A DNA stretch of 64,000 nucleotides from Dolichospermum sp. DET69. GTDB lineage: Bacteria; Cyanobacteriota; Cyanobacteriia; Cyanobacteriales; Nostocaceae. The DNA is taken from the NCBI GenBank assembly GCA_017355425.1, contig CP070233.1, forward strand, positions 5,117,501 to 5,181,500, written 5' to 3'. Position 1 is the first letter of the stretch. Each line of letters opens with the position of its first letter. Shown piece by piece: positions 1 to 64,000 of the stretch. The notes below the pieces were generated by a model. The model was given only the letters and a program-made list of their open reading frames with translations, searched no databases and was not told where the DNA came from. A program made the position numbers and the translations under genes.

Positions 1-747
1 AGAGCAATTGTGCGTAATCCTTCCGTATTTTTAATGGACGAACCATTATCTAATTTGGATGCCAAAATGCGGGTACAAATTAGAACGGAAATTTCCCAAT
101 TACAGCGCAGTATGGGCATCACTATGGTATATGTCACCCATGATCAGGTAGAAGCGATGACAATGGGCGATCGCGTTGCAGTTATGCGCGGTGGTGAACT
201 CCAGCAAATTGCTCCACCCCAGGAACTTTATGACTCTCCTGCAAATACCTTTGTAGCGGCTTTTATTGGTTCTCCAGCTATGAATATTTTCCACAGTCAA
301 CTAGGTAAAAATGAAAGAGGTGAGTTTACCTTTGATTTCGCTGGACAACCATTTATCATAGATCCAGAAGCTCTTGATCACTATCAAGAATTAGAAAATT
401 ACCTCAATCAGAAAATATTAATTGGTTTGCGTCCAGAAGCCTTTGCTTATCAAAAAACTTCGATAAACCAAGGTCACAAGATAGAGGTAGATGTAGAAAC
501 AGTTGAATCCCTTGGTCATGAAATGATCATTTATTTCTATGCTGGGGTAGATAAAATTGAAGTGGAAGAAAACCGCGATGGATCTGCACAAGCAGGGATG
601 AATAAGGAAGAAAATCGGAAAAAATCCTCAATTTTAATTGCTAGAGTCGCAACTTCTCCCGAAATTCAAGGTAAACCGAAATTAACTTTGAAAGTAGATA
701 CAAAAAAATTGTATTTCTTTACTAAAGATGGTCAAGCCATTGTCTAA
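1..747 (+). CDS. ABC transporter ATP-binding protein, MalK/UgpC type (5' end outside window)
   Basis: This is the C-terminal part of an ATPase subunit that energises a sugar or sugar-phosphate ABC importer at the inner face of the plasma membrane. The frame is open from base 1, so the start, Walker A and signature motif lie before the window. Visible parts are Walker B with D-loop ([15 protein letters not shown]), the switch histidine in [20 protein letters not shown], and then about 130 residues of TOBE-like regulatory domain typical of MalK/UgpC. The GTG at position 10 is inside the ATPase core and cannot be the start. The substrate cannot be told from this part. A non-coding gap separates it from the next gene, which is on the other strand. 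Confidence 0.9.
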
Positions 748-815
748 TATATCAGAATGTAAGTAAACTGCGGCTAAAAAACTTCTGCCTGAAGTTATAT
801 AATATTTAATTAAAT

Positions 816-1076
816 CTACCACTTGAGAAATGCTTCTTCAATCCCTTTCTCTCTTCTAACTTTGGCATCTATTTCAAACCAAGTTATAATTTGCTTTGTT
901 GTCAATTCCTCAATAGAAACATCATATTCTTTGGCAATATGTTGTAAAATCCTCAAAGAAGAAATAGTCAGTCTTGTTAAAAACTTTTCAGGAGAAGATA
1001 ACAAAGCTGCGTCAACTTGAGCAGATTCTTCTGAAGATAAAAATTGGGTTGATGATTGATTAGGTGAAATATCCAT
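816..1076 (-). CDS. Small conserved hypothetical protein
   Basis: This is an 86-residue soluble protein if it starts at the Met in MDISPNQSS; another Met lies three codons upstream (1085). No family is recognised. The middle (SSPEKFLTRLTISSLRILQHIAKEYDVSIEELTTKQI) looks like two or three amphipathic helices, and the protein ends in a charged segment with EAFLKW. There is no signal peptide or membrane segment. It precedes a toxin-antitoxin cluster on the same strand, so it could be an accessory-region gene, but nothing in the sequence shows a function. Confidence 0.5.
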   Translation of the reverse strand: MDISPNQSSTQFLSSEESAQVDAALLSSPEKFLTRLTISSLRILQHIAKEYDVSIEELTTKQIITWFEIDAKVRREKGIEEAFLKW

Positions 1077-1143
1077 AAAATTCAAAAAATTGTCTTTCTA
1101 CTATTAAATCATATTATTGTCACTCCTGAGCAATAAAAGCAGA

Positions 1144-1250
1144 TCAATAGCGAGGATGTGCAAAGGGAAATTCTGCTTTTGATTTTTGGATGTGATTATG
1201 TTTACGTTTAGACTTAGATATTCCTGTGATTGAGGATATTAATGTAAATC
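1144..1250 (-). pseudogene. Possible 3' gene scrap upstream of the hic genes
   Basis: A minus-strand frame of about 34 codons without a start ends at the stop at 1144-1146 and reads SKSKRKHNHIQKSKAEFPFAHPRY at its end. The basic, His-rich composition looks protein-like rather than random. It could be the tail of a lost gene. Support is weak and no family was recognised. Confidence 0.2.
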
Positions 1251-1282
1251 AAACTACACAACCTGTCTAAAATGCCTAATAA

Positions 1283-1510
1283 CTAATGTAAAAGTTCTAT
1301 CAGTTCATCTTTAGTTAAATCTGCATCTCGAATTATTTTTACTAATAAACCTTTTCCGATAGTTTTACCACTATGGGAAGGAATAGAAACAACTCGATTA
1401 TCTTCATGTTTCATTCTTACATGACTTCCCTTTTGTCTGACTATATAAAAACCTGCTTTTTCTAATGCAGCAATCAGTTCTTCTCCTGTAATTGTTGGTA
1501 ATTTAGTCAT
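1283..1510 (-). CDS. hicA: HicA-type mRNA interferase toxin
   Basis: HicA toxins are small double-stranded-RNA-binding-fold ribonucleases that cleave mRNA until bound by HicB. The 75-residue protein starts at MTKLPTITGEELIAALEKAGF and contains the diagnostic RQKGSHVRMKHED, in which the His of GSH is the expected catalytic residue. It ends with the usual IIRDADLTKDELIELL helix. I chose the ATG at 1508-1510, which overlaps the hicB stop by 4 bp; a longer in-frame version would be mostly antitoxin sequence read out of frame. The gene looks intact, with length and motifs normal for the family. Confidence 0.88.
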   Translation of the reverse strand: MTKLPTITGEELIAALEKAGFYIVRQKGSHVRMKHEDNRVVSIPSHSGKTIGKGLLVKIIRDADLTKDELIELLH

Positions 1511-1734
1511 GATAATACTACTTTTTGCACACCAATAAATTCTGTGGTTAATTCCTCTTCTAGTTCTTCTAAACACATTTCAATAACTTCTTTAATATTT
1601 TTTATTAGTTCATCAATAGTTTCTCCTTGACTATAACAGGCTTTTAGTTGAGGAACTTCACCAATATACATACCATCTTCATCTCTTTCAATTACTACAT
1701 AAAATTCTTTGTTTTTCATGGTTTTATTTGTCAT
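1507..1734 (-). CDS. hicB: HicB-family antitoxin
   Basis: This is the partner antitoxin of the downstream hicA; the 4-bp overlap implies translational coupling. The 75-residue protein has the partial RNase H fold signature of HicB: EFYVVIERDEDGMYIGEVPQLKACYSQGETIDELIKNIKEVIEMCLEE. Start could be 1734 or the Met five codons in (MKNKEF). It is a short HicB without a clear C-terminal DNA-binding domain, as is common in cyanobacteria, so autoregulation by this protein is not evident. Gene order hicB-hicA is the order often seen in cyanobacteria. Confidence 0.85.
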   Translation of the reverse strand: MTNKTMKNKEFYVVIERDEDGMYIGEVPQLKACYSQGETIDELIKNIKEVIEMCLEELEEELTTEFIGVQKVVLS

Positions 1735-1795
1735 GGCGATAGTTTACTAATAAAGTTAGCAATATTCGGTTTTTATTATAACACAAAGGAAAGTT

Positions 1796-2077
1796 CTATA
1801 GATCCTTCCATGCTTCGTCTTCCTCTGGATCAAGCCAAACTTTGTTTAAAGATGATTCACTCATTTCTAAAAATTCTTTAACCAATATTTTATCATCATC
1901 TGTATCAACAGCTTGTAAATTTTTAACCGCTGCTAATGGTAATCCAGTTAGTTTGACGATAAAATCTAATTCAATACCTTCTCGTAACATATTTATAGCA
2001 ACCTTGGTTAAACCTTGCTGTAAACCTTTTTCCCATGCTTCCTGTAATGTTTGCGCTGGAATTGATAGGTTGTTCAT
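1796..2077 (-). CDS. Small protein: Rpn/PDDEXK-type C-terminal helix joined to antitoxin-like tail
   Basis: This is a 93-residue protein. Residues of about 10-55 (AWEKGLQQGLTKVAINMLREG and the following LDFIVKLTGLPLAAVKNLQ) resemble the C-terminal helical segment found on Rpn/PD-(D/E)XK transposase-like nucleases in cyanobacteria. The last 30 residues (VKEFLEMSESSLNKVWLDPEEDEAW) resemble the acidic tail of small antitoxins that shield VapC or RelE toxins. The nuclease core is absent. It may be a remnant fusion or an antitoxin whose toxin is lost. It lies 61 bp upstream of hicB on the same strand. Confidence 0.5.
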   Translation of the reverse strand: MNNLSIPAQTLQEAWEKGLQQGLTKVAINMLREGIELDFIVKLTGLPLAAVKNLQAVDTDDDKILVKEFLEMSESSLNKVWLDPEEDEAWKDL

Positions 2078-2132
2078 ATTTTTTATATTTATGTAGTTGT
2101 ATTTTTGTAACTCGATTATATTGTATCATAAA

Positions 2133-2309
2133 ATGATTGATAACCCTGAGTTGATAAGAAAAGGTTATCAATTTTTAACTTTGACTTATGAACATTCAAA
2201 TAAAAATTTATCGAAAGCGATCGCAGAAGTTTTAATACAGTTATCAGGTGGGGTAAGTTGGTTTAATAAGCATTTTGCAATCTTAAAAAATAACCATCTG
2301 AAAATCTAA
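2133..2309 (+). CDS. Doubtful small ORF
   Basis: A 58-codon plus-strand frame starts at the ATG of MIDNPELIRKGYQF and ends inside the degenerate higA on the opposite strand. It has an ordinary helical composition (NKNLSKAIAEVLIQLSGG) but no recognised family and no clear ribosome binding site. It is kept only because the space between the minus-strand genes is otherwise unexplained; it may be nothing. Confidence 0.2.
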   Translation: MIDNPELIRKGYQFLTLTYEHSNKNLSKAIAEVLIQLSGGVSWFNKHFAILKNNHLKI

Positions 2310-2496
2310 AATAGAGCCAAAGGCATAAATTTATATCTGCTGTTATTTTAAGTCTACCTGTAATATTTCCTTGAATAGTAGGATAAGTTAAATCTAAATT
2401 AACAGCTAAAGTATTTTCGCTGATATCTAATTCTTCTAAAAATTCATATTTTAAAACTTTACCAGGATGGGGATTATGTAGTAAGTTGTTTTCCAT
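2263..2496 (-). pseudogene. higA: Degenerate HigA/VapI-type antitoxin
   Basis: The 77 codons begin like a normal HigA, an XRE-type helix-turn-helix antitoxin (HNPHPGKVLKYEFLEELDIS, then TLAVNLDLTYPTIQGNITGRLKITADINLCLWLYFRFSDGYFLRLQNAY). The recognition-helix region is altered compared with the usual form of the family, in which GVPRPRINDIINGRR-like residues are expected, and the protein stops at LQNAY where homologues normally continue for about 20 residues. Directly upstream is a scrap of its partner toxin. Together these say the system has decayed. Binding to DNA is unlikely but cannot be excluded. Confidence 0.65.
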
Positions 2497-2507
2497 GACA
2501 TTTTCTC

Positions 2508-2582
2508 CTAATGGTAATCCACTATTTCTACATTATAACCATTTCCATTTTCCCAAAAGAAACAGATCCGCTTAAAACCTTT
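2508..2582 (-). pseudogene. higB: HigB/RelE toxin, C-terminal remnant
   Basis: On the minus strand the frame ending at the stop 2508-2510 reads KRICFFWENGNGYNVEIVDY followed by His and stop. This is the highly conserved end of HigB (plasmid killer/RelE superfamily) toxins. The rest of the toxin is gone; sequence upstream belongs to the next gene, whose stop overlaps the remnant. The higB-higA order with a short gap is that of intact loci, so this was once a functional pair. Too short for automated gene finders. Confidence 0.8.
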
Positions 2583-5003
2583 AAAACTCTTGCCTCCAAG
2601 ATTCTACCAAGTTTCTATCTACCAGTTGATCTCCCTCATCCCAACTATATTGTCTGATAGGTTCTCCTACAGATACAACTTGATAATGAAGCAACTTCTC
2701 TTTTGAAACTACAAGTAACCCAACATTCAGTTGCCATTTTTCTTTTATTTCATTCTCTTTTTGACCCCATAGATAGAATGTATCATTGAGTAGGAGATGT
2801 ACTCCAATTCCTTTTTCGGTTGCATTTTGTGCCACATCACTCACAAGGGAATGTAAGTCACAGGTAATTGATGTAGTCACAATACCTAAAACTACTACTT
2901 TGGCGTTTACAAGGACTGCTGTTTCAATTACTTTTTCAAGATGCTTGATTATATCGTTTGCCTTTGATTCATCTATTACACGCCAAGACTTACATTCAGC
3001 AAGCATTAGAACATCTTTAACAAGGATAAATAAATCAATTTCTGCGAACGACTGATTTTCACCTAAGTGTGAAATGTCTCCTCCTAGTTGAATATGTCCA
3101 GAAGAAGCAAGCCAGGACAAAAAAACTGCTGTTGAAAGTACAGCCTGTCCACCAGTTTTGAGAAAACGGGTTGCTAATTCGTTGGGTTTATATGAAAATT
3201 CTAAACTAGTCAAACTTTCTAACTGGAAATTTTCTGCACAACCATTACATTCAACAAATTCGTTAACTTTTTCAAGCTTGTACCAGTCTTCTAATCCACA
3301 GGTCGGGCATTTTAGAGGGTGTCCTCGGTATAATAACCCTGCTTCCAATAATGCCGGAAGATTTTGCTTAACTATCTTCCTTGCATCTGCCTGACTTAGA
3401 TTTAATTTTTGTTTTAAAAAACCCTCTATTTGTGAATACTTTAATCCACTTTGTTCTGATTTATGTGAAAGTTTTGATCCCTTGATATCGGATTCATTGG
3501 TATCAAAAGCCAAAAATATTTTCGCTCCACCTGACATAATTAAATCTCTAGTTCTATCAAAACCTCCAAAAAGTTTAATAAACCCTTTAGCATACCGAGT
3601 ATGATCATTTAATTCAAAAAATAGACATTTACTTTTTAACCATCTTGCAATAATTTCTTCGCTTTCAGGTAAATATATACAGCATTCTGCGTTAGAGTAA
3701 ACTAACCCTGCAACACCCTTTTCAGCAGGTCGTACAGGTTGTGTTTTCCTCTGTTGCCAATCTTTTAATAGAGAATTTTCTGAATATTTAATTTGTTGTA
3801 TGTGATTAGATAGGAGTACAGCAGAAGTTTGTGTAAAAGGTGCAGAAAATGATTCACCAGAGGCAAACTCAATTTCTGCATCATACCCAAAAAGATAATT
3901 AGAATTTTCGTGTCCAGAAGGTACGACAGGACTAAACCGTATGGATTTATCTAATAATGAAATTTCTCGTGTTGTAACAATAGGTTTGCTAGAGTAAACG
4001 CTTCCTGGCTCAAAGTCAAAACCGGAATTTTGATAAAATACTCTTACAAAAATATCTCGTTTAAATTTGTTAAAAATAGTATTAATTTGGTTGGCTAAAT
4101 CTATCGCTTCCTCATGTGGTAATTTTACATAAATTCTCAATTCTTGCATCGAAAGAAAAAATTTGTCCAAAATTGAAATACATTCTTCTAATTTTTCAAT
4201 GAAGTCTTTTTTAGGCAAAAGAAATTTATTACTATAACCTATATCTAAACGGCGGTAGTTCCAAAAAATAGCTGCAATATTAATATCATTAGATTCATAA
4301 AGGAATAAATTGCAAACTTTTTCATGATCTCCAATACCCCCAAAAACTGAATATTCTGTATAGATAATCTCCATTTTCGTCATAGAGAGTGAGTTTCTGA
4401 ATATTCTTGTTACTGTTAGTAAGCTTGCCTTTAGTAAAGCTTCAATAGAATTGATGGAAATTAAACGAGCATTGAGATAATTGCTTAGGTATCCTTGATA
4501 TTGGTTCGATGGTTTACCAAATTGCAAAAATATCTCATGTTCAAATATAGAATTATCTGAAATTAAACAAATATTAGTATCAGACATGGGATTCCTGTAT
4601 ACAGAATTTAGCATATAAATAATATGTGGAAATCCTGCAATTTTAGAACCATTTACTGTCAGTAATGGAAGCCCGATAAGATGATCGTTAACATTAGCTA
4701 TGTCCTCAATTCTCTTAGATGGAAGTTTTAAGCAGCAACTTGGAAACTGATCTAAGATTTCAGTAACATTTTCTGGAATATTTTGTTCTGGCAAGAAAAT
4801 ATAATCAGGATTAATTGAGCGTAAAGCATACTCCAAGAGGATAAGTTTATCAGTATCATCGGGTACTGGAAAGATTGTATTTGAGAAGCCCCCCATAAAT
4901 GTGTGTAAAGTGTCACCGCATTTTTCAGGTCTGTTGTTGTATTCACTAAGTAAACTAAGCGGAGAGGGCGCGGTTTGAGTTTCAGTATTGCCTCATGCTG
5001 CAT
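2581..5003 (-). CDS. Zinc-ribbon plus PD-(D/E)xK nuclease-like protein, frameshifted near its N-terminus
   Basis: The family is not recognised by name. The main frame (2581-4896, 771 codons) has a four-Cys zinc ribbon (CPTC at 530-533, CNGC at 550-553) followed by a helical bundle and a restriction-endonuclease-like core with EID at 619-621 and the ECK triad at 634-636. The part before is large and mixed alpha/beta. An upstream frame (ATG at 5003) encodes RPLRLVYLVNTTTDLKNAV and runs to LYTHLWG, where it meets a run of six G (4889-4894 on the plus strand as C). One more G would join it to GGFSNTIFPV and give one protein of about 810 residues. Either this is a real mutation, a phase-variable tract, a sequencing error, or translation starts at the ATG at the junction. 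A role in cutting foreign DNA is an inference from the nuclease core and the toxin-antitoxin neighbourhood. Confidence 0.7.
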
Positions 5004-5210
5004 AATAAAGTAATGCCTGTAAATTTTTTGAGTAATTCATATTACTTAATTATCATACTAAATTGCATAGTTTTCAGTTTCCGATCAGAAATTAATTTAG
5101 TAACACTTTGCTTTTTTTAACATTTTGAGACAACACCGTAAACCATAATATCAGCAGTTAGAGAGTAGGAAAGAGATAAGAGCGATCGCTATCAGCCAAT
5201 ACAGTTACAT

Positions 5211-5316
5211 TAAGAGACTTCCAAATAAAAAATATCCCATATTTATCACAAGGGTAGGTGCGTATTGCAATACGCACCTACACAAATTGGATCATCTTTT
5301 TTGTGGAGTTCTCTTA
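5211..5316. mobile_element. MITE-like element, copy 1
   Basis: This 106-bp element has imperfect terminal inverted repeats beginning TAAGAGA on both sides (TAAGAGACTTCCAAATAAAA on the left; TAAGAGAACTCCACAAAAAA read from the right). Between them is a perfect 28-bp palindrome (5254-5281) centred on GTATTGCAATAC. A second copy with the same ends but a different middle lies at 29853-30005. No coding capacity; probably moved by a transposase elsewhere. Confidence 0.65.
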
Positions 5317-5336
5317 GTAAAAGTAATTCCTCATAG

Positions 5337-5459
5337 GCAAATAGGTGTTACAACAGTGGGAGAGGTTCTGGAAGAGGTTATCATGCAACACTAAGTGGTT
5401 TAACTCCAGAAGAAATTAGTAATCTGCTTACACCTACAATTACTAAACCAAAACCATAA
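5337..5459 (+). pseudogene. 3' gene remnant ending in TPEEISNLL
   Basis: After a stop the frame reads NSGRGSGRGYHATLSGLTPE and then EISNLLTPTITKPKP before TAA at 5457-5459. The biased composition (Gly/Ser/Arg linker, then a helix and a Pro-rich end) looks like a true protein C-terminus, and its 5' part ends near the MITE copy at 5211-5316. The family is not recognised. Confidence 0.3.
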
Positions 5460-5477
5460 TATTTATATAGATTACCT

Positions 5478-5984
5478 ATGAACACACCAGCTATTTTTTT
5501 CAACTCTCAGGACAATAATAACCAACAGAATTTGAATAAACAATTAAGAGTTTTTGCAGACTTTAATAATGCTGATGAAGAAAGTCGGTTGCGTTTAAAT
5601 TGTATTGGCACAATTGAAGATTTAGCACGTCAAAAAATTGAATTACAAGATGGTCAAACACTGACTTTTTATAGCGAAGATTTAGAAATAGAGGGAATGG
5701 TTAAACATTCTCCAGAAGAGAATATTTGGGTTGCAGTTATTGATTGGGATAATATTAGACAAGTGGAATATTTACCTAAATTGATGGAAAAATTGCGTGC
5801 AGATAATCCCAATAGAAGATCAAAAACAAGAAGAACAGTAATAGTAGAAAAACCTAAAAAAATGCAAAATCCTACTGTGGAAGCGGCTAAGGGTTTAAAA
5901 GCATTAAAAGAAATATTTAAAGAGGGAATTATCACAGAAGAAGAATATCAAAGTAAACGTCAATCTCTAGTTGATAAACTTTAG
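5478..5984 (+). CDS. Hypothetical protein with C-terminal SHOCT-like motif
   Basis: This 168-residue soluble protein has residues 1-110 with no recognised domain; they contain beta-rich segments (RLRLNCIGTIEDLARQKIEL, GQTLTFYSEDLEIEGMVKHS). A basic linker (RRSKTRRTVIVEKPKK) follows. The last 35 residues (GLKALKEIFKEGIITEEEYQ and on) match the short C-terminal SHOCT type motif, thought to mediate oligomerisation. It starts at the first ATG, and a weak purine stretch precedes it. It is monocistronic as far as can be seen. Confidence 0.6.
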   Translation: MNTPAIFFNSQDNNNQQNLNKQLRVFADFNNADEESRLRLNCIGTIEDLARQKIELQDGQTLTFYSEDLEIEGMVKHSPEENIWVAVIDWDNIRQVEYLPKLMEKLRADNPNRRSKTRRTVIVEKPKKMQNPTVEAAKGLKALKEIFKEGIITEEEYQSKRQSLVDKL

Positions 5985-6168
5985 ATAAATTTTGTTGGTA
6001 ATTTGTCGCTGAAATTTTCATAAAATCACACCCTTTCAATTCCTAAACTGTAGGAGTTTAACACCGCAAAACCCCAATCAATTCATTGTCAAATCATCTA
6101 TTTTCATCCCACATCCACAACAAAAATAACCGACTTCCTCATCTGCGTCTATCTGCGTTCAAATAGTT

Positions 6169-6840
6169 CTAACTTTTTTCCACCAAATAACCACAACGAT
6201 GTTCACCATGAATCAACCAATGAGTCCGCTCCACAGTACAATCTGGTAGAATAGCCGCAAACATTTCTAACTCATGGCCACACACACTAGGAAACGATTC
6301 CGCTACATTAGAAATAGCGCAAGTGTGTTCAATAAAAACGTATTTTTCATCATCATTAATATTAGAATCAACAGCGTGAAACTCCGCCATGAAACCTTCT
6401 GCTTTTCGCAATTCTACCAAATTTGCTACCCGTTCTTTCAAAGAACCATGTCCTACCCTTTCCCAATATTCCTGCGCTTTGCGTTCCCACTGCTTTCTTA
6501 AAATCGTTTTAACTTGCTCACTCCCTACAGTTTCCGCTAAAGTATCCAAAAGCGAAACCGCAAACTCTCCATAACCATTAATTAAACTGGTTGAATTTCG
6601 TTGTAATTGTTCCCGTCCCCGTTGACTGAGTTGATAAAGATGCTGGGGACGACCCATACCTGAATTTTCAGGTATAAAATATATAACTAAATTATCAGCC
6701 TCCAAATCTTTCAGATGACGGCGAATAGCTTGGGGACTGACATCTAATACTTCTGCAAGCTTCAAGGATGTAGCTTGTACTTGTTTTAATAGATACTCTA
6801 AAATATCTTGCTTAGTTGTGGACTGCTGGGTAGTGGCCAT
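6169..6840 (-). CDS. sufR: SufR, iron-sulfur-dependent repressor of the suf operon
   Basis: SufR is a winged-helix repressor that carries an Fe-S cluster and represses sufBCDS when clusters are plentiful. The 223-residue protein has an N-terminal DeoR/ArsR-like helix-turn-helix (TSLKLAEVLDVSPQAIRRHL) and a C-terminal region with conserved cysteines (HTCAIS, SVCGHE, PDCTVE, HRCGYL) suitable for cluster ligation. It is divergent from sufB with a 207-bp shared control region containing an inverted repeat of the form known for SufR. Length and context are normal for cyanobacterial SufR. Confidence 0.93.
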   Translation of the reverse strand: MATTQQSTTKQDILEYLLKQVQATSLKLAEVLDVSPQAIRRHLKDLEADNLVIYFIPENSGMGRPQHLYQLSQRGREQLQRNSTSLINGYGEFAVSLLDTLAETVGSEQVKTILRKQWERKAQEYWERVGHGSLKERVANLVELRKAEGFMAEFHAVDSNINDDEKYVFIEHTCAISNVAESFPSVCGHELEMFAAILPDCTVERTHWLIHGEHRCGYLVEKS

Positions 6841-6877
6841 TTTAGTCCCAAAAAATTTTCTAAAAATTTGACTTAAA

Positions 6878-6891
6878 CAACATTGTTGTTG
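6878..6891. promoter_or_regulatory. SufR operator, CAAC-N6-GTTG
   Basis: CAACATTGTTGTTG matches exactly the CAAC-N6-GTTG inverted repeat described for SufR in cyanobacteria. It lies 38 bp upstream of the sufR start and 157 bp upstream of sufB, so it could serve autoregulation and repression of the operon. Confidence 0.75.
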
Positions 6892-6919
6892 TTAATCTAT
6901 CGTACAATGAAAATAGATT

Positions 6920-6939
6920 AAACAACAGCCGAATTGTTT
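6920..6939. promoter_or_regulatory. Second, imperfect SufR-like site
   Basis: AAACAA and TTGTTT form a perfect inverted repeat with 8 bp between; read as the SufR pattern it is CAAC-N6-ATTG, one mismatch from consensus. Paired sites in a suf promoter are known from Synechocystis, which supports the call. Confidence 0.55.
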
Positions 6940-7047
6940 TAGTCCTTAAACCTATTCTAGCAGTCCTGTTAGGAATCAGTAACACAGAACGGGAATTAGC
7001 TTTATTTAGCCCGTCGCCAGTCCTTTAAAGAGAGAACAAGAGAACCG

Positions 7048-8487
7048 ATGAGCGCATCCGTCACCACCTTAGTCAACCAACCTTACAAGTACGGCTTTGT
7101 TACTGATATTGAAGCCGATACTATCCCCCGTGGGTTAAGTGAAGACGTTGTTCGCCTGATTTCCGCCAAAAAGAATGAGCCGGAATTCATGTTGGAGTAT
7201 CGTCTCCGCGCCTACCACCAATGGCTGAAAATGACAGAACCAACTTGGTCTCATGTCCAATATCCGCCTATTAATTATCAGGATATTATTTATTATTCCG
7301 CACCGAAACAAAAGAAAGCCAAACTCAACAGTTTAGATGAAGTTGATCCGACTTTACTGGAAACCTTTGCAAAATTAGGTATTCCTTTAAATGAACAAAA
7401 GCGATTATCTAACGTTGCTGTTGATGCGATTTTTGATAGTGTTTCTGTCGCTACTACATATAAAGAAAAACTCGCCAAAGATGGTGTAATATTCTGTTCT
7501 TTTTCGGAAGCTCTCCAAGAACACCCAGAACTGATTAAAAAATATTTGGGTAGCGTTGTTCCCATTGCTGATAATTATTTTGCAGCCTTAAATGCGGCGG
7601 TATTCAGTGATGGCTCTTTCGTTTATATTCCTAAAGGCTTAAAATGTCCCATGGAATTGTCTACATATTTCCGCATTAACAACGGAGATACAGGACAATT
7701 TGAAAGAACATTAATTGTCGCCGAAGAAGGCAGTTATGTTTCTTATTTAGAAGGTTGTACAGCCCCCATGTACGACAGCAACCAATTACACGCTGCGGTT
7801 GTCGAATTGGTAGCTTTAGATAATGCCGAAATTAAATATTCTACCGTACAAAACTGGTACGCTGGTGATGTCAATGGTAAAGGCGGAATTTACAACTTTG
7901 TGACTAAACGTGGTTTGTGTCAAGGTGTCAATTCTAAGATCTCTTGGACTCAAGTAGAAACAGGTTCAGCTATTACTTGGAAGTATCCTAGTTGTGTGTT
8001 GATTGGTGATAATTCTGTCGGTGAATTTTACTCAGTTGCATTAACCAATAATATGCAGCAAGCTGACACTGGTAGTAAGATGATTCACGTTGGTAAAAAC
8101 ACCCGCAGTACCATTATTTCTAAAGGCATTTCTGCTGGTAAATCTAGCAATAGTTACCGGGGTTTGGTGAAGATTAATCCTACTGCTAAGGGCGCAAGAA
8201 ATTATTCTCAATGTGATTCGATGTTAATTGGGGATAATGCTCAAGCTAATACTTTTCCTTATATTCAAGTTCAGAATAATACGGGTAAGGTTGAGCATGA
8301 AGCTTCTACTTCTAAAATTGGTGAAGATCAATTATTCTTTTTTGCTCAACGCGGTATTTCTTCAGAAGATGCTATCTCGATGATGATTAGCGGTTTCTGT
8401 AAGGATGTTTTTAATCAGCTTCCTATGGAGTTTGCTGTTGAGGCTGATAAGTTGTTGAGTCTGAAACTAGAAGGTAGTGTTGGTTGA
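7048..8487 (+). CDS. sufB: SufB, Fe-S cluster scaffold subunit
   Basis: SufB is the main scaffold of the SufBC2D complex, on which nascent Fe-S clusters are built in the cytosol. The 479-residue protein has the family's N-terminal helical part and the right-handed beta-helix core ([40 protein letters not shown], then [20 protein letters not shown]). The C-terminal part with [20 protein letters not shown] and [15 protein letters not shown] is the conserved SufB/SufD helical domain. It starts at ATG with a purine-rich leader (AGAGAGAAC). First gene of sufBCDS, under the SufR operator. Confidence 0.97.
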
Positions 8488-8570
8488 TCTGTTTTCTTTG
8501 AGGTTTTTTTGGAAACGAACCGCAGAGACGCAGAGGACGCAGAGGCAGAGAAATAAAGAGAGAAGAAAAG

Positions 8571-9356
8571 ATGATTATTGAGAATAGTGATTTGATTTTG
8601 TCGGTTAAGGGTTTGACGGCTAATGTTGATGAAACTCCTATTTTGAAGGGGTTGGATTTGGAGGTTCGTGCTGGGGAAGTTCACGCGATTATGGGACCTA
8701 ATGGTTCGGGGAAAAGTACGTTTTCTAAGGTTTTGGCGGGACATCCAGCTTATACTGTTACTGGTGGTGAGGTGGTTTTTCAAGGAAAAAATCTTTTGGA
8801 AATGGGTGCGGAGGAAAGAGCTAGAGGTGGTGTGTTTTTAGCTTTTCAATATCCTCTGGAAATTCCTGGTGTTAGTAATTTGGATTTTTTACGGGTTGCT
8901 TATAATTCTCGTCGCAAAGCTCAGGGTTTGGAAGAGGTTGATGCTTTCGATTTTGATGATTTGGTTGAGGAAAAGTTGGATATTGTGAAGATGAATTCTT
9001 CTTTTCTTAACCGCAGTGTGAATGAGGGTTTTTCTGGTGGGGAAAAGAAGCGGAATGAAATTCTGCAAATGGCAATTTTAGAACCAAAGTTGGCGATTTT
9101 AGATGAAACTGATTCTGGTTTGGATATTGACGCTCTGAAAATTGTCGCTAATGGGGTTAATCGCCTAACCAATTCCGAAAATGCCACAATTATGATTACT
9201 CACTATCAGCGTCTTCTTGATTATATTGTCCCTGATTTTGTTCACGTTATGGCGCAGGGACGGATTATTAGAAGTGGTGGTAAGGAATTAGCTCTTGAGT
9301 TAGAATCTCGCGGTTATGATTGGGTATTGGAAGAAGCTTTAGGGGTGGGTGTGTAA
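8571..9356 (+). CDS. sufC: SufC, ABC-type ATPase of the Suf complex
   Basis: SufC is the soluble ABC ATPase that drives conformational change in SufBC2D during cluster assembly. The 261-residue protein shows Walker A (GPNGSGKST), the SufC-type signature ([14 protein letters not shown]), Walker B ([12 protein letters not shown]) and the switch histidine (MITHYQRL). The start ATG follows AGAGAGAAGAAAAG. An 83-bp gap after sufB contains an AT-rich stretch plus the common ACGCAGAGGACGCAGAGGCA repeat. The stop overlaps the sufD start by one base (TAATG). Confidence 0.97.
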
Positions 9357-10681
9357 TGACAATTCCAATGAATGTAGAAGTGTTAAATGAGGCTGCTTTA
9401 TTATTAGATAGAGATGCTTTTTTGACTGGTTTGTTAAATCAGGTAATTACCAATAAATCAGATGGTTGGTTACAAGATTTACGTAACGGTGCTACTAAGT
9501 GGGTTCGTCATTCTGTTATCCCTAATACCCGTGATGAAGAATGGCGTTTTACTGATTTATCACCTTTAAAAGAGGTAAAATTCAATAATATAGGGATAAT
9601 TCATGAATTGTCCTTACAAAATGAGTTTGTTTTACCTGAAGTGTCTCAGCGTTTGGTATTTGTAAATGGTGTTTATTCACCTAGTTTATCTAATACTGAA
9701 AATTTACCTTCTGGGTTAATTATTGGTAATTTAGATGCTTTACCTAGTGAAGTTGCAAAGGAATATTTAGCACAATCTGAGGGAACAAGAGAAGTTTTTG
9801 CTGCTCTAAATACTGCGGCTTTAAATGATGTCGCAGTAGTATGGGTTGGTAAAAATGTGGTGGTTGAAAATCCCATTCATTTGTTGTTCATTTCTATTGC
9901 TGGTGAGTTTGCGGTTATTTCTCAACCTCGTTGTTTAGTAGTAGCTGAAAGTAACTCCCAAGTAACTTTAATTGAAGAATATATACCATCTTCTTCAGAG
10001 CAAGTTTATTTTAATAATAGTGTGACAGAAATTTGGGTTAATGAAAATGCTCAGGTTAGTCACAATAGAATTGTCACCGAAGGTAACGCTGCTTTTCATA
10101 TTGGCAAAACTGCGGTGACTCAGGCGCGGTATAGTCGTTATAGTTGTAATGCTGTGACTGTTGGTGGGAAAATCTCTCGTCATAATTTGGAGATTTTGCA
10201 AACTGGTGAGCAAACAGAAACGACGCTCAATGGTTTAACTGTGATTGCTGATAATCAATTAGGTGATACTCATAGTGCGTTATCTTTAAATCATCCTCAT
10301 GGTGTGAGCAAACAGTTACATAAGTGCATTATAGGCGATCGCGCTCATGGTGTCTTCAATGGTAAAGTTTTTGTTCCTAAACTGGCGCAATTAACTAACG
10401 CATCTCAATTAAACCGGAATTTGCTGTTATCATCTAAATCGAGAATTGACACCAAACCTCAATTAGAAATCACGGCTGATAATGTTAAATGCGCTCACGG
10501 TGCTACTGTCAGTCAATTGGAAGATGATCAAATATTCTACCTGCAAAGTCGCGGTATTGATGAAAATGATGCTCGCAAGTTATTAGTTAATGCTTTCGCA
10601 ACTGAAGTTATTAACTTTATCCCTGTTCCTTCTTTACGTGAGAGTTTGTTGAAAACTGTTACAAGTCTCACGAATAAATAG
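9356..10681 (+). CDS. sufD: SufD, Fe-S assembly subunit
   Basis: SufD is the paralogue of SufB and partners with it on the SufC dimer; it is needed for iron entry. I place the start at the ATG at 9356, overlapping the sufC stop (TAATG), giving 441 residues; an upstream in-frame GTG would only add sufC sequence read out of frame. The N-terminal WRFTDLSPLKEV motif is typical, and the C-terminal core (NVKCAHGATVSQLEDDQIFY, LQSRGIDENDARKLLVNAFA) is the conserved SufB/D domain. The stop codon lies inside a 129-bp duplicated repeat. Confidence 0.96.
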   Translation: MTIPMNVEVLNEAALLLDRDAFLTGLLNQVITNKSDGWLQDLRNGATKWVRHSVIPNTRDEEWRFTDLSPLKEVKFNNIGIIHELSLQNEFVLPEVSQRLVFVNGVYSPSLSNTENLPSGLIIGNLDALPSEVAKEYLAQSEGTREVFAALNTAALNDVAVVWVGKNVVVENPIHLLFISIAGEFAVISQPRCLVVAESNSQVTLIEEYIPSSSEQVYFNNSVTEIWVNENAQVSHNRIVTEGNAAFHIGKTAVTQARYSRYSCNAVTVGGKISRHNLEILQTGEQTETTLNGLTVIADNQLGDTHSALSLNHPHGVSKQLHKCIIGDRAHGVFNGKVFVPKLAQLTNASQLNRNLLLSSKSRIDTKPQLEITADNVKCAHGATVSQLEDDQIFYLQSRGIDENDARKLLVNAFATEVINFIPVPSLRESLLKTVTSLTNK

Positions 10682-10931
10682 CCCTGGCGATTAGAAATCG
10701 CGGCTATACAAACAAAGTCCGCCTTCGCGGACTAACAACAAATTAAAGATTATAACCCACGAAGGTGGGTTTCGCCTGTGTAGCCGCGATTTCCAATCAC
10801 TAATAAATAGCCCTGGCGATTAGAAATCGCGGCTATACAAACAAAGTCCGCCTTCGCGGACTAACAACAGATTAAAGATTATAACCCACGAAGGTGGGTT
10901 TCGCCTGTGTAGCCGCGATTTCCAATCGCCT
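10674..10931. repeat. Two tandem copies of a 129-bp structured repeat between sufD and sufS
   Basis: The sequence from the last codons of sufD (AATAAATAGCCCTGGCGA) is repeated almost exactly 129 bp later. Each copy is flanked by inverted arms (GGCGATTAGAAATCGCGGCT at the left, its complement with one or two changes at the right). Two inner hairpins, AGTCCGCCTTCGCGGACT and AACCCACGAAGGTGGGTT, lie between the arms. The insertion splits the suf operon between sufD and sufS and could act as RNA structure in the transcript. Confidence 0.85.
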
Positions 10932-10967
10932 GGTGTAATTAAAATTTCCCTAAACTTTTTATTAAAA

Positions 10968-12233
10968 ATGGTCATCACTTCTACCAAATCTCTCGCTGAT
11001 AAAGTTCGCTCTGACTTCCCGATTTTGCATCAGGAAGTTCACGGTAAACCCCTGGTTTATCTGGATAATGCGGCTACTTCTCAAAAGCCTTTAGCTGTAT
11101 TAAATGCTTGGCGTGATTATTACGAACAATATAACTCAAACGTTCATCGTGGCGCACATTTTTTGAGCGGAAAAGCTACTGATGCTTATGAGGGTGCGCG
11201 TGATAAAATTGCTAAATTCATTAATGCCAAATCACGCCAAGAAATTGTTTACACCCGCAACGCAACTGAGGCTATTAACCTCGTAGCTTACAGTTGGGGA
11301 ATGCACAATTTACAGCCAGGAGATGAAATTATTCTCTCGGTAATGGAACATCATAGTAATATTGTTCCTTGGCAATTTGTCGCCCAAAAAACAGGCGCAG
11401 TATTGAAATTTGTCGAATTGACACCAGAAGAAACTTTTAATTTAGAACAGTTTAAAACACTGATTTCTGATAAAACAAAACTGGTTTCTATAGTTCACAT
11501 TTCTAATACTTTGGGTTGTATTAATCCAGTTAAAGAAATCGCTGAAATTGCTCACAGATACGGCGCGAAATTCTTACTTGATGCTTGTCAAAGTGTTCCC
11601 CATACTCCTATTGATGTTCAAGAACTCGACTGTGATTGGTTGGTAGCTTCTGGACATAAAATGTGCGCTCCCACTGGCATTGGTTTTTTGTATGGTAAAT
11701 TGGAATTACTAGAAGCAATGCCGCCATTTTTTGGTGGGGGTGAGATGATTGCAGAGGTGTATTTAGACCATTCCACCTATGCAGAATTACCCCATAAATT
11801 TGAAGCTGGTACTCCGGCTATTGGGGAAGCGATCGCACTTGGTGCAGCCATAGATTATCTTACTAGTATCGGTATGGATAAAATCCATGCTTATGAAGCT
11901 GAATTAACGGCTTATTTATTTGAGCAATTAGCACAAATACACCAAATTAGAATCTACGGACCAAAACCCGATGCTCATGGCGAAGGTAGAGCCGCATTAG
12001 CAGCTTTTACCGCCGAGGGTGTCCACGCTAATGATTTAGCAACTTTGTTAGATCAAGAGGGTGTAGCTATACGTTCTGGACATCATTGTACACAACCGTT
12101 ACACCGTTATTTAGGTTTATCAGGAACTGCACGGGCAAGTTTATCTTTCTACAATACCCGCGAAGAAATTGATATTTTCATCAAGGCTTTAAAGGAAACA
12201 TTGGACTTTTTTGCTGGTGTATTTGCTGAATAA
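10968..12233 (+). CDS. sufS: SufS, group II cysteine desulfurase
   Basis: SufS takes sulfur from cysteine via a PLP-bound intermediate and hands it to the Suf scaffold. The 421-residue protein has the PLP lysine in [15 protein letters not shown], the phosphate-binding and substrate regions ([33 protein letters not shown]), and the persulfide Cys in [13 protein letters not shown]. Length and motifs are normal for SufS. It is the last suf gene, followed by a hairpin terminator. The 286-bp gap after sufD is filled by the structured tandem repeat, so it may be transcribed partly from its own promoter. Confidence 0.96.
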
Positions 12234-12236
12234 ATG

Positions 12237-12263
12237 TAGGGTGGGCAATGCCCACTTTTTTTA
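12237..12263 (+). terminator. Rho-independent terminator of the suf operon
   Basis: GTGGGCAATGCCCAC forms a strong stem directly followed by a run of seven T, a few bases after the sufS stop. Confidence 0.8.
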
Positions 12264-12298
12264 ATTTATAATTATTTTTTGACAATAAATTCGCCCGT

Positions 12299-12352
12299 GT
12301 CGCTTATATCTCAGCACGCTTTGTGACTGAGCTTTACGCTTACCGGGTAATC
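12299..12352 (+). repeat. Dispersed hairpin element, copy 1
   Basis: GTCGCTTATATCTCAG, a variable loop, CTGAG, then TTTACGCTTACCGGGTA. The first 16 bases and the tail recur at 30659-30712, and the tail recurs at 24880-24926. The CTCAG/CTGAG stem is kept while the loop differs, so the structure seems to matter. The remainder of the sufS-nrdJ spacer shows nothing else. Confidence 0.55.
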
Positions 12353-12516
12353 TTGTCAAAAACTCTGGACTCCAATCAGGGTTTTTTACTTGGATAAAAT
12401 ATAGTTATAATTTACACATTGCAAGATACAGCGCAAAGTGGTAAATTTTGCAATCTTCCATCTCTAACTAGTTGACGTTATAGTCTTAATTTGTAAGTCA
12501 GCAACAAAACTTTATT

Positions 12517-14925
12517 ATGGTTCAAGAACTGGAACGTAAACGTCAGAGTGCATCTTTTCCTAAAACTGCGACCGCAGCCAATCCTGTGTTTTTTAGAACC
12601 TACAGTCGTCGAACAGACGCAGGTTTACGAGAAACATGGGACGAGGTATGCGATCGCACATTACGCGGTTTAGTCGAATTAGGCAAACTTACCCGTCAAG
12701 AAGCCGCCATTTTAGACAAAATGCAGCGGAATATGAAAGCCCTCCCTAGTGGGCGCTGGATGTGGGTTGGTGGCACAGATTGGTTAAACAAATCCAAAAA
12801 CTTCTCTGGTGCTTATAACTGCACATCCACAAACCTTATAGACTGGAAAGCCTTCGGTTTAATGATGGATTTGGCCATGATGGGCTGTGGTACAGGTACT
12901 ATTATCGAACCGCAGTATATTAATCAATTGCCATCTATCCGTAATCGCCTTCGTATCACCGTTACAGGTGAAATTGGTAGTACACCCCAAGCACAACGTC
13001 GTGAATTTACACAAACCCATATAGAAGCTAATACCGCTACTATTTACGTTGGAGACAGCCGAGAAGGTTGGGTAAAATCCTATCAAACCCTTTTAGAACT
13101 TTCTACTGATGAACGCTTTACAGGTGAAGTTGAAGTAATTGTAGATATTAGCGATGTGCGCCAATCTGGGGAAACCCTCAAAGGCTTTGGGGGTATGGCT
13201 AATCCTGTAAAATTACCTGGATTGTACCAGCGTTGCGCCTCAATTCTCAATAAGGCTTTAGGTAGACAATTAAACTCAGTTGAATGCTGTTTGTTAATTG
13301 ATGAAGCTGCTGTCACAATTGTTGCTGGAAATATTCGGCGCTGTCTTCCTGAAGAGGCCTTAGTTCATACAGAATCAGGCTTAGTTCCCATTGCTAAGGT
13401 GCGTGTAGGTGATCGCGTTCTTACCAGTAAGGGTTTCTATCCTGTTACTAACTTCTTTGTTCAAGGTGAACAATCTCTTTGCCGTATTCAAACTCAAGAT
13501 GGCAGCTTTGAATGTACAGCCGATCATAAAGTTGCCGTTTTCACAGATGTGTACGGCAATTATCAAATGGTGAAGGCTCAGGATTTGCAATCAGGCGATC
13601 GCTTGATTTTCGTACCACGAACTATACCCGGTACACCTACTGAACTGCCTGAGTTTCGAGGTAAAGTCGAAGGTAAAACCAAAAAAATTACTATTCCTGC
13701 CTTAACTCCCGATGCTGCTTACTTCATCGGCTATTTACAGGGTGATGGTTCAGTTAGTTCTGATGGTTCAAGAGTCAGATTCCGCGTTCATGAAGATGAC
13801 CCCAATATTTTAGACCGTTTAATTGCCGTTGGGAATGAATTTGGTTTAAAAACTCACACCATAAGAACCCCAGAACAATGCAAAACCAAAGCCTACGAGT
13901 TACAATTTAACTCAGCAGCTTTAAACCAATATCTGGGATTATTCAAACAACCATTTCAACCATTAAATATCCCTGATTGCATATTATTAGGTACAGCAGA
14001 CATTCGCCAAGCTTACCTAGCTGGTCTTGCTGATGCAGATGGTTGTCATTCTCAAGGCGTTTTAGTTGCTTCAATTCACGAGAGATTTTTACAGCAAATT
14101 CAAGCACTTTACGCATCCCTGGGAATTACAACCCGGATGTGTAGTTCAATTCGCAAGCGGACTAGTAAATGGGAAGGTGAATTAGTCACAGTTGGTGAAG
14201 CGGCATATCAATCTGTTGAAAACTGCTTTGAAAAATATTCCCTGCAATTTTCTAGCCAAAAACGTCAAACCCCAAAATCATTTAAAGATCATGGTTTCCC
14301 GAAAACTATGGTACGTCCGATTATTAACTCCTATCAGTATGGATGGAGTAATAATCAGGAGCAAATGATACTCCCTACCTTGAAAAAATATCTTCCTGAA
14401 GCGACTGAATTAGTTCCAGTCAAGGTTTTAGGAGTAGAAATGAATGTACGGACTGCACAAACCTATGATATTGAAGTTGCCAGTATCCATGAATTTGTTT
14501 GTGAAGGCATTTTAGTTTCTAACAGTGCCGGTATGCGTCAATTCGTTTCTGAAGATGAACAAGGCGCAACTGCTAAAGATAACCTCTGGCAACAGGATGC
14601 AGAAGGTAGCTGGCGCATAGATCCAGAGCGTGATTCTTTGCGGATGTCCAACCATACACGAGTCTTTCACCGCAAACCAACCTTAGAAGAATCCATTGCT
14701 GCTGTACGTAAACAATACTATAGCGGTGAAGGGGCAATTCAATGGGCTGGTGAAGCAGTTGCTAGAGCTAATGCTGATTTATTAAATACACCAGAAATCA
14801 AAAAAGACTTTTTGCAAGCTTACGAGCAAGGAAAAGCTAAAGCATGGATACAAGAAAGTTACCCAAATATTGATGATCAAGAATTAGAACATCGTTTGGG
14901 TAGATATGGTTTAAACCCGTGTGGT
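12517..14925 (+). CDS. nrdJ: Adenosylcobalamin-dependent ribonucleotide reductase, first exon with intein
   Basis: Class II reductase makes deoxyribonucleotides using B12 and needs no oxygen. The first exon encodes 803 residues, of which 276-669 are an intein; the extein part is 409 residues. The N-terminal half has LPSGRWMWVGG and the active-site region AYNCTSTNL (Cys 102). The extein resumes with SAGMRQFVSEDEQG and runs to GRYGLNPCG, where the frame would hit a stop three codons later (14932-14934) unless a group I intron (14926-15194) is removed. After RNA splicing the motif becomes NPCGE, continuing in the second exon. Mature length would be about 766 residues. A separate N-terminal protein ending here would lack the catalytic Glu. 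Confidence 0.92.
13342..14523 (+). mobile_element. Intein with LAGLIDADG homing endonuclease in NrdJ
   Basis: This 394-residue intein sits between GNIRR and SAGMRQF. It begins with Cys (CLPEEALVHTESG, block A), has the TADHKV block B, two dodecapeptide endonuclease motifs (YFIGYLQGDGS and AYLAGLADADG) and ends with blocks F/G (TYDIEVASIHEFVCEGILVSN without the last junction residue changed). The downstream extein residue is Ser. The penultimate residue is Ser rather than the more usual His, which some active inteins tolerate. It is in frame throughout, so both protein splicing and homing could still work. Confidence 0.93.
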
Positions 14926-15194
14926 ATTTTATAATACTTGCCTCACGTAAAAAACCTCGCAAATACGGGGAAAGCTGAGAAGCTAATCCCGTGGTAATCA
15001 ATAGAACTAAAAAGCTATTGACACCGTACAGCGTAGAGAGTGAAACTAGATGGCAATGTAAATCCTTTTCTAGAATATAAACTCTCCAAGAGTGTGGGGA
15101 TACGTAATTCATACGTATAAAAGGTACGCGGAGCTACAGGGAATGTAGAACCTGTAGAACTAGAGGATAAAAAGCCTTTAGGATAACAAAACTG
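14926..15194 (+). ncRNA. Group I self-splicing intron in nrdJ
   Basis: The 269 nt between exon codons GGT and GAG restore the conserved NPCGE when removed. The 5' exon ends in U (T14925) and the intron ends in G (G15194), as group I introns require. The exon GTGTGGT pairs with GCCTCAC just inside the intron, giving P1 with the conserved U:G at the splice site. Internal sequences contain several paired segments (ACGGGGAAAGCTGAGAAGCT followed by AATCCCGT) compatible with the catalytic core. No endonuclease gene fits inside. Size matches small cyanobacterial group I introns. Confidence 0.88.
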
Positions 15195-16268
15195 GAGATA
15201 ATAGGTGCTAATTTCCACTGTAATCTTTCGGAGGTGCATCTAAACCAACTAGATCCTGACAACTATAAAGAACAAGAAGAAGCATTTACCGCTGGGGCGC
15301 TTTCTGTCGTCGCCCTCTTAAATCATCAATTCCTAGAACCCCGCTATCAATACAGCCGGGAATTAGATCCCATTGTCGGTGTATCCTTCACTGGTTTATT
15401 TGACTTCTTTGTTCATGCTTTTGGTTCAGAGTGGTTACGCTGGTGGGAAGCAGGAAGACCAGAAACCCCCCAAGGACTGATATTTAAAAGTGGTGAGCAA
15501 AAATATCTCAACCGCTGGAAAGATGTAGTTCATAAAGTAGTGTGGGAATATTGCGATCGCCATCACATCAAACGCCCTAACCGTTGTACTACGGTCCAAC
15601 CAGCCGGCACAAAATCCCTTTTAACAGGAGCATCTCCCGGTTGGCATCCCCCCAAGGCACAAAGATTCATCCGTCGCATTACCTTCCGTAAAAATGACCC
15701 CGTAGCCCTAGCTTGTATAGACTATGGTTACAACATCATCCCCTCCCAATCTGACAAAGACGAAACCGGCAACCTACTCAACGATCCTTTTGATCCTCGG
15801 TGTACAGAATGGTTAGTAGAAATCCCCGTTGCTGTATCTTGGGCAGATTTACCCGGTGCTGACGTAATTGATGTATCTCAGTTTTCTGCCTTAGCGCAGT
15901 TAGACTTCATTATGCAAGTACAAAATCACTATGTCACTCATAACACCTCAGCTACTTTGGAACTACGTTCTGAAGAAGTTGAAATTTTGGGAACGCGTAT
16001 CTATGAAGCCATCCAAAATGATGAAGGCTATATTTCTGCTGCATTGTTAGCCCGATTTGACGATTTGCAATCCTTTCCCCGTTTACCCTTTGAACCAATA
16101 GACAAAGCCACATATCAAAGTTTGTCTCAAGAAGTTAAAGCCAGACGGAAAACAGATGATTTCTGTGGGGCGCTAAGTCGTTACGATTTAGGGGAATTAT
16201 CAGAAGCTGGCCCTAGTGGTTGTGATTCTGATAAATGTATGTTCCCAGAACAGCCACCCACATCATAA
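15195..16268 (+). CDS. nrdJ: Adenosylcobalamin-dependent ribonucleotide reductase, second exon
   Basis: The frame continues from the group I intron with GAG ATA ATA (EIIGANFHCNLSEVHLNQLD), so translation follows the first exon and not the GTG at 15234. The 357 residues hold the C-terminal half of the barrel (PAGTKSLLTGASPGWHPPKA) and the redox tail GCDSDKCMFPEQPPTS, whose Cys pair would re-reduce the active site. The stop is followed by a GC-rich hairpin before the convergent DUF3598 gene. The gene has no partner subunit, as expected for class II. Confidence 0.92.
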   Translation, partial: EIIGANFHCNLSEVHLNQLDPDNYKEQEEAFTAGALSVVALLNHQFLEPRYQYSRELDPIVGVSFTGLFDFFVHAFGSEWLRWWEAGRPETPQGLIFKSGEQKYLNRWKDVVHKVVWEYCDRHHIKRPNRCTTVQPAGTKSLLTGASPGWHPPKAQRFIRRITFRKNDPVALACIDYGYNIIPSQSDKDETGNLLNDPFDPRCTEWLVEIPVAVSWADLPGADVIDVSQFSALAQLDFIMQVQNHYVTHNTSATLELRSEEVEILGTRIYEAIQNDEGYISAALLARFDDLQSFPRLPFEPIDKATYQSLSQEVKARRKTDDFCGALSRYDLGELSEAGPSGCDSDKCMFPEQPPTS

Positions 16269-16302
16269 AACAAATCCGTTTGAGCTATACCATTTCTCAA
16301 AG

Positions 16303-16328
16303 CCCCCTCCTCGCAAGCGGGGTGGGGG
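16303..16328. terminator. Bidirectional hairpin between convergent genes
   Basis: CCCCCTCCTCGC pairs with GCGGGGTGGGGG through an AA loop, with one mismatch and one G:U. It lies between the nrdJ stop and the stop of the convergent gene; a T run follows at about 16341 on the plus side. Confidence 0.5.
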
Positions 16329-16358
16329 TTGGGGGTGGGGTTTTATACCTGACTCCTG

Positions 16359-17198
16359 TTATATGTTCTCAATTTTATATTCAATAATATGAGTTGAGCT
16401 AATCCATTCCCCTTTTTCGCTATAGCTACGAATTAAGCGTTGACGTTCATTTTCTCTAACTAACCAACCAGCTTCCAGAAAAAAAGGTTTTCTCAGTTCC
16501 AGTTGCAAAGGAACATTACTAGAAGTTCCATCTGGTAATAACAAAATTTGTCGCGGAATTCCTTCCGTCTCCGAAATGATTTTATTTCCTTCTATTCTGG
16601 CTTTTGCAGTAATAATTTGGGATTGAAAAGATAACTTTTGTTCTAAATAGCCATCACCTATTTTTTGAACTTCTAAATAAGTAGGGAATATTTCCGATTG
16701 TCTCAAGTCCGAGTAAACTGTATGAGCTTGTCCTTGCCAAGTACCAATTAACTGTTCTCCGGTCAGTTGAGGACGTTCGTAAGCATCTGTAGAACTGCGA
16801 AATTCTCTAATCAGCGTTAAATTAATGAAATTGCCTTGTTGATCATATAATTGTACTAAACGCGATCGCCGATTATCATCCACAAAGCCATATTCAGCCC
16901 CAAATTCAGAAAAAGGCGCTAATTGCAACGTTCCTTTAGAAAAAGCTCCTGTGGCAAAAAAGATATTCTCTTTTCCTAAATAACGATATTCCTGTTGATA
17001 ATCCTGAATAGGAGGACTATCATAATTACTAGAATCAAAACGACGCAATCTAAAAAGTACAGCTTGATTATTATCAAACCCTTCTAAATTTAAAATACTC
17101 GGAGTAGAATCTAATATTTCACCGTCGCGGGAAATTTTAGTAAATGAACCACGCCATTCACCTAAATTTTTGAGGAAATTTTCCCAATTGCTTGCCAT
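16359..17198 (-). CDS. DUF3598 family protein
   Basis: This is a 279-residue soluble protein of a family found in cyanobacteria and plastids, thought to have a lipocalin-like barrel. The N-terminus WENFLKNLGEWRGSFTKISR and the repeated phrases LEGFDNNQAVLFRLRRF and QLTGEQLIGTWQGQAHTVYS are characteristic. Two related barrel halves can be seen (about residues 1-140 and 145-279). The ligand is not known. It is convergent with nrdJ and has no apparent operon partner. Confidence 0.8.
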   Translation of the reverse strand: MASNWENFLKNLGEWRGSFTKISRDGEILDSTPSILNLEGFDNNQAVLFRLRRFDSSNYDSPPIQDYQQEYRYLGKENIFFATGAFSKGTLQLAPFSEFGAEYGFVDDNRRSRLVQLYDQQGNFINLTLIREFRSSTDAYERPQLTGEQLIGTWQGQAHTVYSDLRQSEIFPTYLEVQKIGDGYLEQKLSFQSQIITAKARIEGNKIISETEGIPRQILLLPDGTSSNVPLQLELRKPFFLEAGWLVRENERQRLIRSYSEKGEWISSTHIIEYKIENI

Positions 17199-17399
17199 AA
17201 TTTAATGTTTAATTTAAATAGTTTATTTTAATTAAATACTGGCTGAAAGTCAAGGTTAATGATGTCAGTGATAATTTGACCAATGATAAATATCATCCAG
17301 CTAAATATTATCTGCTCTGTTGCTAGTTGCTTATTAGCCAGTATCTGTTAAGATTAATGAAGAATTAATAATTTTTTACAGCAATACTTGGAGAGTGTA

Positions 17400-17618
17400 A
17401 TGTTTATTAGTGAATTATCGCCCCTATTTCAAGAACTTGCCCAACATCCAGTTTCATTTTTGGGTGGATTCGTTTCTGGTGTCCTCCGACTCAACCTCAC
17501 CGAAGATCCTGTCAAAAGTTGGCTAAATAAAAAGGGTTGTGGAAATAGCTCTAACAACCTGAGTACAGGGGTGCAAAACGGCAAAGCCAATGGACCGCAA
17601 CAAATTACAATTGACTAA
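17400..17618 (+). CDS. Small conserved cyanobacterial protein
   Basis: This is a 72-residue protein starting at the ATG at 17400, preceded by GGAGAG at a proper distance (17390-17395). It has one mildly hydrophobic segment (HPVSFLGGFVSGVLRLNL), a KSWLNKKGC motif and a polar low-complexity tail (GNSSNNLSTGVQNGKANGPQ). It may associate peripherally with the membrane. Function unknown. Confidence 0.6.
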   Translation: MFISELSPLFQELAQHPVSFLGGFVSGVLRLNLTEDPVKSWLNKKGCGNSSNNLSTGVQNGKANGPQQITID

Positions 17619-18100
17619 ATAACGCAAGTTATTAGTTATTTACAATTTATGCTGGTAATGGGTAAAATTCTTACCTGTTACCTATTACTTACGCAGTAAA
17701 TTAACTAAAATTTACCAAAAAATCAAGATTTAATTGGCGGTATGTCATAGAATAGTGACAAACTCAGAAGTGCCTGTAAACTTCAGCAGTTATAAAGAAA
17801 TAATTAAGAGTCCGATTATCTATCGTCGTGATCATTCTGAAGTTAGAACAAAGGAACAGAATGGAATTAAAGTGATTCAGATAAGTTTATCAGATTAGCT
17901 CATCCGAAAGTTTGATATTTAGGCAATCACAAACTATATTCTGTGATAAAACTGCACGATAAACCGTGAAATCTGCCCTTGTGTCAGTTAATATTGTAGT
18001 CTGTGGGTGCAACTAGCCAAAGTGACCAAAAACTTGTTGAGCAAGGATATTGCCAGAGACTTGTTTTGATGATAGGGTAGGTTGAGTTGCTATTTTCAAG
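17619..18100. other. Intergenic, nothing recognised
   Basis: AT-rich spacer of about 480 bp between the small protein gene and the first NsiR1-like copy. I see no open frame with gene-like composition, no tRNA and no strong terminator. Confidence 0.5.
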
Positions 18101-18161
18101 AAAAAACCCCCAGTGGAAGTTAGCCAGCTAGGGGAGTTTAGTTATCAGGGTGCATCTACCA
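18101..18161 (-). ncRNA. nsiR1: NsiR1-like sRNA gene, copy 1
   Basis: Read on the minus strand: a predicted start near 18160 (GGTAGATGCACCCTGATAAC), then a stem CCCCTAGCTGGC...CCACTGGGGG followed by six T, a complete rho-independent terminator. TCCGGA (18191-18196), the DIF1 motif of early heterocyst promoters, lies exactly 30 nt upstream of the predicted start, so at about -35. The position upstream of hetF, size of about 60 nt and tandem arrangement match NsiR1 of Nostoc/Anabaena. Confidence 0.85.
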
Positions 18162-18271
18162 ATTAAATGTTCTCAAGTGCATAACGATCCTCCGGATAAA
18201 TTTATTTTTAACAAGTTTGTTTTGAGTTCGGGAGTCAACTACCCAGAGGTTTTTGGCAACATTGGGAAAAG

Positions 18272-18332
18272 AAAAAAACCCCCAGTGGAAGTTAGCCAGC
18301 TAGGGGAGTTTAATTATCAGGGTGCATCTACC
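18272..18332 (-). ncRNA. nsiR1: NsiR1-like sRNA gene, copy 2
   Basis: Almost identical body to copy 1 (GTGGAAG stem subtype on the plus strand). TCCGGA at 18363-18368, again 30 nt from the predicted start. Terminator with seven T. Confidence 0.85.
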
Positions 18333-18419
18333 AATTTAGTATTCTGGCATTAACTTGTAAATTCCGGATAGGCAGTAGATATTTTCTCTAAAATCTCTAA
18401 CCATAAGGATACTAGAAAC

Positions 18420-18480
18420 AAAAAAATCCCCAACTGGAAGTTAGCCAGCTAGGGAAGTTAGTTATCAGGGTGCATCTACT
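18420..18480 (-). ncRNA. nsiR1: NsiR1-like sRNA gene, copy 3, altered promoter
   Basis: The body is conserved but the terminator stem is weaker (TCCC/GGGA). The promoter motif reads TCCGGG on the plus strand (18511-18516), that is CCCGGA in the direction of transcription, one base off DIF1. It may be weaker or silent. Confidence 0.75.
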
Positions 18481-18561
18481 TATTAACTGTTCTGGTGTTC
18501 TATGTAATGCTCCGGGAAAAAATGGGTAGATGGCAATAATTGTGTTGTCCTAACCATAAAC

Positions 18562-18621
18562 AAAAAAACCCCCAGAGGTGTTAGCCAGCTAGGGGAAGTT
18601 AGTTATCAGGGTGCATCTACT
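18562..18621 (-). ncRNA. nsiR1: NsiR1-like sRNA gene, copy 4
   Basis: First copy of the GAGGTGTTAGCC stem subtype. TCCGGA at 18652-18657 with 30-nt spacing. Strong terminator with seven T. Confidence 0.85.
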
Positions 18622-18702
18622 TATTAACTGTTCTAGGGTTCTATGTGATATTCCGGAAAAAAATGGGTGGATGGCAATAATTGTGTTGTCCTAACCATAA
18701 AC

Positions 18703-18762
18703 AAAAAAACCCCCAGAGGTGTTAGCCAGCTAGGGGAAGTTAGTTATCAGGGTGCATCTACT
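18703..18762 (-). ncRNA. nsiR1: NsiR1-like sRNA gene, copy 5
   Basis: Identical body to copy 4; the whole unit including spacer is nearly the same, which points to a recent duplication of about 141 bp. TCCGGA at 18793-18798, spacing 30 nt. Confidence 0.85.
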
Positions 18763-18846
18763 TATTAACTGTTCTAGGGTTCTATGTGATATTCCGGAAA
18801 AAAATGGATGTATAGCAATAATTATGTTGTGCTAACCATAAACAAG

Positions 18847-18905
18847 AAAAAACCCCCAGAGGTGTTAGCCAGCTAGGGGAAGTTAGTTATCAGGGTGCAT
18901 CTACT
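18847..18905 (-). ncRNA. nsiR1: NsiR1-like sRNA gene, copy 6
   Basis: Same subtype as copies 4 and 5, with a diverged promoter spacer but TCCGGA kept at 18936-18941 and 30-nt spacing. Confidence 0.85.
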
Positions 18906-18976
18906 TATTAAATGTTCAATGTTTTTAACTTATGCTCCGGAAAAAATTACCCGCTTATTGTTGTTTGTCACATACG

Positions 18977-19036
18977 GAAAAAATTCCTGTGGCTGGTAGC
19001 TGGGTAGGGGAGTTAATTGTTAGGATCTCATCTACT
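18977..19036 (-). ncRNA. NsiR1-like copy 7, degenerate
   Basis: The body is recognisable (TAGCTGGGTAGGGGAGTTA and ATCTCATCTACT on the plus strand), but the terminator stem is broken and the place of the TCCGGA motif (19067-19072) reads TTCTTG. Probably a dead copy. Confidence 0.6.
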
Positions 19037-19103
19037 TAATAGTTTATATACAAATAATTGTAAACGTTCTTGGCAACCAAGAGCGTTTTTTATTTGCCAG
19101 AAT

Positions 19104-19168
19104 AAAAAAAGAAAACCCCTAGTGAGTTTTAACCAACTAGGGGAATTGAAGATCAAGGTGCATCTACC
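19104..19168 (-). ncRNA. nsiR1: NsiR1-like sRNA gene, copy 8, divergent
   Basis: The body has many changes, yet the stem is kept by compensating changes (CCCCTAG...CTAGGGG), the 5' end GGTAGATGCACC is intact, and TCCGGA is present at 19199-19204 with 30-nt spacing. It looks functional, perhaps with a different target preference. It is the copy closest to hetF. Confidence 0.78.
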
Positions 19169-19455
19169 AATAAACAGTTCTCCACGGGGATCAAGCAATC
19201 CGGATAAAGTAGTAGCAGCGGAACAGGCACAAAACCGTTCTATAAAACTAGATTAAGATCAATAGCAATGCACATCTGAAACATTAGAATGACAAAATAC
19301 ATCTAAGGTATTAGCAGGATTAGCCACTTGTGACGTGATTCCCAAAAGTAATACTGCTAATTTTTCATGTTTCCTTGTGTAAATTAAACAGGATCATGTT
19401 TACCGATGCCAGAACAGTTAATGTTTAAGGCATATAATCACAATGGATAGAAATT

Positions 19456-21667
19456 GTGCGATTCGTTGTTAGCTGAATCACGGTATCCAGCCCGTACATA
19501 AGCTAACCAACCCAATCTAATCATGGAAAAAGGCTGAACTCTCGGTCTGATATGGGTGAAAGTCCCATCTGCCAGACTCAGGTATGACTCCCTATCTGCC
19601 TACGATGACCCGACTCGGTTTCGGGAGGTCGAAGCTAGGAACAGGGCGCAATCAGACATCCGTTGTGGGTTGACACTGGTGCTAACGGGGAGTTCCCACG
19701 GTGAAACAGAGCCTAGAAAAGCGACCTACCCATAAGCAGGACACAACACCAAGAACCTGACTTCATTGGAGCTAATCCCCGCCGCATCTCGGTTTCAATA
19801 GCGGCAAGAGTCCAGGGAATCCAATGGTTGAAATGGCTACACCTAACGGAACTAACAATCAACCGAGGGAACGAATAAAAACGGGTTGAGGGTCTAAGGG
19901 CGGTCGAACCCTAAGTAGGCTGGACGAGCAGCGGAACTCCTTTAATTCGGGTAGGACAGACCGTAATTGGTCTGAGGTGTTCAGAATACACAAATTGGAA
20001 CAGAGCATGATTAGACACAGAGACAACTCTAGTGAATCCTGGAAGACGTTGCCTTGGAAGAAATTCCGCCGTAACTTATTCCGCCTACAAAAACGAGTGT
20101 ACAAAGCGGTTCAAGTTGGAGACAAGCGTAAAGCTAAGTCCCTACAAAAGCTGATTCTGAAATCTACCGCAGCAAGATTACTGGCTATCCGTCAAGTATC
20201 ACAGCTAAACGCCGGGAAAAAGACCGCAGGAATTGATGGCAAAAAGTCCCTTACCTTTAAGGAACGCTTTGAGCTTAATGAACTGCTAAAAGCATCCGTT
20301 AGCAACTGGAAACACCAGGGGCTAAGAGAAATACCTATCCCTAAAAAGGACGGCACTATCAGGATGTTGAAAATCCCTACTATTGCTGATAGGGCGTATC
20401 AATGCCTTATCAAATACGCATTAGAACCAGCACACGAGGCAACTTTCCACGCTAGGAGCTACGGGTTTAGGACGGGACGCTCGGCACATGACGCGCAAAA
20501 AGCCCTGTTTGACAATTTACGCTCATCAAGCAATGGAATAGACAAACGAGTTATAGAACTCGATATCGAAAAATGCTTTGACAGGATAAACCACACCGCC
20601 ATAATGGACAGACTCATCGCTCCTTATAGCATAAGACAGGGAATTTTTCGCTGTCTCAAAGCCGGAGTCAATCCAGAATTTCCCGAACAAGGAACACCAC
20701 AAGGCGGAGTGGTAAGTCCACTTTTAGCTAACATCGCCTTAAATGGGATTGAAAGTATTCATAGATATCACAGGACATCTAGCTTCAGAATTACAGACAA
20801 GACCTCAAGGGAACATATTATTGAGCCAACAATCCGGTACGCGGATGATATGGTAATAATACTTAGACCCCAAGACGATGCCACAGAAATACTTGACAAA
20901 ATCAGTCAGTTCCTAGCAGAGCGGGGAATGAAAGTCAGTGAGAAAAAGACAAAGCTAACCGCCACGACAGATGGGTTTGATTTCCTCGGCTGGCACTTCA
21001 AAGTCCAGAAAAACGGGAAGTTTAGATGCGTTCCATCAGTGGACAACTTTAAATCTTTTCGCAAGAAAGTAAAACACATCGTTAACAACTCGAATTATGG
21101 AGCTACCACAAAGGCTGAGAAATTAGCCCCAGTAGTTAGAGGTTGGAGAAATTACCACCGCTTCTGCAAGATGGATGGGTCTAGAAACTCTTTATCCCAT
21201 ATCAAAACAAGAGCTTTCAGGGTATTCAATAAGGAAACTAAACAGAACCGCCATACCTGTAAGCAATTAATAGATAAGGCATTCCCATCAGTTCCTTACT
21301 CCGAAAACAAACACATCAATGTTAAAGGTGAGAAATCACCCTACGACGGAGATTTGAGTTATTGGAGCGAACGTAACAGCAAGCTCTATAACAACGATAC
21401 CTCTAAAGCCCTTAAACGGCAAAGCCATAAATGCGGTCATTGTGGTCTAAAAATGCTTAGTGATGAGAAGGTACATTTACATCATGTTGATGGAAACCAC
21501 CAAAACTGGAAAACTAAAAACCTTCTAGCCATTCACTTTCATCTGCCACGATTACATACACATGAGCAAAAGCGAAAGCTAAGAACATCGGAAGCTGGGT
21601 GCGGTGAAAGTCGCACGCCCAGATTTAACAGAGAGGGGCGGGAAATAATATTCCCCCTCGACTCTAC
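19456..21667 (+). mobile_element. Group II intron with RT/maturase-HNH protein
   Basis: The 5' end is GTGCG at 19456-19460, the usual group II start. A domain V hairpin lies at 21592-21627, followed by a domain VI stem (GAGAGGGG...CCCCTCGACTC) with a candidate branch A, and an end near CTCTAC (21667). The 5' boundary is likely; the 3' boundary is uncertain by a few bases. It carries an intron-encoded protein. It has inserted between the NsiR1 array and hetF. Confidence 0.8.
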
Positions 21668-21671
21668 CTAA
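19977..21671 (+). CDS. ltrA: Group II intron-encoded reverse transcriptase/maturase with HNH endonuclease
   Basis: The protein helps the intron fold, cuts the target strand and copies the intron into DNA. The 564-codon frame has an N-terminal RT0-like region (LNAGKKTAGIDG), RT blocks including IPKKDGTIRMLKIPTIADRA, GTPQGGVVSPLLANIALNG and the catalytic YADD at 288-291. Then comes the maturase X domain (VVRGWRNYHRFCK) and an HNH domain (CGHCGLKM, LHHVDGNHQNWKTKNLLAIH). The GTG at 19977 or the ATG at 20007 may be the start. The last 40 codons overlap domains V and VI of the ribozyme, so the natural C-terminus is unusual. Confidence 0.88.
   Translation: MFRIHKLEQSMIRHRDNSSESWKTLPWKKFRRNLFRLQKRVYKAVQVGDKRKAKSLQKLILKSTAARLLAIRQVSQLNAGKKTAGIDGKKSLTFKERFELNELLKASVSNWKHQGLREIPIPKKDGTIRMLKIPTIADRAYQCLIKYALEPAHEATFHARSYGFRTGRSAHDAQKALFDNLRSSSNGIDKRVIELDIEKCFDRINHTAIMDRLIAPYSIRQGIFRCLKAGVNPEFPEQGTPQGGVVSPLLANIALNGIESIHRYHRTSSFRITDKTSREHIIEPTIRYADDMVIILRPQDDATEILDKISQFLAERGMKVSEKKTKLTATTDGFDFLGWHFKVQKNGKFRCVPSVDNFKSFRKKVKHIVNNSNYGATTKAEKLAPVVRGWRNYHRFCKMDGSRNSLSHIKTRAFRVFNKETKQNRHTCKQLIDKAFPSVPYSENKHINVKGEKSPYDGDLSYWSERNSKLYNNDTSKALKRQSHKCGHCGLKMLSDEKVHLHHVDGNHQNWKTKNLLAIHFHLPRLHTHEQKRKLRTSEAGCGESRTPRFNREGREIIFPLDST
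21592..21627 (+). ncRNA. Group II intron domain V
   Basis: AGCTGGGTGCGGTGAAAGTC followed by GCACGCCCAG. It folds into the 34-36-nt domain V hairpin, with the AGC catalytic triad at the base and the GAAA tetraloop. This is the catalytic heart of the ribozyme. Confidence 0.82.
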
Positions 21672-21849
21672 ATGTGGCTTATAAACTGCTGAATGTACGA
21701 AAGCAATTTGTACGGTTGGCTCATCGGCAAGTTACACCCGTGGACAAAAAGTAGTCTTTTACCTTAGTGGAAGCGGGAAATAAACAGCAATGTATGGCTT
21801 GCGCCACGCTGTGCTATCAGCATTGTCTAAGTTTTATGGAGCAGAAATT

Positions 21850-24390
21850 GTGACCCAGGAATTTCACCTTTCCGCAACGCCTGTGGGGCAAAATGACTAT
21901 CTAGTGCGGACGGAACAAGTTGCACCTGGGGTACCGGTGGCAGAAGAACTGGTGCATTGGCCTGTGGCTGAGTGGTTAGCGGCGGCAGGAGATTTAATGG
22001 ATGATCCTTTGCAGTTAGTATTGCAGGGGAATATGGCAGCCAGAAACTCTGTTAACTTGGTGGCCTTGGGTCAGGAGTTGTATAATGCGCTGTTTCAAGG
22101 ATCTCTTAGAGATAGTTGGATTACTGCCCAAGGGATTGCCCAAAATCACCAACAGGTACTACGGCTAAGATTAGGACTCAAGGATACGAGGTTGGCGCGG
22201 TTGCCTTGGGAAGTCATGCACGCAGGTGATAATGGCGGGCGCTGCCTACGTCCCTTAGTTACTGGTCCTGATATTACCTTTGCCCGTTACCAAACTGGTC
22301 TAGCCCCAGCATCGCGGTTGCTAACTCATAATATCCCCACGTCGTCGGAAGCACGGGGGGTAAGAGTGCTAATGGTAATTTCCTCGCCTACTGACTTAGC
22401 ACGGCTGGATTTGCTCAAACAAGAAGCCATCAACCTGAAAGCAGAACTGCACCGCCAAGCATTAAGAGTGGCTGATGGTAATCATTATCTACCAGAAATT
22501 GAATTGACTGTTCTTGACGGGCCGGGTAGGGAAGAACTCACTCAATCTTTGGAACAGGGAAATTACCATATTTTCCACTATTCTGGTCATAGCAACTTGG
22601 GGGCAAATGGTGGGCAAATTTATTTGGTAAGTAAAAAAACTGGTTTAACAGAAACTCTGAATGGGGATGATTTAGCTGGGTTACTAGTTAATAATAATAT
22701 TCAAATGGCAGTGTTTAACTCCTGCTTGGGGGCATATCGGGCTAAGTCCGAGACGGGGGAAGACTCAGGAGAACGGAATTTAACTGAAAGTTTGGTAAAA
22801 CGGGGAATTAGAAGTATTTTGGCGATGTCAGAACGGATACCTGATGAGGTGGCTCTGACGTTGACACAATTGTTTTACCGCAATTTGAGTCAAGGCTATG
22901 CTTTAGATTTATGTATAAGTCGGGTCCGTCAAGGGTTAATTTCTGCCTATGGTTCTCAACAGATGTACTGGGCTTTACCGATTTTGTATCTTCAGCGAGA
23001 ATTTGATGGTTATTTAACTCCACAAGTTAATTTATCTAGACATATAGCTACGCCACGCGGGCTATCGGAGTTACTGAACCAATATCAGCCTCCCCAGGAA
23101 ACAAATAATTATAACTATTCTGATTTGGGAACTAATCCAGAGATTTCTTTAGCTATTGATGATATTCTCAATCCTAATTTTGGCGAGGAAATAACGGAGG
23201 TAGACTGGCTAGGGGAAGATACTTGGGGTGATCTGGTTGATGAAATTGAGTATGATGACCCCAGCTATAATGAAGATTCGGCTATAGTTTCGGATTTGTT
23301 TCGTCAACTTGGTAATCCGATTGCTAAAACAGAAGAACCAAGGATGAAGGCGGAATTAATCGCAGATAATCATCATTATCTGTCGGAAATGCAGGTTTCC
23401 CAGCCGCAACAAAATTTAGATTGGGGAAATGTCCCCACTCAGATTACTCCAACTCCGTTGAATCTGGAGCAGCGTGAGGTAAATCCTCAGTTATCACCTT
23501 CACTGGTGCCTCAACAGGGTAATCGCTTTCATCGGCAAAAATGGGCAGCCAGAGGCGGACTGCCCTTACTGTTGTTATATGGTTTGGTGGGAGCAAGTGC
23601 AATTACTATTATCCTTGGTATTGGTTGGTGGTGGCATCAACGACAAGCTCAGAAGTCTTCTGATATTCCGCCGATTCCTGGACAAAATTTTGCCAATAAT
23701 CAGTATCCAAGGATTAATTTAGCTAATTCAGCTACGGGAATTGTGACGGCTATGGCTACGACGCAGTTGAGTCAAGGTAATTTAAAGGCTGGGTTGGATG
23801 CTATTAATGAATTACTGAATCGTGGTGCTTTTACGGGTGCGGAAACGGCTTTAAATTTGATTCCTGCTCAGGATACTGATAATCCATCTGTGAACTTTTT
23901 CCGTGGGCGTTTAGCTTGGCAGTCAGTACAAACGAAAAATAATAAATATAGTATTGATGATGCTCGTCGTTATTGGGCTAGGGCTGTAGAAAAGCAGCCA
24001 GATTCTCTTTTGTATAGTAATTCGTTAGGATTTGCCTATTATGCGGAGAATAATCTTAATTATGCCAATGATGCTTGGTTCAAATCACTGAACTTAGCCT
24101 TAAAACCCCAGGAGAATAAAAATTCTAGCCCCATGAAATATCCACAAATAGCTGGAGAACCGGAAGCTTTGACGGCTTATGCTGGGTTAGCTTTGGGTTT
24201 ATATAAATCTGCTAAAAGTCAACCCGCTGATAAACGCCAGCAATATTTACAGGAAGCGATTAAACTCCGGCAAATGGTCATTCAAAATGCGCCCGCAGAC
24301 TTTACTATTGAGAGGTTATCACAAAATTGGCTATGGACTGAACAGGCGATCGCAGATTGGCGATTGCTTTTGCAAGAAAATAGTCCATAA
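21850..24390 (+). CDS. hetF: HetF, CHAT-domain (caspase-like) protease needed for heterocyst differentiation
   Basis: HetF is required for normal HetR turnover, pattern formation and cell division in Nostoc. I chose the GTG at 21850, preceded by GGAG, because VTQEFHLSATPVGQNDYLVR is where the conserved protein begins; an ATG at 21790 would add 20 poorly conserved residues. Of 846 residues, the CHAT domain has the His in HIFHYSGHSNLG (about 247) and Cys in AVFNSCLGAY (about 292). After an acidic linker comes one membrane segment (GGLPLLLLYGLVGASAITII, about 575-600), then a C-terminal TPR-like helical region. Upstream regulation by NsiR1 is known in Nostoc; here a group II intron intervenes. 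Confidence 0.93.
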   Translation: MTQEFHLSATPVGQNDYLVRTEQVAPGVPVAEELVHWPVAEWLAAAGDLMDDPLQLVLQGNMAARNSVNLVALGQELYNALFQGSLRDSWITAQGIAQNHQQVLRLRLGLKDTRLARLPWEVMHAGDNGGRCLRPLVTGPDITFARYQTGLAPASRLLTHNIPTSSEARGVRVLMVISSPTDLARLDLLKQEAINLKAELHRQALRVADGNHYLPEIELTVLDGPGREELTQSLEQGNYHIFHYSGHSNLGANGGQIYLVSKKTGLTETLNGDDLAGLLVNNNIQMAVFNSCLGAYRAKSETGEDSGERNLTESLVKRGIRSILAMSERIPDEVALTLTQLFYRNLSQGYALDLCISRVRQGLISAYGSQQMYWALPILYLQREFDGYLTPQVNLSRHIATPRGLSELLNQYQPPQETNNYNYSDLGTNPEISLAIDDILNPNFGEEITEVDWLGEDTWGDLVDEIEYDDPSYNEDSAIVSDLFRQLGNPIAKTEEPRMKAELIADNHHYLSEMQVSQPQQNLDWGNVPTQITPTPLNLEQREVNPQLSPSLVPQQGNRFHRQKWAARGGLPLLLLYGLVGASAITIILGIGWWWHQRQAQKSSDIPPIPGQNFANNQYPRINLANSATGIVTAMATTQLSQGNLKAGLDAINELLNRGAFTGAETALNLIPAQDTDNPSVNFFRGRLAWQSVQTKNNKYSIDDARRYWARAVEKQPDSLLYSNSLGFAYYAENNLNYANDAWFKSLNLALKPQENKNSSPMKYPQIAGEPEALTAYAGLALGLYKSAKSQPADKRQQYLQEAIKLRQMVIQNAPADFTIERLSQNWLWTEQAIADWRLLLQENSP

Positions 24391-25315
<925 letters not shown>

Positions 25316-25337
25316 GTAGTAAATATTGGGTGAAAAA

Positions 25338-25392
25338 TGGGCGTTGCTGAGTCTGTAAATATGAAAACAGGAAATCAGCAGCACCTTTTTTA
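25338..25392 (+). terminator. Possible glnB terminator
   Basis: GTTGCTGA (25343-25350) pairs with TCAGCAGC (25375-25382), the second arm ending in CACC and a run of T. The loop is long, so confidence is moderate. Confidence 0.4.
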
Positions 25393-25400
25393 ATGTTTAA

Positions 25401-25877
25401 CTAGGGCTTGCCAAATGTGGGTTTGAGTTGTGTTTGGTCTGTACCATAACCTAATTGCCAATTGTTTACTTGTGTGAGGTCATTTATTTGACCTTCAAGA
25501 ATCAATTTGATGGTAATTCGTGTTTGCAAATATCCTTTAACTAAATAATGTCCTGGTTGAGCATTAATTTCATCTATAGTTTGACTGGGATTGGTCATAA
25601 TTCCACAGAAGGTTTTATTAACTGGCAAATTAATTGTCATAAACCGATCATATACATAATTATTTGGCAGCATAAATATAGCGTATACATTATGCTCACC
25701 TAACCAAGGATGAACTACAACTTTTTCAGGATGAATATAAGATTTTGTAATTTGGCTGACCATAAATCCTTCTTGCTTACAGGAAAAGGTTGGTAATTTA
25801 TCCAAAAACTTATCACAGCCAATAATCGCAACTAAAATTAAGGAAAAGCAGAAATAAGTGAGTTGACGGTTTCGCAC
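25401..25877 (-). CDS. Putative lipoprotein
   Basis: This 158-residue protein has a type II signal: hydrophobic YFCFSLILVAII followed by the lipobox Cys (GCDK, residue about 21). The mature part contains TRITIKLILEGQINDLTQVN and a VHPWLGEHNVYAIFMLPNNY segment suggesting a beta-rich fold. No family recognised. Expected on the periplasmic face of a membrane. It converges with glnB. Confidence 0.6.
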   Translation of the reverse strand: MRNRQLTYFCFSLILVAIIGCDKFLDKLPTFSCKQEGFMVSQITKSYIHPEKVVVHPWLGEHNVYAIFMLPNNYVYDRFMTINLPVNKTFCGIMTNPSQTIDEINAQPGHYLVKGYLQTRITIKLILEGQINDLTQVNNWQLGYGTDQTQLKPTFGKP

Positions 25878-26009
25878 TGCTATTATTAATGATTATGTTT
25901 TTGCTTATAGTCTCTATTTTACTCAGACATTTAAAATAATTGTATTGAATTTTGCCAGAAGTTGGGCATAATACTGTTTATGTTTGCACTTTTTGGCTGA
26001 ATGTAACTA

Positions 26010-27200
26010 ATGAAAAGGGTATTTTTTCAAAAACTTAGATTGTGGTGGTTATTCCTGATCTATTGCGGCCTTGTCTGGTGTATTGTCATCCTATTGCCAG
26101 TATCGGCAAATTCTATTAATACCCTTCAACAACAACAGCAACAAGTTCAGCAACAACGTCAGAATATTATTCAGGAACAAAATCGTTTAACTAATTTGCA
26201 AACAGAAGCGCAAAAACATCTCGGCGGTTTGAGCCAAAATCTGCAAGTGACTAATAATTACATTCAAGATAGCGAAATAAAATTACAACAAGCTAACCAA
26301 TTTCTTCAACAGTTAGAAGCTGATTTATCTATTGCTAAACGTGATTATCAAAATCGCCAAATAGCCACAGTGGCAAGATTGCGGTTTCTCCAACGTTCAC
26401 CAACTTCTCAAGGTTGGGCAGTTTTATTGCAAAGTCAAAATATTAACGATTTTATCAGTCGTCGTTATCGCCTCAAGTTAGTTTATCAGGCAGATAAAGG
26501 AATTTTAGCCAAACTATCTCAACAGGCAAATTTATTAATTCAACAAAGAACAAAAGTAGCCGGACAGAAAAATCAAATTGCTTTAATTAGAGAGCAATTA
26601 TTCGCCCAAAAAGCCGATTATCAAACTCAAGCACAATCACAAACGGAATTAGTGCAACGTTTAAATAATGATCGATTGTCCTTAGAAGCCGCCCAAAATC
26701 AACTAGAACAAGATTCCCAAAATCTCACTGTTTTAATTCAACAAAAAATTGCCGAACAAAAAGCGAGAGAAGCAGCTAGGGCGAAAACCGCTAGTAAAAA
26801 TGTCATTATTCCCGGTACAGGTATCTTTGCGTTTCCCAGCGATGCACCCACCAGTAGCCCCTTTGGTTGGCGTGTACATCCTATTTTGGGTTATCGGCGT
26901 TTTCATGCCGGTTTGGACTTTGCAGCCAGCTATGGGAGTACAATTCGCGCCGCAGATTCAGGTACGGTGATTTTTGCGGGTTGGTATGGGGGTTACGGTA
27001 AAGCTGTAATTATCAGTCACAGCAAGGGAATCACCACTCTCTATGGACACACCAGCGAATTATATGTAAGTGAAGGACAAACTGTACAAAAAGGACAAGT
27101 GATCGCTGCTGTCGGTTCTACAGGCTTCTCCACAGGGCCTCACCTCCATTTTGAAGTCCGCCGTGATGGTACACCTGTTGACCCAGCAAATTATTTATAA
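26010..27200 (+). CDS. Murein hydrolase activator/M23 (LytM) family protein, EnvC-like
   Basis: This is a 396-residue exported protein. An N-terminal membrane segment (WWLFLIYCGLVWCIVILLPV) is followed by a long Gln-rich coiled coil (about 30-255) and a C-terminal M23 domain. Zinc ligands seem present: HAGLDFA (H-x3-D) and HLHFEVR (H-x-H), plus YGHTSELYV. With both metal motifs kept it could be an active endopeptidase or, like EnvC, an activator of amidases in septal peptidoglycan splitting. No partner gene is adjacent. Confidence 0.88.
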   Translation: MKRVFFQKLRLWWLFLIYCGLVWCIVILLPVSANSINTLQQQQQQVQQQRQNIIQEQNRLTNLQTEAQKHLGGLSQNLQVTNNYIQDSEIKLQQANQFLQQLEADLSIAKRDYQNRQIATVARLRFLQRSPTSQGWAVLLQSQNINDFISRRYRLKLVYQADKGILAKLSQQANLLIQQRTKVAGQKNQIALIREQLFAQKADYQTQAQSQTELVQRLNNDRLSLEAAQNQLEQDSQNLTVLIQQKIAEQKAREAARAKTASKNVIIPGTGIFAFPSDAPTSSPFGWRVHPILGYRRFHAGLDFAASYGSTIRAADSGTVIFAGWYGGYGKAVIISHSKGITTLYGHTSELYVSEGQTVQKGQVIAAVGSTGFSTGPHLHFEVRRDGTPVDPANYL

Positions 27201-27249
27201 TTAAATTTTGTTTAAATTTAAAAAGTATGTTATACTGCGAAATGTGTAA

Positions 27250-27322
27250 GGGCGCGTGGCTCAGTGGATAGAGCAACAGGTTCCGGTCCTGTCGATCGGG
27301 GGTTCGAATCCCTCCGCGCTCA
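27250..27322 (+). tRNA. tRNA-Arg(CCG)
   Basis: A full cloverleaf: acceptor GGGCGCG pairs with CGCGCTC (one G:U); the D arm contains GCTCAGTGGATAGAGC; anticodon stem ACAGG/CCTGT with loop TTCCGGT gives anticodon CCG; T arm GGGGGTTCGAATCCCTC. CCA is not encoded. A T run follows at once and may end transcription. Confidence 0.95.
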
Positions 27323-27324
27323 TT

Positions 27325-27544
27325 TTTTGATTTTTATTACAATGACATACCAGTTCCGAGCCTTGTAGAAAAAGTTTTGGTTGGAATTTGTGCCGGAAGA
27401 AGCGAAAACAAAACAATCAAACAAATAAGAGACGATTTAAACGCAATCGGATACAAAATAAGTAAAAGAGATGTGAGTGGAGTTTTGAGCGCACATGAAG
27501 AACATACGGGAGATGACATGAAATTAAATGGGATCGGTGAATAA
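27325..27544 (+). pseudogene. Start-less reading frame directly after tRNA-Arg
   Basis: An open frame without a start runs from the 3' end of the tRNA to TAA at 27542 and includes VEKVLVGICAGRSENKTIKQ and then IRDDLNAIGYKISKRDVSGV, a helical, winged-helix-like sequence. It looks like the 3' end of a lost gene. The next gene (tnpB) starts 2 bp later. It could be the tail of an element that once integrated at the tRNA. Confidence 0.4.
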
Positions 27545-27546
27545 AA

Positions 27547-28944
27547 ATGCTGCTTAACTATCAGTACCGTACATATCCAGATACCAATCAAAAACTACAA
27601 TTAAATAGTTGGTTAAGAATTTGTCGTTACTGGTACAACAAGCAATTAGGAGACAGGTTCGACTGGTATCAGCAGAATCGCACGTCAATTAATTCTTGTC
27701 CGTTAATTTGCTCAATACCAATACTGCGAGATAAACCCAGCTATTACTTACAGAAAAAACAATTACCCTTTATTAAAAAAGATTTAATAAAGGTAAGCTA
27801 CTCTGGTGAACTACTTGACTTTACAAGTGTTCCATCTCAGACTTTACAGGATGTATCAAAACGTGTAGAGTTGTCCTTTTCTCGCTTTCTCGAAGGTGAT
27901 TGTAAAGGGAATCACAGTGGTAAACCACGTTTTAAAAATGCTGCACGTTATCGCACAATAAAGATTGAAGGACAAGCTATTACTATTGAGCGTATTGAAA
28001 AAGATTGGTTGTTTTTATCTTTTTCAAAATTAAAAGGTTGGGTAAAAATTCGATTACACCGCCCATTGCCCAATGGATTTACGCTAAAAAATGCACTTTT
28101 AACAAATAAGTCTGATGGTTGGTATATTACCATCTGCTTGGAAGATCCGAATGTGCCGATTTTTATTCCAGAAGAATCAATCCCTACTTGGGATAATACT
28201 CTTGGACTGGATGCGGTATTGCATGAAGATGATTATTTGGCAACATCGGAGAATACTAAATTACCTTCTTTGAAGTCTTTCAGAAAATCAGAGAAGCGAT
28301 TGGCTAAGGTTTCTAATCGCAAGTCTGCTAAAAAGAAAGGTAGCAAACAACGTCGTAAGCTCGCTAAACGAGAAGGTCGTGAACATCAACGTATTGCTAG
28401 GGCAAGGAAAGACCACTCGTTCAAAACTGCTCATGGGTTAGTACGTATTGGTAAAAAAGTCATTGTTCACGAAGATTTAAATTTAAAGGCTTTATCGAAA
28501 CGGAATAAAGCTAAAAAAGACGAAGATGGTAAATATTTACCAAACGGACAATCAGCTAAGTCTGGGCTAAACAAGTCCTGGAATGATGCTGCATTTGGAC
28601 AATTTTTCACAATCCTAGAATACATAGCTGAAAAAGCTGGGACTAGGGTAATAGCAGTAAAACCTGCATATACTTCTCAATTACTCGCATATCGAGATGA
28701 ATTTATCTTCACTGATTGTAGTATCCGCGAGTATTGGGATGCAAAAGAATTGCTTTGGGTTGACCGAGATGTCAATGCTTCTATCAACGTAAAGCGCGTT
28801 GGGCTGGGACTGTTCCCAACGATAAAACGCCGTAAAGGGAATCCGGTAGTGGGTGAATCTACTACTAATAGTACCTCTAAGGAAGTTCTGGTAATATTAA
28901 GAATGTGCCAGAAGCCTACACCGACCTGTACTCAGGCGGTGTAG
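27547..28944 (+). CDS. tnpB: TnpB, IS605/IS1341-type RNA-guided nuclease, zinc knuckle lost
   Basis: TnpB is an RNA-guided nuclease that maintains IS200/IS605-type elements and is the ancestor of Cas12. The 465-residue protein has RuvC residues Asp222 (TLGLDAVLHE), Glu309 (VIVHEDLNLKAL) and Asp408 (VDRDVNASINV). The region that normally has two CxxC pairs (after KPAYTSQLLAYRDEF) has a single Cys (FTDCSIREYW), so the zinc knuckle is missing. There is no tnpA next to it. The C-terminus has a basic KRRKGNP and an STTNSTSKEV tail. Confidence 0.88.
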   Translation: MLLNYQYRTYPDTNQKLQLNSWLRICRYWYNKQLGDRFDWYQQNRTSINSCPLICSIPILRDKPSYYLQKKQLPFIKKDLIKVSYSGELLDFTSVPSQTLQDVSKRVELSFSRFLEGDCKGNHSGKPRFKNAARYRTIKIEGQAITIERIEKDWLFLSFSKLKGWVKIRLHRPLPNGFTLKNALLTNKSDGWYITICLEDPNVPIFIPEESIPTWDNTLGLDAVLHEDDYLATSENTKLPSLKSFRKSEKRLAKVSNRKSAKKKGSKQRRKLAKREGREHQRIARARKDHSFKTAHGLVRIGKKVIVHEDLNLKALSKRNKAKKDEDGKYLPNGQSAKSGLNKSWNDAAFGQFFTILEYIAEKAGTRVIAVKPAYTSQLLAYRDEFIFTDCSIREYWDAKELLWVDRDVNASINVKRVGLGLFPTIKRRKGNPVVGESTTNSTSKEVLVILRMCQKPTPTCTQAV

Positions 28945-28985
28945 GTAGTTCACTAGCCTACACTGACTCTTTGAGTACAGTGTAG
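28850..28985 (+). ncRNA. Candidate omegaRNA/right end of the tnpB element
   Basis: The 3' end of tnpB and the 40 bp after it hold two hairpins, CTACACCG...GGCGGTGTAG and CTACACTG...CAGTGTAG. In IS605 relatives the guide RNA overlaps the tnpB 3' end and runs through the right-end hairpin. Boundaries are estimates. Confidence 0.45.
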
Positions 28986-28992
28986 AAATATT

Positions 28993-29553
28993 TCACACAT
29001 TCTGGGGAGCAGGAATATGATCGGGAGCAACTTCTGAACGAGGAAAAGTAGGTAAATCAATACCGCCATGATTTGTGTAGCGGTTCTTGAGTGCTAAACG
29101 ATAACTCACACTTTGCAATTCGGCTTGCAATTGGCGATTTTCTCGTTGTAGGATTGTAACTTTGTCTCGTACTGGTGTCATGCGTTCCTCAAACTTCCGA
29201 CGGTAAATTTGAGGTAATTCCTGTACTACCTGCTCCAACATTCGACTACGATCAGTTAGTTCTTGTACAGACTGGCGTAATTGGTGAATCTCAGTATCAC
29301 GATTCGTAATTTGCTCTTGGTAGAACGTTACCTGCTCTTCCACAGCTTGGATTTGTTCTCTTAAAGCCTGTAATTGGCCTAAATCTACTTCTGGCTCGGA
29401 TTTTGGCGGTGTAAAGTTTGTATTACCCTTGACTAGCCGGAATAGTTCTTGAGACAACTGTTGGACTAATTGATCTCGCAGTTGCAAGTCTTGACGCAAC
29501 TGGGATATTTCCGTAGACAGTTCTTGGATGTTTGGTATATCAGATTGGCTCAC
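28993..29553 (-). CDS. Coiled-coil protein of unknown function
   Basis: This 186-residue protein is almost entirely heptad-patterned helix, in two stretches (about 8-40 and 58-155: QLQALREQIQAVEEQVTFYQ, REQ/DRSRMLEQVVQELPQIYR, VTILQRENRQLQAELQ). The C-terminus is a short Pro-rich tail (IDLPTFPRSEVAPDHIPAP). No signal peptide or membrane part. It is conserved-looking, but I do not recognise the family. Such proteins often scaffold division or polar complexes; that is a guess. Confidence 0.6.
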   Translation of the reverse strand: MSQSDIPNIQELSTEISQLRQDLQLRDQLVQQLSQELFRLVKGNTNFTPPKSEPEVDLGQLQALREQIQAVEEQVTFYQEQITNRDTEIHQLRQSVQELTDRSRMLEQVVQELPQIYRRKFEERMTPVRDKVTILQRENRQLQAELQSVSYRLALKNRYTNHGGIDLPTFPRSEVAPDHIPAPQNV

Positions 29554-29852
29554 AGTTACTTAAAGCTCTTACTTAATATATATACAGTTATACTTGATTT
29601 TTGACTTGCGCCGATTTTATCACATCCGGGGCAATCTGAGGAAAATAATTTAAAGATTTTTATTGTTCAAGTTGCGTTGCTGAACTTGAAACATGAATTA
29701 GTAGGGGTAAAGTATTGGTCATTGCTGTCAACTTAACGTAAAACCTATTACCCGACTAGGAATGATAGCGTAGCGTAAGCCATATTCCCAGTCTCATAGC
29801 AAAAGTCATCTAAAGATGACTGAATAACCGGAAAATTGTTTAAATTGTTCAG

Positions 29853-30005
29853 TAAGAGACTTCCAATTAAAAAAATATCCCAAAATTTCTTGTGGTGCGG
29901 GCATCTGGTCCCCTAATAATATAAGGAGGGCCCAGATGCCCATCCCACAAAATTGGATAGCGAAGCGCTGCTGCAAGCAGTTCATCTTTTTTGTGTAGTT
30001 CTCTA
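29853..30005. mobile_element. MITE-like element, copy 2
   Basis: The ends match copy 1 at 5211 (TAAGAGACTTCCAATTAAAA at the left, AGAGAACTACACAAAAAAGA read from the right). The middle differs: GGGCATCTGG and CCAGATGCCC form a hairpin, and an AGCGAAGCGCTGCTGCAAGC fragment has been added. 153 bp. Confidence 0.65.
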
Positions 30006-30094
30006 AACTAAAGTTTACTTTGGTTATTAGCCCTGAAATATGGCTTACGCCACGCTACGCTATTATTTCTGGGCGGGTGTGGAAGCTAACAGAT

Positions 30095-30126
30095 AAGTAG
30101 GGGCGTATTGCAATACGCCCCTACTT
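30095..30126. repeat. Perfect 32-bp palindrome
   Basis: AAGTAGGGGCGTATTG followed by its exact reverse complement. The same core GCGTATTGCAATACGC occurs at 5254-5281 and 30383-30402 with different flanks. Confidence 0.8.
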
Positions 30127-30658
30127 AAGTTGACACCTATGAAGCTCTTGCTTTACCCCTACGATAGATGTAGTTTTTCTCACTACATATACTTAATATT
30201 GAGAATGTTAATGGGTAAGTCTGTTGACACTCTCACTGGCTTTAGCCGCTGAGATTCTTGGTTCAACGAGTCCACTTAACTTAGAACCCTTGCGGTATCT
30301 AAGCCAGAGGTGGTTCTCTCCCCAAGCGTTAACTTTCCCTCTGCCCGAAGGTAGTTGCATTACTGCAAATTTTGCTTGCTAGGGGCGTATTGCAATACGC
30401 CCGTACAATTCTGTGTTGTCTAGCTCCCATGAAGATTTTACCTATTCGGAGGGTAGTCACTAAAACTATGGAATAGAACCCTATATCCTCAATTGTCAAG
30501 GACCAGAAAAGCCGTTAGGCAGTTAGGTTTTTATACAGGTTGATTACCATTCCTGTTGTGAATAGTATAACATCATCAAATACAAAGGCGATAAACCTTT
30601 GCTCATTTTAACCAATCTTTATAAAAAGAAAAACTCTATGCGCTTTATTACCGCACGA

Positions 30659-30712
30659 GTCGCTTATATCTCAGGTCTAAAGACACTGAGTTTTACGCTT
30701 ACCGGATATCTC
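30659..30712 (+). repeat. Dispersed hairpin element, copy 3
   Basis: GTCGCTTATATCTCAG, loop, CTGAG, TTTTACGCTTACCGGATA. The first 16 bases are identical to copy 1 at 12299, and the stem is kept with a different loop. Confidence 0.55.
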
Positions 30713-30797
30713 TATAAATCACGAATTTCCTGATATCGCAGCATGACGCAAGCCATACTGCTGAAATCCTAACTAATCACTTCGGAAAATGTGGTTA

Positions 30798-31127
30798 TTA
30801 AGCTGCTACAACAACTTCTTCTGCTGCTTTTTCTTGGTGAACTTCTTGTTTGACGGTCATATAACGAATTACGTCTTCGCTCAATCGCATTGCCCGTTCC
30901 ATGATAGCAATTATAGTTCCAGGACCGGTGTAATTCATTTGGATATAAATGCCATCACGATGTCTTTGAATTTCATAAGCGAGACGACGCTTACCACGGG
31001 TTTGAATTTCAATATTCTCAGCGCCGTGTTCACGAATTAAGTTTTCGTATTTGGCAATTTGTTGTACTACCTGTTCATCTCCCAAGTCAGGACGCAGGAT
31101 GTACATGGTTTCGTAAACTGTGGTCAT
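30798..31127 (-). CDS. rpsF: Ribosomal protein S6
   Basis: S6 binds the central domain of 16S rRNA with S18. The 109-residue protein starts at [20 protein letters not shown]; an ATG 18 codons upstream would add a non-conserved segment. The conserved [20 protein letters not shown] is present. The C-terminus is extended by a Glu/Ala-rich tail, as in other cyanobacteria. It is a single gene here, apart from rpsR. Confidence 0.96.
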
Positions 31128-31419
31128 GTTCTTTAATTTACCTTTTGGACAAAATGGCTGAAGAGGTGTTAATTCATACAAATATTGCTGTGAGCGACAC
31201 TTTTATTGATCAACATCTCAAGCAACAAGGAATTTTAACAATTTTTTAGCCATTCTACACTAACACAATTTTGAGCAAGATTTGTCCACTGTTTAATAGT
31301 TGATCAATTAAATTTATCAGATTTTCCATATTTATCTTATAATCTTACCAGTTTTCAATGGCAATCATTAACCACATTCTGCAAAAAAGAAAGCATATTT
31401 AAGGATATTTGTCAAACTT

Positions 31420-32193
31420 ATGGCGCAGCGATATGTGCGAGTTCAAAGTCAAGAAGGGAAGATTTACTATGGTTTGCTCCAGCTTTCTATGAATGTAGAA
31501 GTGCTAGATGCTCCACCCTGGTTGGATGGTCAACCTACGGATTTAATCCTACCATCCAACTCCTATACAATTTTAGCCCCTTGTTCACCTTCCAAAATTG
31601 TGGGAGTAGGCAAGAATTATGCGGATCATGCAGCGGAAATGGGAACACCTGTACCTGCTGAACCGCTGATTTTTTTCAAACCTTCTACATCTGTGATTGC
31701 ATCGGCAGGAGAAATTAAGTATCCCTATCAGTCCCAAAGGGTAGACTATGAAGGAGAATTGGCGTTAGTGATTGGCGATCGCACAAATGATTGTACCCCA
31801 GCCCAAGCCCAAAGTAAAATTTGGGGTTATACCATTGCCAATGATGTCACAGCCAGAGATTTACAAAAAAAAGATCCCCAATGGACAAGAGCCAAAGGTT
31901 TTGATACTTTTTGTCCAATAGGTCCTTGGATTGTCCGTGAATTAAACCCAGGGGCTAGATTACAGACATTTTTGAATGATAGTTCCTACCCAGTTCAGTC
32001 TGCTTGTATTGATCAAATGGTCTTTCCCCCAGATTTTTTGGTGTCTTATATTAGTCAAGTGATGACTTTATTACCTGGGGATATAGTATTAACTGGTACA
32101 CCTATGGGGGTAGGAGCTTTGCAAATAGGCGATCGCATCCGTGTGGAAATTGAGGGAATTGGTCGCCTAGAAAACACAGTTATCCGTCGTTAG
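31420..32193 (+). CDS. Fumarylacetoacetate hydrolase (FAH) family protein
   Basis: This 257-residue cytosolic enzyme of the FAH superfamily acts on C-C or C=O bonds of beta-diketo or oxalo acids, with Mg2+. Seen: an N-terminal small domain, the core IVGVGKNYADHAAEMG, metal residues in DYEGELALVIGDRTND, then KGFDTFCPIGPWIV and LPGDIVLTGTPMGVGALQIG. The substrate cannot be predicted: oxaloacetate decarboxylase and acylpyruvase activities are known in relatives. It stands alone, 4 bp from the convergent tic20 stop. Confidence 0.88.
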   Translation: MAQRYVRVQSQEGKIYYGLLQLSMNVEVLDAPPWLDGQPTDLILPSNSYTILAPCSPSKIVGVGKNYADHAAEMGTPVPAEPLIFFKPSTSVIASAGEIKYPYQSQRVDYEGELALVIGDRTNDCTPAQAQSKIWGYTIANDVTARDLQKKDPQWTRAKGFDTFCPIGPWIVRELNPGARLQTFLNDSSYPVQSACIDQMVFPPDFLVSYISQVMTLLPGDIVLTGTPMGVGALQIGDRIRVEIEGIGRLENTVIRR

Positions 32194-32196
32194 CTG

Positions 32197-32673
32197 TTAG
32201 CGTACCTGCATATGCACTGCATCGGAAATCGCGGGAATTTCTGCATATTTCCCCATTAATGACTGAGCAACGGAATAAACAACCGCTGCTACTATCCCCA
32301 TAAAAATGGTTGTATAAAGTGTTTGCATAGCAAATCCACTACCAGGAACTAATTTGACAATATCGGTCAAAATGCTACATAAAAAGATCACAATATCTAA
32401 AATGATGGCTTGCATCGTGTTAAAACGAATAAAATGGGAAATTTTCTCGTTTCTGACCACTAGCAGCCATAAAGCAAAGAAAATAATCATTCCCGCATAG
32501 CGGACACCATAATAAATTCTTAACAGTGGTAACAGAGGTAAAAATATCAGTCCTAAAAGTGGAAAATCATTCAGCAAAAACTGACCGAAAGCAAACACCT
32601 CAATTAAAGGCAGTAAATAAGGTAAACAAGCCAAAGCTCGATCTGGAAAAGTTGTAGACCCGCGCAAAGACAT
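32197..32673 (-). CDS. Tic20 family protein
   Basis: This 158-residue integral membrane protein has about four hydrophobic segments (ALACLPYLLPLIEVFAFGQF, LLGLIFLPLLPLL, YAGMIIFFALWLLVV, QAIILDIVIFLCSIL and a last MGIVAAVVYSVA). Tic20 forms part of the protein import channel in chloroplasts; the role of cyanobacterial homologues is unknown. The SHFIRFNTMQA motif is characteristic. The stop is next to the convergent FAH gene. Confidence 0.85.
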   Translation of the reverse strand: MSLRGSTTFPDRALACLPYLLPLIEVFAFGQFLLNDFPLLGLIFLPLLPLLRIYYGVRYAGMIIFFALWLLVVRNEKISHFIRFNTMQAIILDIVIFLCSILTDIVKLVPGSGFAMQTLYTTIFMGIVAAVVYSVAQSLMGKYAEIPAISDAVHMQVR

Positions 32674-32777
32674 TTTGTGTTCTCCTGTGGCTAAATTTCA
32701 ACAGCTATTGAGCTTAGGATAACGCAGATACTCTACCTTGCTGGCAAATCCAATGTTTCAACTGCGCTCAACAACCA

Positions 32778-32960
32778 TTATTCTATATTGGCGACACGAA
32801 AACCCATTACACATTCGTATTGATCTGGTTGTTGTTCAGTAAATTTATTAATTGCTTGACCACAGCGCAGTTTACCCCCACCCCAGCGTGGTTGTCCGCT
32901 ACCATTTGCCAGTAAACAAGACTGACAAACTTTTTCCGGGCTAAGGATTTGATTTTCCAT
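32778..32960 (-). CDS. Small cysteine-containing conserved protein
   Basis: This is a 60-residue protein from MENQILSPEKVCQSCLLANG; a Met five codons upstream is also possible. It has CQSC and two further Cys (LRCGQA, YECVMGF), together compatible with one zinc or Fe-S site. The GSGQPRWGGGKLRCGQAI motif is unusual and conserved-looking. No function known. Lies 105 bp upstream of tic20 on the same strand. Confidence 0.6.
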   Translation of the reverse strand: MENQILSPEKVCQSCLLANGSGQPRWGGGKLRCGQAINKFTEQQPDQYECVMGFRVANIE

Positions 32961-33278
32961 TAAAATAACTAACATCTAAACCCCTCCTTTTCTGAAATGG
33001 AGCAACCTATATTAATGGTTTAGGAAAAAATTTTGTTAATTGGATTTACTTTTATTGTATCTTATATATCCGAGACTTTTGTTCCTTTTAGTACAAATTA
33101 ATACATAAATTCAGATAACCAGGTTTATTAAATTCAAAGATTCCGATATGATGACACTTCCAGTTATCACAGGTTTTCAGCTTAAATTCTTATAATAAAC
33201 AAATTGCCTGATTTATAACTTTGGTAATAGGTCTAAACTCAATCTCCATTTTTGTCAACCTCCATAAGGATAATAAAC

Positions 33279-34562
33279 GTGACTAAAACGAACTCAGACA
33301 TTCTCAAAAACTCAGATCCTGCCATTAATGAACTAATTAACCAAGAATTACAGCGTCAACGTGACCACTTGGAATTAATTGCTAGTGAAAACTTTACCTC
33401 TGCTGCCGTATTAGCTGCCCAAGGGTCGGCATTAACCAATAAATACGCCGAAGGATTACCTGGTAAACGCTACTATGGCGGTTGCGAGTTTGTTGATAAA
33501 ATCGAACAAATAGCCATTGACCGAGCTAAACAGTTATTTGGTGCGGCTCATGCCAATGTTCAACCTCATTCTGGCGCACAAGCTAATTTTGCTGTTTTCC
33601 TGACTCTGCTGCAACCAGGAGACAAAATTATGGGTATGGATTTATCTCACGGGGGACACCTTACCCACGGTTCACCGGTGAACGTCTCTGGTAAATGGTT
33701 TCAAGTCTGTCATTATGGAGTAAGTAAAGAAACTGAACAGTTAGACTATGACCAAATTCGGGATTTAGCTATTAAAGAACGGCCTAAACTGTTAATTTGT
33801 GGTTATTCAGCCTATCCTCGGATTATTGACTTTGAAAAGTTCCGCAGTATTGCTGATGAAGTTGGTGCTTACTTACTCGCAGATATTGCTCACATTGCTG
33901 GTTTAGTCGCTACAGGTCATCATCCTAACCCGCTGCCTTATTGTGATGTTGTCACCACTACAACTCACAAAACCTTACGCGGACCTCGCGGGGGCTTGAT
34001 TTTAACCCGTGATGCTGAATTGGGTAAAAAGCTGGATAAATCAGTTTTCCCAGGTACTCAAGGTGGACCACTAGAACACGTAATTGCTGGTAAAGCTGTA
34101 GCTTTTGGTGAAGCTCTCAAACCTGAGTTTACCAACTATTCTGGACAAGTAATTGCCAATGCTCGCGCTTTAGCTACTCAATTACAAGATAGAGGCTTTA
34201 AGTTAGTATCGGGTGGTACGGATAATCACCTCATGCTAGTAGATTTACGTTCTGTTGGCATGACTGGAAAGAAAGGAGATCAGTTAGTCAGCACTGTTAA
34301 TATTACTGCCAATAAAAATACAGTTCCTTTTGATACGGAATCACCTTTTGTTACCAGTGGTTTAAGATTGGGTTCACCTGCTATGACTACCAGAGGTTTA
34401 GGTGTGGCAGAATTTACGGAAATTGGCAATATTATTGCTGACCGTTTACTCTCTCCAGAGTCGGATACAGTAACTAAGGATTGTTTACAAAGAGTGGCAG
34501 CATTGTGCGATCGCTTCCCATTATATCCTCATCTGGAAATTCCTGTACCAGCCATAGTTTAA
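33279..34562 (+). CDS. glyA: Serine hydroxymethyltransferase
   Basis: It interconverts serine and glycine with tetrahydrofolate, giving one-carbon units; it also serves the photorespiratory cycle. The start is the GTG at 33279 after AAGGA (33266-33270), giving 427 residues beginning [20 protein letters not shown]. The PLP lysine lies in [32 protein letters not shown] and [15 protein letters not shown] are conserved substrate and cofactor regions. Length is normal. Confidence 0.96.
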
Positions 34563-34580
34563 ACAACTTTGGATTAGTAG

Positions 34581-34597
34581 GGTGGGCAATGCCCACC
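34581..34597 (+). terminator. Hairpin after glyA
   Basis: GGTGGGCAATGCCCACC is a perfect stem, the same core as the suf terminator, but it is followed by TTCCATCCTC, not by a clean T run. Termination may be weak. Confidence 0.45.
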
Positions 34598-34712
34598 TTC
34601 CATCCTCTCTATACCTCAGTTTTCATTATAAATTTGTGCTTGACAAAGTTCTGAGTTTTGACTATGCTTATGTTATGAGTGGAGAATCGTGCGCCCATAT
34701 ATTTAGGGTGTT

Positions 34713-35027
34713 TATTTGTCTGAATCAGGATGTCCAGGATTTAAGGATTTTCAGGATGATTTTGTTTATCTGTGATTTATTGATAAGATTATTTGTCTGC
34801 ATCAGGATGTCCACCGATTTAAGGATTTTCAGGATGATGTTTTTTGATTATCTGTGATTTATTGATAAGATTATTTGTCTGCATCAGGATTTCCACCGAT
34901 TTCAGGATTTTCAGGATGATTTTGTTTGATTATCTGTGATTTATTGATAAGATTATTTGTCTGAATCAGGATGTCCAGGATTTAAGGATTTTCAGGATGA
35001 TGTTGTTTGTTTATCTGTGATTTATTG
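34713..35027 (+). repeat. Minisatellite block A, four units of about 77-82 bp
   Basis: Units start GTCTGAATCAGGATGTCC or GTCTGCATCAGGATGTCC and run through AGGATTTTCAGGATGATG to TTATCTGTGATTTATTGATA. Unit starts are at 34718, 34795, 34877 and 34959. A reading frame crossing the first part (34582-34857) is a chance product. Confidence 0.85.
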
Positions 35028-35281
35028 CAATACCTTAGCCAAATTACGAGGGTGAGATGATAATGCTTTAACCATGACCTCCCGTTTCTCGCTCTTGCTT
35101 GGCAAAAACAATCAGCCTTAAAAATTCCTTAAAGGTTTCCGACAAGGATTTTTTAAATGTATTGACGGGGTAGATAAGGGTTTTAGATTCTAAATTACCT
35201 TTTCCTAGAAACGCTTATGTATGCTTATTTTTGCCGTTTTTGCCAAAAATTATCAAGGCTCTTATTTTGGCAATAGTATTG
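35028..35281. mobile_element. 254-bp non-autonomous element inside the minisatellite
   Basis: Inverted ends CAATACCTTAGCCAAA and CAATACTATTGCCAAA (from the right) are flanked by a direct repeat TTATTG (35022-35027 and 35282-35287). Removing the element and one TTATTG restores the normal unit TTTATTGATAAG. No coding capacity is seen. Confidence 0.75.
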
Positions 35282-35690
35282 TTATTGATAAGATTATTTG
35301 TCTGCATCAGGATGTCCAGGATTTAAGGATTTTCAGGATGATGTTGTTTGTTTATCTGTGATTTATTGATAAGATTATTTGTCTGCATCAGGATGTCCAG
35401 GATTTAAGGATTTTCAGGATGATGTTGTTTGTTTATCTGTGATTTATTGATAAGATTATTTGTCTGCATCAGGATGTCCAGGATTTAAGGATTTTCAGGA
35501 TGATGTTGTTTGTTTATCTGTGATTTATTGATAAGATTATTTGTCTGCATCAGGATGTCCAGGATTTAAGGATTTTCAAGATGATGTTGTTTGTTTATCT
35601 GTGATTTATTGATAAGATTATTTGTCTGCATCAGGATGTCCAGGATTTAAGGATTTTCAGGATGATGTTGTTTGTTTGATGTTAGATTTT
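35282..35690 (+). repeat. Minisatellite block B, five units of exactly 81 bp
   Basis: Unit starts (GTCTGCATCAGG) lie at 35300, 35381, 35462, 35543 and 35624, spaced exactly 81 bp, with almost no differences between units, so it has been amplified or homogenised recently. Confidence 0.88.
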
Positions 35691-35704
35691 TTGAGAATAT
35701 TTAT

Positions 35705-36095
35705 TTTATAGTTTACCAAGAATCCACAATAACAATCCTGTAAATCCTTAAATCGGTGTAAATCCTGATTCAGACAATATTTTTATTGATTGCTGACTAT
35801 TAACTTTAACATCTTTCCCATGACCAAGAATCCACAATAACAATCCTGAAAATCCTTAAATCCTGAAAATCCTGATTCAGACAATTCCCATGACCAAGAA
35901 TCCACAAATAACAATCCTGAAAATCCTTAAATCCTGAAAATCCTGATTCAGACAATTCCCATTACAAAGAATCCACAAATAACAATCCTAAAAATCCTTA
36001 AATCCTGAAAATCCTGATTCAGACAATTCCCATGACCAAGAATCCACAATAACAATCCTGAAAATCCTTAAATCCTGGACATCCTGATTCAGACA
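35705..36095 (-). repeat. Minisatellite block C, inverted, five units
   Basis: Read on the minus strand the units begin GTCTGAATCAGGAT, contain AGGATTTAAGGATTTTCAGG and differ in the tail (TTGTTATTGTGGATTCTTGG then TCATGGGAATT), about 71-73 bp apart except for one longer spacer. The last unit overlaps the prmC 3' end. Confidence 0.85.
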
Positions 36096-36994
36096 ATATT
36101 GTGTTTAAAAGCTACTGCAAAACGTTCAATTCCTGCTAAATCAGCATGAATGGAAATATTGCCATAATTACCATTATTTTCTAACAATTCTCGCACCGTT
36201 TCCGCCTGTCCTGCCATCATTTCAATTAACCACACCCCTCCAGGACGCAAATAACCAGGGGAAACATTAATTAAATGACGAATATAGTCTAAACCATCTG
36301 CACCACCATCTAAAGCTAAATGGGGTTCATGTTTCACCACTTCTGGCTGTAAACTGAGGACAGTATCACTAGGGATATAGGGCGGATTTGATATCATACC
36401 GCTAAATTGACCTTTGAGAGATTCTAGGGGTTGCCACCAAGAACCTTGATAAAATTGAATCCGTTTCCCAAAACCCAAATTTTCCGCGTTGGTTTGAGCA
36501 ACAGCTAAAGCGGCTGGACTAATATCTACAGCATGAATAGTGGCATTTATGAATACTTCAGCTAGTCCCAGCGCGATCGCACCGCTACCAGTCCCCAAAT
36601 CTGCCCAGTGACCTGCTTGTATTTGATTATTAGCAGCAGATATAGCCAAATCAATCAATATTTCTGTTTCTGGTCTAGGAATTAAGACCGCAGGGGAAAC
36701 TGTGAGTTGAAACTTTCGCCAAGCTGTCGTCCCCGCAATATACTGAACTGGTAAATGATCATGTAATCGTCTTTGCCACAATTGCTCTAATTCGGTTAAA
36801 GACAATTGTAGGGGGATTTGATGCCATGTTTTGAAAGACTCTAAACGCAGTGCCAAACGGTCTAAATTAGCTATTGTTAATAATAACCAATCTACCTCCA
36901 TTGGGGATATATCCGCGGCTGTAGCTGCTTGAATTGCAGTTTTTCGCCACTGCCAAAGTTCTAATCCAGAAACTATTTGATTTGGCTTTAACAT
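36089..36994 (-). CDS. prmC: Release factor glutamine methyltransferase
   Basis: PrmC methylates the Gln of the GGQ motif of RF1 and RF2 with S-adenosylmethionine. The 301-residue protein has the N-terminal helical RF-binding domain, the SAM-binding WADLGTGSGAIALGLAE and the catalytic SNPPYIP. It ends AVAFKHNIV; the last residues and the TGA are part of the GTCTGA repeat that starts there. Start at ATG with AGGAGG upstream (36996-37001 read on the minus strand as CCTCCT on plus), an unusually strong site. It sits downstream of tic22 in the same direction, 22 bp apart. Confidence 0.94.
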   Translation of the reverse strand: MLKPNQIVSGLELWQWRKTAIQAATAADISPMEVDWLLLTIANLDRLALRLESFKTWHQIPLQLSLTELEQLWQRRLHDHLPVQYIAGTTAWRKFQLTVSPAVLIPRPETEILIDLAISAANNQIQAGHWADLGTGSGAIALGLAEVFINATIHAVDISPAALAVAQTNAENLGFGKRIQFYQGSWWQPLESLKGQFSGMISNPPYIPSDTVLSLQPEVVKHEPHLALDGGADGLDYIRHLINVSPGYLRPGGVWLIEMMAGQAETVRELLENNGNYGNISIHADLAGIERFAVAFKHNIV

Positions 36995-37016
36995 ATCAGG
37001 AGGTAAAGATTATTTT

Positions 37017-37787
37017 CTATTTTTTGGGTTGAGCGGGAGCTAGAGAACGAATAAATTCTATTGATTCCTGTGAGGGAAACAATAAAATCTTATTAGTGTT
37101 GGGATCATTACTACTATTGAGTGTTTCAATCACGTTATACAAATCTAAGACTTGAATTTCCGTATTAGTTGATTCTTGTGGTTTGGCCTTTTTAAAGGCT
37201 TCTAAAAGAGCCACTGCTTGTTCTTTTTCAAAATAGAAAGGAATGAACCGCTCTTTTCCTTGAGGAATTGTCAGATAGCTGTTTTCTTTCTTGAATTTTG
37301 GCACAAACAAAGGAATACCATTAAATTTTTTGTCTGTTTTATCAGTGGTATTCAACATAGTTGTTGCCTGCTTAACTTGTTGTTGAGTAGGAACTAAAGT
37401 AAAAACTAAATTAGAGTCTTTTTTCTTGTTATTTTCTACTACTAATTTATAGTAATCTGCTAAAGAAACAGGCTTAATTTGGATAGTGCTTGCTAACTGA
37501 GAATTTTCCTTTTTAAGCCGATTTTCTAGGAAAGTTTGAGCATCTTTCTTACTAAGAAAAAAGCCTATTTGGGAAATAGTTTTGGATTGGTTTTTTCTGG
37601 AGATGACTACAAATTCTCCTTGGGAATTAGTCAGGGTAAAAACGGGTACTTCTCGTAAAGTTTTTACCACCTGCTCCTCTGGTAGAGCTAGGGCTTGTAG
37701 ATTATTTATTCCCAATATGCCGGCAAACATCACACTACTAGCCAAACCTAATGTTAAGCCCCAACGTACGAATAATTTCATGATCAC
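37017..37787 (-). CDS. Tic22 family protein
   Basis: This 256-residue exported protein has a signal peptide (LGLASSVMFAGILGINNLQALA). Tic22 is an intermembrane-space chaperone in chloroplasts; the Anabaena homologue is periplasmic and linked to outer-membrane biogenesis. The VPVFTLTNSQGEFVVI and GIPLFVPKF strands are family features. The start may be the first or third codon (MIMKLF). It lies upstream of prmC, 22 bp apart. Confidence 0.85.
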   Translation of the reverse strand: MIMKLFVRWGLTLGLASSVMFAGILGINNLQALALPEEQVVKTLREVPVFTLTNSQGEFVVISRKNQSKTISQIGFFLSKKDAQTFLENRLKKENSQLASTIQIKPVSLADYYKLVVENNKKKDSNLVFTLVPTQQQVKQATTMLNTTDKTDKKFNGIPLFVPKFKKENSYLTIPQGKERFIPFYFEKEQAVALLEAFKKAKPQESTNTEIQVLDLYNVIETLNSSNDPNTNKILLFPSQESIEFIRSLAPAQPKK

Positions 37788-38245
37788 TCATCCCCCTCAA
37801 TAATTTTATTAATGCCAGCAACTAGACAAATTGTGAGATTTATGTACCAATAACCAGTTTTAGTTATATAGCAAGCCATGTAATTTACAAAAAACTTATG
37901 GTCGCTATTTGGTATCAATTCTCAATTCTCAAAATAGGATTTTGTCAAACCTTTTGGTGATGATGATATTATTACCTCTAGAAATTGAATATAGGCACTA
38001 AAGTTATCTTATTTTTATTTTTGCTTGGCTATTCATTTCCATTATCCCACCCAAAAGCCTGAAAACCCTATTATATGTCTTCTCTAAAAAGAAGGAAGAT
38101 CCTGGTGTTTTACCATTGCATCCTATATTTCAGTGCCGCTCTGATTCTATCTAACGTTCCAAAAACTACCAAACAGGAGTTTAGGGAAGTTTCAAAAATA
38201 AACAGTATCAAAACAACTTTTCCTCTCCCCGCTCTCTGTTATGTG
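37788..38245. other. Intergenic, nothing recognised
   Basis: About 460 bp between the tic22 start and the 3' end of the giant ATPase gene. A 62-codon plus-strand frame (38075-38263) lacks gene-like composition and overlaps that gene. The tic22 promoter should lie at the left. Confidence 0.4.
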
Positions 38246-41200
38246 TTATACTTGACTAAGTAAAAGGTAACTATATGGTTCTTCTAGGGATTGCACGGTA
38301 CTGGATTTAATGGCATCTAAATAACGCAATAATAACTGGACTTGTGGAAAATTGGGACGATAGGAGAGATTACCTTGTTTTTCAAATAGGGGTGGAGAGT
38401 TTATGCCTGCTGTGAGGGAAGCAATCTCTTTGTAGTCGGGATTTTCCTGGGAATTATGGGTCAGCCAAAGGTGATCTGAAGCCGCAGGAATTAAGCCTGG
38501 TGGTAGTTCACCCTCCAAGAAAGCTAGTAATCGCTGTTGACAGATGCGGGTATTAATACCACGACTTTCAAATAACTGCAAGACTTCACCAAAGGATAAA
38601 GAACGGTTGGGTAATAGTTTTAGCAATTCAGAAAATAAGAAATAATCTGTGTATTGCTGTTTAGGTATGTCTAAAACTTGGGGATGTAAAGGTAACATGG
38701 TTAAACCTAGTGCAACTCGACTACAATTGGGAGCGCCGTTTTCACCTAGATATAAGTCTTGAATAATCTTGGCATTAGGCAGTTTTTGCCGTAACCATCG
38801 GTTAATAGTGCCGACAGAAGCCACACCACCGCTGAGGACAGCTTGATTAATAGCTTCGGTGGGAATACCACGGGCTACTAATAATTTGTTCAGCTCTCGA
38901 TTGAGACGACGGACAAAGGGAACAAAGACTTGACTTTCTAAATCTCGGCGCTGTAATACCCAGCGTTGATCGGCAAATTCTAGGGTAAAGGTTTCTTGGT
39001 GTTGTAAAATCAATTTCAAGGCCAAAGCTGCATCTAATAAAGCTTGTCCTAGGAGAGAACTTTCTAAACGTTGCTGGAGACGAATTCGCGCTTCTGTATC
39101 TGGTTCTCCAACTTTAGGTAGTGTTAAAGCTTCTAAACCTAAATTAGAAAATTGCATTTGGTCTAAGCCAGGAATGGAAGGTTGCCAATGCCAAGGATTA
39201 GCATTTGCAGGTTCATGATTAGATTGTCCAAGTTGACGGGGTTCGCGGGATTTTGGTGGGAGTAGTAACTGACAAATAATATCCTGTTCAATGCCTTTGC
39301 CAGAGTAGGCAAAATTGTGCAGCATGAAGTCTTTATATGTCAAGTTTTCCAGATTTGCTGGTATAGCTACTAAGGTCATTTCTACCTGCGTTGCCCCAAT
39401 ATTAATTGCTAAGGTGTTACCTAATAAGGGATAATCGCTAGTTTTTAAAGCCCGTAAACCCTGATTTTCACTAATTCGGATAGATTGACCATTAGCACTG
39501 TCTAATTCTGGTAGTAAACTAGCGATCGCTTCTTCTACAAAAAAGATTTGTTGGGGATGAGAAACAAGTTCACTAGTGACAACCGCTTCCCGAACATTAA
39601 AGCGATATTGTTCAGTCCAACTAGAAGGACAAGTACAAATGACACCAGCGATATTCTTAATTACTTGGGAAAAAGTTGGTGTATTCATCCCCACTGCATT
39701 AGCAATTAAAGCTGGGGTGGTACTAGTTTGACTAGACCTAAGAGTTGATAGTAGCTTAGAAAGCGATCGCACAACCCAAATTAATGGCCCTGCGGAAAAC
39801 TCATTTAATTGCAACATTGGTTCCCATTTTTGTCGTTCTTGCTGGTAGGGAACTGCTATTTGTAAATAAGGCTTTAACTGTGCTGAATAAAGATGAGAGG
39901 AAAAATCTGATTCTCCACTTTTCCCTGGATGAGAACCTGAATTAGTCGGTAAATAAACTTCTGCTGGTAAACGGAATGATTGCTGAAAAGCCGAACCATC
40001 AACTTGACTTTCTGCTGACCAATAAATCGGATAAACTACCAATTTAGAGCGATTCAATAAAGCAGCAGAAATTCCCGTCGTCCCAATATCAATTCCTAAA
40101 TACCAAGTTGCATCTAAAGTATCTGCTGGAAGATGATTATTTTCATCATTGGGAATTGAAGTTTGCGGAATAGTAATTGGAGATTGCTGACTAGTGATTG
40201 AAGATGGGGGAAAATCTTCTTTTTCATCTTTTATATATGTCTGAGTTATTAAACTTAAATCTACTTCCTGACTGGGAACTATATTTACATTATCAACCTG
40301 ACTTTCAGAATCTAACTTAGTTATAGATTCCCCAGAATAATTTAATGGTTGATCAAAATTATCTAAATCTTGATCTAATTGTTGCAACTGATTGGCATCT
40401 AAAGTAATTTGTGGAATACCAGGATCATCATTATCTAACAAAGACAGTAAATTTTCTTCAGAATCAGCCGCAACAAAGTTATCCAAAGGTAGATATTTAT
40501 TTTCCGGTTCTGTTCCTGAATTATCTAATTGATTGACGACTTCTAATGGTGCTTGTTCATTACCAGTATCTACCAACAAATCAGTCAAAACTATAATTGT
40601 ATCAACAGGATTTGCTGCTTCTGGAAGTTGCTCTAATTCTGTTTCTTCTGGTGAAAATGTGAGATCAGGCTCTGGAGGAATAGGAGAAATTATTGCTTGC
40701 GGCTCCGAGTTCTCATTATCATCTTTTAGTAATAATAGTAACTCTTCTCTTGGTTCTGCTAATATAGTGCTATCAGCTATATTAGCAACTGTTAAATTAT
40801 TAATTTCTACTGTTGAGAAATCATTAATGACAACTTCGGAATCAATAGATAAAATTTGATCTTCTTTAAGTAGAATATCATGAGAAAATGAAAGATTCAG
40901 CGGTGAAGAAATTTCAGTATTAAAGAAACTTGCATAAAGTTTATCTACTTCATCAGTATTTGTTAACTGTAAATTTTTTGCAGATTGTGATTGATCTTGT
41001 AAAAACTCTGTATCCAGATGAATTGGCACTATTTCCGCAGTAGGAATTTCGATAGATACATCTTTTGAAGGTATTAATTCTGCAACTTCAAGTCCAGGAG
41101 ATTCAGCTAATAATGGTGATGCCGAGACTATTTCAGTATTTACATGAGAAATAGAAGGTTCATTAATCAAAACTTGCTGTTGTAAATATTGAGTCAAATT

Positions 41201-42010
41201 ATTGAGGAAATCTGCCATCAATTGTTCACCTTGCATCCCCTTATCGTGCATTTTAGCTAGTGCTTGGGACAAGGAATGATAGTAGGTATTAATATTACGT
41301 TCTAGGGCTTCAAAAATAGTATTGACAGTTCCATCTAGAGACAGTAACCGTTGGTCTAAATTACGAGCTAAATTTGCTAACTGCTCTACCCGTTCTGCTG
41401 ATTCTAAAATAGGTTGAATAGCCGAGGTCATTGCTTCTAAATTCTGCAAATCAGGGTTAATTATTAGCTCAGAATTTGATTTTAAATGTGGTACTAAACG
41501 ACCCATGAGGACTTCTAAAAATTCAGAAATCATCTCCTCTTGGTTGGCTAACTGCTGGCTTAATGAAGAGTTTTGCAGTCGCTTTTGCTCTAGTTGTCTA
41601 ATTTCTTGAATCAAATCTGCTCTTTCTGCCAACAGCCTGGACAATTCCGCTTGTAAAGGCTGAAATAAAACAGTTAATTCTTGTTTGGTTTGTACTGTTT
41701 CAATACTACTTAACTCTGGTGAATCCGAGGAAGGTTCTAAAATAGATGAGACATTACTCTGTTGATTAAATTGTGTCAACAGAGATGAAAATGCTGGTGT
41801 GGGTGATGGGTTGGTGGTTTCTGGGAGGACATTATCTTTTGATCCTTCATCCTCGCCCAGTTGTACCAAAAAGTTACGCACTCGTTCTAAAACCTCTTTT
41901 TCCTGTTGTCCCTGCTTAGGCAGGAATTTAGAAAGACCTTTGGCACTATTAGACAGTAAGTGATCAATATCTGCAATTAGTTGGTGAATTTCATCAGTAT
42001 GGTAAGTCAC
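38246..42010 (-). CDS. Large protein: coiled-coil and acidic N-terminal half joined to an Hsp70/actin-like ATPase domain
   Basis: A 1254-residue protein. Residues 1-100 include a KFLPKQGQQEKEVLERVRN segment; about 105-290 form coiled coil; about 300-630 are a long acidic low-complexity linker. From Trp636 the ATPase begins with the phosphate-1 motif WYLGIDIGTTGISAALLN, followed by the Hsp70-like ICTCPSSWTEQYRFNVREAV, a phosphate-2-like LGNTLAINIGATQVEMTLVA, and the adenosine motif VLSGGVASVGTINRWL. It ends with a helical 150-residue tail. A protein of this architecture is known only as hypothetical in cyanobacteria. No DnaJ or GrpE gene is adjacent. A cytoskeletal or chaperone role is inference. 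Confidence 0.75.
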   Translation of the reverse strand: MTYHTDEIHQLIADIDHLLSNSAKGLSKFLPKQGQQEKEVLERVRNFLVQLGEDEGSKDNVLPETTNPSPTPAFSSLLTQFNQQSNVSSILEPSSDSPELSSIETVQTKQELTVLFQPLQAELSRLLAERADLIQEIRQLEQKRLQNSSLSQQLANQEEMISEFLEVLMGRLVPHLKSNSELIINPDLQNLEAMTSAIQPILESAERVEQLANLARNLDQRLLSLDGTVNTIFEALERNINTYYHSLSQALAKMHDKGMQGEQLMADFLNNLTQYLQQQVLINEPSISHVNTEIVSASPLLAESPGLEVAELIPSKDVSIEIPTAEIVPIHLDTEFLQDQSQSAKNLQLTNTDEVDKLYASFFNTEISSPLNLSFSHDILLKEDQILSIDSEVVINDFSTVEINNLTVANIADSTILAEPREELLLLLKDDNENSEPQAIISPIPPEPDLTFSPEETELEQLPEAANPVDTIIVLTDLLVDTGNEQAPLEVVNQLDNSGTEPENKYLPLDNFVAADSEENLLSLLDNDDPGIPQITLDANQLQQLDQDLDNFDQPLNYSGESITKLDSESQVDNVNIVPSQEVDLSLITQTYIKDEKEDFPPSSITSQQSPITIPQTSIPNDENNHLPADTLDATWYLGIDIGTTGISAALLNRSKLVVYPIYWSAESQVDGSAFQQSFRLPAEVYLPTNSGSHPGKSGESDFSSHLYSAQLKPYLQIAVPYQQERQKWEPMLQLNEFSAGPLIWVVRSLSKLLSTLRSSQTSTTPALIANAVGMNTPTFSQVIKNIAGVICTCPSSWTEQYRFNVREAVVTSELVSHPQQIFFVEEAIASLLPELDSANGQSIRISENQGLRALKTSDYPLLGNTLAINIGATQVEMTLVAIPANLENLTYKDFMLHNFAYSGKGIEQDIICQLLLPPKSREPRQLGQSNHEPANANPWHWQPSIPGLDQMQFSNLGLEALTLPKVGEPDTEARIRLQQRLESSLLGQALLDAALALKLILQHQETFTLEFADQRWVLQRRDLESQVFVPFVRRLNRELNKLLVARGIPTEAINQAVLSGGVASVGTINRWLRQKLPNAKIIQDLYLGENGAPNCSRVALGLTMLPLHPQVLDIPKQQYTDYFLFSELLKLLPNRSLSFGEVLQLFESRGINTRICQQRLLAFLEGELPPGLIPAASDHLWLTHNSQENPDYKEIASLTAGINSPPLFEKQGNLSYRPNFPQVQLLLRYLDAIKSSTVQSLEEPYSYLLLSQV

Positions 42011-42742
42011 GTTAAATTACCTTAGTTAAAAATGTAGGTTGATTTGCAAGGGAATGACAATTACAGAAGTTTCGAGTATCAAAATTTGTTACTGGCACTT
42101 CTAAGGCTAATTATGTTATTACTAGTAGGTTGTAGGATGTAGCCATATTTACTCATGGAGACAGTGAATAAGATTTTAGAAGATTAAGGTTTAACTAGTT
42201 TTTAACCGCAGAGCGCGGTCTACGAGATTGCGTGGTGTTGGTCATACACTCCCGTTAGGGATACACGAAAATTAAATAATACTTCTATATTAGTCAATAT
42301 TGTCAATCAGTATTTACGAGAACAACAGGCAAGAATAAAAGAGGAAAAGGTTATGGTGTCAAATTTTGCGTCCTTTTTACAGATATATACTAAATTAAAA
42401 ATTAAAAAAGCAGATAATACAGGCTTTTAAGTATTTTTAATGATTGGTTGACTAACACAGTCCTGTATTAGTACAAATTGGCGTAAATAAACTAACCGTG
42501 ACAAATCTCCCAAAAGCTGATTCCATATTCATTTTGACTTTTGACTTCTAACTTTTGACTTATGGCGGTATACACTTGAATGAGGTACAAAATTGACAAA
42601 TCCTATTTTTACTTTTTTATATAACATAGTTGGTCTGATCTGAGACAATCTCTGTTAAAGGCGGTTATATTTTAATGACTTAGGTTTAAAATAACTATCT
42701 TAGTGTTGTGATAATAGCAGCTTTAATAATCAAAATGCCCTG
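42011..42742. other. Intergenic region between divergent genes
   Basis: About 730 bp, AT-rich. It should contain both promoters (the giant ATPase to the left, the Crp-type regulator to the right). Fragments of dispersed repeats (AACCGCAGAGCGCGGTCTAC) are visible. No gene, tRNA or clear operator could be called. Confidence 0.4.
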
Positions 42743-43441
42743 ATGGAAGAACGATATAATACACACAATACATCTCATACATGGATGATTTCAGCCCCAT
42801 TTTTTCAAGCCTTGCCAGAACCAGGCGTGGAAAAAGCTCTGATTCATCTTGTTACACGAACTCACCCAGCTAACCAAGTAATTTTACTGGAAAATGACTG
42901 GGGGGGTTCAGTATACTTCATTATGAGTGGATGGGTTAAAATCCGTACCTACAATTTAGATGGGAAAGAGGTAACACTAAATATTATTGGCAGTGGGGAA
43001 TTATTTGGGGAAATGGCAGCACTAGATGAGGTTCCTCGTTCTACTGATGTCATTACTCTGGTACCGACGATGATTGCGAGTATACCTGCTCAGGATTTTG
43101 TGCATTTGCTGCAAACAGAACCTTTAGCAGGAATGAGATTGGCGCAATTAATGGCTAAAAGGTTGCGACAAGTCAACAGAAGATTGCGTTTGCGGGAATC
43201 AGATAGTCAGTCACGAGTGGCTGATACCTTGCTGTTTTTGGCCGAGGGGCAAAGAAAAGAAGACAATACAGGTAAGGAAATTCCTAATTTACCCCACCGC
43301 GAGTTAAGTAGTTTAAGTGGATTAGCACGGGAAACTGTGACAAGAGTGCTGACAAAATTAGAGAAAAAGGGTTTGATTGTCAGGGAGCAAGATAGAATTC
43401 GGATTCCTGATTGGTCAGCTTTGGAAAAAACCATAGTTTAA
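42743..43441 (+). CDS. Crp/Fnr family transcriptional regulator, probably cyclic-nucleotide-binding
   Basis: A 232-residue dimeric activator. The N-terminal cNMP-binding beta roll has GGSVYFIMSGWVKI and a phosphate-binding cassette GELFGEMAALDEVPRSTDV, which keeps Glu and Arg-Ser/Thr residues that contact cAMP in E. coli CRP. The C-terminal winged helix has LSSLSGLARETVTRVLTKLE as recognition unit. It is not NtcA, whose sequence differs. It may be the cAMP receptor of this organism. Followed 14 bp later by the DUF2232 gene, a likely operon. Confidence 0.85.
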   Translation: MEERYNTHNTSHTWMISAPFFQALPEPGVEKALIHLVTRTHPANQVILLENDWGGSVYFIMSGWVKIRTYNLDGKEVTLNIIGSGELFGEMAALDEVPRSTDVITLVPTMIASIPAQDFVHLLQTEPLAGMRLAQLMAKRLRQVNRRLRLRESDSQSRVADTLLFLAEGQRKEDNTGKEIPNLPHRELSSLSGLARETVTRVLTKLEKKGLIVREQDRIRIPDWSALEKTIV

Positions 43442-43455
43442 TTTAGTAGCCCAGC

Positions 43456-44166
43456 ATGAGTATTGTTGATTCCCTACCAGAAGAACCAGAGAAGGATTCA
43501 TCTTCTGAATCTCTTTCCCAACCTCGATTACAGTACCAACCTCTCAAAGTTGAGAGTACCTTGAGGATGGTGGAAACGGCTTTTTTAGCCAGTACAGCAA
43601 GTTTAATTTGGTTTATTAATTTTTATTTTCCTTTGGGTCCAGTATTACGGGTGTTTTTTCCTATTCCTATTGCTTTGGTTTATTTACGTTGGGGTAAACG
43701 GGCAGCTTGGATGGCAGCCCTGACTTCTGGGTTGTTGTTGTCTGTGTTGATGGGTCCGGTTCGCAGTTTGTTATTTGTCATGCCTTTTGGCTTGATGGGT
43801 GTGCTATTGGGGGCGACTTGGTATCGTCGTGTTCCCTGGATTGTTTCGATGACTTTAGGGACGTTGTTGGGGACGTTGGGGGTATTTTTTAGACTGTGGT
43901 TTCTGTCTGTGTTATCCGGGGAAGATTTATGGGTTTATGTGATTAATCAGGTAACAGAAATTATTGAATGGATTTTTTTAAAGTTGGAATTGTTAATGAC
44001 TCCCAATTTATTATTAATTCAATTAGGAGCGATCGCTCTCATTCTTTTTAATAATTTTATTTACTTGTTTATAGTTCATCTGACTGCTTGGTTACTTTTG
44101 GATCGCTTAGGAAATTCTATTCCCCGTCCACCTCATTGGGTGCAAGTTTTGATGGATTATGAATAA
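43456..44166 (+). CDS. DUF2232 family membrane protein
   Basis: A 236-residue protein with about six membrane segments (STASLIWFINFYFPLGPVLR, AALTSGLLLSVLMGPV, FVMPFGLMGVLLGATW, SMTLGTLLGTLGVFFRLWFL, LIQLGAIALILFNNFIYLFI), distantly like S components of ECF vitamin transporters. The cytosolic N-terminus is charged. It follows the regulator gene closely. The TAA stop is immediately followed by the first GTCTGAACTATG of the satellite, so the repeat abuts its 3' end. Confidence 0.75.
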   Translation: MSIVDSLPEEPEKDSSSESLSQPRLQYQPLKVESTLRMVETAFLASTASLIWFINFYFPLGPVLRVFFPIPIALVYLRWGKRAAWMAALTSGLLLSVLMGPVRSLLFVMPFGLMGVLLGATWYRRVPWIVSMTLGTLLGTLGVFFRLWFLSVLSGEDLWVYVINQVTEIIEWIFLKLELLMTPNLLLIQLGAIALILFNNFIYLFIVHLTAWLLLDRLGNSIPRPPHWVQVLMDYE

Positions 44167-47100
44167 GTCTGAACTATGATTTTTTTGATTAAGTAGGTGA
44201 ACAAAATAAAAACAAGGGATATTGCGTTTTGTAAAATGGCTGAAACTCAATCAGAATCTCGCATTGGGACAACTTTATATATCGTTACATACCCTTAAAT
44301 TTTTCTGTTCACCTACTTAATTTGATTTAGATGATAGTCTGAACTATGATTTTTGTGATTAACTTGATTTAGATGATAGTCTGAACTATAATTTTTGTGA
44401 TTAATTTGATTTAGATGATTCATCATACGAATCATAAAAATCATACAAATCACAGTTCGGAATGATTATTGTCTGAACTATGATTTTTGTGATTAATTTG
44501 ATTTAGATGATTCATCATACGAATCATAAAAATCATACAAATCACAGTTCGGAATGATTATTGTCTGAACTATGATTTTTGTGATTAATTTGATTTAGAT
44601 GATTCATCATACAAATCATAAAAATCATACAAATCACAGTTCAGAATGATTATTGTCTGAACTATGATTTCTGTGATTAATTTGATTTAGATGATTCATC
44701 ATACGAATCATAAAAATCATACAAATCACAGTTCGGAATGATTATTGTCTGAACTATGATTTTTGTGATTAATTTGATTTAGATGATTCATCATACAAAT
44801 CATAAAAATCATACAAATCACAGTTCAGAATGATTATTGTCTGAACTATGATTTCTGTGATTAATTTGATTTAGATGATTCATCATACGAATCATAAAAA
44901 TCATACAAATCACAGTTCGGAATGATTATTGTCTGAACTATGATTTCTGTGATTAATTTGATTTAGATGATTCATCATACGAATCATAAAAATCATACAA
45001 ATCACAGTTCGGAATGATTATTGTCTGAACTATGATTTTTGTGATTAACTTGATTTAGATGATTCATCATACGAATCATAAAAATCATACAAATCACAGT
45101 TCGGAATGATTATTGTCTGAACTATGATTTCTGTGATTAATTTGATTTAGATGATTCATCATACGAATCATAAAAATCATACAAATCACAGTTCGGAATG
45201 ATTATTGTCTGAACTATGATTTCTGTGATTAATTTGATTTAGATGATTCATCATACGAATCATAAAAATCATACAAATCACAGTTCAGAATGATTATTGT
45301 CTGAACTATGATTTCTGTGATTAATTTGATTTAGATGATTCATCATACGAATCATAAAAATCATACAAATCACAGTTCAGAATGATTATTGTCTGAACTA
45401 TGATTTTTGTGATTAATTTGATTTAGATGATTCATCATACGAATCATAAAAATCATACAAATCATACAAATCACAGTTCGGAATGATTATTGTCTGAACT
45501 ATGATTTCTGTGATTAATTTGATTTAGATGATTCATCATACGAATCATAAAAATCATACAAATCACAGTTCAGAATGATTATTGTCTGAACTATGATTTT
45601 TGTGATTAATTTGATTTAGATGATTCATCATACAAATCATAAAAATCATACAAATCACAGTTCGGAATGATTATTGTCTGAACTATGATTTTTGTGATTA
45701 ACTTGATTTAGATGATTCATCATACGAATCATAAAAATCATACAAATCACAGTTCGGAATGATTATTGTCTGAACTATGATTTTTGTGATTAATTTGATT
45801 TAGATGATTCATCATACAAATCATAAAAATCATACAAATCACAGTTCGGAATGATTATTGTCTGAACTATGATTTTTGTGATTAACTTGATTTAGATGAT
45901 TCATCATACGAATCATAAAAATCATACAAATCACAGTTCGGAATGATTATTGTCTGAACTATGATTTCTGTGATTAATTTGATTTAGATGATTCATCATA
46001 CGAATCATAAAAATCATACAAATCACAGTTCGGAATGATTATTGTCTGAACTATGATTTCTGTGATTAATTTGATTTAGATGATTCATCATACGAATCAT
46101 AAAAATCATACAAATCACAGTTCGGAATGATTATTGTCTGAACTATGATTTCTGTGATTAATTTGATTTAGATGATTCATCATACGAATCATAAAAATCA
46201 TACAAATCACAGTTCAGAATGATTATTGTCTGAACTATGATTTCTGTGATTAATTTGATTTAGATGATTCATCATACGAATCATAAAAATCATAAAAATC
46301 ACAGTTCGGAATGATTATTGTCTGAACTATGATTTCTGTGATTAATTTGATTTAGATGATTCATCATACGAATCATAAAAATCATACAAATCACAGTTCA
46401 GAATGATTATTGTCTGAACTATGATTTTTGTGATTAATTTGATTTAGATGATTCATCATACGAATCATAAAAATCATAAAAATCACAGTTCGGAATGATT
46501 ATTGTCTGAACTATGATTTTTGTGATTAATTTGATTTAGATGATTCATCATACAAATCATAAAAATCATACAAATCACAGTTCAGAATGATTATTGTCTG
46601 AACTATGATTTCTGTGATTAATTTGATTTAGATGATTCATCATACGAATCATAAAAATCATACAAATCACAGTTCGGAATGATTATTGTCTGAACTATGA
46701 TTTTTGTGATTAATTTGATTTAGATGATTCATCATACGAATCATACAAATCATACAAATCATACAAATCACAGTTCGGAATGATTATTGTCTGAACTATG
46801 ATTTCTGTGATTAATTTGATTTAGATGATTCATCATACGAATCATAAAAATCATACAAATCACAGTTCGGAATGATTATTGTCTGAACTATGATTTTTGT
46901 GATTAACTTGATTTAGATGATTCATCATACGAATCATAAAAATCATACAAATCACAGTTCGGAATGATTATTGTCTGAACTATGATTTTTGTGATTAACT
47001 TGATTTAGATGATTCATCATACGAATCATAAAAATCATACAAATCACAGTTCGGAATGATTATTGTCTGAACTATGATTTTTGTGATTAACTTGATTTAG

Positions 47101-48236
47101 ATGATTCATCATACGAATCATAAAAATCATACAAATCACAGTTCAGAATGATTATTGTCTGAACTATGATTTCTGTGATTAATTTGATTTAGATGATTCA
47201 TCATACGAATCATACAAATCATAAAAATCATACAAATCACAGTTCGGAATGATTATTGTCTGAACTATGATTTTTGTGATTAACTTGATTTAGATGATTC
47301 ATCATACGAATCATAAAAATCATACAAATCACAGTTCGGAATGATTATTGTCTGAACTATGATTTTTGTGATTAACTTGATTTAGATGATTCATCATACG
47401 AATCATAAAAATCATACAAATCACAGTTCGGAATGATTATTGTCTGAACTATGATTTTTGTGATTAACTTGATTTAGATGATTCATCATACGAATCATAA
47501 AAATCATACAAATCACAGTTCAGAATGATTATTGTCTGAACTATGATTTTTGTGATTAATTTGATTTAGATGATTCATCATACGAATCATAAAAATCATA
47601 CAAATCACAGTTCAGAATGATTATTGTCTGAACTATGATTTTTGTGATTAATTTGATTTAGATGATTCATCATACGAATCATAAAAATCATACAAATCAC
47701 AGTTCGGAATGATTATTGTCTGAACTATGATTTCTGTGATTAATTTGATTTAGATGATTCATCATACGAATCATAAAAATCATACAAATCACAGTTCAGA
47801 ATGATTATTGTCTGAACTATGATTTCTGTGATTAATTTGATTTAGATGATTCATCATACGAATCATAAAAATCATACAAATCACAGTTCAGAATGATTAT
47901 TGTCTGAACTATGATTTCTGTGATTAATTTGATTTAGATGATTCATCATACGAATCATAAAAATCATACAAATCACAGTTCAGAATGATTATTGTCTGAA
48001 CTATGATTTTTGTGATTAATTTGATTTAGATGATTCATCATACAAATCATACAAATCATACAAATCACAGTTCAGAATGATTATTGTCTGAACTATGATT
48101 TTTGTGATTAATTTGATTTAGATGATTCATCATACAAATCATACAAATCATACAAATCATACAAATCATACAAATCATACAAATCATACAAATCATACAA
48201 ATCATACAAATCATACAAATCACAGTTCAGAATGAT
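44167..48236. repeat. Satellite array, 41 full units of about 92 bp
   Basis: Each unit starts GTCTGAACTATGATTTTTGT and ends ATCACAGTTCGGAATGATTA before TT; counted by the single CAGTTC in each unit there are 41 from about 44340 to 48228. Most units are exactly 92 bp; some are longer by 9 or 18 bp through extra ATACAAATC nonamers, and the last has about ten. Within a unit the left arm (GAACTATGATTTTTGTGATT) is near-complementary to the right arm, so each could form a long hairpin. Variants alternate at few positions (TTTTTG/TTTCTG, CGG/CAG, AATTTG/AACTTG). No protein-coding potential. Confidence 0.95.
44193..44316. mobile_element. 124-bp MITE inserted in the first satellite unit
   Basis: Terminal inverted repeats GTAGGTGAACA and TGTTCACCTAC, flanked by TTAA duplications (44189-44192 and 44317-44320). 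Removing the element and one TTAA gives the usual GATTAATTTGATTT of the satellite unit. It is too small for a transposase. Confidence 0.85.
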
Positions 48237-49341
48237 TAATATTTACACACAAGTTCCCCAAGGGGAAGTATGGCTCAATCGTTATCGGGGTAAATTACCG
48301 CTATTTGCTTGTGTTTTAGGATTTACAGAAACTGGTCTAATTCCTGGTATTTCTGCGGCTGGGTTGACTCCAGATGATCGTCAATATACGGCTTGTGCTG
48401 ATGCGGAATTTCTCTATTACGGTGGTGAACATCAACCCAAGTACCCTCTGCCACCTTTGACTTCGGGGGCTTCTCCTGTGCTGATTTCGCGGGCAGTGGT
48501 GGCTAATTTAAATATCCCTGTTTACTTGTTTAATGCGGGATTACCACATACTCCACCTGTACCATTAATTGATTTGGGTGGTGCGCCGGCTAGGTGTTTA
48601 AGTCAAGGTGCGGCTATGGATATAGATATTGTTAAACATTTACTGGCACAAGGTTTACTTTGGGGTTCTCAATTAAGTTCTCAATTGAGTTCTCATGGGT
48701 ATTTAATTCTCAGCGAGTGCGTTGTTGGTGGCACAACAACCGCTTTGGCAGTTTTAACTGGTTTGGGGATTGATGCTGTCGGTAAAGTTAACAGTAGCCA
48801 TCCTGTCTGTAATCATGGGCAAAAATGGGATTTAGTGCAAGCTGGATTGGCAAAAATGCCCCATTCCGGTGATCCTTTAGCACTGGTGGCAGCGGTAGGT
48901 GATCCTATGCAGGTGGTAGTAGCCGGAATGGCGATCGCTGGTAGTCGGAGTTGTGGGGTATTATTGGGTGGAGGTACACAAATGTTAGCAGTTTATGCTT
49001 TAATTCAAGCGATCGCCCACAAGTATTCTTTATTTTGGCAACCCAGAGAAATTGTCATCGGTACAACCCGTTGGGTAGCAGAAGATCCTACAGGTGCAAC
49101 AGTTGATTTAGCCCAGAGTTTAAACAAAGATAGTATTCCTCCCTTGTTAGCTACACAATTAAGTTTTGCTAATTCTCGATACCCCCAACTTCAAGCTTAT
49201 GAACGGGGTTTTGTCAAAGAAGGTATTGGTGCGGGTGCAGCTTGTATCGCTGCTTCTTTAACTCAAAATTGGCAACAAAATCAACTATTAGCAGCTATTG
49301 AAGCCCAACTTGAGCAACTTAGCACCAATCAATCAACTTAA
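48232..49341 (+). CDS. CobT-like nicotinate-nucleotide phosphoribosyltransferase (TIGR00303 type)
   Basis: This 369-residue enzyme-like protein is related to CobT, which activates the lower base in cobamide synthesis. The core has GKLPLFACVLGFTETGLIPG, ISECVVGGTTTALAVLTGLG in the form LSECVVGGTTTALAV, and VAGMAIAGSRSCGVLLGGGT and QMLAVYALIQAI, typical of the family. The end AYERGFVKEGIGAGAACIAA is also normal. A small internal duplication SSQLSSQLSS is present. The ATG lies in the last satellite repeat, so its native leader is replaced. The probable operon with the regulator and DUF2232 gene is split by the 4-kb array. Confidence 0.85.
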   Translation: MINIYTQVPQGEVWLNRYRGKLPLFACVLGFTETGLIPGISAAGLTPDDRQYTACADAEFLYYGGEHQPKYPLPPLTSGASPVLISRAVVANLNIPVYLFNAGLPHTPPVPLIDLGGAPARCLSQGAAMDIDIVKHLLAQGLLWGSQLSSQLSSHGYLILSECVVGGTTTALAVLTGLGIDAVGKVNSSHPVCNHGQKWDLVQAGLAKMPHSGDPLALVAAVGDPMQVVVAGMAIAGSRSCGVLLGGGTQMLAVYALIQAIAHKYSLFWQPREIVIGTTRWVAEDPTGATVDLAQSLNKDSIPPLLATQLSFANSRYPQLQAYERGFVKEGIGAGAACIAASLTQNWQQNQLLAAIEAQLEQLSTNQST

Positions 49342-49419
49342 TAAATTTGACTAGAAAGTGAGCTACGCTTAAAAATATCTGACCCTCTATCCTTATTCCC
49401 CATCTTATGGACTAACGCC

Positions 49420-50010
49420 ATGATTACCAACCTTATCCCACAACTGGATGATAGCATTGAAGAACAACGCATCATCATCAATAATGTGACTTGGCAACAA
49501 TATGAAACCCTCAGAGCTACCCTAGATAATATTCCAGGGTTACGCATGACTTACCTAGAAGGCACTTTAGAACTAATGAATCCATCTAAAAAACACGAAT
49601 TAGACAAAAAAACAATTGCGCGTTTAGTCGAAATCTACGTCTTAGAGATGGATATTGATTTAACAGGCTATGGTTCTACCACATTTCGCAAACAAATCAA
49701 AGCCAGAGGATTAGAACCAGATGAATGTTACTGTTTTGGACAAATCAAAGAAGTTCCCGATATTGCCATAGAAGTTGTTTTATCTAGTGGAGGAATTGAT
49801 AAATTATCTGTTTATCAAGGTTTAGCAATTCCCGAAGTTTGGTTTTGGCAAAATAATCAATTTGCTGTATATCATTTACGTCAGGAAGGCTATGAATTAA
49901 TTAACCGCAGTGAATTTCTCCCTGAATTAGATTTAACTATTTTAGCTCAATATGTCCAATTGCCCCATCAAACTCAAGCTGTAAAAGCCTATCGAGATAG
50001 TTTACGGTAA
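49420..50010 (+). CDS. Uma2 family (DUF820) PD-(D/E)XK nuclease-like protein
   Basis: A 196-residue member of the Uma2 family, very abundant in cyanobacteria. Seen: the N-terminal TWQQYETLRATLDNIPGLRM, YLEGTLELMNPSKKHE, and the core VPDIAIEVVLSSGGIDKLSV with the acidic D-x-A-I-E motif. It ends with the usual IPEVWFWQNNQFAVYHLR segment. Function is unknown; nuclease or ligand-binding roles are suggested. A single gene. Confidence 0.88.
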   Translation: MITNLIPQLDDSIEEQRIIINNVTWQQYETLRATLDNIPGLRMTYLEGTLELMNPSKKHELDKKTIARLVEIYVLEMDIDLTGYGSTTFRKQIKARGLEPDECYCFGQIKEVPDIAIEVVLSSGGIDKLSVYQGLAIPEVWFWQNNQFAVYHLRQEGYELINRSEFLPELDLTILAQYVQLPHQTQAVKAYRDSLR

Positions 50011-50050
50011 AAATGATTGAGGATAGCTATATTCACCCACTGTAAAATCC

Positions 50051-51184
50051 ATGGACCGACGATCTTTTTTATTGGGTACAAGTACCTTAGCACTTGCTCA
50101 AGTCATCACAGGATGCGGAACAAACCAGCAACCGCTCTTAAATGTACAATTATTAAAAGACTCTATACCTGGTCAGGTAGTTAATCAGTTTCGGAAAACT
50201 GTAACTGAAGGGGGAAAATTAAAATTTACCCCAATTAATCAACTTCAGGATCTATTTAAATTATTACAAACTTGGCAACATCCACAAATCAATAATCAGC
50301 AAGGATTGACTCGTTATATCCCATTTAGTCAAAATCAAAAATCACCGACCGCCAATTTAGTCACATTGGGAGATTATTGGTTACAAGCAGCCATTAATCA
50401 AAAACTAATTCAACCATTGGAAACAGCAAATATCAAAAATTTAGCTAACTTAAATGAAAAATGGCAACAAATAGTTAAGCGTGATGCCCAAGGTAATATT
50501 TGGGCTGTTCCTTATAGTTGGGGGAATACAGTAATTATTTATAATCAAGAAAAGTTTCAACAGTTGGGTTGGAAACCACCAACAGATTGGAGTGATTTAT
50601 GGCGGAGTGAATTGCAAAATCGGATTTCTTTACTGAATCATCCTCGAGAAGTAATTGGTTTGGTTCTGAAGAAATTAGGAAAATCTTATAATACAGAAAA
50701 TCTTCATCAAATCTCTTCTTTAAAATCAGAATTAAAAACATTAAATCAACAAGTAAAATTTTATGACTCTAAAAACTATTTAGAACCATTAATTACTGGA
50801 GATACTTGGTTAGCAGTTGGTTGGTCTGGTGACATTATCCCAGTAATCAGTCGTTATCAAAAATTTGCCGCAGTTGTTCCCCAATCAGGAACAGCAATTT
50901 GGGCTAATTTATGGGTAAGTCCCACAGGTGTTAGTAATAATAATTTAGCATATCAATGGCTAGACTTTTGTTTACAACCCAAGACATCTAAACAAATTGC
51001 CTTACTAACTAAAAGCAATTCTCCTATTGACAATACTATGGTCGCAGGGGATATTGATCAGCGGTTACAGAACTTATTATTGACTGATTCAGAAATTTTT
51101 GCCAAAAGTGAATTTTTACTTCCCTTATCTTCAGCAGCTATGAAAGAGTACGAAGATTTATTTATCAAGATGAAAAAATCATGA
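50051..51184 (+). CDS. Extracellular solute-binding lipoprotein, PotD-like
   Basis: This 377-residue protein has a twin-arginine-like start (DRRSFLLGTSTLALAQ) and lipobox VITGCG, so it is exported and lipid-anchored. The body has the type 2 periplasmic-binding fold of spermidine/putrescine or iron binding proteins (IWAVPYSWGNTVIIYNQEKF, GDTWLAVGWSGDIIPVISRY, GTAIWANLWVSPTGVSNNNL). No permease or ATPase gene is adjacent, so it may serve a distant transporter. Start ATG at 50051. Confidence 0.82.
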   Translation: MDRRSFLLGTSTLALAQVITGCGTNQQPLLNVQLLKDSIPGQVVNQFRKTVTEGGKLKFTPINQLQDLFKLLQTWQHPQINNQQGLTRYIPFSQNQKSPTANLVTLGDYWLQAAINQKLIQPLETANIKNLANLNEKWQQIVKRDAQGNIWAVPYSWGNTVIIYNQEKFQQLGWKPPTDWSDLWRSELQNRISLLNHPREVIGLVLKKLGKSYNTENLHQISSLKSELKTLNQQVKFYDSKNYLEPLITGDTWLAVGWSGDIIPVISRYQKFAAVVPQSGTAIWANLWVSPTGVSNNNLAYQWLDFCLQPKTSKQIALLTKSNSPIDNTMVAGDIDQRLQNLLLTDSEIFAKSEFLLPLSSAAMKEYEDLFIKMKKS

Positions 51185-51186
51185 TT

Positions 51187-51516
51187 TTATAAGGAATAAC
51201 TAAAACTAACTTTGCTTTGACTATTCATCTGAAGCCGACAGGAAGAAGGGCTTTGAGGGAAATTACAGGTGTAAGTTGCTAAAGGTTCTTTTTCGTAATT
51301 AAAAATTCGGATATTGTAACCAGATTGACTGGCTAGGCTACCTAAACGATTCACAAAAACATACTTTTGTACATAGTCTAATAAACCAGGCGCAGAGACG
51401 CGAAGAGTATTTTGAGTATTTTTGTGTTTGGGACTGAAGCCAAAACGATTAAAAAAGCCAGAAGAACAACCTGATTTTTCTGGTATTTTTTTATTATCCC
51501 AAACAAAAGTATTTAA
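51187..51516 (-). pseudogene. 3' fragment of an unknown gene
   Basis: After the PIN gene's stop the same minus-strand frame stays open for about 109 codons (NTFVWDNKKIPEKSGCSSGF, then NTLRVSAPGLLDYVQKYVFV, to CRLQMNSQSKVSFSYSL and a stop). It has no start, and its composition is unlike chance. It looks like the end of a protein whose 5' part was displaced, perhaps by the arrival of the PIN gene. The family is not recognised. Confidence 0.45.
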
Positions 51517-51975
51517 TTAGGAAATATTAGTTTTAAGGACTTCGTAATCCTTAAATTCCTTTAAAAATTGATGTGGATTAACTATTTGTATTTGTTGGTA
51601 ATTTTTTAAAGGTAATAGGTGTTCTCTGTCTAAACTTATGATGTAATCAGCTTTACTTTCTAAAGCTGCGGCCAATATCATATTGTCTTTTATATCTATA
51701 TCATCTAATTTGTAGCAAGTGTAATCACCCGATATGATAATTATATTTGATTTTATGCCACTAAAAAAATTCCGAACATAATTTTCGGTGAAACCATGTT
51801 TTAGTCTAGTAGCAACATCTTGAATTTCTAAAAATATTTGAGGGCTTAAAATAGCCAAAAAATTGCCCTCGCGTAAGTTATCTATAACTTTTACGGGGGC
51901 GCTTGTTGTACTTCTTGATTTAAAAGATGCTAAATAAACAGAGGTATCAATTACAGCCCTAACCTTGGTTTCCAT
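51517..51975 (-). CDS. PIN-domain ribonuclease, VapC-like toxin
   Basis: A 152-residue PIN domain with the metal-binding acidic residues in RAVIDTSVYLASF, IFLEIQDV, DIDIKDNMILAAALESKADY and ISLDREHLLP. Such proteins cleave tRNA, rRNA or mRNA and usually pair with a small antitoxin. None is clear upstream: the neighbour is a 154-residue coiled-coil protein 82 bp away, an unusual partner. It could be an orphan toxin or belong to a non-classical pair. Confidence 0.82.
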   Translation of the reverse strand: METKVRAVIDTSVYLASFKSRSTTSAPVKVIDNLREGNFLAILSPQIFLEIQDVATRLKHGFTENYVRNFFSGIKSNIIIISGDYTCYKLDDIDIKDNMILAAALESKADYIISLDREHLLPLKNYQQIQIVNPHQFLKEFKDYEVLKTNIS

Positions 51976-52057
51976 TGGAAGTAGAATATTTTACGGTTTT
52001 TATCGCTATCTAACCTCCTGTCAGAATGAAAGAACTTAATACGTTTTATTCTGAACA

Positions 52058-52522
52058 CTAAAGGAAAGACAAAATTTCTTTTGCTTCCTTAATTCTACTA
52101 ATTTCCAAAGGTTTTGACCGTAATTCTCTCACTTCATCTGTTATATCCGCAGATTCTACTGTGTCAATAATTACATCTTGATAATGTTTAAGAGCTTCTG
52201 TCAACGCATTTAAGCCTTTTTGAAGAGTCAGGTTTACAAATTGCTGTTTTTCTTTGATAGTTGACTCTATTGAAGTTAATTGTTTTGTCAATTCTTCAAT
52301 GTTACTTAATTCATTTTCCAGATTCTCTGATGACACAGTGTTGGTATAATAATCCCAGTCAGTTTCAATTTGATTTGCTCTTTCTTGGAACTTTTGGCTA
52401 ATTTGCAGAAATAAATTTCCGAAATCAAGATATATTTTTGTTGCGTGAGCTTGGGGTTTGCAGTCTATCTGCTTTGGTAAATCTGCGATTAATTGAGAAA
52501 CGTCGCGCTCTAGTGTCAGCAT
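52058..52522 (-). CDS. Coiled-coil hypothetical protein
   Basis: A 154-residue protein, mostly helix with heptad pattern at about 60-125 (LENELSNIEELTKQLTSIES, TIKEKQQFVNLTLQKGLNAL) and an acidic C-terminus. No signal, membrane segment or recognised domain. It lies upstream of the PIN gene in the same direction, so co-transcription is possible. Whether it neutralises the PIN protein cannot be judged. Confidence 0.5.
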   Translation of the reverse strand: MLTLERDVSQLIADLPKQIDCKPQAHATKIYLDFGNLFLQISQKFQERANQIETDWDYYTNTVSSENLENELSNIEELTKQLTSIESTIKEKQQFVNLTLQKGLNALTEALKHYQDVIIDTVESADITDEVRELRSKPLEISRIKEAKEILSFL

Positions 52523-52732
52523 TTTTTTATGCTCTTAGCTTGACAATGGGATATAAAGATGTTGTTTGTATTTTACCCCACTTTACCCAACTTACCCAAC
52601 CTTTTGATTTAAAATATTTAGAATTGATTATCAAGAATTATTCCCTGTTCTCAACAAGAGTGCTAGGCTTGACGGTATTCGGGGCAATGGCACGATAAAA
52701 TTCTATAACGATAAATTGCAATAAAGGTCTAA

Positions 52733-53716
52733 ATGGCAGAAACACTATTTTTCAACGCCCTGCGGGAAGCTATTGACGAAGAAATGGCACGCGATTCCAG
52801 CGTATTCATTATGGGTGAGGACGTAGGACACTACGGCGGTTCTTATAAGGTTACTAAAGATCTACACAAAAAATATGGTGATCTGCGAGTTTTAGATACC
52901 CCCATTGCTGAAAATAGCTTTACAGGGATGGCTGTAGGGGCAGCTATGACGGGATTAAGACCAATCATTGAAGGGATGAATATGGGCTTTCTGCTCCTGG
53001 CCTTCAACCAAATTTCTAATAATGCGGGTATGTTACGCTACACTTCCGGTGGTAACTTTACAATCCCTATGGTGATTCGTGGTCCTGGGGGTGTGGGTAG
53101 ACAATTAGGTGCGGAACATTCCCAACGTCTAGAAGCTTATTTTCAAGCTGTTCCTGGTTTAAAAATTGTGGCTTGTTCCACACCTTATAACGCTAAAGGA
53201 TTGCTCAAAGCAGCTATCCGCGATCATAACCCAGTGTTATTTTTTGAACACGTTTTACTTTATAACTTAAAAGAAGACCTACCAGAAACAGAATATGTCC
53301 TCCCGTTAGATAAGGCTGAGGTTGTCCGTCAAGGTAAAGATGTAACAATTCTCACTTATTCGCGGATGCGGTATCATGTCCTGCAAGCTGTGAAATCTTT
53401 GGAAAAAGAAGGTTATGATCCAGAAGTTATTGACTTAATTTCCTTAAAACCTCTTGATTTTGAGACTATTGGCGCATCAATTCGGAAAACCCACCGGGTG
53501 ATTGTTGTCGAAGAGTGCATGAGAACTGGGGGTATTGGTGCAGAATTAGTCGCATCTATTAATGACCGCTTATTTGATGAATTAGATGCACCTGTTCTGC
53601 GGCTTTCTTCTCAAGATATTCCTACACCTTACAACGGTAATCTTGAGCGCTTAACTATTATCCAACCAGAACAAATCGTGGAAGCGGTTCAAAAAATGGT
53701 GGCTTTGCGAGTTTAG
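52733..53716 (+). CDS. pdhB: Pyruvate dehydrogenase E1 component, beta subunit
   Basis: The beta subunit forms, with E1-alpha, the thiamine-diphosphate enzyme that decarboxylates pyruvate. The 327-residue protein has [40 protein letters not shown], and [20 protein letters not shown], all typical. The C-terminal transketolase domain contains [20 protein letters not shown]. The E1-alpha gene is not in the window, as often in cyanobacteria where the pdh genes are dispersed. Confidence 0.95.
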
Positions 53717-53830
53717 AAAATTGTCAGTAGTCAGTTGTTCGTTGTCAGTTGCTATGAACCACTGACAAATGACCACTGACAACTGACCAAACTTCTCTCA
53801 CAACTGGCAAAAAGAACGTTATTATAACCT
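53717..53830. repeat. Short GTCAGTTG/CACTGACAA repeats
   Basis: The pdhB-secD spacer consists largely of GTCAGT and CACTGAC words in both orientations (GTCAGTAGTCAGTTG, ACCACTGACAAATGACCACT), a kind of spacer repeat frequent in Nostocales. It may fold into a hairpin. Otherwise nothing is seen. Confidence 0.5.
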
Positions 53831-53851
53831 TTGTCAGTTGTGAGTGATGGT

Positions 53852-55264
53852 ATGCAAAAACAGCGATCGCTATTAGCATTAATTATAGTATTGGTAATCG
53901 CCGCTATTACGGTGATTGTGACAATTCCTGTCCCCTTGGGATTAGACTTACGGGGGGGTTCACAGCTCACCATTCAGGTGAAACCAACGGCGGAAATTCC
54001 GCAAATCACCGAAAGAGAATTGGAAGCTGTAAAAAAAGTAGTCGAAGGGCGGATTAATGGTCTTGGTGTTTCCGAACCATTAATTCAAACTATAGGTACA
54101 GATAAGATTTCCGTGCAATTACCTGGTGTCAATGACCCAGAACAAGCTGAACGGGTATTAGGCGGTACAGCGCAGTTAGAGTTCCGGATCCAAAAACCGA
54201 ATACAGAAACTCAACTTTTTGCTTTTCAGGTGACACGGAACGACCTAAAAACCAAGCGGGAAGAGTTGAAAAAGACGAAAGATCAAACTGCAATTGATAA
54301 AAATAAGGAAGAGTTACAAAAAAGTAATCAAGCAGTTGCTGAATTGTTTGAAAGTACCAACCCACCCCTAACGGGTAAATATCTCAAGGATGCCTACGGT
54401 GAACCCAATCAAGGGACAAACTGGAATGTGGCTATCCGTTTTGATCCAAAGGGTGGTGAACTCTTTGCTGGACTGACAAAAGACCTGGCTGGTACGGGTC
54501 GGAGTATTGGTATTTTCCTAGATAATGAAATGATCAGTTCACCCACCGTCGGGGTAGAACACGCTGCTACTGGGATTACTGGTGGTGCTGCTATCATTAC
54601 AGGTAATTTTAAAGCCCAAGAAGCCAATGATTTAGGAGTACAGTTACGCGGGGGTGCATTACCTGTTCCTGTGGAAATTGTCGAAAGAAGAACAGTAGGA
54701 GCTACTTTAGGGAAAGATAGTATTCAAAGAAGCGTATATGCTGGTATTGGTGGTCTGACCTTAGTATTAATATTCATGGTGTTGTACTATCGCCTACCAG
54801 GAATGATAGCAAATGTGTCACTATTGATTTACTCACTACTGACTTGGGCAGCATTTTGTTTACTAAGTGTCACCCTCACCTTACCAGGAATTGCTGGTTT
54901 TATTCTCAGTATTGGTATGGCTGTTGATGCTAACGTCTTGATTTTTGAACGCACTAGAGAAGAATTACAAGCAGGTAAATCTTTGTATCGTTCTGTAGAA
55001 TCTGGTTTTTACCGAGCCTTTTCTAGTATTTTAGATAGTAACGTAACTACCTGGATTGCTTGTGCTGCATTATTTTGGTTAGGTTCAGGGTTAGTAAAAG
55101 GCTTTGCCCTTACATTAGCTTTAGGCGTAGGGGTGAGTATGTTCACCGCAATTACTTGTAGTCGCACTTTGATGTTTTTAGTTATTTCTATTCCCTCTTT
55201 GCGGAAAACAGAATTTTATGCTCCTAATGTGCCAACAGCGAATAAGACAGGAGTGGCACAATGA
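53852..55264 (+). CDS. secD: Protein translocase subunit SecD
   Basis: SecD, with SecF, pulls exported proteins through SecYEG using the proton gradient. From the ATG at 53852 the protein has 470 residues; in-frame upstream codons (TTG at 53831) belong to the repeat-rich spacer. It has an N-terminal membrane segment ([20 protein letters not shown]), the [13 protein letters not shown] motif, a large periplasmic P1 domain with a charged [20 protein letters not shown] insertion, and a five-segment RND-like C-terminal block including [18 protein letters not shown]. It overlaps secF by 4 bp. Confidence 0.95.
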
Positions 55265-56229
55265 GATTAGATATTAACAAAGCCAGGGGTACTTGGTGGA
55301 CTATTTCCGCTACTATTATTCTGGTCGGTATCATCTCTATGGTGATATCTTCATTGAATCCCAATATCAAAGCACCTCTGCGTCCCAGCTTAGACTTTAT
55401 TGGGGGAACAAGGTTGCAACTTGTCCGAGACTGTGGCAAACCTGGTAACTGTGACCAACCAATAGATATCAATGTTGTGCGAGAAGTGGCTAAATCCCAG
55501 GGACTGGGAGATAGTAGCATTCAGTTAATTTCTGAAAATGGCCAAGAAAATGGCATCACTATTCGCAGCAAAAAACTCGAAGCCGAACAAAAATCAAATT
55601 TGCAAAATGCGTTAAGTGAAAAAATTGGGGCTTTTGACCCGAAAAAAAATCTAGATGACTCTGTTGGTGCGACATTAGGAAAAGAGTTATTTACTTCTGG
55701 GGTCTTAGCTTTAATAGTTTCCTTTGTCGGGATTACTGTTTACATGGCTTTCCGGTTTCAATTGGATTATGCCTTGTTAGCTATTGTGGCGTTGTTTCAC
55801 GATATTCTGATTACAACTGGGGTTTTCTCAATTTTAGGCTTAGTTTTTGGTGTTGAAGTAGATAGCCTTTTTATTGTAGCTTTGCTGACTATTACAGGGT
55901 TTTCAGTTAATGATACTGTCGTAATTTATGACCGGATTCGGGAAACTATTAAACTTCATCCCGAACAACCAATTGCTCAGGTTGTTGATGATGCCGTTAA
56001 CCAAACTTTATCTAGGTCAATCAACACAACTTTAACAGTTCTATTGACATTATCTGCTATTTTCTTTTTTGGTGGAGAAACTCTCCATTATTTCTCTCTA
56101 GCCTTAATTGTGGGCTTTGTAATGGGGGCTTATTCTAGTATTTTCATCGCTAGTACACTCCTAATTTGGTGGAGAGAACGGAGTGAAAATTATCCAGTTG
56201 AAACCCCTATAAGTTCCCCAGAAATTTAA
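55261..56229 (+). CDS. secF: Protein translocase subunit SecF
   Basis: The partner of SecD. The 322-residue protein starts in ATGA, which overlaps the secD stop. It has an N-terminal membrane segment ([20 protein letters not shown]), [12 protein letters not shown], and the conserved [17 protein letters not shown] within the membrane block. The periplasmic part ([20 protein letters not shown]) is of the usual cyanobacterial length. Translation is coupled to secD. Confidence 0.95.
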
Positions 56230-56343
56230 ATTTATGAATGGGTGATTGGTGATTGGTAATTATTAATTACTACCCAATTCCCAGAATTTAAAAAAGTTGA
56301 AAATCCAAGAAAGATTTTTGAATTTGGAATTAATTTCTTATCT

Positions 56344-56769
56344 ATGGATAACCCTGAAGAATCACAAATTGAGCCAGAAGCATTAGTATTAGATCCTCTT
56401 TTTGCTGAACAAATACAAAAACTACATAGACTGACAGTATATGGCAGATGGTTATTTTCTCTCTGTTTATGGTTAATAATTGCCCCTTTGTGCTTGTGGG
56501 ATTTACGAGTTGAAATTTCTTTACTGCAACAATATTTTACTTGGGTAGGATTACGATATGCACTAATTTTTCATCCTCTATCCACTCTTGGTTTAAGTTT
56601 ATGTATTGCCATGACAACTTCTGTTTTAGTCTGGCAAAGTCGCAATATTCTTTGGGGATTACCATTAGAAGAACAGGAAAATTTAAAAAAGCAAGTTTAT
56701 CGAATTCGTCAACAAGGATCTTCTCACCCTCTATGGAAGTGGGTATGCGAAAATAATCTACCAAAATAA
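56344..56769 (+). CDS. Small membrane protein, unknown function
   Basis: A 141-residue protein with a cytosolic N-terminus (DNPEESQIEPEALVLDPLFA), two membrane segments (GRWLFSLCLWLIIAPLCLWD and HPLSTLGLSLCIAMTTSVLV) and a basic C-terminal helix (EEQENLKKQVYRIRQQGSSH). Conserved-looking but not recognised. It follows secF by 115 bp in the same direction and may be part of its transcript. Confidence 0.6.
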   Translation: MDNPEESQIEPEALVLDPLFAEQIQKLHRLTVYGRWLFSLCLWLIIAPLCLWDLRVEISLLQQYFTWVGLRYALIFHPLSTLGLSLCIAMTTSVLVWQSRNILWGLPLEEQENLKKQVYRIRQQGSSHPLWKWVCENNLPK

Positions 56770-56929
56770 TCAATTACCGTGATTAATGACTATAGTAGGG
56801 AACAGGGAACAGGGAATAGAGTTAAAAGTCTTTTTCTGTATGGTTTTTTAGGAAAATTTTGTATCTCATTCAACTGCATACCGCTATATAATTAATCACT
56901 ATTAAAAATAATTAAAATATGATAACTTT

Positions 56930-57634
56930 ATGTTGAAAGCAGAAGCACAATGGCTGGGAAAAATGATTTATTCCCTAGATGAAAATACCGTATTTCCTTT
57001 GTTAAACCTTGGTAGTTCTAGTGAGAAATTTCGAGAACAGGAGCAACCCTGGATACATGAATTTCTATTTAAACCTGCTAAAATTAATGGTAATTTAGTG
57101 ATTCATGCTGATTTAAAACAGGATACTGGTATTAACTTAATAGGAGATTTAAATGATCCAGTCTTTTTAAAGAGTATTTCTGAATTAAATATTAAATCGG
57201 TTATTTGTTCTAATTTACTAGAACATCTTCTTAATAAAGAAGAAATTTGTCAAAATATTAGTTCTATTATTCCTGTCAATGGTTATTTATTTCTCACAGT
57301 TCCTTATCAATTTCCTTTACATTTAGATCCCATTGATACTTTGTTTCGTCCTAATATTGAGCAATTGTGTGAGCTTTTCCCTGAGTTGGAAATAGTCAAT
57401 GCAGAAATTATTGCTGGGGGAAAATTATATAAATGCACATCTATTCCACCTGTTTTATATGTAATGCTGATGATGATAAGATTACTGTTACCCATGTATC
57501 AACCACTACAATGGCTAAATTCGTTACGCTATAGTTTATGGTTATTTAGAAATATTTCTGTTACTTGTGTGGTTTTGAAAAAAACTGAGAAACCCAACCC
57601 CCAAACTCCCTCCCCACCAAGAATGCCAGGGTAA
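56930..57634 (+). CDS. Class I SAM-dependent methyltransferase-like protein
   Basis: A 234-residue protein with a type 11 methyltransferase outline: NLGSSSEKF in place of the GxGxG loop, HADLKQDTGINLIGDL with the ribose-binding acidic residue, and the post-motif SNLLEHLLNKEEICQNISSI. The GxGxG loop is weak, so SAM binding is uncertain. After it comes a partly hydrophobic region (PVLYVMLMMIRLLLPMYQ) that may sit on the membrane. It is followed by a Pro-rich tail (NPQTPSPPRMPG) that resembles spacer sequence read as protein. Such proteins occur among glycan genes, but no such genes are near. Confidence 0.65.
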   Translation: MLKAEAQWLGKMIYSLDENTVFPLLNLGSSSEKFREQEQPWIHEFLFKPAKINGNLVIHADLKQDTGINLIGDLNDPVFLKSISELNIKSVICSNLLEHLLNKEEICQNISSIIPVNGYLFLTVPYQFPLHLDPIDTLFRPNIEQLCELFPELEIVNAEIIAGGKLYKCTSIPPVLYVMLMMIRLLLPMYQPLQWLNSLRYSLWLFRNISVTCVVLKKTEKPNPQTPSPPRMPG

Positions 57635-57657
57635 TCTACTCTTAGGGATAACTAATT

Positions 57658-57849
57658 ATGACTGCATAAAATGCTTTGGAATTAGCTAAACAAGGTGATA
57701 CTCAAACTATTACTACCGTAATGAGCGATCGCTAACGAAGGAGAGATAGGGTTTTATTGCGTGATGGTATTCGTACTGTTAGGTTTGATGCTAGTGAGTG
57801 CTGTAATCGTCCTATGGATGTTGTTACAGAGTTTTTAAATTTGTTTTAA
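57658..57849 (+). pseudogene. Broken small gene, two in-frame stops
   Basis: From the ATG at 57658 the frame reads MTA, stop, NALELAKQGDTQTITTVMSD, R, stop, then RRRDRVLLRDGIRTV and on to VVTEFLNLF and a final stop. The LELAKQGDTQ.ITT motif opens a cyanobacterial protein family of unknown function; its usual continuation (MNKALEPKGI) is found instead at 59471. The second half may come from another gene. Confidence 0.5.
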
Positions 57850-57860
57850 TCGCCAGGATT

Positions 57861-58790
57861 TTATGCTTTTAAACAACTATATAAAATCTCTTTCCATCTT
57901 GGTATATCAATTTCCCAAACCACAGTTATATTTGGTTGTTTGTCAAGAACACCTAATTGATCAACCACTGTCATCCCACGAGTTAAATCACTTATTGTTT
58001 CTACATCCACAAAATATTTTCCTTGACGGGTAACAATGGCTGGATCAAGAGCAACTGCCATTGCTACTGGATCTGCTAGTGTTAATCCCATAGCTCCTTG
58101 CAGATTGATAGAAGCTTCAATAGCAACTCGATTGCTATTCACTGCTAAAAGTGACTTCTGTGTTCCGAAAGCCGCAATCATATCAATTTCAGTTGAGGTT
58201 AACGCAGCAGCATATCGGCTAAGTTCCCAACCAACCATTTCCATCGGCATTCCGCTATGAAAAACTACCTTTGCTGCTTCTGGATCTACCCAAATATTGT
58301 ACTCGGCAGCAGGTGTAACATTGCCCACCGTATTGGCAGCCCCACCCATGACTACACAGCGATGAACGAGAGAAGCTATTTCAGGAGCGCGACTTAATGC
58401 GATAGCGATATTTGTCAGAGGTCCTAAAGTGACGAGGGTAATTTCACCAGGATAAGTTTTTAGTAAATCTATGATTGCATCAGTTGCATCTGACAGTTGA
58501 GGTTTGAGATGTGAATCAGGATAATACATATTTCCCATGCCATCTTTGCCATGAAACCATTCAGCATAATTACTTTCTCTGAGAATTGGTTTTTTGCATC
58601 CAACATACACAGGTGTATTGGCTTTACAAGTTTCTAAAGTGTGAAGTGCATTTTTCAACCCCTGTTCAACAGGCACATTTCCATTAACAATTGTGATGCC
58701 AACAACTTCCACATCTGTCCACGAATGAGCCATCATAATTGCCACCGCATCATCAGAAGCAGTATCTGTATCAATTAGTAGTTTACGCAT
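57861..58790 (-). CDS. Inosine-uridine preferring nucleoside hydrolase family protein
   Basis: This enzyme family cleaves the N-glycosidic bond of ribonucleosides using a Ca2+ bound by an aspartate cluster. Starting at MRKLLIDTDTASDDAV (58790) it has 309 residues; upstream in-frame codons look non-coding. The cluster reads DTDTASDD where most members have DTDPGxDD, so the Pro-Gly turn is changed but all Asp are kept. NGNVPVEQGLKNAL, LVTLGPLTNIAIAL, and NIWVDPEAAKVVF are conserved. The C-terminal Asp in LADPVAMAVALDP is present. Likely active. A single gene amid debris. Confidence 0.9.
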   Translation of the reverse strand: MRKLLIDTDTASDDAVAIMMAHSWTDVEVVGITIVNGNVPVEQGLKNALHTLETCKANTPVYVGCKKPILRESNYAEWFHGKDGMGNMYYPDSHLKPQLSDATDAIIDLLKTYPGEITLVTLGPLTNIAIALSRAPEIASLVHRCVVMGGAANTVGNVTPAAEYNIWVDPEAAKVVFHSGMPMEMVGWELSRYAAALTSTEIDMIAAFGTQKSLLAVNSNRVAIEASINLQGAMGLTLADPVAMAVALDPAIVTRQGKYFVDVETISDLTRGMTVVDQLGVLDKQPNITVVWEIDIPRWKEILYSCLKA

Positions 58791-58829
58791 AAAAAATGTA
58801 ACTTTCCTTATAGTTAAGAAGACAATCAA

Positions 58830-59061
58830 TTTATCGAATATACCAAGTTAGTGGCACAGAGTAGAGCTACAGTAAGTAGAAAGCGATAGCGAACGCATTG
58901 CGTCCCGGAGGGAACTAGCGCGACCTAGGAATCGCTTCCCCCTTCGTAGACATTGCCCCTACCAATATTTCCCCCAATAAAATTATCAATTACTACCCCA
59001 AACAAATATAATAAGGTCAAAATATGGAATTTCTTTTTGTTTACGTCACTTGTAAAGTTGG
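58830..59061. other. Intergenic with dispersed repeat
   Basis: It contains a degenerate version of the GCGATAGCGAA...AGGAATCGC palindrome family (about 58881-58936) and otherwise AT-rich spacer up to the tnpB remnant. Confidence 0.4.
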
Positions 59062-59245
59062 AACGCAGCGCGTAACATATTAGAAAAAGGATTGAGTACG
59101 GCGGGTCACGTCGGAACTAACGCCTCGGGAGAGACTGATCAATACTTGAGTGGGGAAACTCCTTCAAGCAAATCAACTCGTGGAAAGAGGAAGCCCAAAG
59201 AGTGATCTTTGGAATCCCCACCTTCAACGAAGTAAGGTGGGGAGG
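59062..59245 (+). pseudogene. tnpB: tnpB 3' remnant and IS605-type right end
   Basis: The frame 59062-59205 reads NAARNILEKGLSTAGHVGTN then ASGETDQYLSGETPSSKSTR and GKRKPKE, the well-known C-terminus of IS605-family TnpB in cyanobacteria, behind an in-frame stop. The following GGAATCCCCACCT and AGGTGGGGAGGATGTC form the right-end hairpin. The rest of the element is gone. It abuts a cutA fragment, so the element probably inserted there. Confidence 0.75.
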
Positions 59246-59392
59246 ATGTCAATTGCAGAATTAACAGCTAAAGTAAAATCAGTACACTCTTATCAAGTAC
59301 CTTGTGTGGTGGCTTTACCAATTGAGGCAGGAAATGAGGATTATCTGAATTGGCTAATGGCAGAAACCAAGGCTACAGATATCACCAAATAG
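59246..59392 (+). pseudogene. cutA: CutA divalent-ion tolerance protein, C-terminal remnant
   Basis: The 48 codons from the ATG at 59246 read SIAELTAKVKSVHSYQVPCV, then VALPIEAGNEDYLNWLMAET and KATDITK. This is the end of CutA1, including the HSYxVP and IxAGxEDYLxWL motifs. The N-terminal half is missing, cut by the tnpB remnant; the ATG sits in the insertion-element hairpin. Not expected to fold into the CutA trimer. Confidence 0.78.
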
Positions 59393-59433
59393 TTGCAAAT
59401 TTTACGTTACCCCATTATTGAGGGAAACTAGAG

Positions 59434-59463
59434 AGCGATTCCTACGGAGCGCTTCGCTATCGC
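59434..59463. repeat. 30-bp dispersed repeat, left copy
   Basis: AGCGATTCCTACGGAGCGCT followed by TCGCTATCGC. An exact inverted copy lies at 60775-60804, so the pair brackets the epoxide hydrolase gene. Confidence 0.8.
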
Positions 59464-59470
59464 TACCCTA

Positions 59471-59665
59471 ATGAACAAAGCCTTAGAACCTAAAGGAATT
59501 GCAGTACAAGTAAACATCACAGGTGAAAGTATAATAGTAATCGGGGAAGGACTTGTATAGTTTAAAGTGACAGTTCCAGGACATGAAACCTTATTAGGTA
59601 GTCTTCTATCTAATACTTCCAATGCTTTTCCTAGTTATCCTGAACCTGAATTAAAGCGTATTTGA
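59471..59665 (+). pseudogene. Broken small gene, one in-frame stop
   Basis: The frame reads MNKALEPKGIAVQVNITGES then IIVIGEGLV, stop, FKVTVPGHETLLGSLLSNTS and NAFPSYPEPELKRI. Its beginning continues the family whose N-terminus is at 57658 (LELAKQGDTQ.I.TLMNKALEPKG is the expected junction). Codons before the ATG (ATC GCT ACC CTA) also fit the family. Confidence 0.45.
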
Positions 59666-59704
59666 AACTCTATTTTAATAACATCAAGCTGACAGGTAAT
59701 AAAC

Positions 59705-60676
59705 ATGACTCCGGTAACTCATCGTTTTATTAAAACCAACAACATTGAGATGCACATTGCCGAACAAGGGCAGGGTAAACTAGTCATCTTATGTCATGGT
59801 TTTCCCGAAAGTTGGTACTCTTGGCGACATCAGTTATCTGCATTAGCTGAAGCAGGATTTCATGTGGTAGCACCAGATCAACGCGGCTATGGGCAGACAG
59901 ACAGACCAGCAGCCATTGAAGATTACAATATTTTTGAGTTGGTGGGTGATATCGTTGGTCTAGTTAATGCTTTAGGTGAAGAACAAGCATTTATCGTTGG
60001 ACATGATTGGGGTGCAGTTGTGGCCTGGTATTGTGCCTTGCTCCGTCCAGATATTTTCCGTTCTCTCACCCTGCTTAGTGTGCCTTATCAACCCCGTACC
60101 TGGGATAATATAAGACCGACAGAAGCGATGAAACTGATGGCAGGTGAGCAAGAATTTTATCAACTAAACTTTCAAGAACCAGGTAAAGCAGAAGCAGAAC
60201 TAGAATCAGATGTGCGGACAAATATACTTTCAATGCTTTACTCTGCATCAGGAGATCCACCACCTGCTAAACGTTGGCGTTTTCTCTACAACAAGTCAGA
60301 AAAATTAACAAATAGGTCTTTACCAGATCAACTTCCTACTTGGTTAACAGAGCAGGATATTGACTTTTTCACCTCTGAGTTTGAACGAACTGGTTTCCGG
60401 GGAGGACTGAATTGGTATCGCAATATAGATAGAAATTGGGAACTAACACATTTTCTCAGTGGGGCAAAGATTTACCAACCAGTACTGTTTGTGGCAGGAG
60501 AAGTAGATGCAGTAATTACGATGTACCATGAAGCATTTGATAACTTAGAACACAATGTACCTAATTTAAAGCAGAAGGTATTGCTACCGGGGGTTGGTCA
60601 CTGGATTCAACAAGAACGCTCAATTGAAGTTAACAAACTGCTGATTCAGTTTTTGACAGATCAAATGGGTAATTAG
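59705..60676 (+). CDS. Epoxide hydrolase-like alpha/beta hydrolase
   Basis: A 323-residue soluble enzyme with the features of soluble epoxide hydrolases: oxyanion motif HGFPESWYSWRHQ (31-43), nucleophile Asp101 in GHDWGAVVAWY, a cap domain rich in aromatic residues with candidate tyrosines, acid Asp in AGEVDAVITMY and base His in LPGVGHWIQQE. Asp rather than Cys or Ser as nucleophile argues for epoxide hydrolase over esterase; haloalkane dehalogenase is less likely. It stands alone, flanked by perfect 30-bp inverted repeats. Confidence 0.85.
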   Translation: MTPVTHRFIKTNNIEMHIAEQGQGKLVILCHGFPESWYSWRHQLSALAEAGFHVVAPDQRGYGQTDRPAAIEDYNIFELVGDIVGLVNALGEEQAFIVGHDWGAVVAWYCALLRPDIFRSLTLLSVPYQPRTWDNIRPTEAMKLMAGEQEFYQLNFQEPGKAEAELESDVRTNILSMLYSASGDPPPAKRWRFLYNKSEKLTNRSLPDQLPTWLTEQDIDFFTSEFERTGFRGGLNWYRNIDRNWELTHFLSGAKIYQPVLFVAGEVDAVITMYHEAFDNLEHNVPNLKQKVLLPGVGHWIQQERSIEVNKLLIQFLTDQMGN

Positions 60677-61122
60677 AAAATAATTGTAACTTTTCTCTTT
60701 TAGAAAATTATTATAGCGATTCCTATGATCGCTGAAGGCATTGCTTTAATAATTTTCAGCATTGACGGAAATAGGCGATAGCGAAGCGCTCCGTAGGAAT
60801 CGCTTTACTTTGAATAGTAGGAACGATTTGCGTTCAATTGGTCAAAACTGTTGAATTGCGTAGCATTGTGGATAGATAGGTATACTTGTAAAAAGTCGCT
60901 AAATCTTCCAAAAAAATGATTTTATCTGGCAATTTCTATACTAAAAGCTATTTAACTTATTATTAATGTTACTAAATATACTTTTAAGTATTGGTTTCTA
61001 TGCAATACTCTATACCTAAATCAAAGTTTTAACCATATTCTGTCATCTTACAAACTAAGGTTTTGTAATACTTGTTTCTGATGGTACATTCGCTAGATTT
61101 ACTAAAATAACGAGGTACAAAA
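60677..61122. other. Intergenic with dispersed palindromic repeats
   Basis: It contains a partial AGCGATTCCTATGATCGC and the right copy of the 30-bp repeat (60775-60804); the rest is AT-rich and should hold the promoter of the cupin gene. Confidence 0.5.
60775..60804. repeat. 30-bp dispersed repeat, right inverted copy
   Basis: Exact reverse complement of 59434-59463 (reads GCGATAGCGAAGCGCTCCGT then AGGAATCGCT). Confidence 0.8.
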
Positions 61123-61566
61123 ATGACTGGCAGTAAAAGAATTAAAATTCGCAAATTAGATTCAATAACAGTGGGAATGGTTTCATTCTACTCTCTAGCT
61201 AATAGTAATCAAACTACATTGGTTCATATTTCTAGTAATTTTATAGATGATATGTTTGTCCATAGGCATCAAACAGATCAACTATTAGTAGTGAAGGGAC
61301 AAATTTTAATAACTAGTCTACACAACCGTGAATATCAATATACATTTTTAAGTGAAAAAGAACCAACAATTATTACAATTCCTCCAGGAGTATTACATGG
61401 TGCAATTAATTTGAGTGAAGAACCCTGTATAGTCGTTAATGCTATTTTACACGACGGACAAACCCATGAGAAAGATTATCGTCCAATCAAGCCTCCTTTA
61501 CCTTATGATATAGATTGGGCGCAAAAATTATTTAGAGATTATGCTTCTACAAATCGAGAGATATAG
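61123..61566 (+). CDS. Cupin-fold protein
   Basis: A 147-residue single-domain cupin. Motif 1 region HRHQTDQLLVVKGQILI and motif 2 region IPPGVLHGAINLSEEPCIVV are visible with His residues that could bind a metal, though the first motif lacks a clear second His. It resembles sugar-nucleotide epimerase-like or regulatory cupins. Start at ATG after CGAGGT. No partner gene. Confidence 0.7.
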   Translation: MTGSKRIKIRKLDSITVGMVSFYSLANSNQTTLVHISSNFIDDMFVHRHQTDQLLVVKGQILITSLHNREYQYTFLSEKEPTIITIPPGVLHGAINLSEEPCIVVNAILHDGQTHEKDYRPIKPPLPYDIDWAQKLFRDYASTNREI

Positions 61567-61574
61567 GAATATTG

Positions 61575-61707
61575 TTGTGCAAAAGTTGTAGATTTTGGCC
61601 CCATTTCCTTGTTCATCAATTTCGATATAAGCCTGTACTTCCATATTAAAATATTCTTCATCCCAATTCGACATTTCATAAATATGCCAAGTTCCAGTAA
61701 ATTCCAT
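61575..61707 (-). pseudogene. 5' fragment of a small conserved gene
   Basis: From the ATG at 61705-61707 the minus strand reads MEFTGTWHIYEMSNWDEEYF then NMEVQAYIEIDEQGNGAKIY, after which it degenerates and stops inside the cupin gene. The MEFTGTWHIYEM start belongs to a small cyanobacterial protein family of unknown function, normally longer. The 3' part appears lost. Confidence 0.6.
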
Positions 61708-61764
61708 GATTTGATGCTCCAGAAAATAAATTAAATAAAAAAGCCAATCAAGAATTATATTACA

Positions 61765-61862
61765 TCACTTTTTACTAAAAATCTCCTCTAGGGTTAGGGG
61801 TTTACCCGCAAGTTCAGAAGCTAAATCTCTGAGTTTAAACAAACTTTCAAAATGTCCTTCCT
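61765..61862 (-). pseudogene. 3' fragment of a small gene
   Basis: A start-less minus-strand frame ends in GHFESLFKLRDLASELAGKP then LTLEEIFSKK and stop at 61765-61767, 57 bp upstream of the MEFTGTWHIYEM fragment. It was probably the preceding gene of the same operon and is cut by the repeat element to its right. Confidence 0.45.
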
Positions 61863-61865
61863 AAG

Positions 61866-62104
61866 AGGGTGTTTGATAGCGTTCACGAAGTGTGCCGTAT
61901 CCCTGCGGGAGCCGGAGGCATCAGGCATAGCGTGGCGTTAGCCATAAAGTATTAAATAAAACCAATAATCTCCAAAAACCTAACCCCCCTACCCCCATTC
62001 CCTTGTAGGGAATGGGGATTTTAAAGCCTCTCTCCTTATAGGGGAGAGGTTTACAAGAGGGGTTAATTTATACCTTGAAAACTTTTAAAACATCCTCTAA
62101 CGCA
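61866..62104. mobile_element. MITE-like or decayed insertion element
   Basis: The ends AGAGGGTGTTTGATAG (left) and AGAGGATGTTTTAAAAG (from the right) are imperfect inverted repeats like those of common cyanobacterial insertion elements. Inside are short dispersed repeats (GCGGGAGCCGGAGGCATC, TAGCGTGGCGTTAGCC) and a GGGGAGAGG hairpin. No transposase. Exact ends are uncertain. Confidence 0.45.
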
Positions 62105-62232
62105 CCCTCCAAATACTAGAATTTTAAAATAGGATCTTGAATGTTGCATATCTATATACATAATTACTATTTTTGGGGAAAATATGCCATAACAGAAACG
62201 AAGATACTCCGATCATTGGGTGTTTATAGATG

Positions 62233-62697
62233 ATGAAATATTCTCAGATTCAATTTAGCCAAAGCCTTGCGGATATTGATCTTTACCAAGTCCAAGAACT
62301 GTTTAATCTGGCTGCTTTTTGGGCAAAAGGACGCAGTATTAAGGATTGGGGTATAGCTATTGCTAACAGTGAACCTGTTATTTCTATCTGGGATAGGGAA
62401 TTATTAATTGGTTTTGCCAGAGCCACTTCTGATGGCATCTATCGCGCTACGATTTGGGATGTTGTCATTCATCCAGAATATCAAGGTAAGGGACTGGGCA
62501 TCAAGTTGGTAGAAACGGTTTTAAGTCATCCCCGGATGCAAAAGGTAGAGCGTGTATACTTGATGACAACTCACCAACAGGAATTTTATGAAAAGATTGG
62601 TTTTCAAGCAAATAACACGACGACAATGGTTTTAAACAATCAGTCTAATTTTGATGCTTTTATGACTGAGGAGATTTGTTTGCAACAGTCTCTATAG
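62233..62697 (+). CDS. GNAT family N-acetyltransferase
   Basis: This 154-residue protein transfers an acetyl group from acetyl-CoA to an amine; the substrate is unknown. The CoA-binding motif A is WDVVIHPEYQGKGLGIKLVE (Q-x-x-G-x-G), with the preceding strand ELLIGFARATSDGIYRATIW and the C-terminal EFYEKIGFQANNTTTMVL. Two Met codons in a row (62230 or 62233) are possible starts. Its 3' end overlaps the convergent histidine kinase gene by 38 bp. Confidence 0.9.
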   Translation: MKYSQIQFSQSLADIDLYQVQELFNLAAFWAKGRSIKDWGIAIANSEPVISIWDRELLIGFARATSDGIYRATIWDVVIHPEYQGKGLGIKLVETVLSHPRMQKVERVYLMTTHQQEFYEKIGFQANNTTTMVLNNQSNFDAFMTEEICLQQSL

Positions 62698-63571
62698 GCA
62701 TGGATATTTGCAGTCTAGTTAACTGTGGTGTATCTTCTTTGTTAGTGGGGAAAGACAAAATTTCTAACTTTCCTCCCATTAATTCTACTAAACTTTGATT
62801 AATTGCCAGTTTCATTCCTGCTGACAAAACTATATTTTTCTGATTTGTTTGATGTTCCGATTTCATTAAATCTATAGATTCACTTATAATTACTGTCTCA
62901 GTCGGTACGTCTAACCAAATATTTGCATAATTACCTGTTAATGATAAATTGCTAGAAAGATAAATATTGCCTTCTTCCATTTTATCAATTGTGGTATTTA
63001 TCAAATTTATTAATACTTGTTTGAGCCAATGGTAATCTGCTAAAATGTGAATTTCTGAATCTGACGGTGAAAGAACGAAAGGATAATTACGGTTGACTGC
63101 TAATAGATAGGTTAAGTTATAAATTTCTTCTAAAAATTCACTTAATTGTAAAGTCTGAATATCTAATTTATTTCTACCAGATTCGATTTTAGAAACATTC
63201 AGAATCTCATCAATTAGTTTTAATAATTTTAGTGATTTTTGGTGAGCTTGGCCGATAAATTCCCGCTCTTCTTCGGGATTTTCACATAAATCTGCCAAAA
63301 TCAATTGATGTAATCCTATGATACTACTTAATGGCGATCGCAATTCATGACTAATTCTAGCTAAAAACCCCGCTTGAAACTGACTCATTTCCCGCGCTTG
63401 ATGATATGCGAGTTGAGTTTGCTGCAATTCTTGTAAAAGTGGGTTTTCTTGCTGTTGTGGCGCATTTTGAATGGAAATGGATGGAGATTTAACGGACTGT
63501 AGGAATAATTTACAAATACCTATTCCTAATCCTACTCCTGTTCCTAAATATAGCCAGTTACTAAAGTTCAT
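62660..63571 (-). CDS. Histidine kinase with degenerate ATPase domain
   Basis: A 303-residue protein with an N-terminal membrane anchor (NWLYLGTGVGLGIGICKLFL), a short linker, and a HisKA domain with phosphoacceptor His75 in ARISHELRSPLSSIIG. The following ATPase domain has an N-box-like LKQVLINLINTTIDKMEEGN, but the G1 box (DxGxG) is absent (WLDVPTETVIISE) and G2 is weak (LSAGMKLAINQSLVELMGGK). It may not bind ATP and could act as a phosphotransfer or scaffold protein. No response regulator is adjacent. It overlaps the upstream tsaC-type gene by 11 bp. Confidence 0.85.
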   Translation of the reverse strand: MNFSNWLYLGTGVGLGIGICKLFLQSVKSPSISIQNAPQQQENPLLQELQQTQLAYHQAREMSQFQAGFLARISHELRSPLSSIIGLHQLILADLCENPEEEREFIGQAHQKSLKLLKLIDEILNVSKIESGRNKLDIQTLQLSEFLEEIYNLTYLLAVNRNYPFVLSPSDSEIHILADYHWLKQVLINLINTTIDKMEEGNIYLSSNLSLTGNYANIWLDVPTETVIISESIDLMKSEHQTNQKNIVLSAGMKLAINQSLVELMGGKLEILSFPTNKEDTPQLTRLQISMPIETVANKSPQS

Positions 63572-64000
63572 AATTATCTAATTTAATACTACCTTGTCTT
63601 AAAATCTGCCAGTTATTTTCTGTCCATTTAGCAACGGTGGAAGGTATTCCCAAACCCTGATATTCTATAGCTTCTAATGTTAAAACCTCTGGAAATTGAG
63701 CTTCTATTTCGGCTTTGGTTTCTAAAGCTGGTTGACCTGATAAATTAGCGCTAGTTGTAGCCATTGGACCTGTTTGCGCTAAAATAGTTTGGGCAATTGG
63801 ATTATTTGGGACTCTAATACCAATAGTGCTAGGATCATGGGGATTCATGACTTGGGGAATTTTATCACTAGCTGGTAATACTAAGGTTAATGCACCTGGC
63901 CAGTATTGATTCACAATTTTTTGCCAAATTTGATATTCTATCTCGCTACCTTGAACATAATCCCATAAATCTTCGGCTTTGGCTGCCATTAAAATCAAGG
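63561..64000 (-). CDS. Threonylcarbamoyl-AMP synthase (TsaC/Sua5/YrdC family), N-terminus outside window
   Basis: The enzyme makes threonylcarbamoyl-AMP for the t6A modification of tRNAs. The visible part, open to the window edge, has YWPGALTLVLPAS, STIGIRVPNNPIAQTIL and the signature GPMATTSANLSGQPA. The ATG at 63996-63998 is followed by in-frame family sequence to the edge (LILMAAK), so the real start is outside. It precedes the histidine kinase gene with an 11-bp overlap. Confidence 0.92.
   Translation of the reverse strand, partial: LILMAAKAEDLWDYVQGSEIEYQIWQKIVNQYWPGALTLVLPASDKIPQVMNPHDPSTIGIRVPNNPIAQTILAQTGPMATTSANLSGQPALETKAEIEAQFPEVLTLEAIEYQGLGIPSTVAKWTENNWQILRQGSIKLDNYEL

Follow-up and report, generated by a model that had tools for sequence, protein, structure and literature searches.

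The window, a 64,000-nt stretch of the Dolichospermum sp. DET69 genome, carries on its minus strand a tandem array of NsiR1 sRNA genes, parted from hetF by a group II intron. We read this locus, with a probability of roughly 75%, as an array that acts in trans on a HetP-family gene and in cis on hetF, whose leader is split by the intron. Our own observations comprise the family identity of the RNAs, the spacing of their promoters, the anatomy of the locus, the insertion of the intron, and a conserved pairing site at a HetP-family gene. We consider the by-products of the analysis, namely natural separations of array and hetF and a dispersed sister gene, to matter more than the array itself.

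How might such a locus work? According to the favored reading, seven DIF1-type promoters would fire in cells turning into heterocysts, giving rise to RNAs of ~60 nt, each stopped by a terminator of its own. The 5′ half of NsiR1, which is largely unstructured, would act in trans by pairing over the start codon of the HetP-family gene, and repression of the latter would ease commitment. In cis, the copy nearest hetF, which is antisense to the predicted leader of this gene, would repress hetF, which we propose lets HetR build up. The leader would further be split by the 2.2-kb intron on the strand of hetF, so that antisense site and hetF would come near each other only after splicing. For expression specific to heterocysts, and for the effects exerted on hetF and alr3234, we rely on papers on Nostoc 7120; by analogy, these would hold here as well.

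The NsiR1 array and its promoters

Tandem arrays of NsiR1-type sRNAs are known in N2-fixing filamentous cyanobacteria and have a role during heterocyst formation. One such array was reportedly described by Ionescu in 2010 in Nostoc (Anabaena) sp. PCC 7120, where it lies upstream of hetF. In the window, an Rfam scan matches seven minus-strand units to RF02399 (NsiR1) with 56.2–67.2 bits, the curated cut-off of this family being 39 bits (Table 1). The sequence-only reading had named NsiR1 and suggested a covariance-model search as a check, and this search bears the name out. Its count of eight tandem genes is to be corrected: seven copies stand, but the eighth unit is a relic without DIF1, NsiR1 stem, or Rfam match, and eight functional copies are therefore rejected. 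Likewise, STnc390, Yfr10, STnc560, and other Rfam families over the array region were discarded with scores below their respective cut-offs. The repeats follow each other in steps of 172, 148, 141, 141, 143, and 263 nt, the last and long step containing the eighth unit. Seven copies had also been credited with a terminator-like stem. The Rfam model does align a stem and U-run in each of them, but only two stems clearly stand out from shuffles (z −2.18 and −2.14, as opposed to −0.06 to −0.72 in the other five, which counts against the favored reading), and a simple terminator scan reported three of the seven.

Table 1. Features of the array and its surroundings, with related loci in the same genome (G000) and in a congener (G005). 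Plain coordinates refer to the window.
Feature	Position	Strand	Evidence and remarks
NsiR1 copy 1, distal end of array	18099..18161	−	RF02399 67.2 bits; DIF1 TCCGGA 18191-18196, gap 29
NsiR1 copy 2	18271..18333	−	RF02399 66.4 bits; DIF1 TCCGGA 18363-18368, gap 29
NsiR1 copy 3	18420..18481	−	RF02399 56.2 bits; one-mismatch DIF1 18511-18516, gap 29
NsiR1 copy 4	18561..18622	−	RF02399 60.3 bits; DIF1 TCCGGA 18652-18657, gap 29
NsiR1 copy 5	18702..18763	−	RF02399 60.3 bits; DIF1 TCCGGA 18793-18798, gap 29
NsiR1 copy 6	18845..18906	−	RF02399 61.2 bits; DIF1 TCCGGA 18936-18941, gap 29
Degenerate NsiR1 relic, in place of nsiR1.2	~18975-19037	−	12.4 bits with own profile; no DIF1
Terminator-like hairpin upstream of predicted hetF start	19062..19088	+	Terminator scan; z −5.45
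NsiR1 copy 8, nsiR1.1 position, antisense to predicted hetF leader	19108..19169	−	RF02399 60.8 bits; DIF1 TCCGGA 19199-19204, gap 29
Group II intron	19456..21668	+	RF00029 domain V/VI 21590-21667; 22 other near-full copies; empty site in relatives
Intron-encoded reverse transcriptase-maturase, open frame of 564 aa	19977..21671	+	Pfam RVT_1, RVT_N, GIIM
hetF	21790..24390	+	CHAT domain; 94% to hetF-position gene of Dolichospermum sp. ST_sed8
NsiR1-like sister gene, lgt-cobM junction	G000:C1:3860206-3860260 (L059)		RF02399 54.9 bits; DIF1
NsiR1-like sister gene beside exoD-like gene	G000:C1:4291524-4291580 (L057)		RF02399 40.3 bits; DIF1
G005 hetF	G005:C1:2667428-2669953 (L103)
G005 NsiR1 array	G005:C1:3459984-3461197 (L102)

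We regard the locus as the NsiR1 tandem array known from Nostoc 7120 (PMC9045159, PMC8406250, PMC3141674) and Nodularia, now seen in one more species. As far as the accessible portions of these papers go, the Nostoc array resembles ours in RNA family, RNA length (~60 nt), tandem copies each with DIF1, the strand opposite hetF, a hetF-proximal copy antisense to the hetF leader (a predicted leader in our case), and a HetP-family target (PMC9045159, PMC8406250). It differs in having 12 copies, whereas here we find seven plus the relic, along with a predicted hetF leader split by a group II intron. Nodularia spumigena CCY9414 also has a tandem NsiR1-type array upstream of hetF; its copy number (12 repeats) is different from ours, and the available part of the report mentions no intron (PMC3610870).

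The DIF1 motif TCCGGA is not enriched in the window as a whole (seven sites, with 8.05 expected from shuffles), and six of these seven sites fall within the ~1.1 kb of the array. The binomial probability of at least six of seven sites lying within 1104 nt is 1.8e-10, a value that assumes independent sites even though some copies are recent duplicates. Whether exact (six copies) or with one mismatch (copy 3), every motif is separated from the predicted RNA start by 29 nt, so that counting from its final base to the first base of the RNA gives 30 nt. This is the geometry that had been claimed from the sequence. A scan for the sigma-70 consensus yielded no more sites than shuffles would (4, with 5.3 expected).

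Copies 4 and 5 are free of differences over 100 nt, and copies 3–6 appear to be recent tandem duplicates with a period of 141–143 nt. The window alone thus offers few independent cases of this spacing, and it is the relatives that supply them. Once matches with a late start in the profile, with N, or with less than 60 nt upstream had been set aside, 371 profile matches in the DET69 genome and its relatives gave 184 distinct 60-nt upstream sequences (named and unnamed loci overlap, and identical upstreams were counted once). An exact TCCGGA is found at a gap of 28, 29, or 30 nt in 14, 145, and 7 of them, respectively, that is, in 166 of the 184. Exact motifs at other distances occur in two, and among the 16 upstreams devoid of an exact TCCGGA, there are 13 one-mismatch motifs at gap 28–30. 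Within the 145 gap-29 upstreams, pairwise identity averages 0.33 across the spacer, 0.39 in the stretch ahead of the motif, and 0.65 in the −10 region. With the gap fixed while the spacer is near-random, the DIF1 spacing looks selected rather than merely copied, and the earlier argument for selection, made from the array's constant spacing and varying spacers, holds in this larger set. TCCGGA at −35, a conserved extended −10, and no conserved spacer are the features described for the DIF+ promoter class in the accessible text of PMC6133370. The array promoters agree with this class in their sequence pattern: all seven non-relic copies combine TCCGGA (with at most one mismatch) near −35 with a conserved −10 region.

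A pairing site at a HetP-family gene

In Nostoc 7120, NsiR1 is described to pair over the alr3234 start codon (PMC9045159). The DET69 genome encodes three HetP-family genes. For the first 32 nt of six array RNAs, pairing with the start region of one of these genes (G000:C1:1814067-1814252, minus strand) is predicted at −17.5 to −19.0 kcal/mol, a strength reached by 0–4 of 300 shuffles that preserve base content only. This agrees with the alr3234 interaction, as far as that report was accessible, and we infer that the gene is the alr3234 counterpart. A second HetP-family gene (L115) pairs weakly (5–95 of 300 shuffles as good), and the third (L114) was rejected as a target because its pairing is no better than shuffles (92–259 of 300).

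The site itself is conserved within the genus: ATCAGGGTTAGT, immediately ahead of the ATG, is kept in all 16 of its genomes, DET69 among them. Outside the genus only one of four loci has it, which counts against the favored reading. A generic copy-1 5′ end pairs with 19 HetP-family loci at −14.5 to −18.6 kcal/mol (0–9 of 200 shuffles as good), as compared to −5.1 to −7.0 kcal/mol (148–191 of 200) for 16 loci of a control HetP paralogue. The site of locus L160 was read separately from the others. Stop codons occur in three of the 20 matches to the HetP family, another point against.

hetF, its predicted leader, and the intron

With hetF on the plus strand as the next host gene after the array, the window has the layout published for other cyanobacteria, a minus-strand array with hetF opposite (PMC9045159, PMC8406250, PMC3610870, each accessible in part). 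To this extent the claim that the locus lies beside hetF, as for NsiR1 in Nostoc, is upheld. Direct adjacency is lost, though, because the 2.2-kb group II intron intervenes: the nearest NsiR1 copy is 2621 nt away from hetF, versus 138–702 nt in 19 named relatives (one of which, L056, was measured from a weak partial match). The closest named relative of hetF itself comes from Dolichospermum, and comparison with relatives offers GTG at 21850 as an alternative start.

The intron, whose junctions are placed to within a base or so, begins with GTGCG at 19456, in keeping with GUGYG, and its domain V/VI scores 53.9 bits. The genome holds 22 other near-full copies at 88–91% identity. When a 361-base query over the 5′ junction was compared with other genomes, its leader side was matched in eight congeners (G002, G004, G006, G008, G009, G010, G012, and G013) up to base 116 at most, and intron copies elsewhere mostly began at base 117, with few alignments extending back to 97–116. 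Only one of 16 genomes of the genus, the own genome, matched the full query. At intron position 336 a candidate EBS1, GGTTTC, can pair with GAAATT of the 5′ exon (four Watson-Crick and two G-T pairs). Given that six-base matches with G-T are common, the weight is carried by the shared position of EBS1: six of seven other correctly oriented copies match their own exon at 335–341 (the exception being L062), in comparisons of EBS1 and 5′ ends that leave out the minus-strand loci L065–L068. The family numbers 23 near-full copies in total; EBS1 loops vary between copies and mostly fit their own exon. Two copies adjoin each other head to tail on contig 2, at 68991-71173 and 71174-73356.

Where would hetF transcription begin? 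In Nostoc 7120, the hetF start lies within nsiR1.2, 256 nt ahead of the frame (PMC8406250, accessible in part). Together with a conserved TTTGCCAAAAT-like block that follows a strong plus-strand terminator hairpin, this suggests a start near 19105 in the window, which would place the intron inside the leader and leave a mature leader of ~470 nt. The predicted leader would thus be split by the intron and probably restored by splicing. The hairpin, located between the relic and nsiR1.1, may shield hetF from upstream transcription; in several relatives its arms have changed yet still pair.

The relic, in turn, scores 12.4 bits (E 0.047) with a profile built from the seven copies, has no RF02399 report at E up to 5, lacks TCCGGA in the 45 nt upstream even with one mismatch allowed, and folds otherwise than the NsiR1 stem (z −1.96). 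A block homologous to it is present in all 12 aligned relatives, and a weak profile match (16.0–21.8 bits), also without DIF1, is found at its place in five of 19 named relatives. In view of the Nostoc start within nsiR1.2, occupation by the hetF promoter may be what made this unit decay as an sRNA gene.

The predicted hetF leader pairs with every NsiR1 member at −29.6 to −60.5 kcal/mol. This follows from the leader being the complement of copy 8, for which pairing is true by construction, and from the other copies sharing its 5′ end. The 5′ part of nsiR1.1 and its surroundings are among the most conserved stretches of a 13-sequence alignment, and NsiR1 is reported to inhibit hetF translation in Nostoc 7120 (PMC9045159, accessible in part). 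Both speak against an array whose targets, HetP-type and others, are all reached in trans and whose link to hetF is historical. Such a trans-only array would explain why the intron and the separation in a congener described below are tolerated, as hetF would be independent of the antisense site, and it fits with the conservation of the HetP site across the genus. It is also in line with the Nostoc 7120 observation that altering or removing the nsiR1.1 −10 box changed a hetF promoter-gfp fusion little (PMC8406250, accessible in part). A TATAAT-like sequence at ~19434, just before the intron, could furthermore provide a hetF start downstream of the antisense site, which counts against the cis reading.

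The congener in question, G005 (two contigs, 99% complete), carries hetF and the array on one contig, at 2.67 and 3.46 Mb, respectively, and thus ~790 kb apart, and comparison with a normal relative places the break between nsiR1.1 and hetF. Eight GGTGCATCTAC sites lie within 10 kb around the G005 array, and none on either strand in the 10 kb around its hetF. As G005 keeps its array while hetF and leader are ~790 kb off and without an antisense site, the hetF branch appears to be dispensable there. The eight copies retained without a link to hetF are an argument for action in trans alone; in light of the conservation around nsiR1.1 and the reported effect on hetF translation, we nonetheless consider this explanation unlikely and prefer an array acting on both targets. 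The separation of array and hetF in nature, by an intron here and by rearrangement in G005, raises the question of which NsiR1 target is maintained by selection.

That the repeats are neutral or selfish, of little function, and changed in number by slippage and recombination is very improbable: copy number does vary (2 to 16 RF02399 matches per genome across the 49 matching genomes of 60 scanned), one copy is a relic, and duplications are recent, yet promoter geometry is fixed despite diverged spacers, the conserved 5′ half matches a target site, and a function is published for Nostoc 7120 (PMC9045159, accessible in part).

Dispersed sister genes

Outside the array, two further matches in the genome exceed the RF02399 cut-off, so that the existing NsiR1 model of Rfam already reaches these sister genes. 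A third dispersed match (G000:C1:4060692-4060749) was dropped, with 31 bits being below the cut-off and no TCCGGA in the 150 nt surrounding it. Both sister genes combine the NsiR1 5′ end GTAGATGCACC with another terminator stem and an exact TCCGGA at gap 28 or 29, and the one at the lgt-cobM junction lies on the opposite strand, overlapping the end of lgt by 20 nt. Of 80 genomes, 60 contain the combined pattern of DIF1 and NsiR1 5′ end, and none contains a reversed control pattern. A looser version of the pattern yields 11 matches in the DET69 genome: six in the array, the two sister genes, and three without the NsiR1 5′ end. In the literature searched, which does not include the 2010, 2019, and 2020 primary papers on NsiR1, we found no description of the sister genes, of an intron-split NsiR1/hetF leader, or of a separation of array and hetF in a congener.

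We collected 41 dispersed loci, our own two and 39 picked by eye among the matches listed. Within this choice, 25 adjoin cobM (lgt being detected as well at 22 of them), eight an exoD-like gene, and eight neither. Of 192 genomes of the family, 187 contain the 22-mer TGGTAGATGCACCCTGGTTNAG of the lgt-cobM type, at one site each, its neighbors having been checked within the 41 dispersed loci. In a 17-sequence alignment, the terminator stem of the lgt-cobM type pairs in 98% of cells, and three pairs are changed on both sides, which 7 of 500 shuffles achieve. Its covariation score was reached by none of 500 shuffles, and the count of further pair types in the same alignment was not above shuffles (427 of 500).

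The sister RNAs, too, are predicted to pair with the HetP-family start region targeted by the array: the lgt-cobM RNA at −24.5 kcal/mol (0 of 300 shuffles as good; the 32 nt used include part of its stem) and the exoD-type RNA at −16.1 kcal/mol (7 of 300). With a 22-nt query, the lgt-cobM type gave −12.9 to −18.1 kcal/mol against the HetP site and was not stronger than the array type. We tentatively suggest, at somewhat less than even odds, that NsiR1 constitutes a dispersed regulon of sister RNAs with a common 5′ seed and DIF1, in which the lgt-cobM member is the most conserved and persists through reshuffling of the array, while the hetF branch is rewired within the genus, by intron splicing here and by separation in a congener. 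Readily amenable to testing in laboratory strains, the lgt-cobM sister gene is a candidate for a conserved heterocyst sRNA.

Two observations concern other parts of the window. At 12517-16268, a frame for a B12-dependent ribonucleotide reductase with intein/LAGLIDADG-type domains ends at 14934, and the frame at 15234-16268, itself without a match in Pfam, may continue it beyond an interruption; a group I intron at 14934-15234 was rejected, given no Rfam match at E up to 0.1. Directly after hetF and ahead of a P-II gene (24926-25315) lies a HEARO RNA (24470-24710, 123.1 bits).
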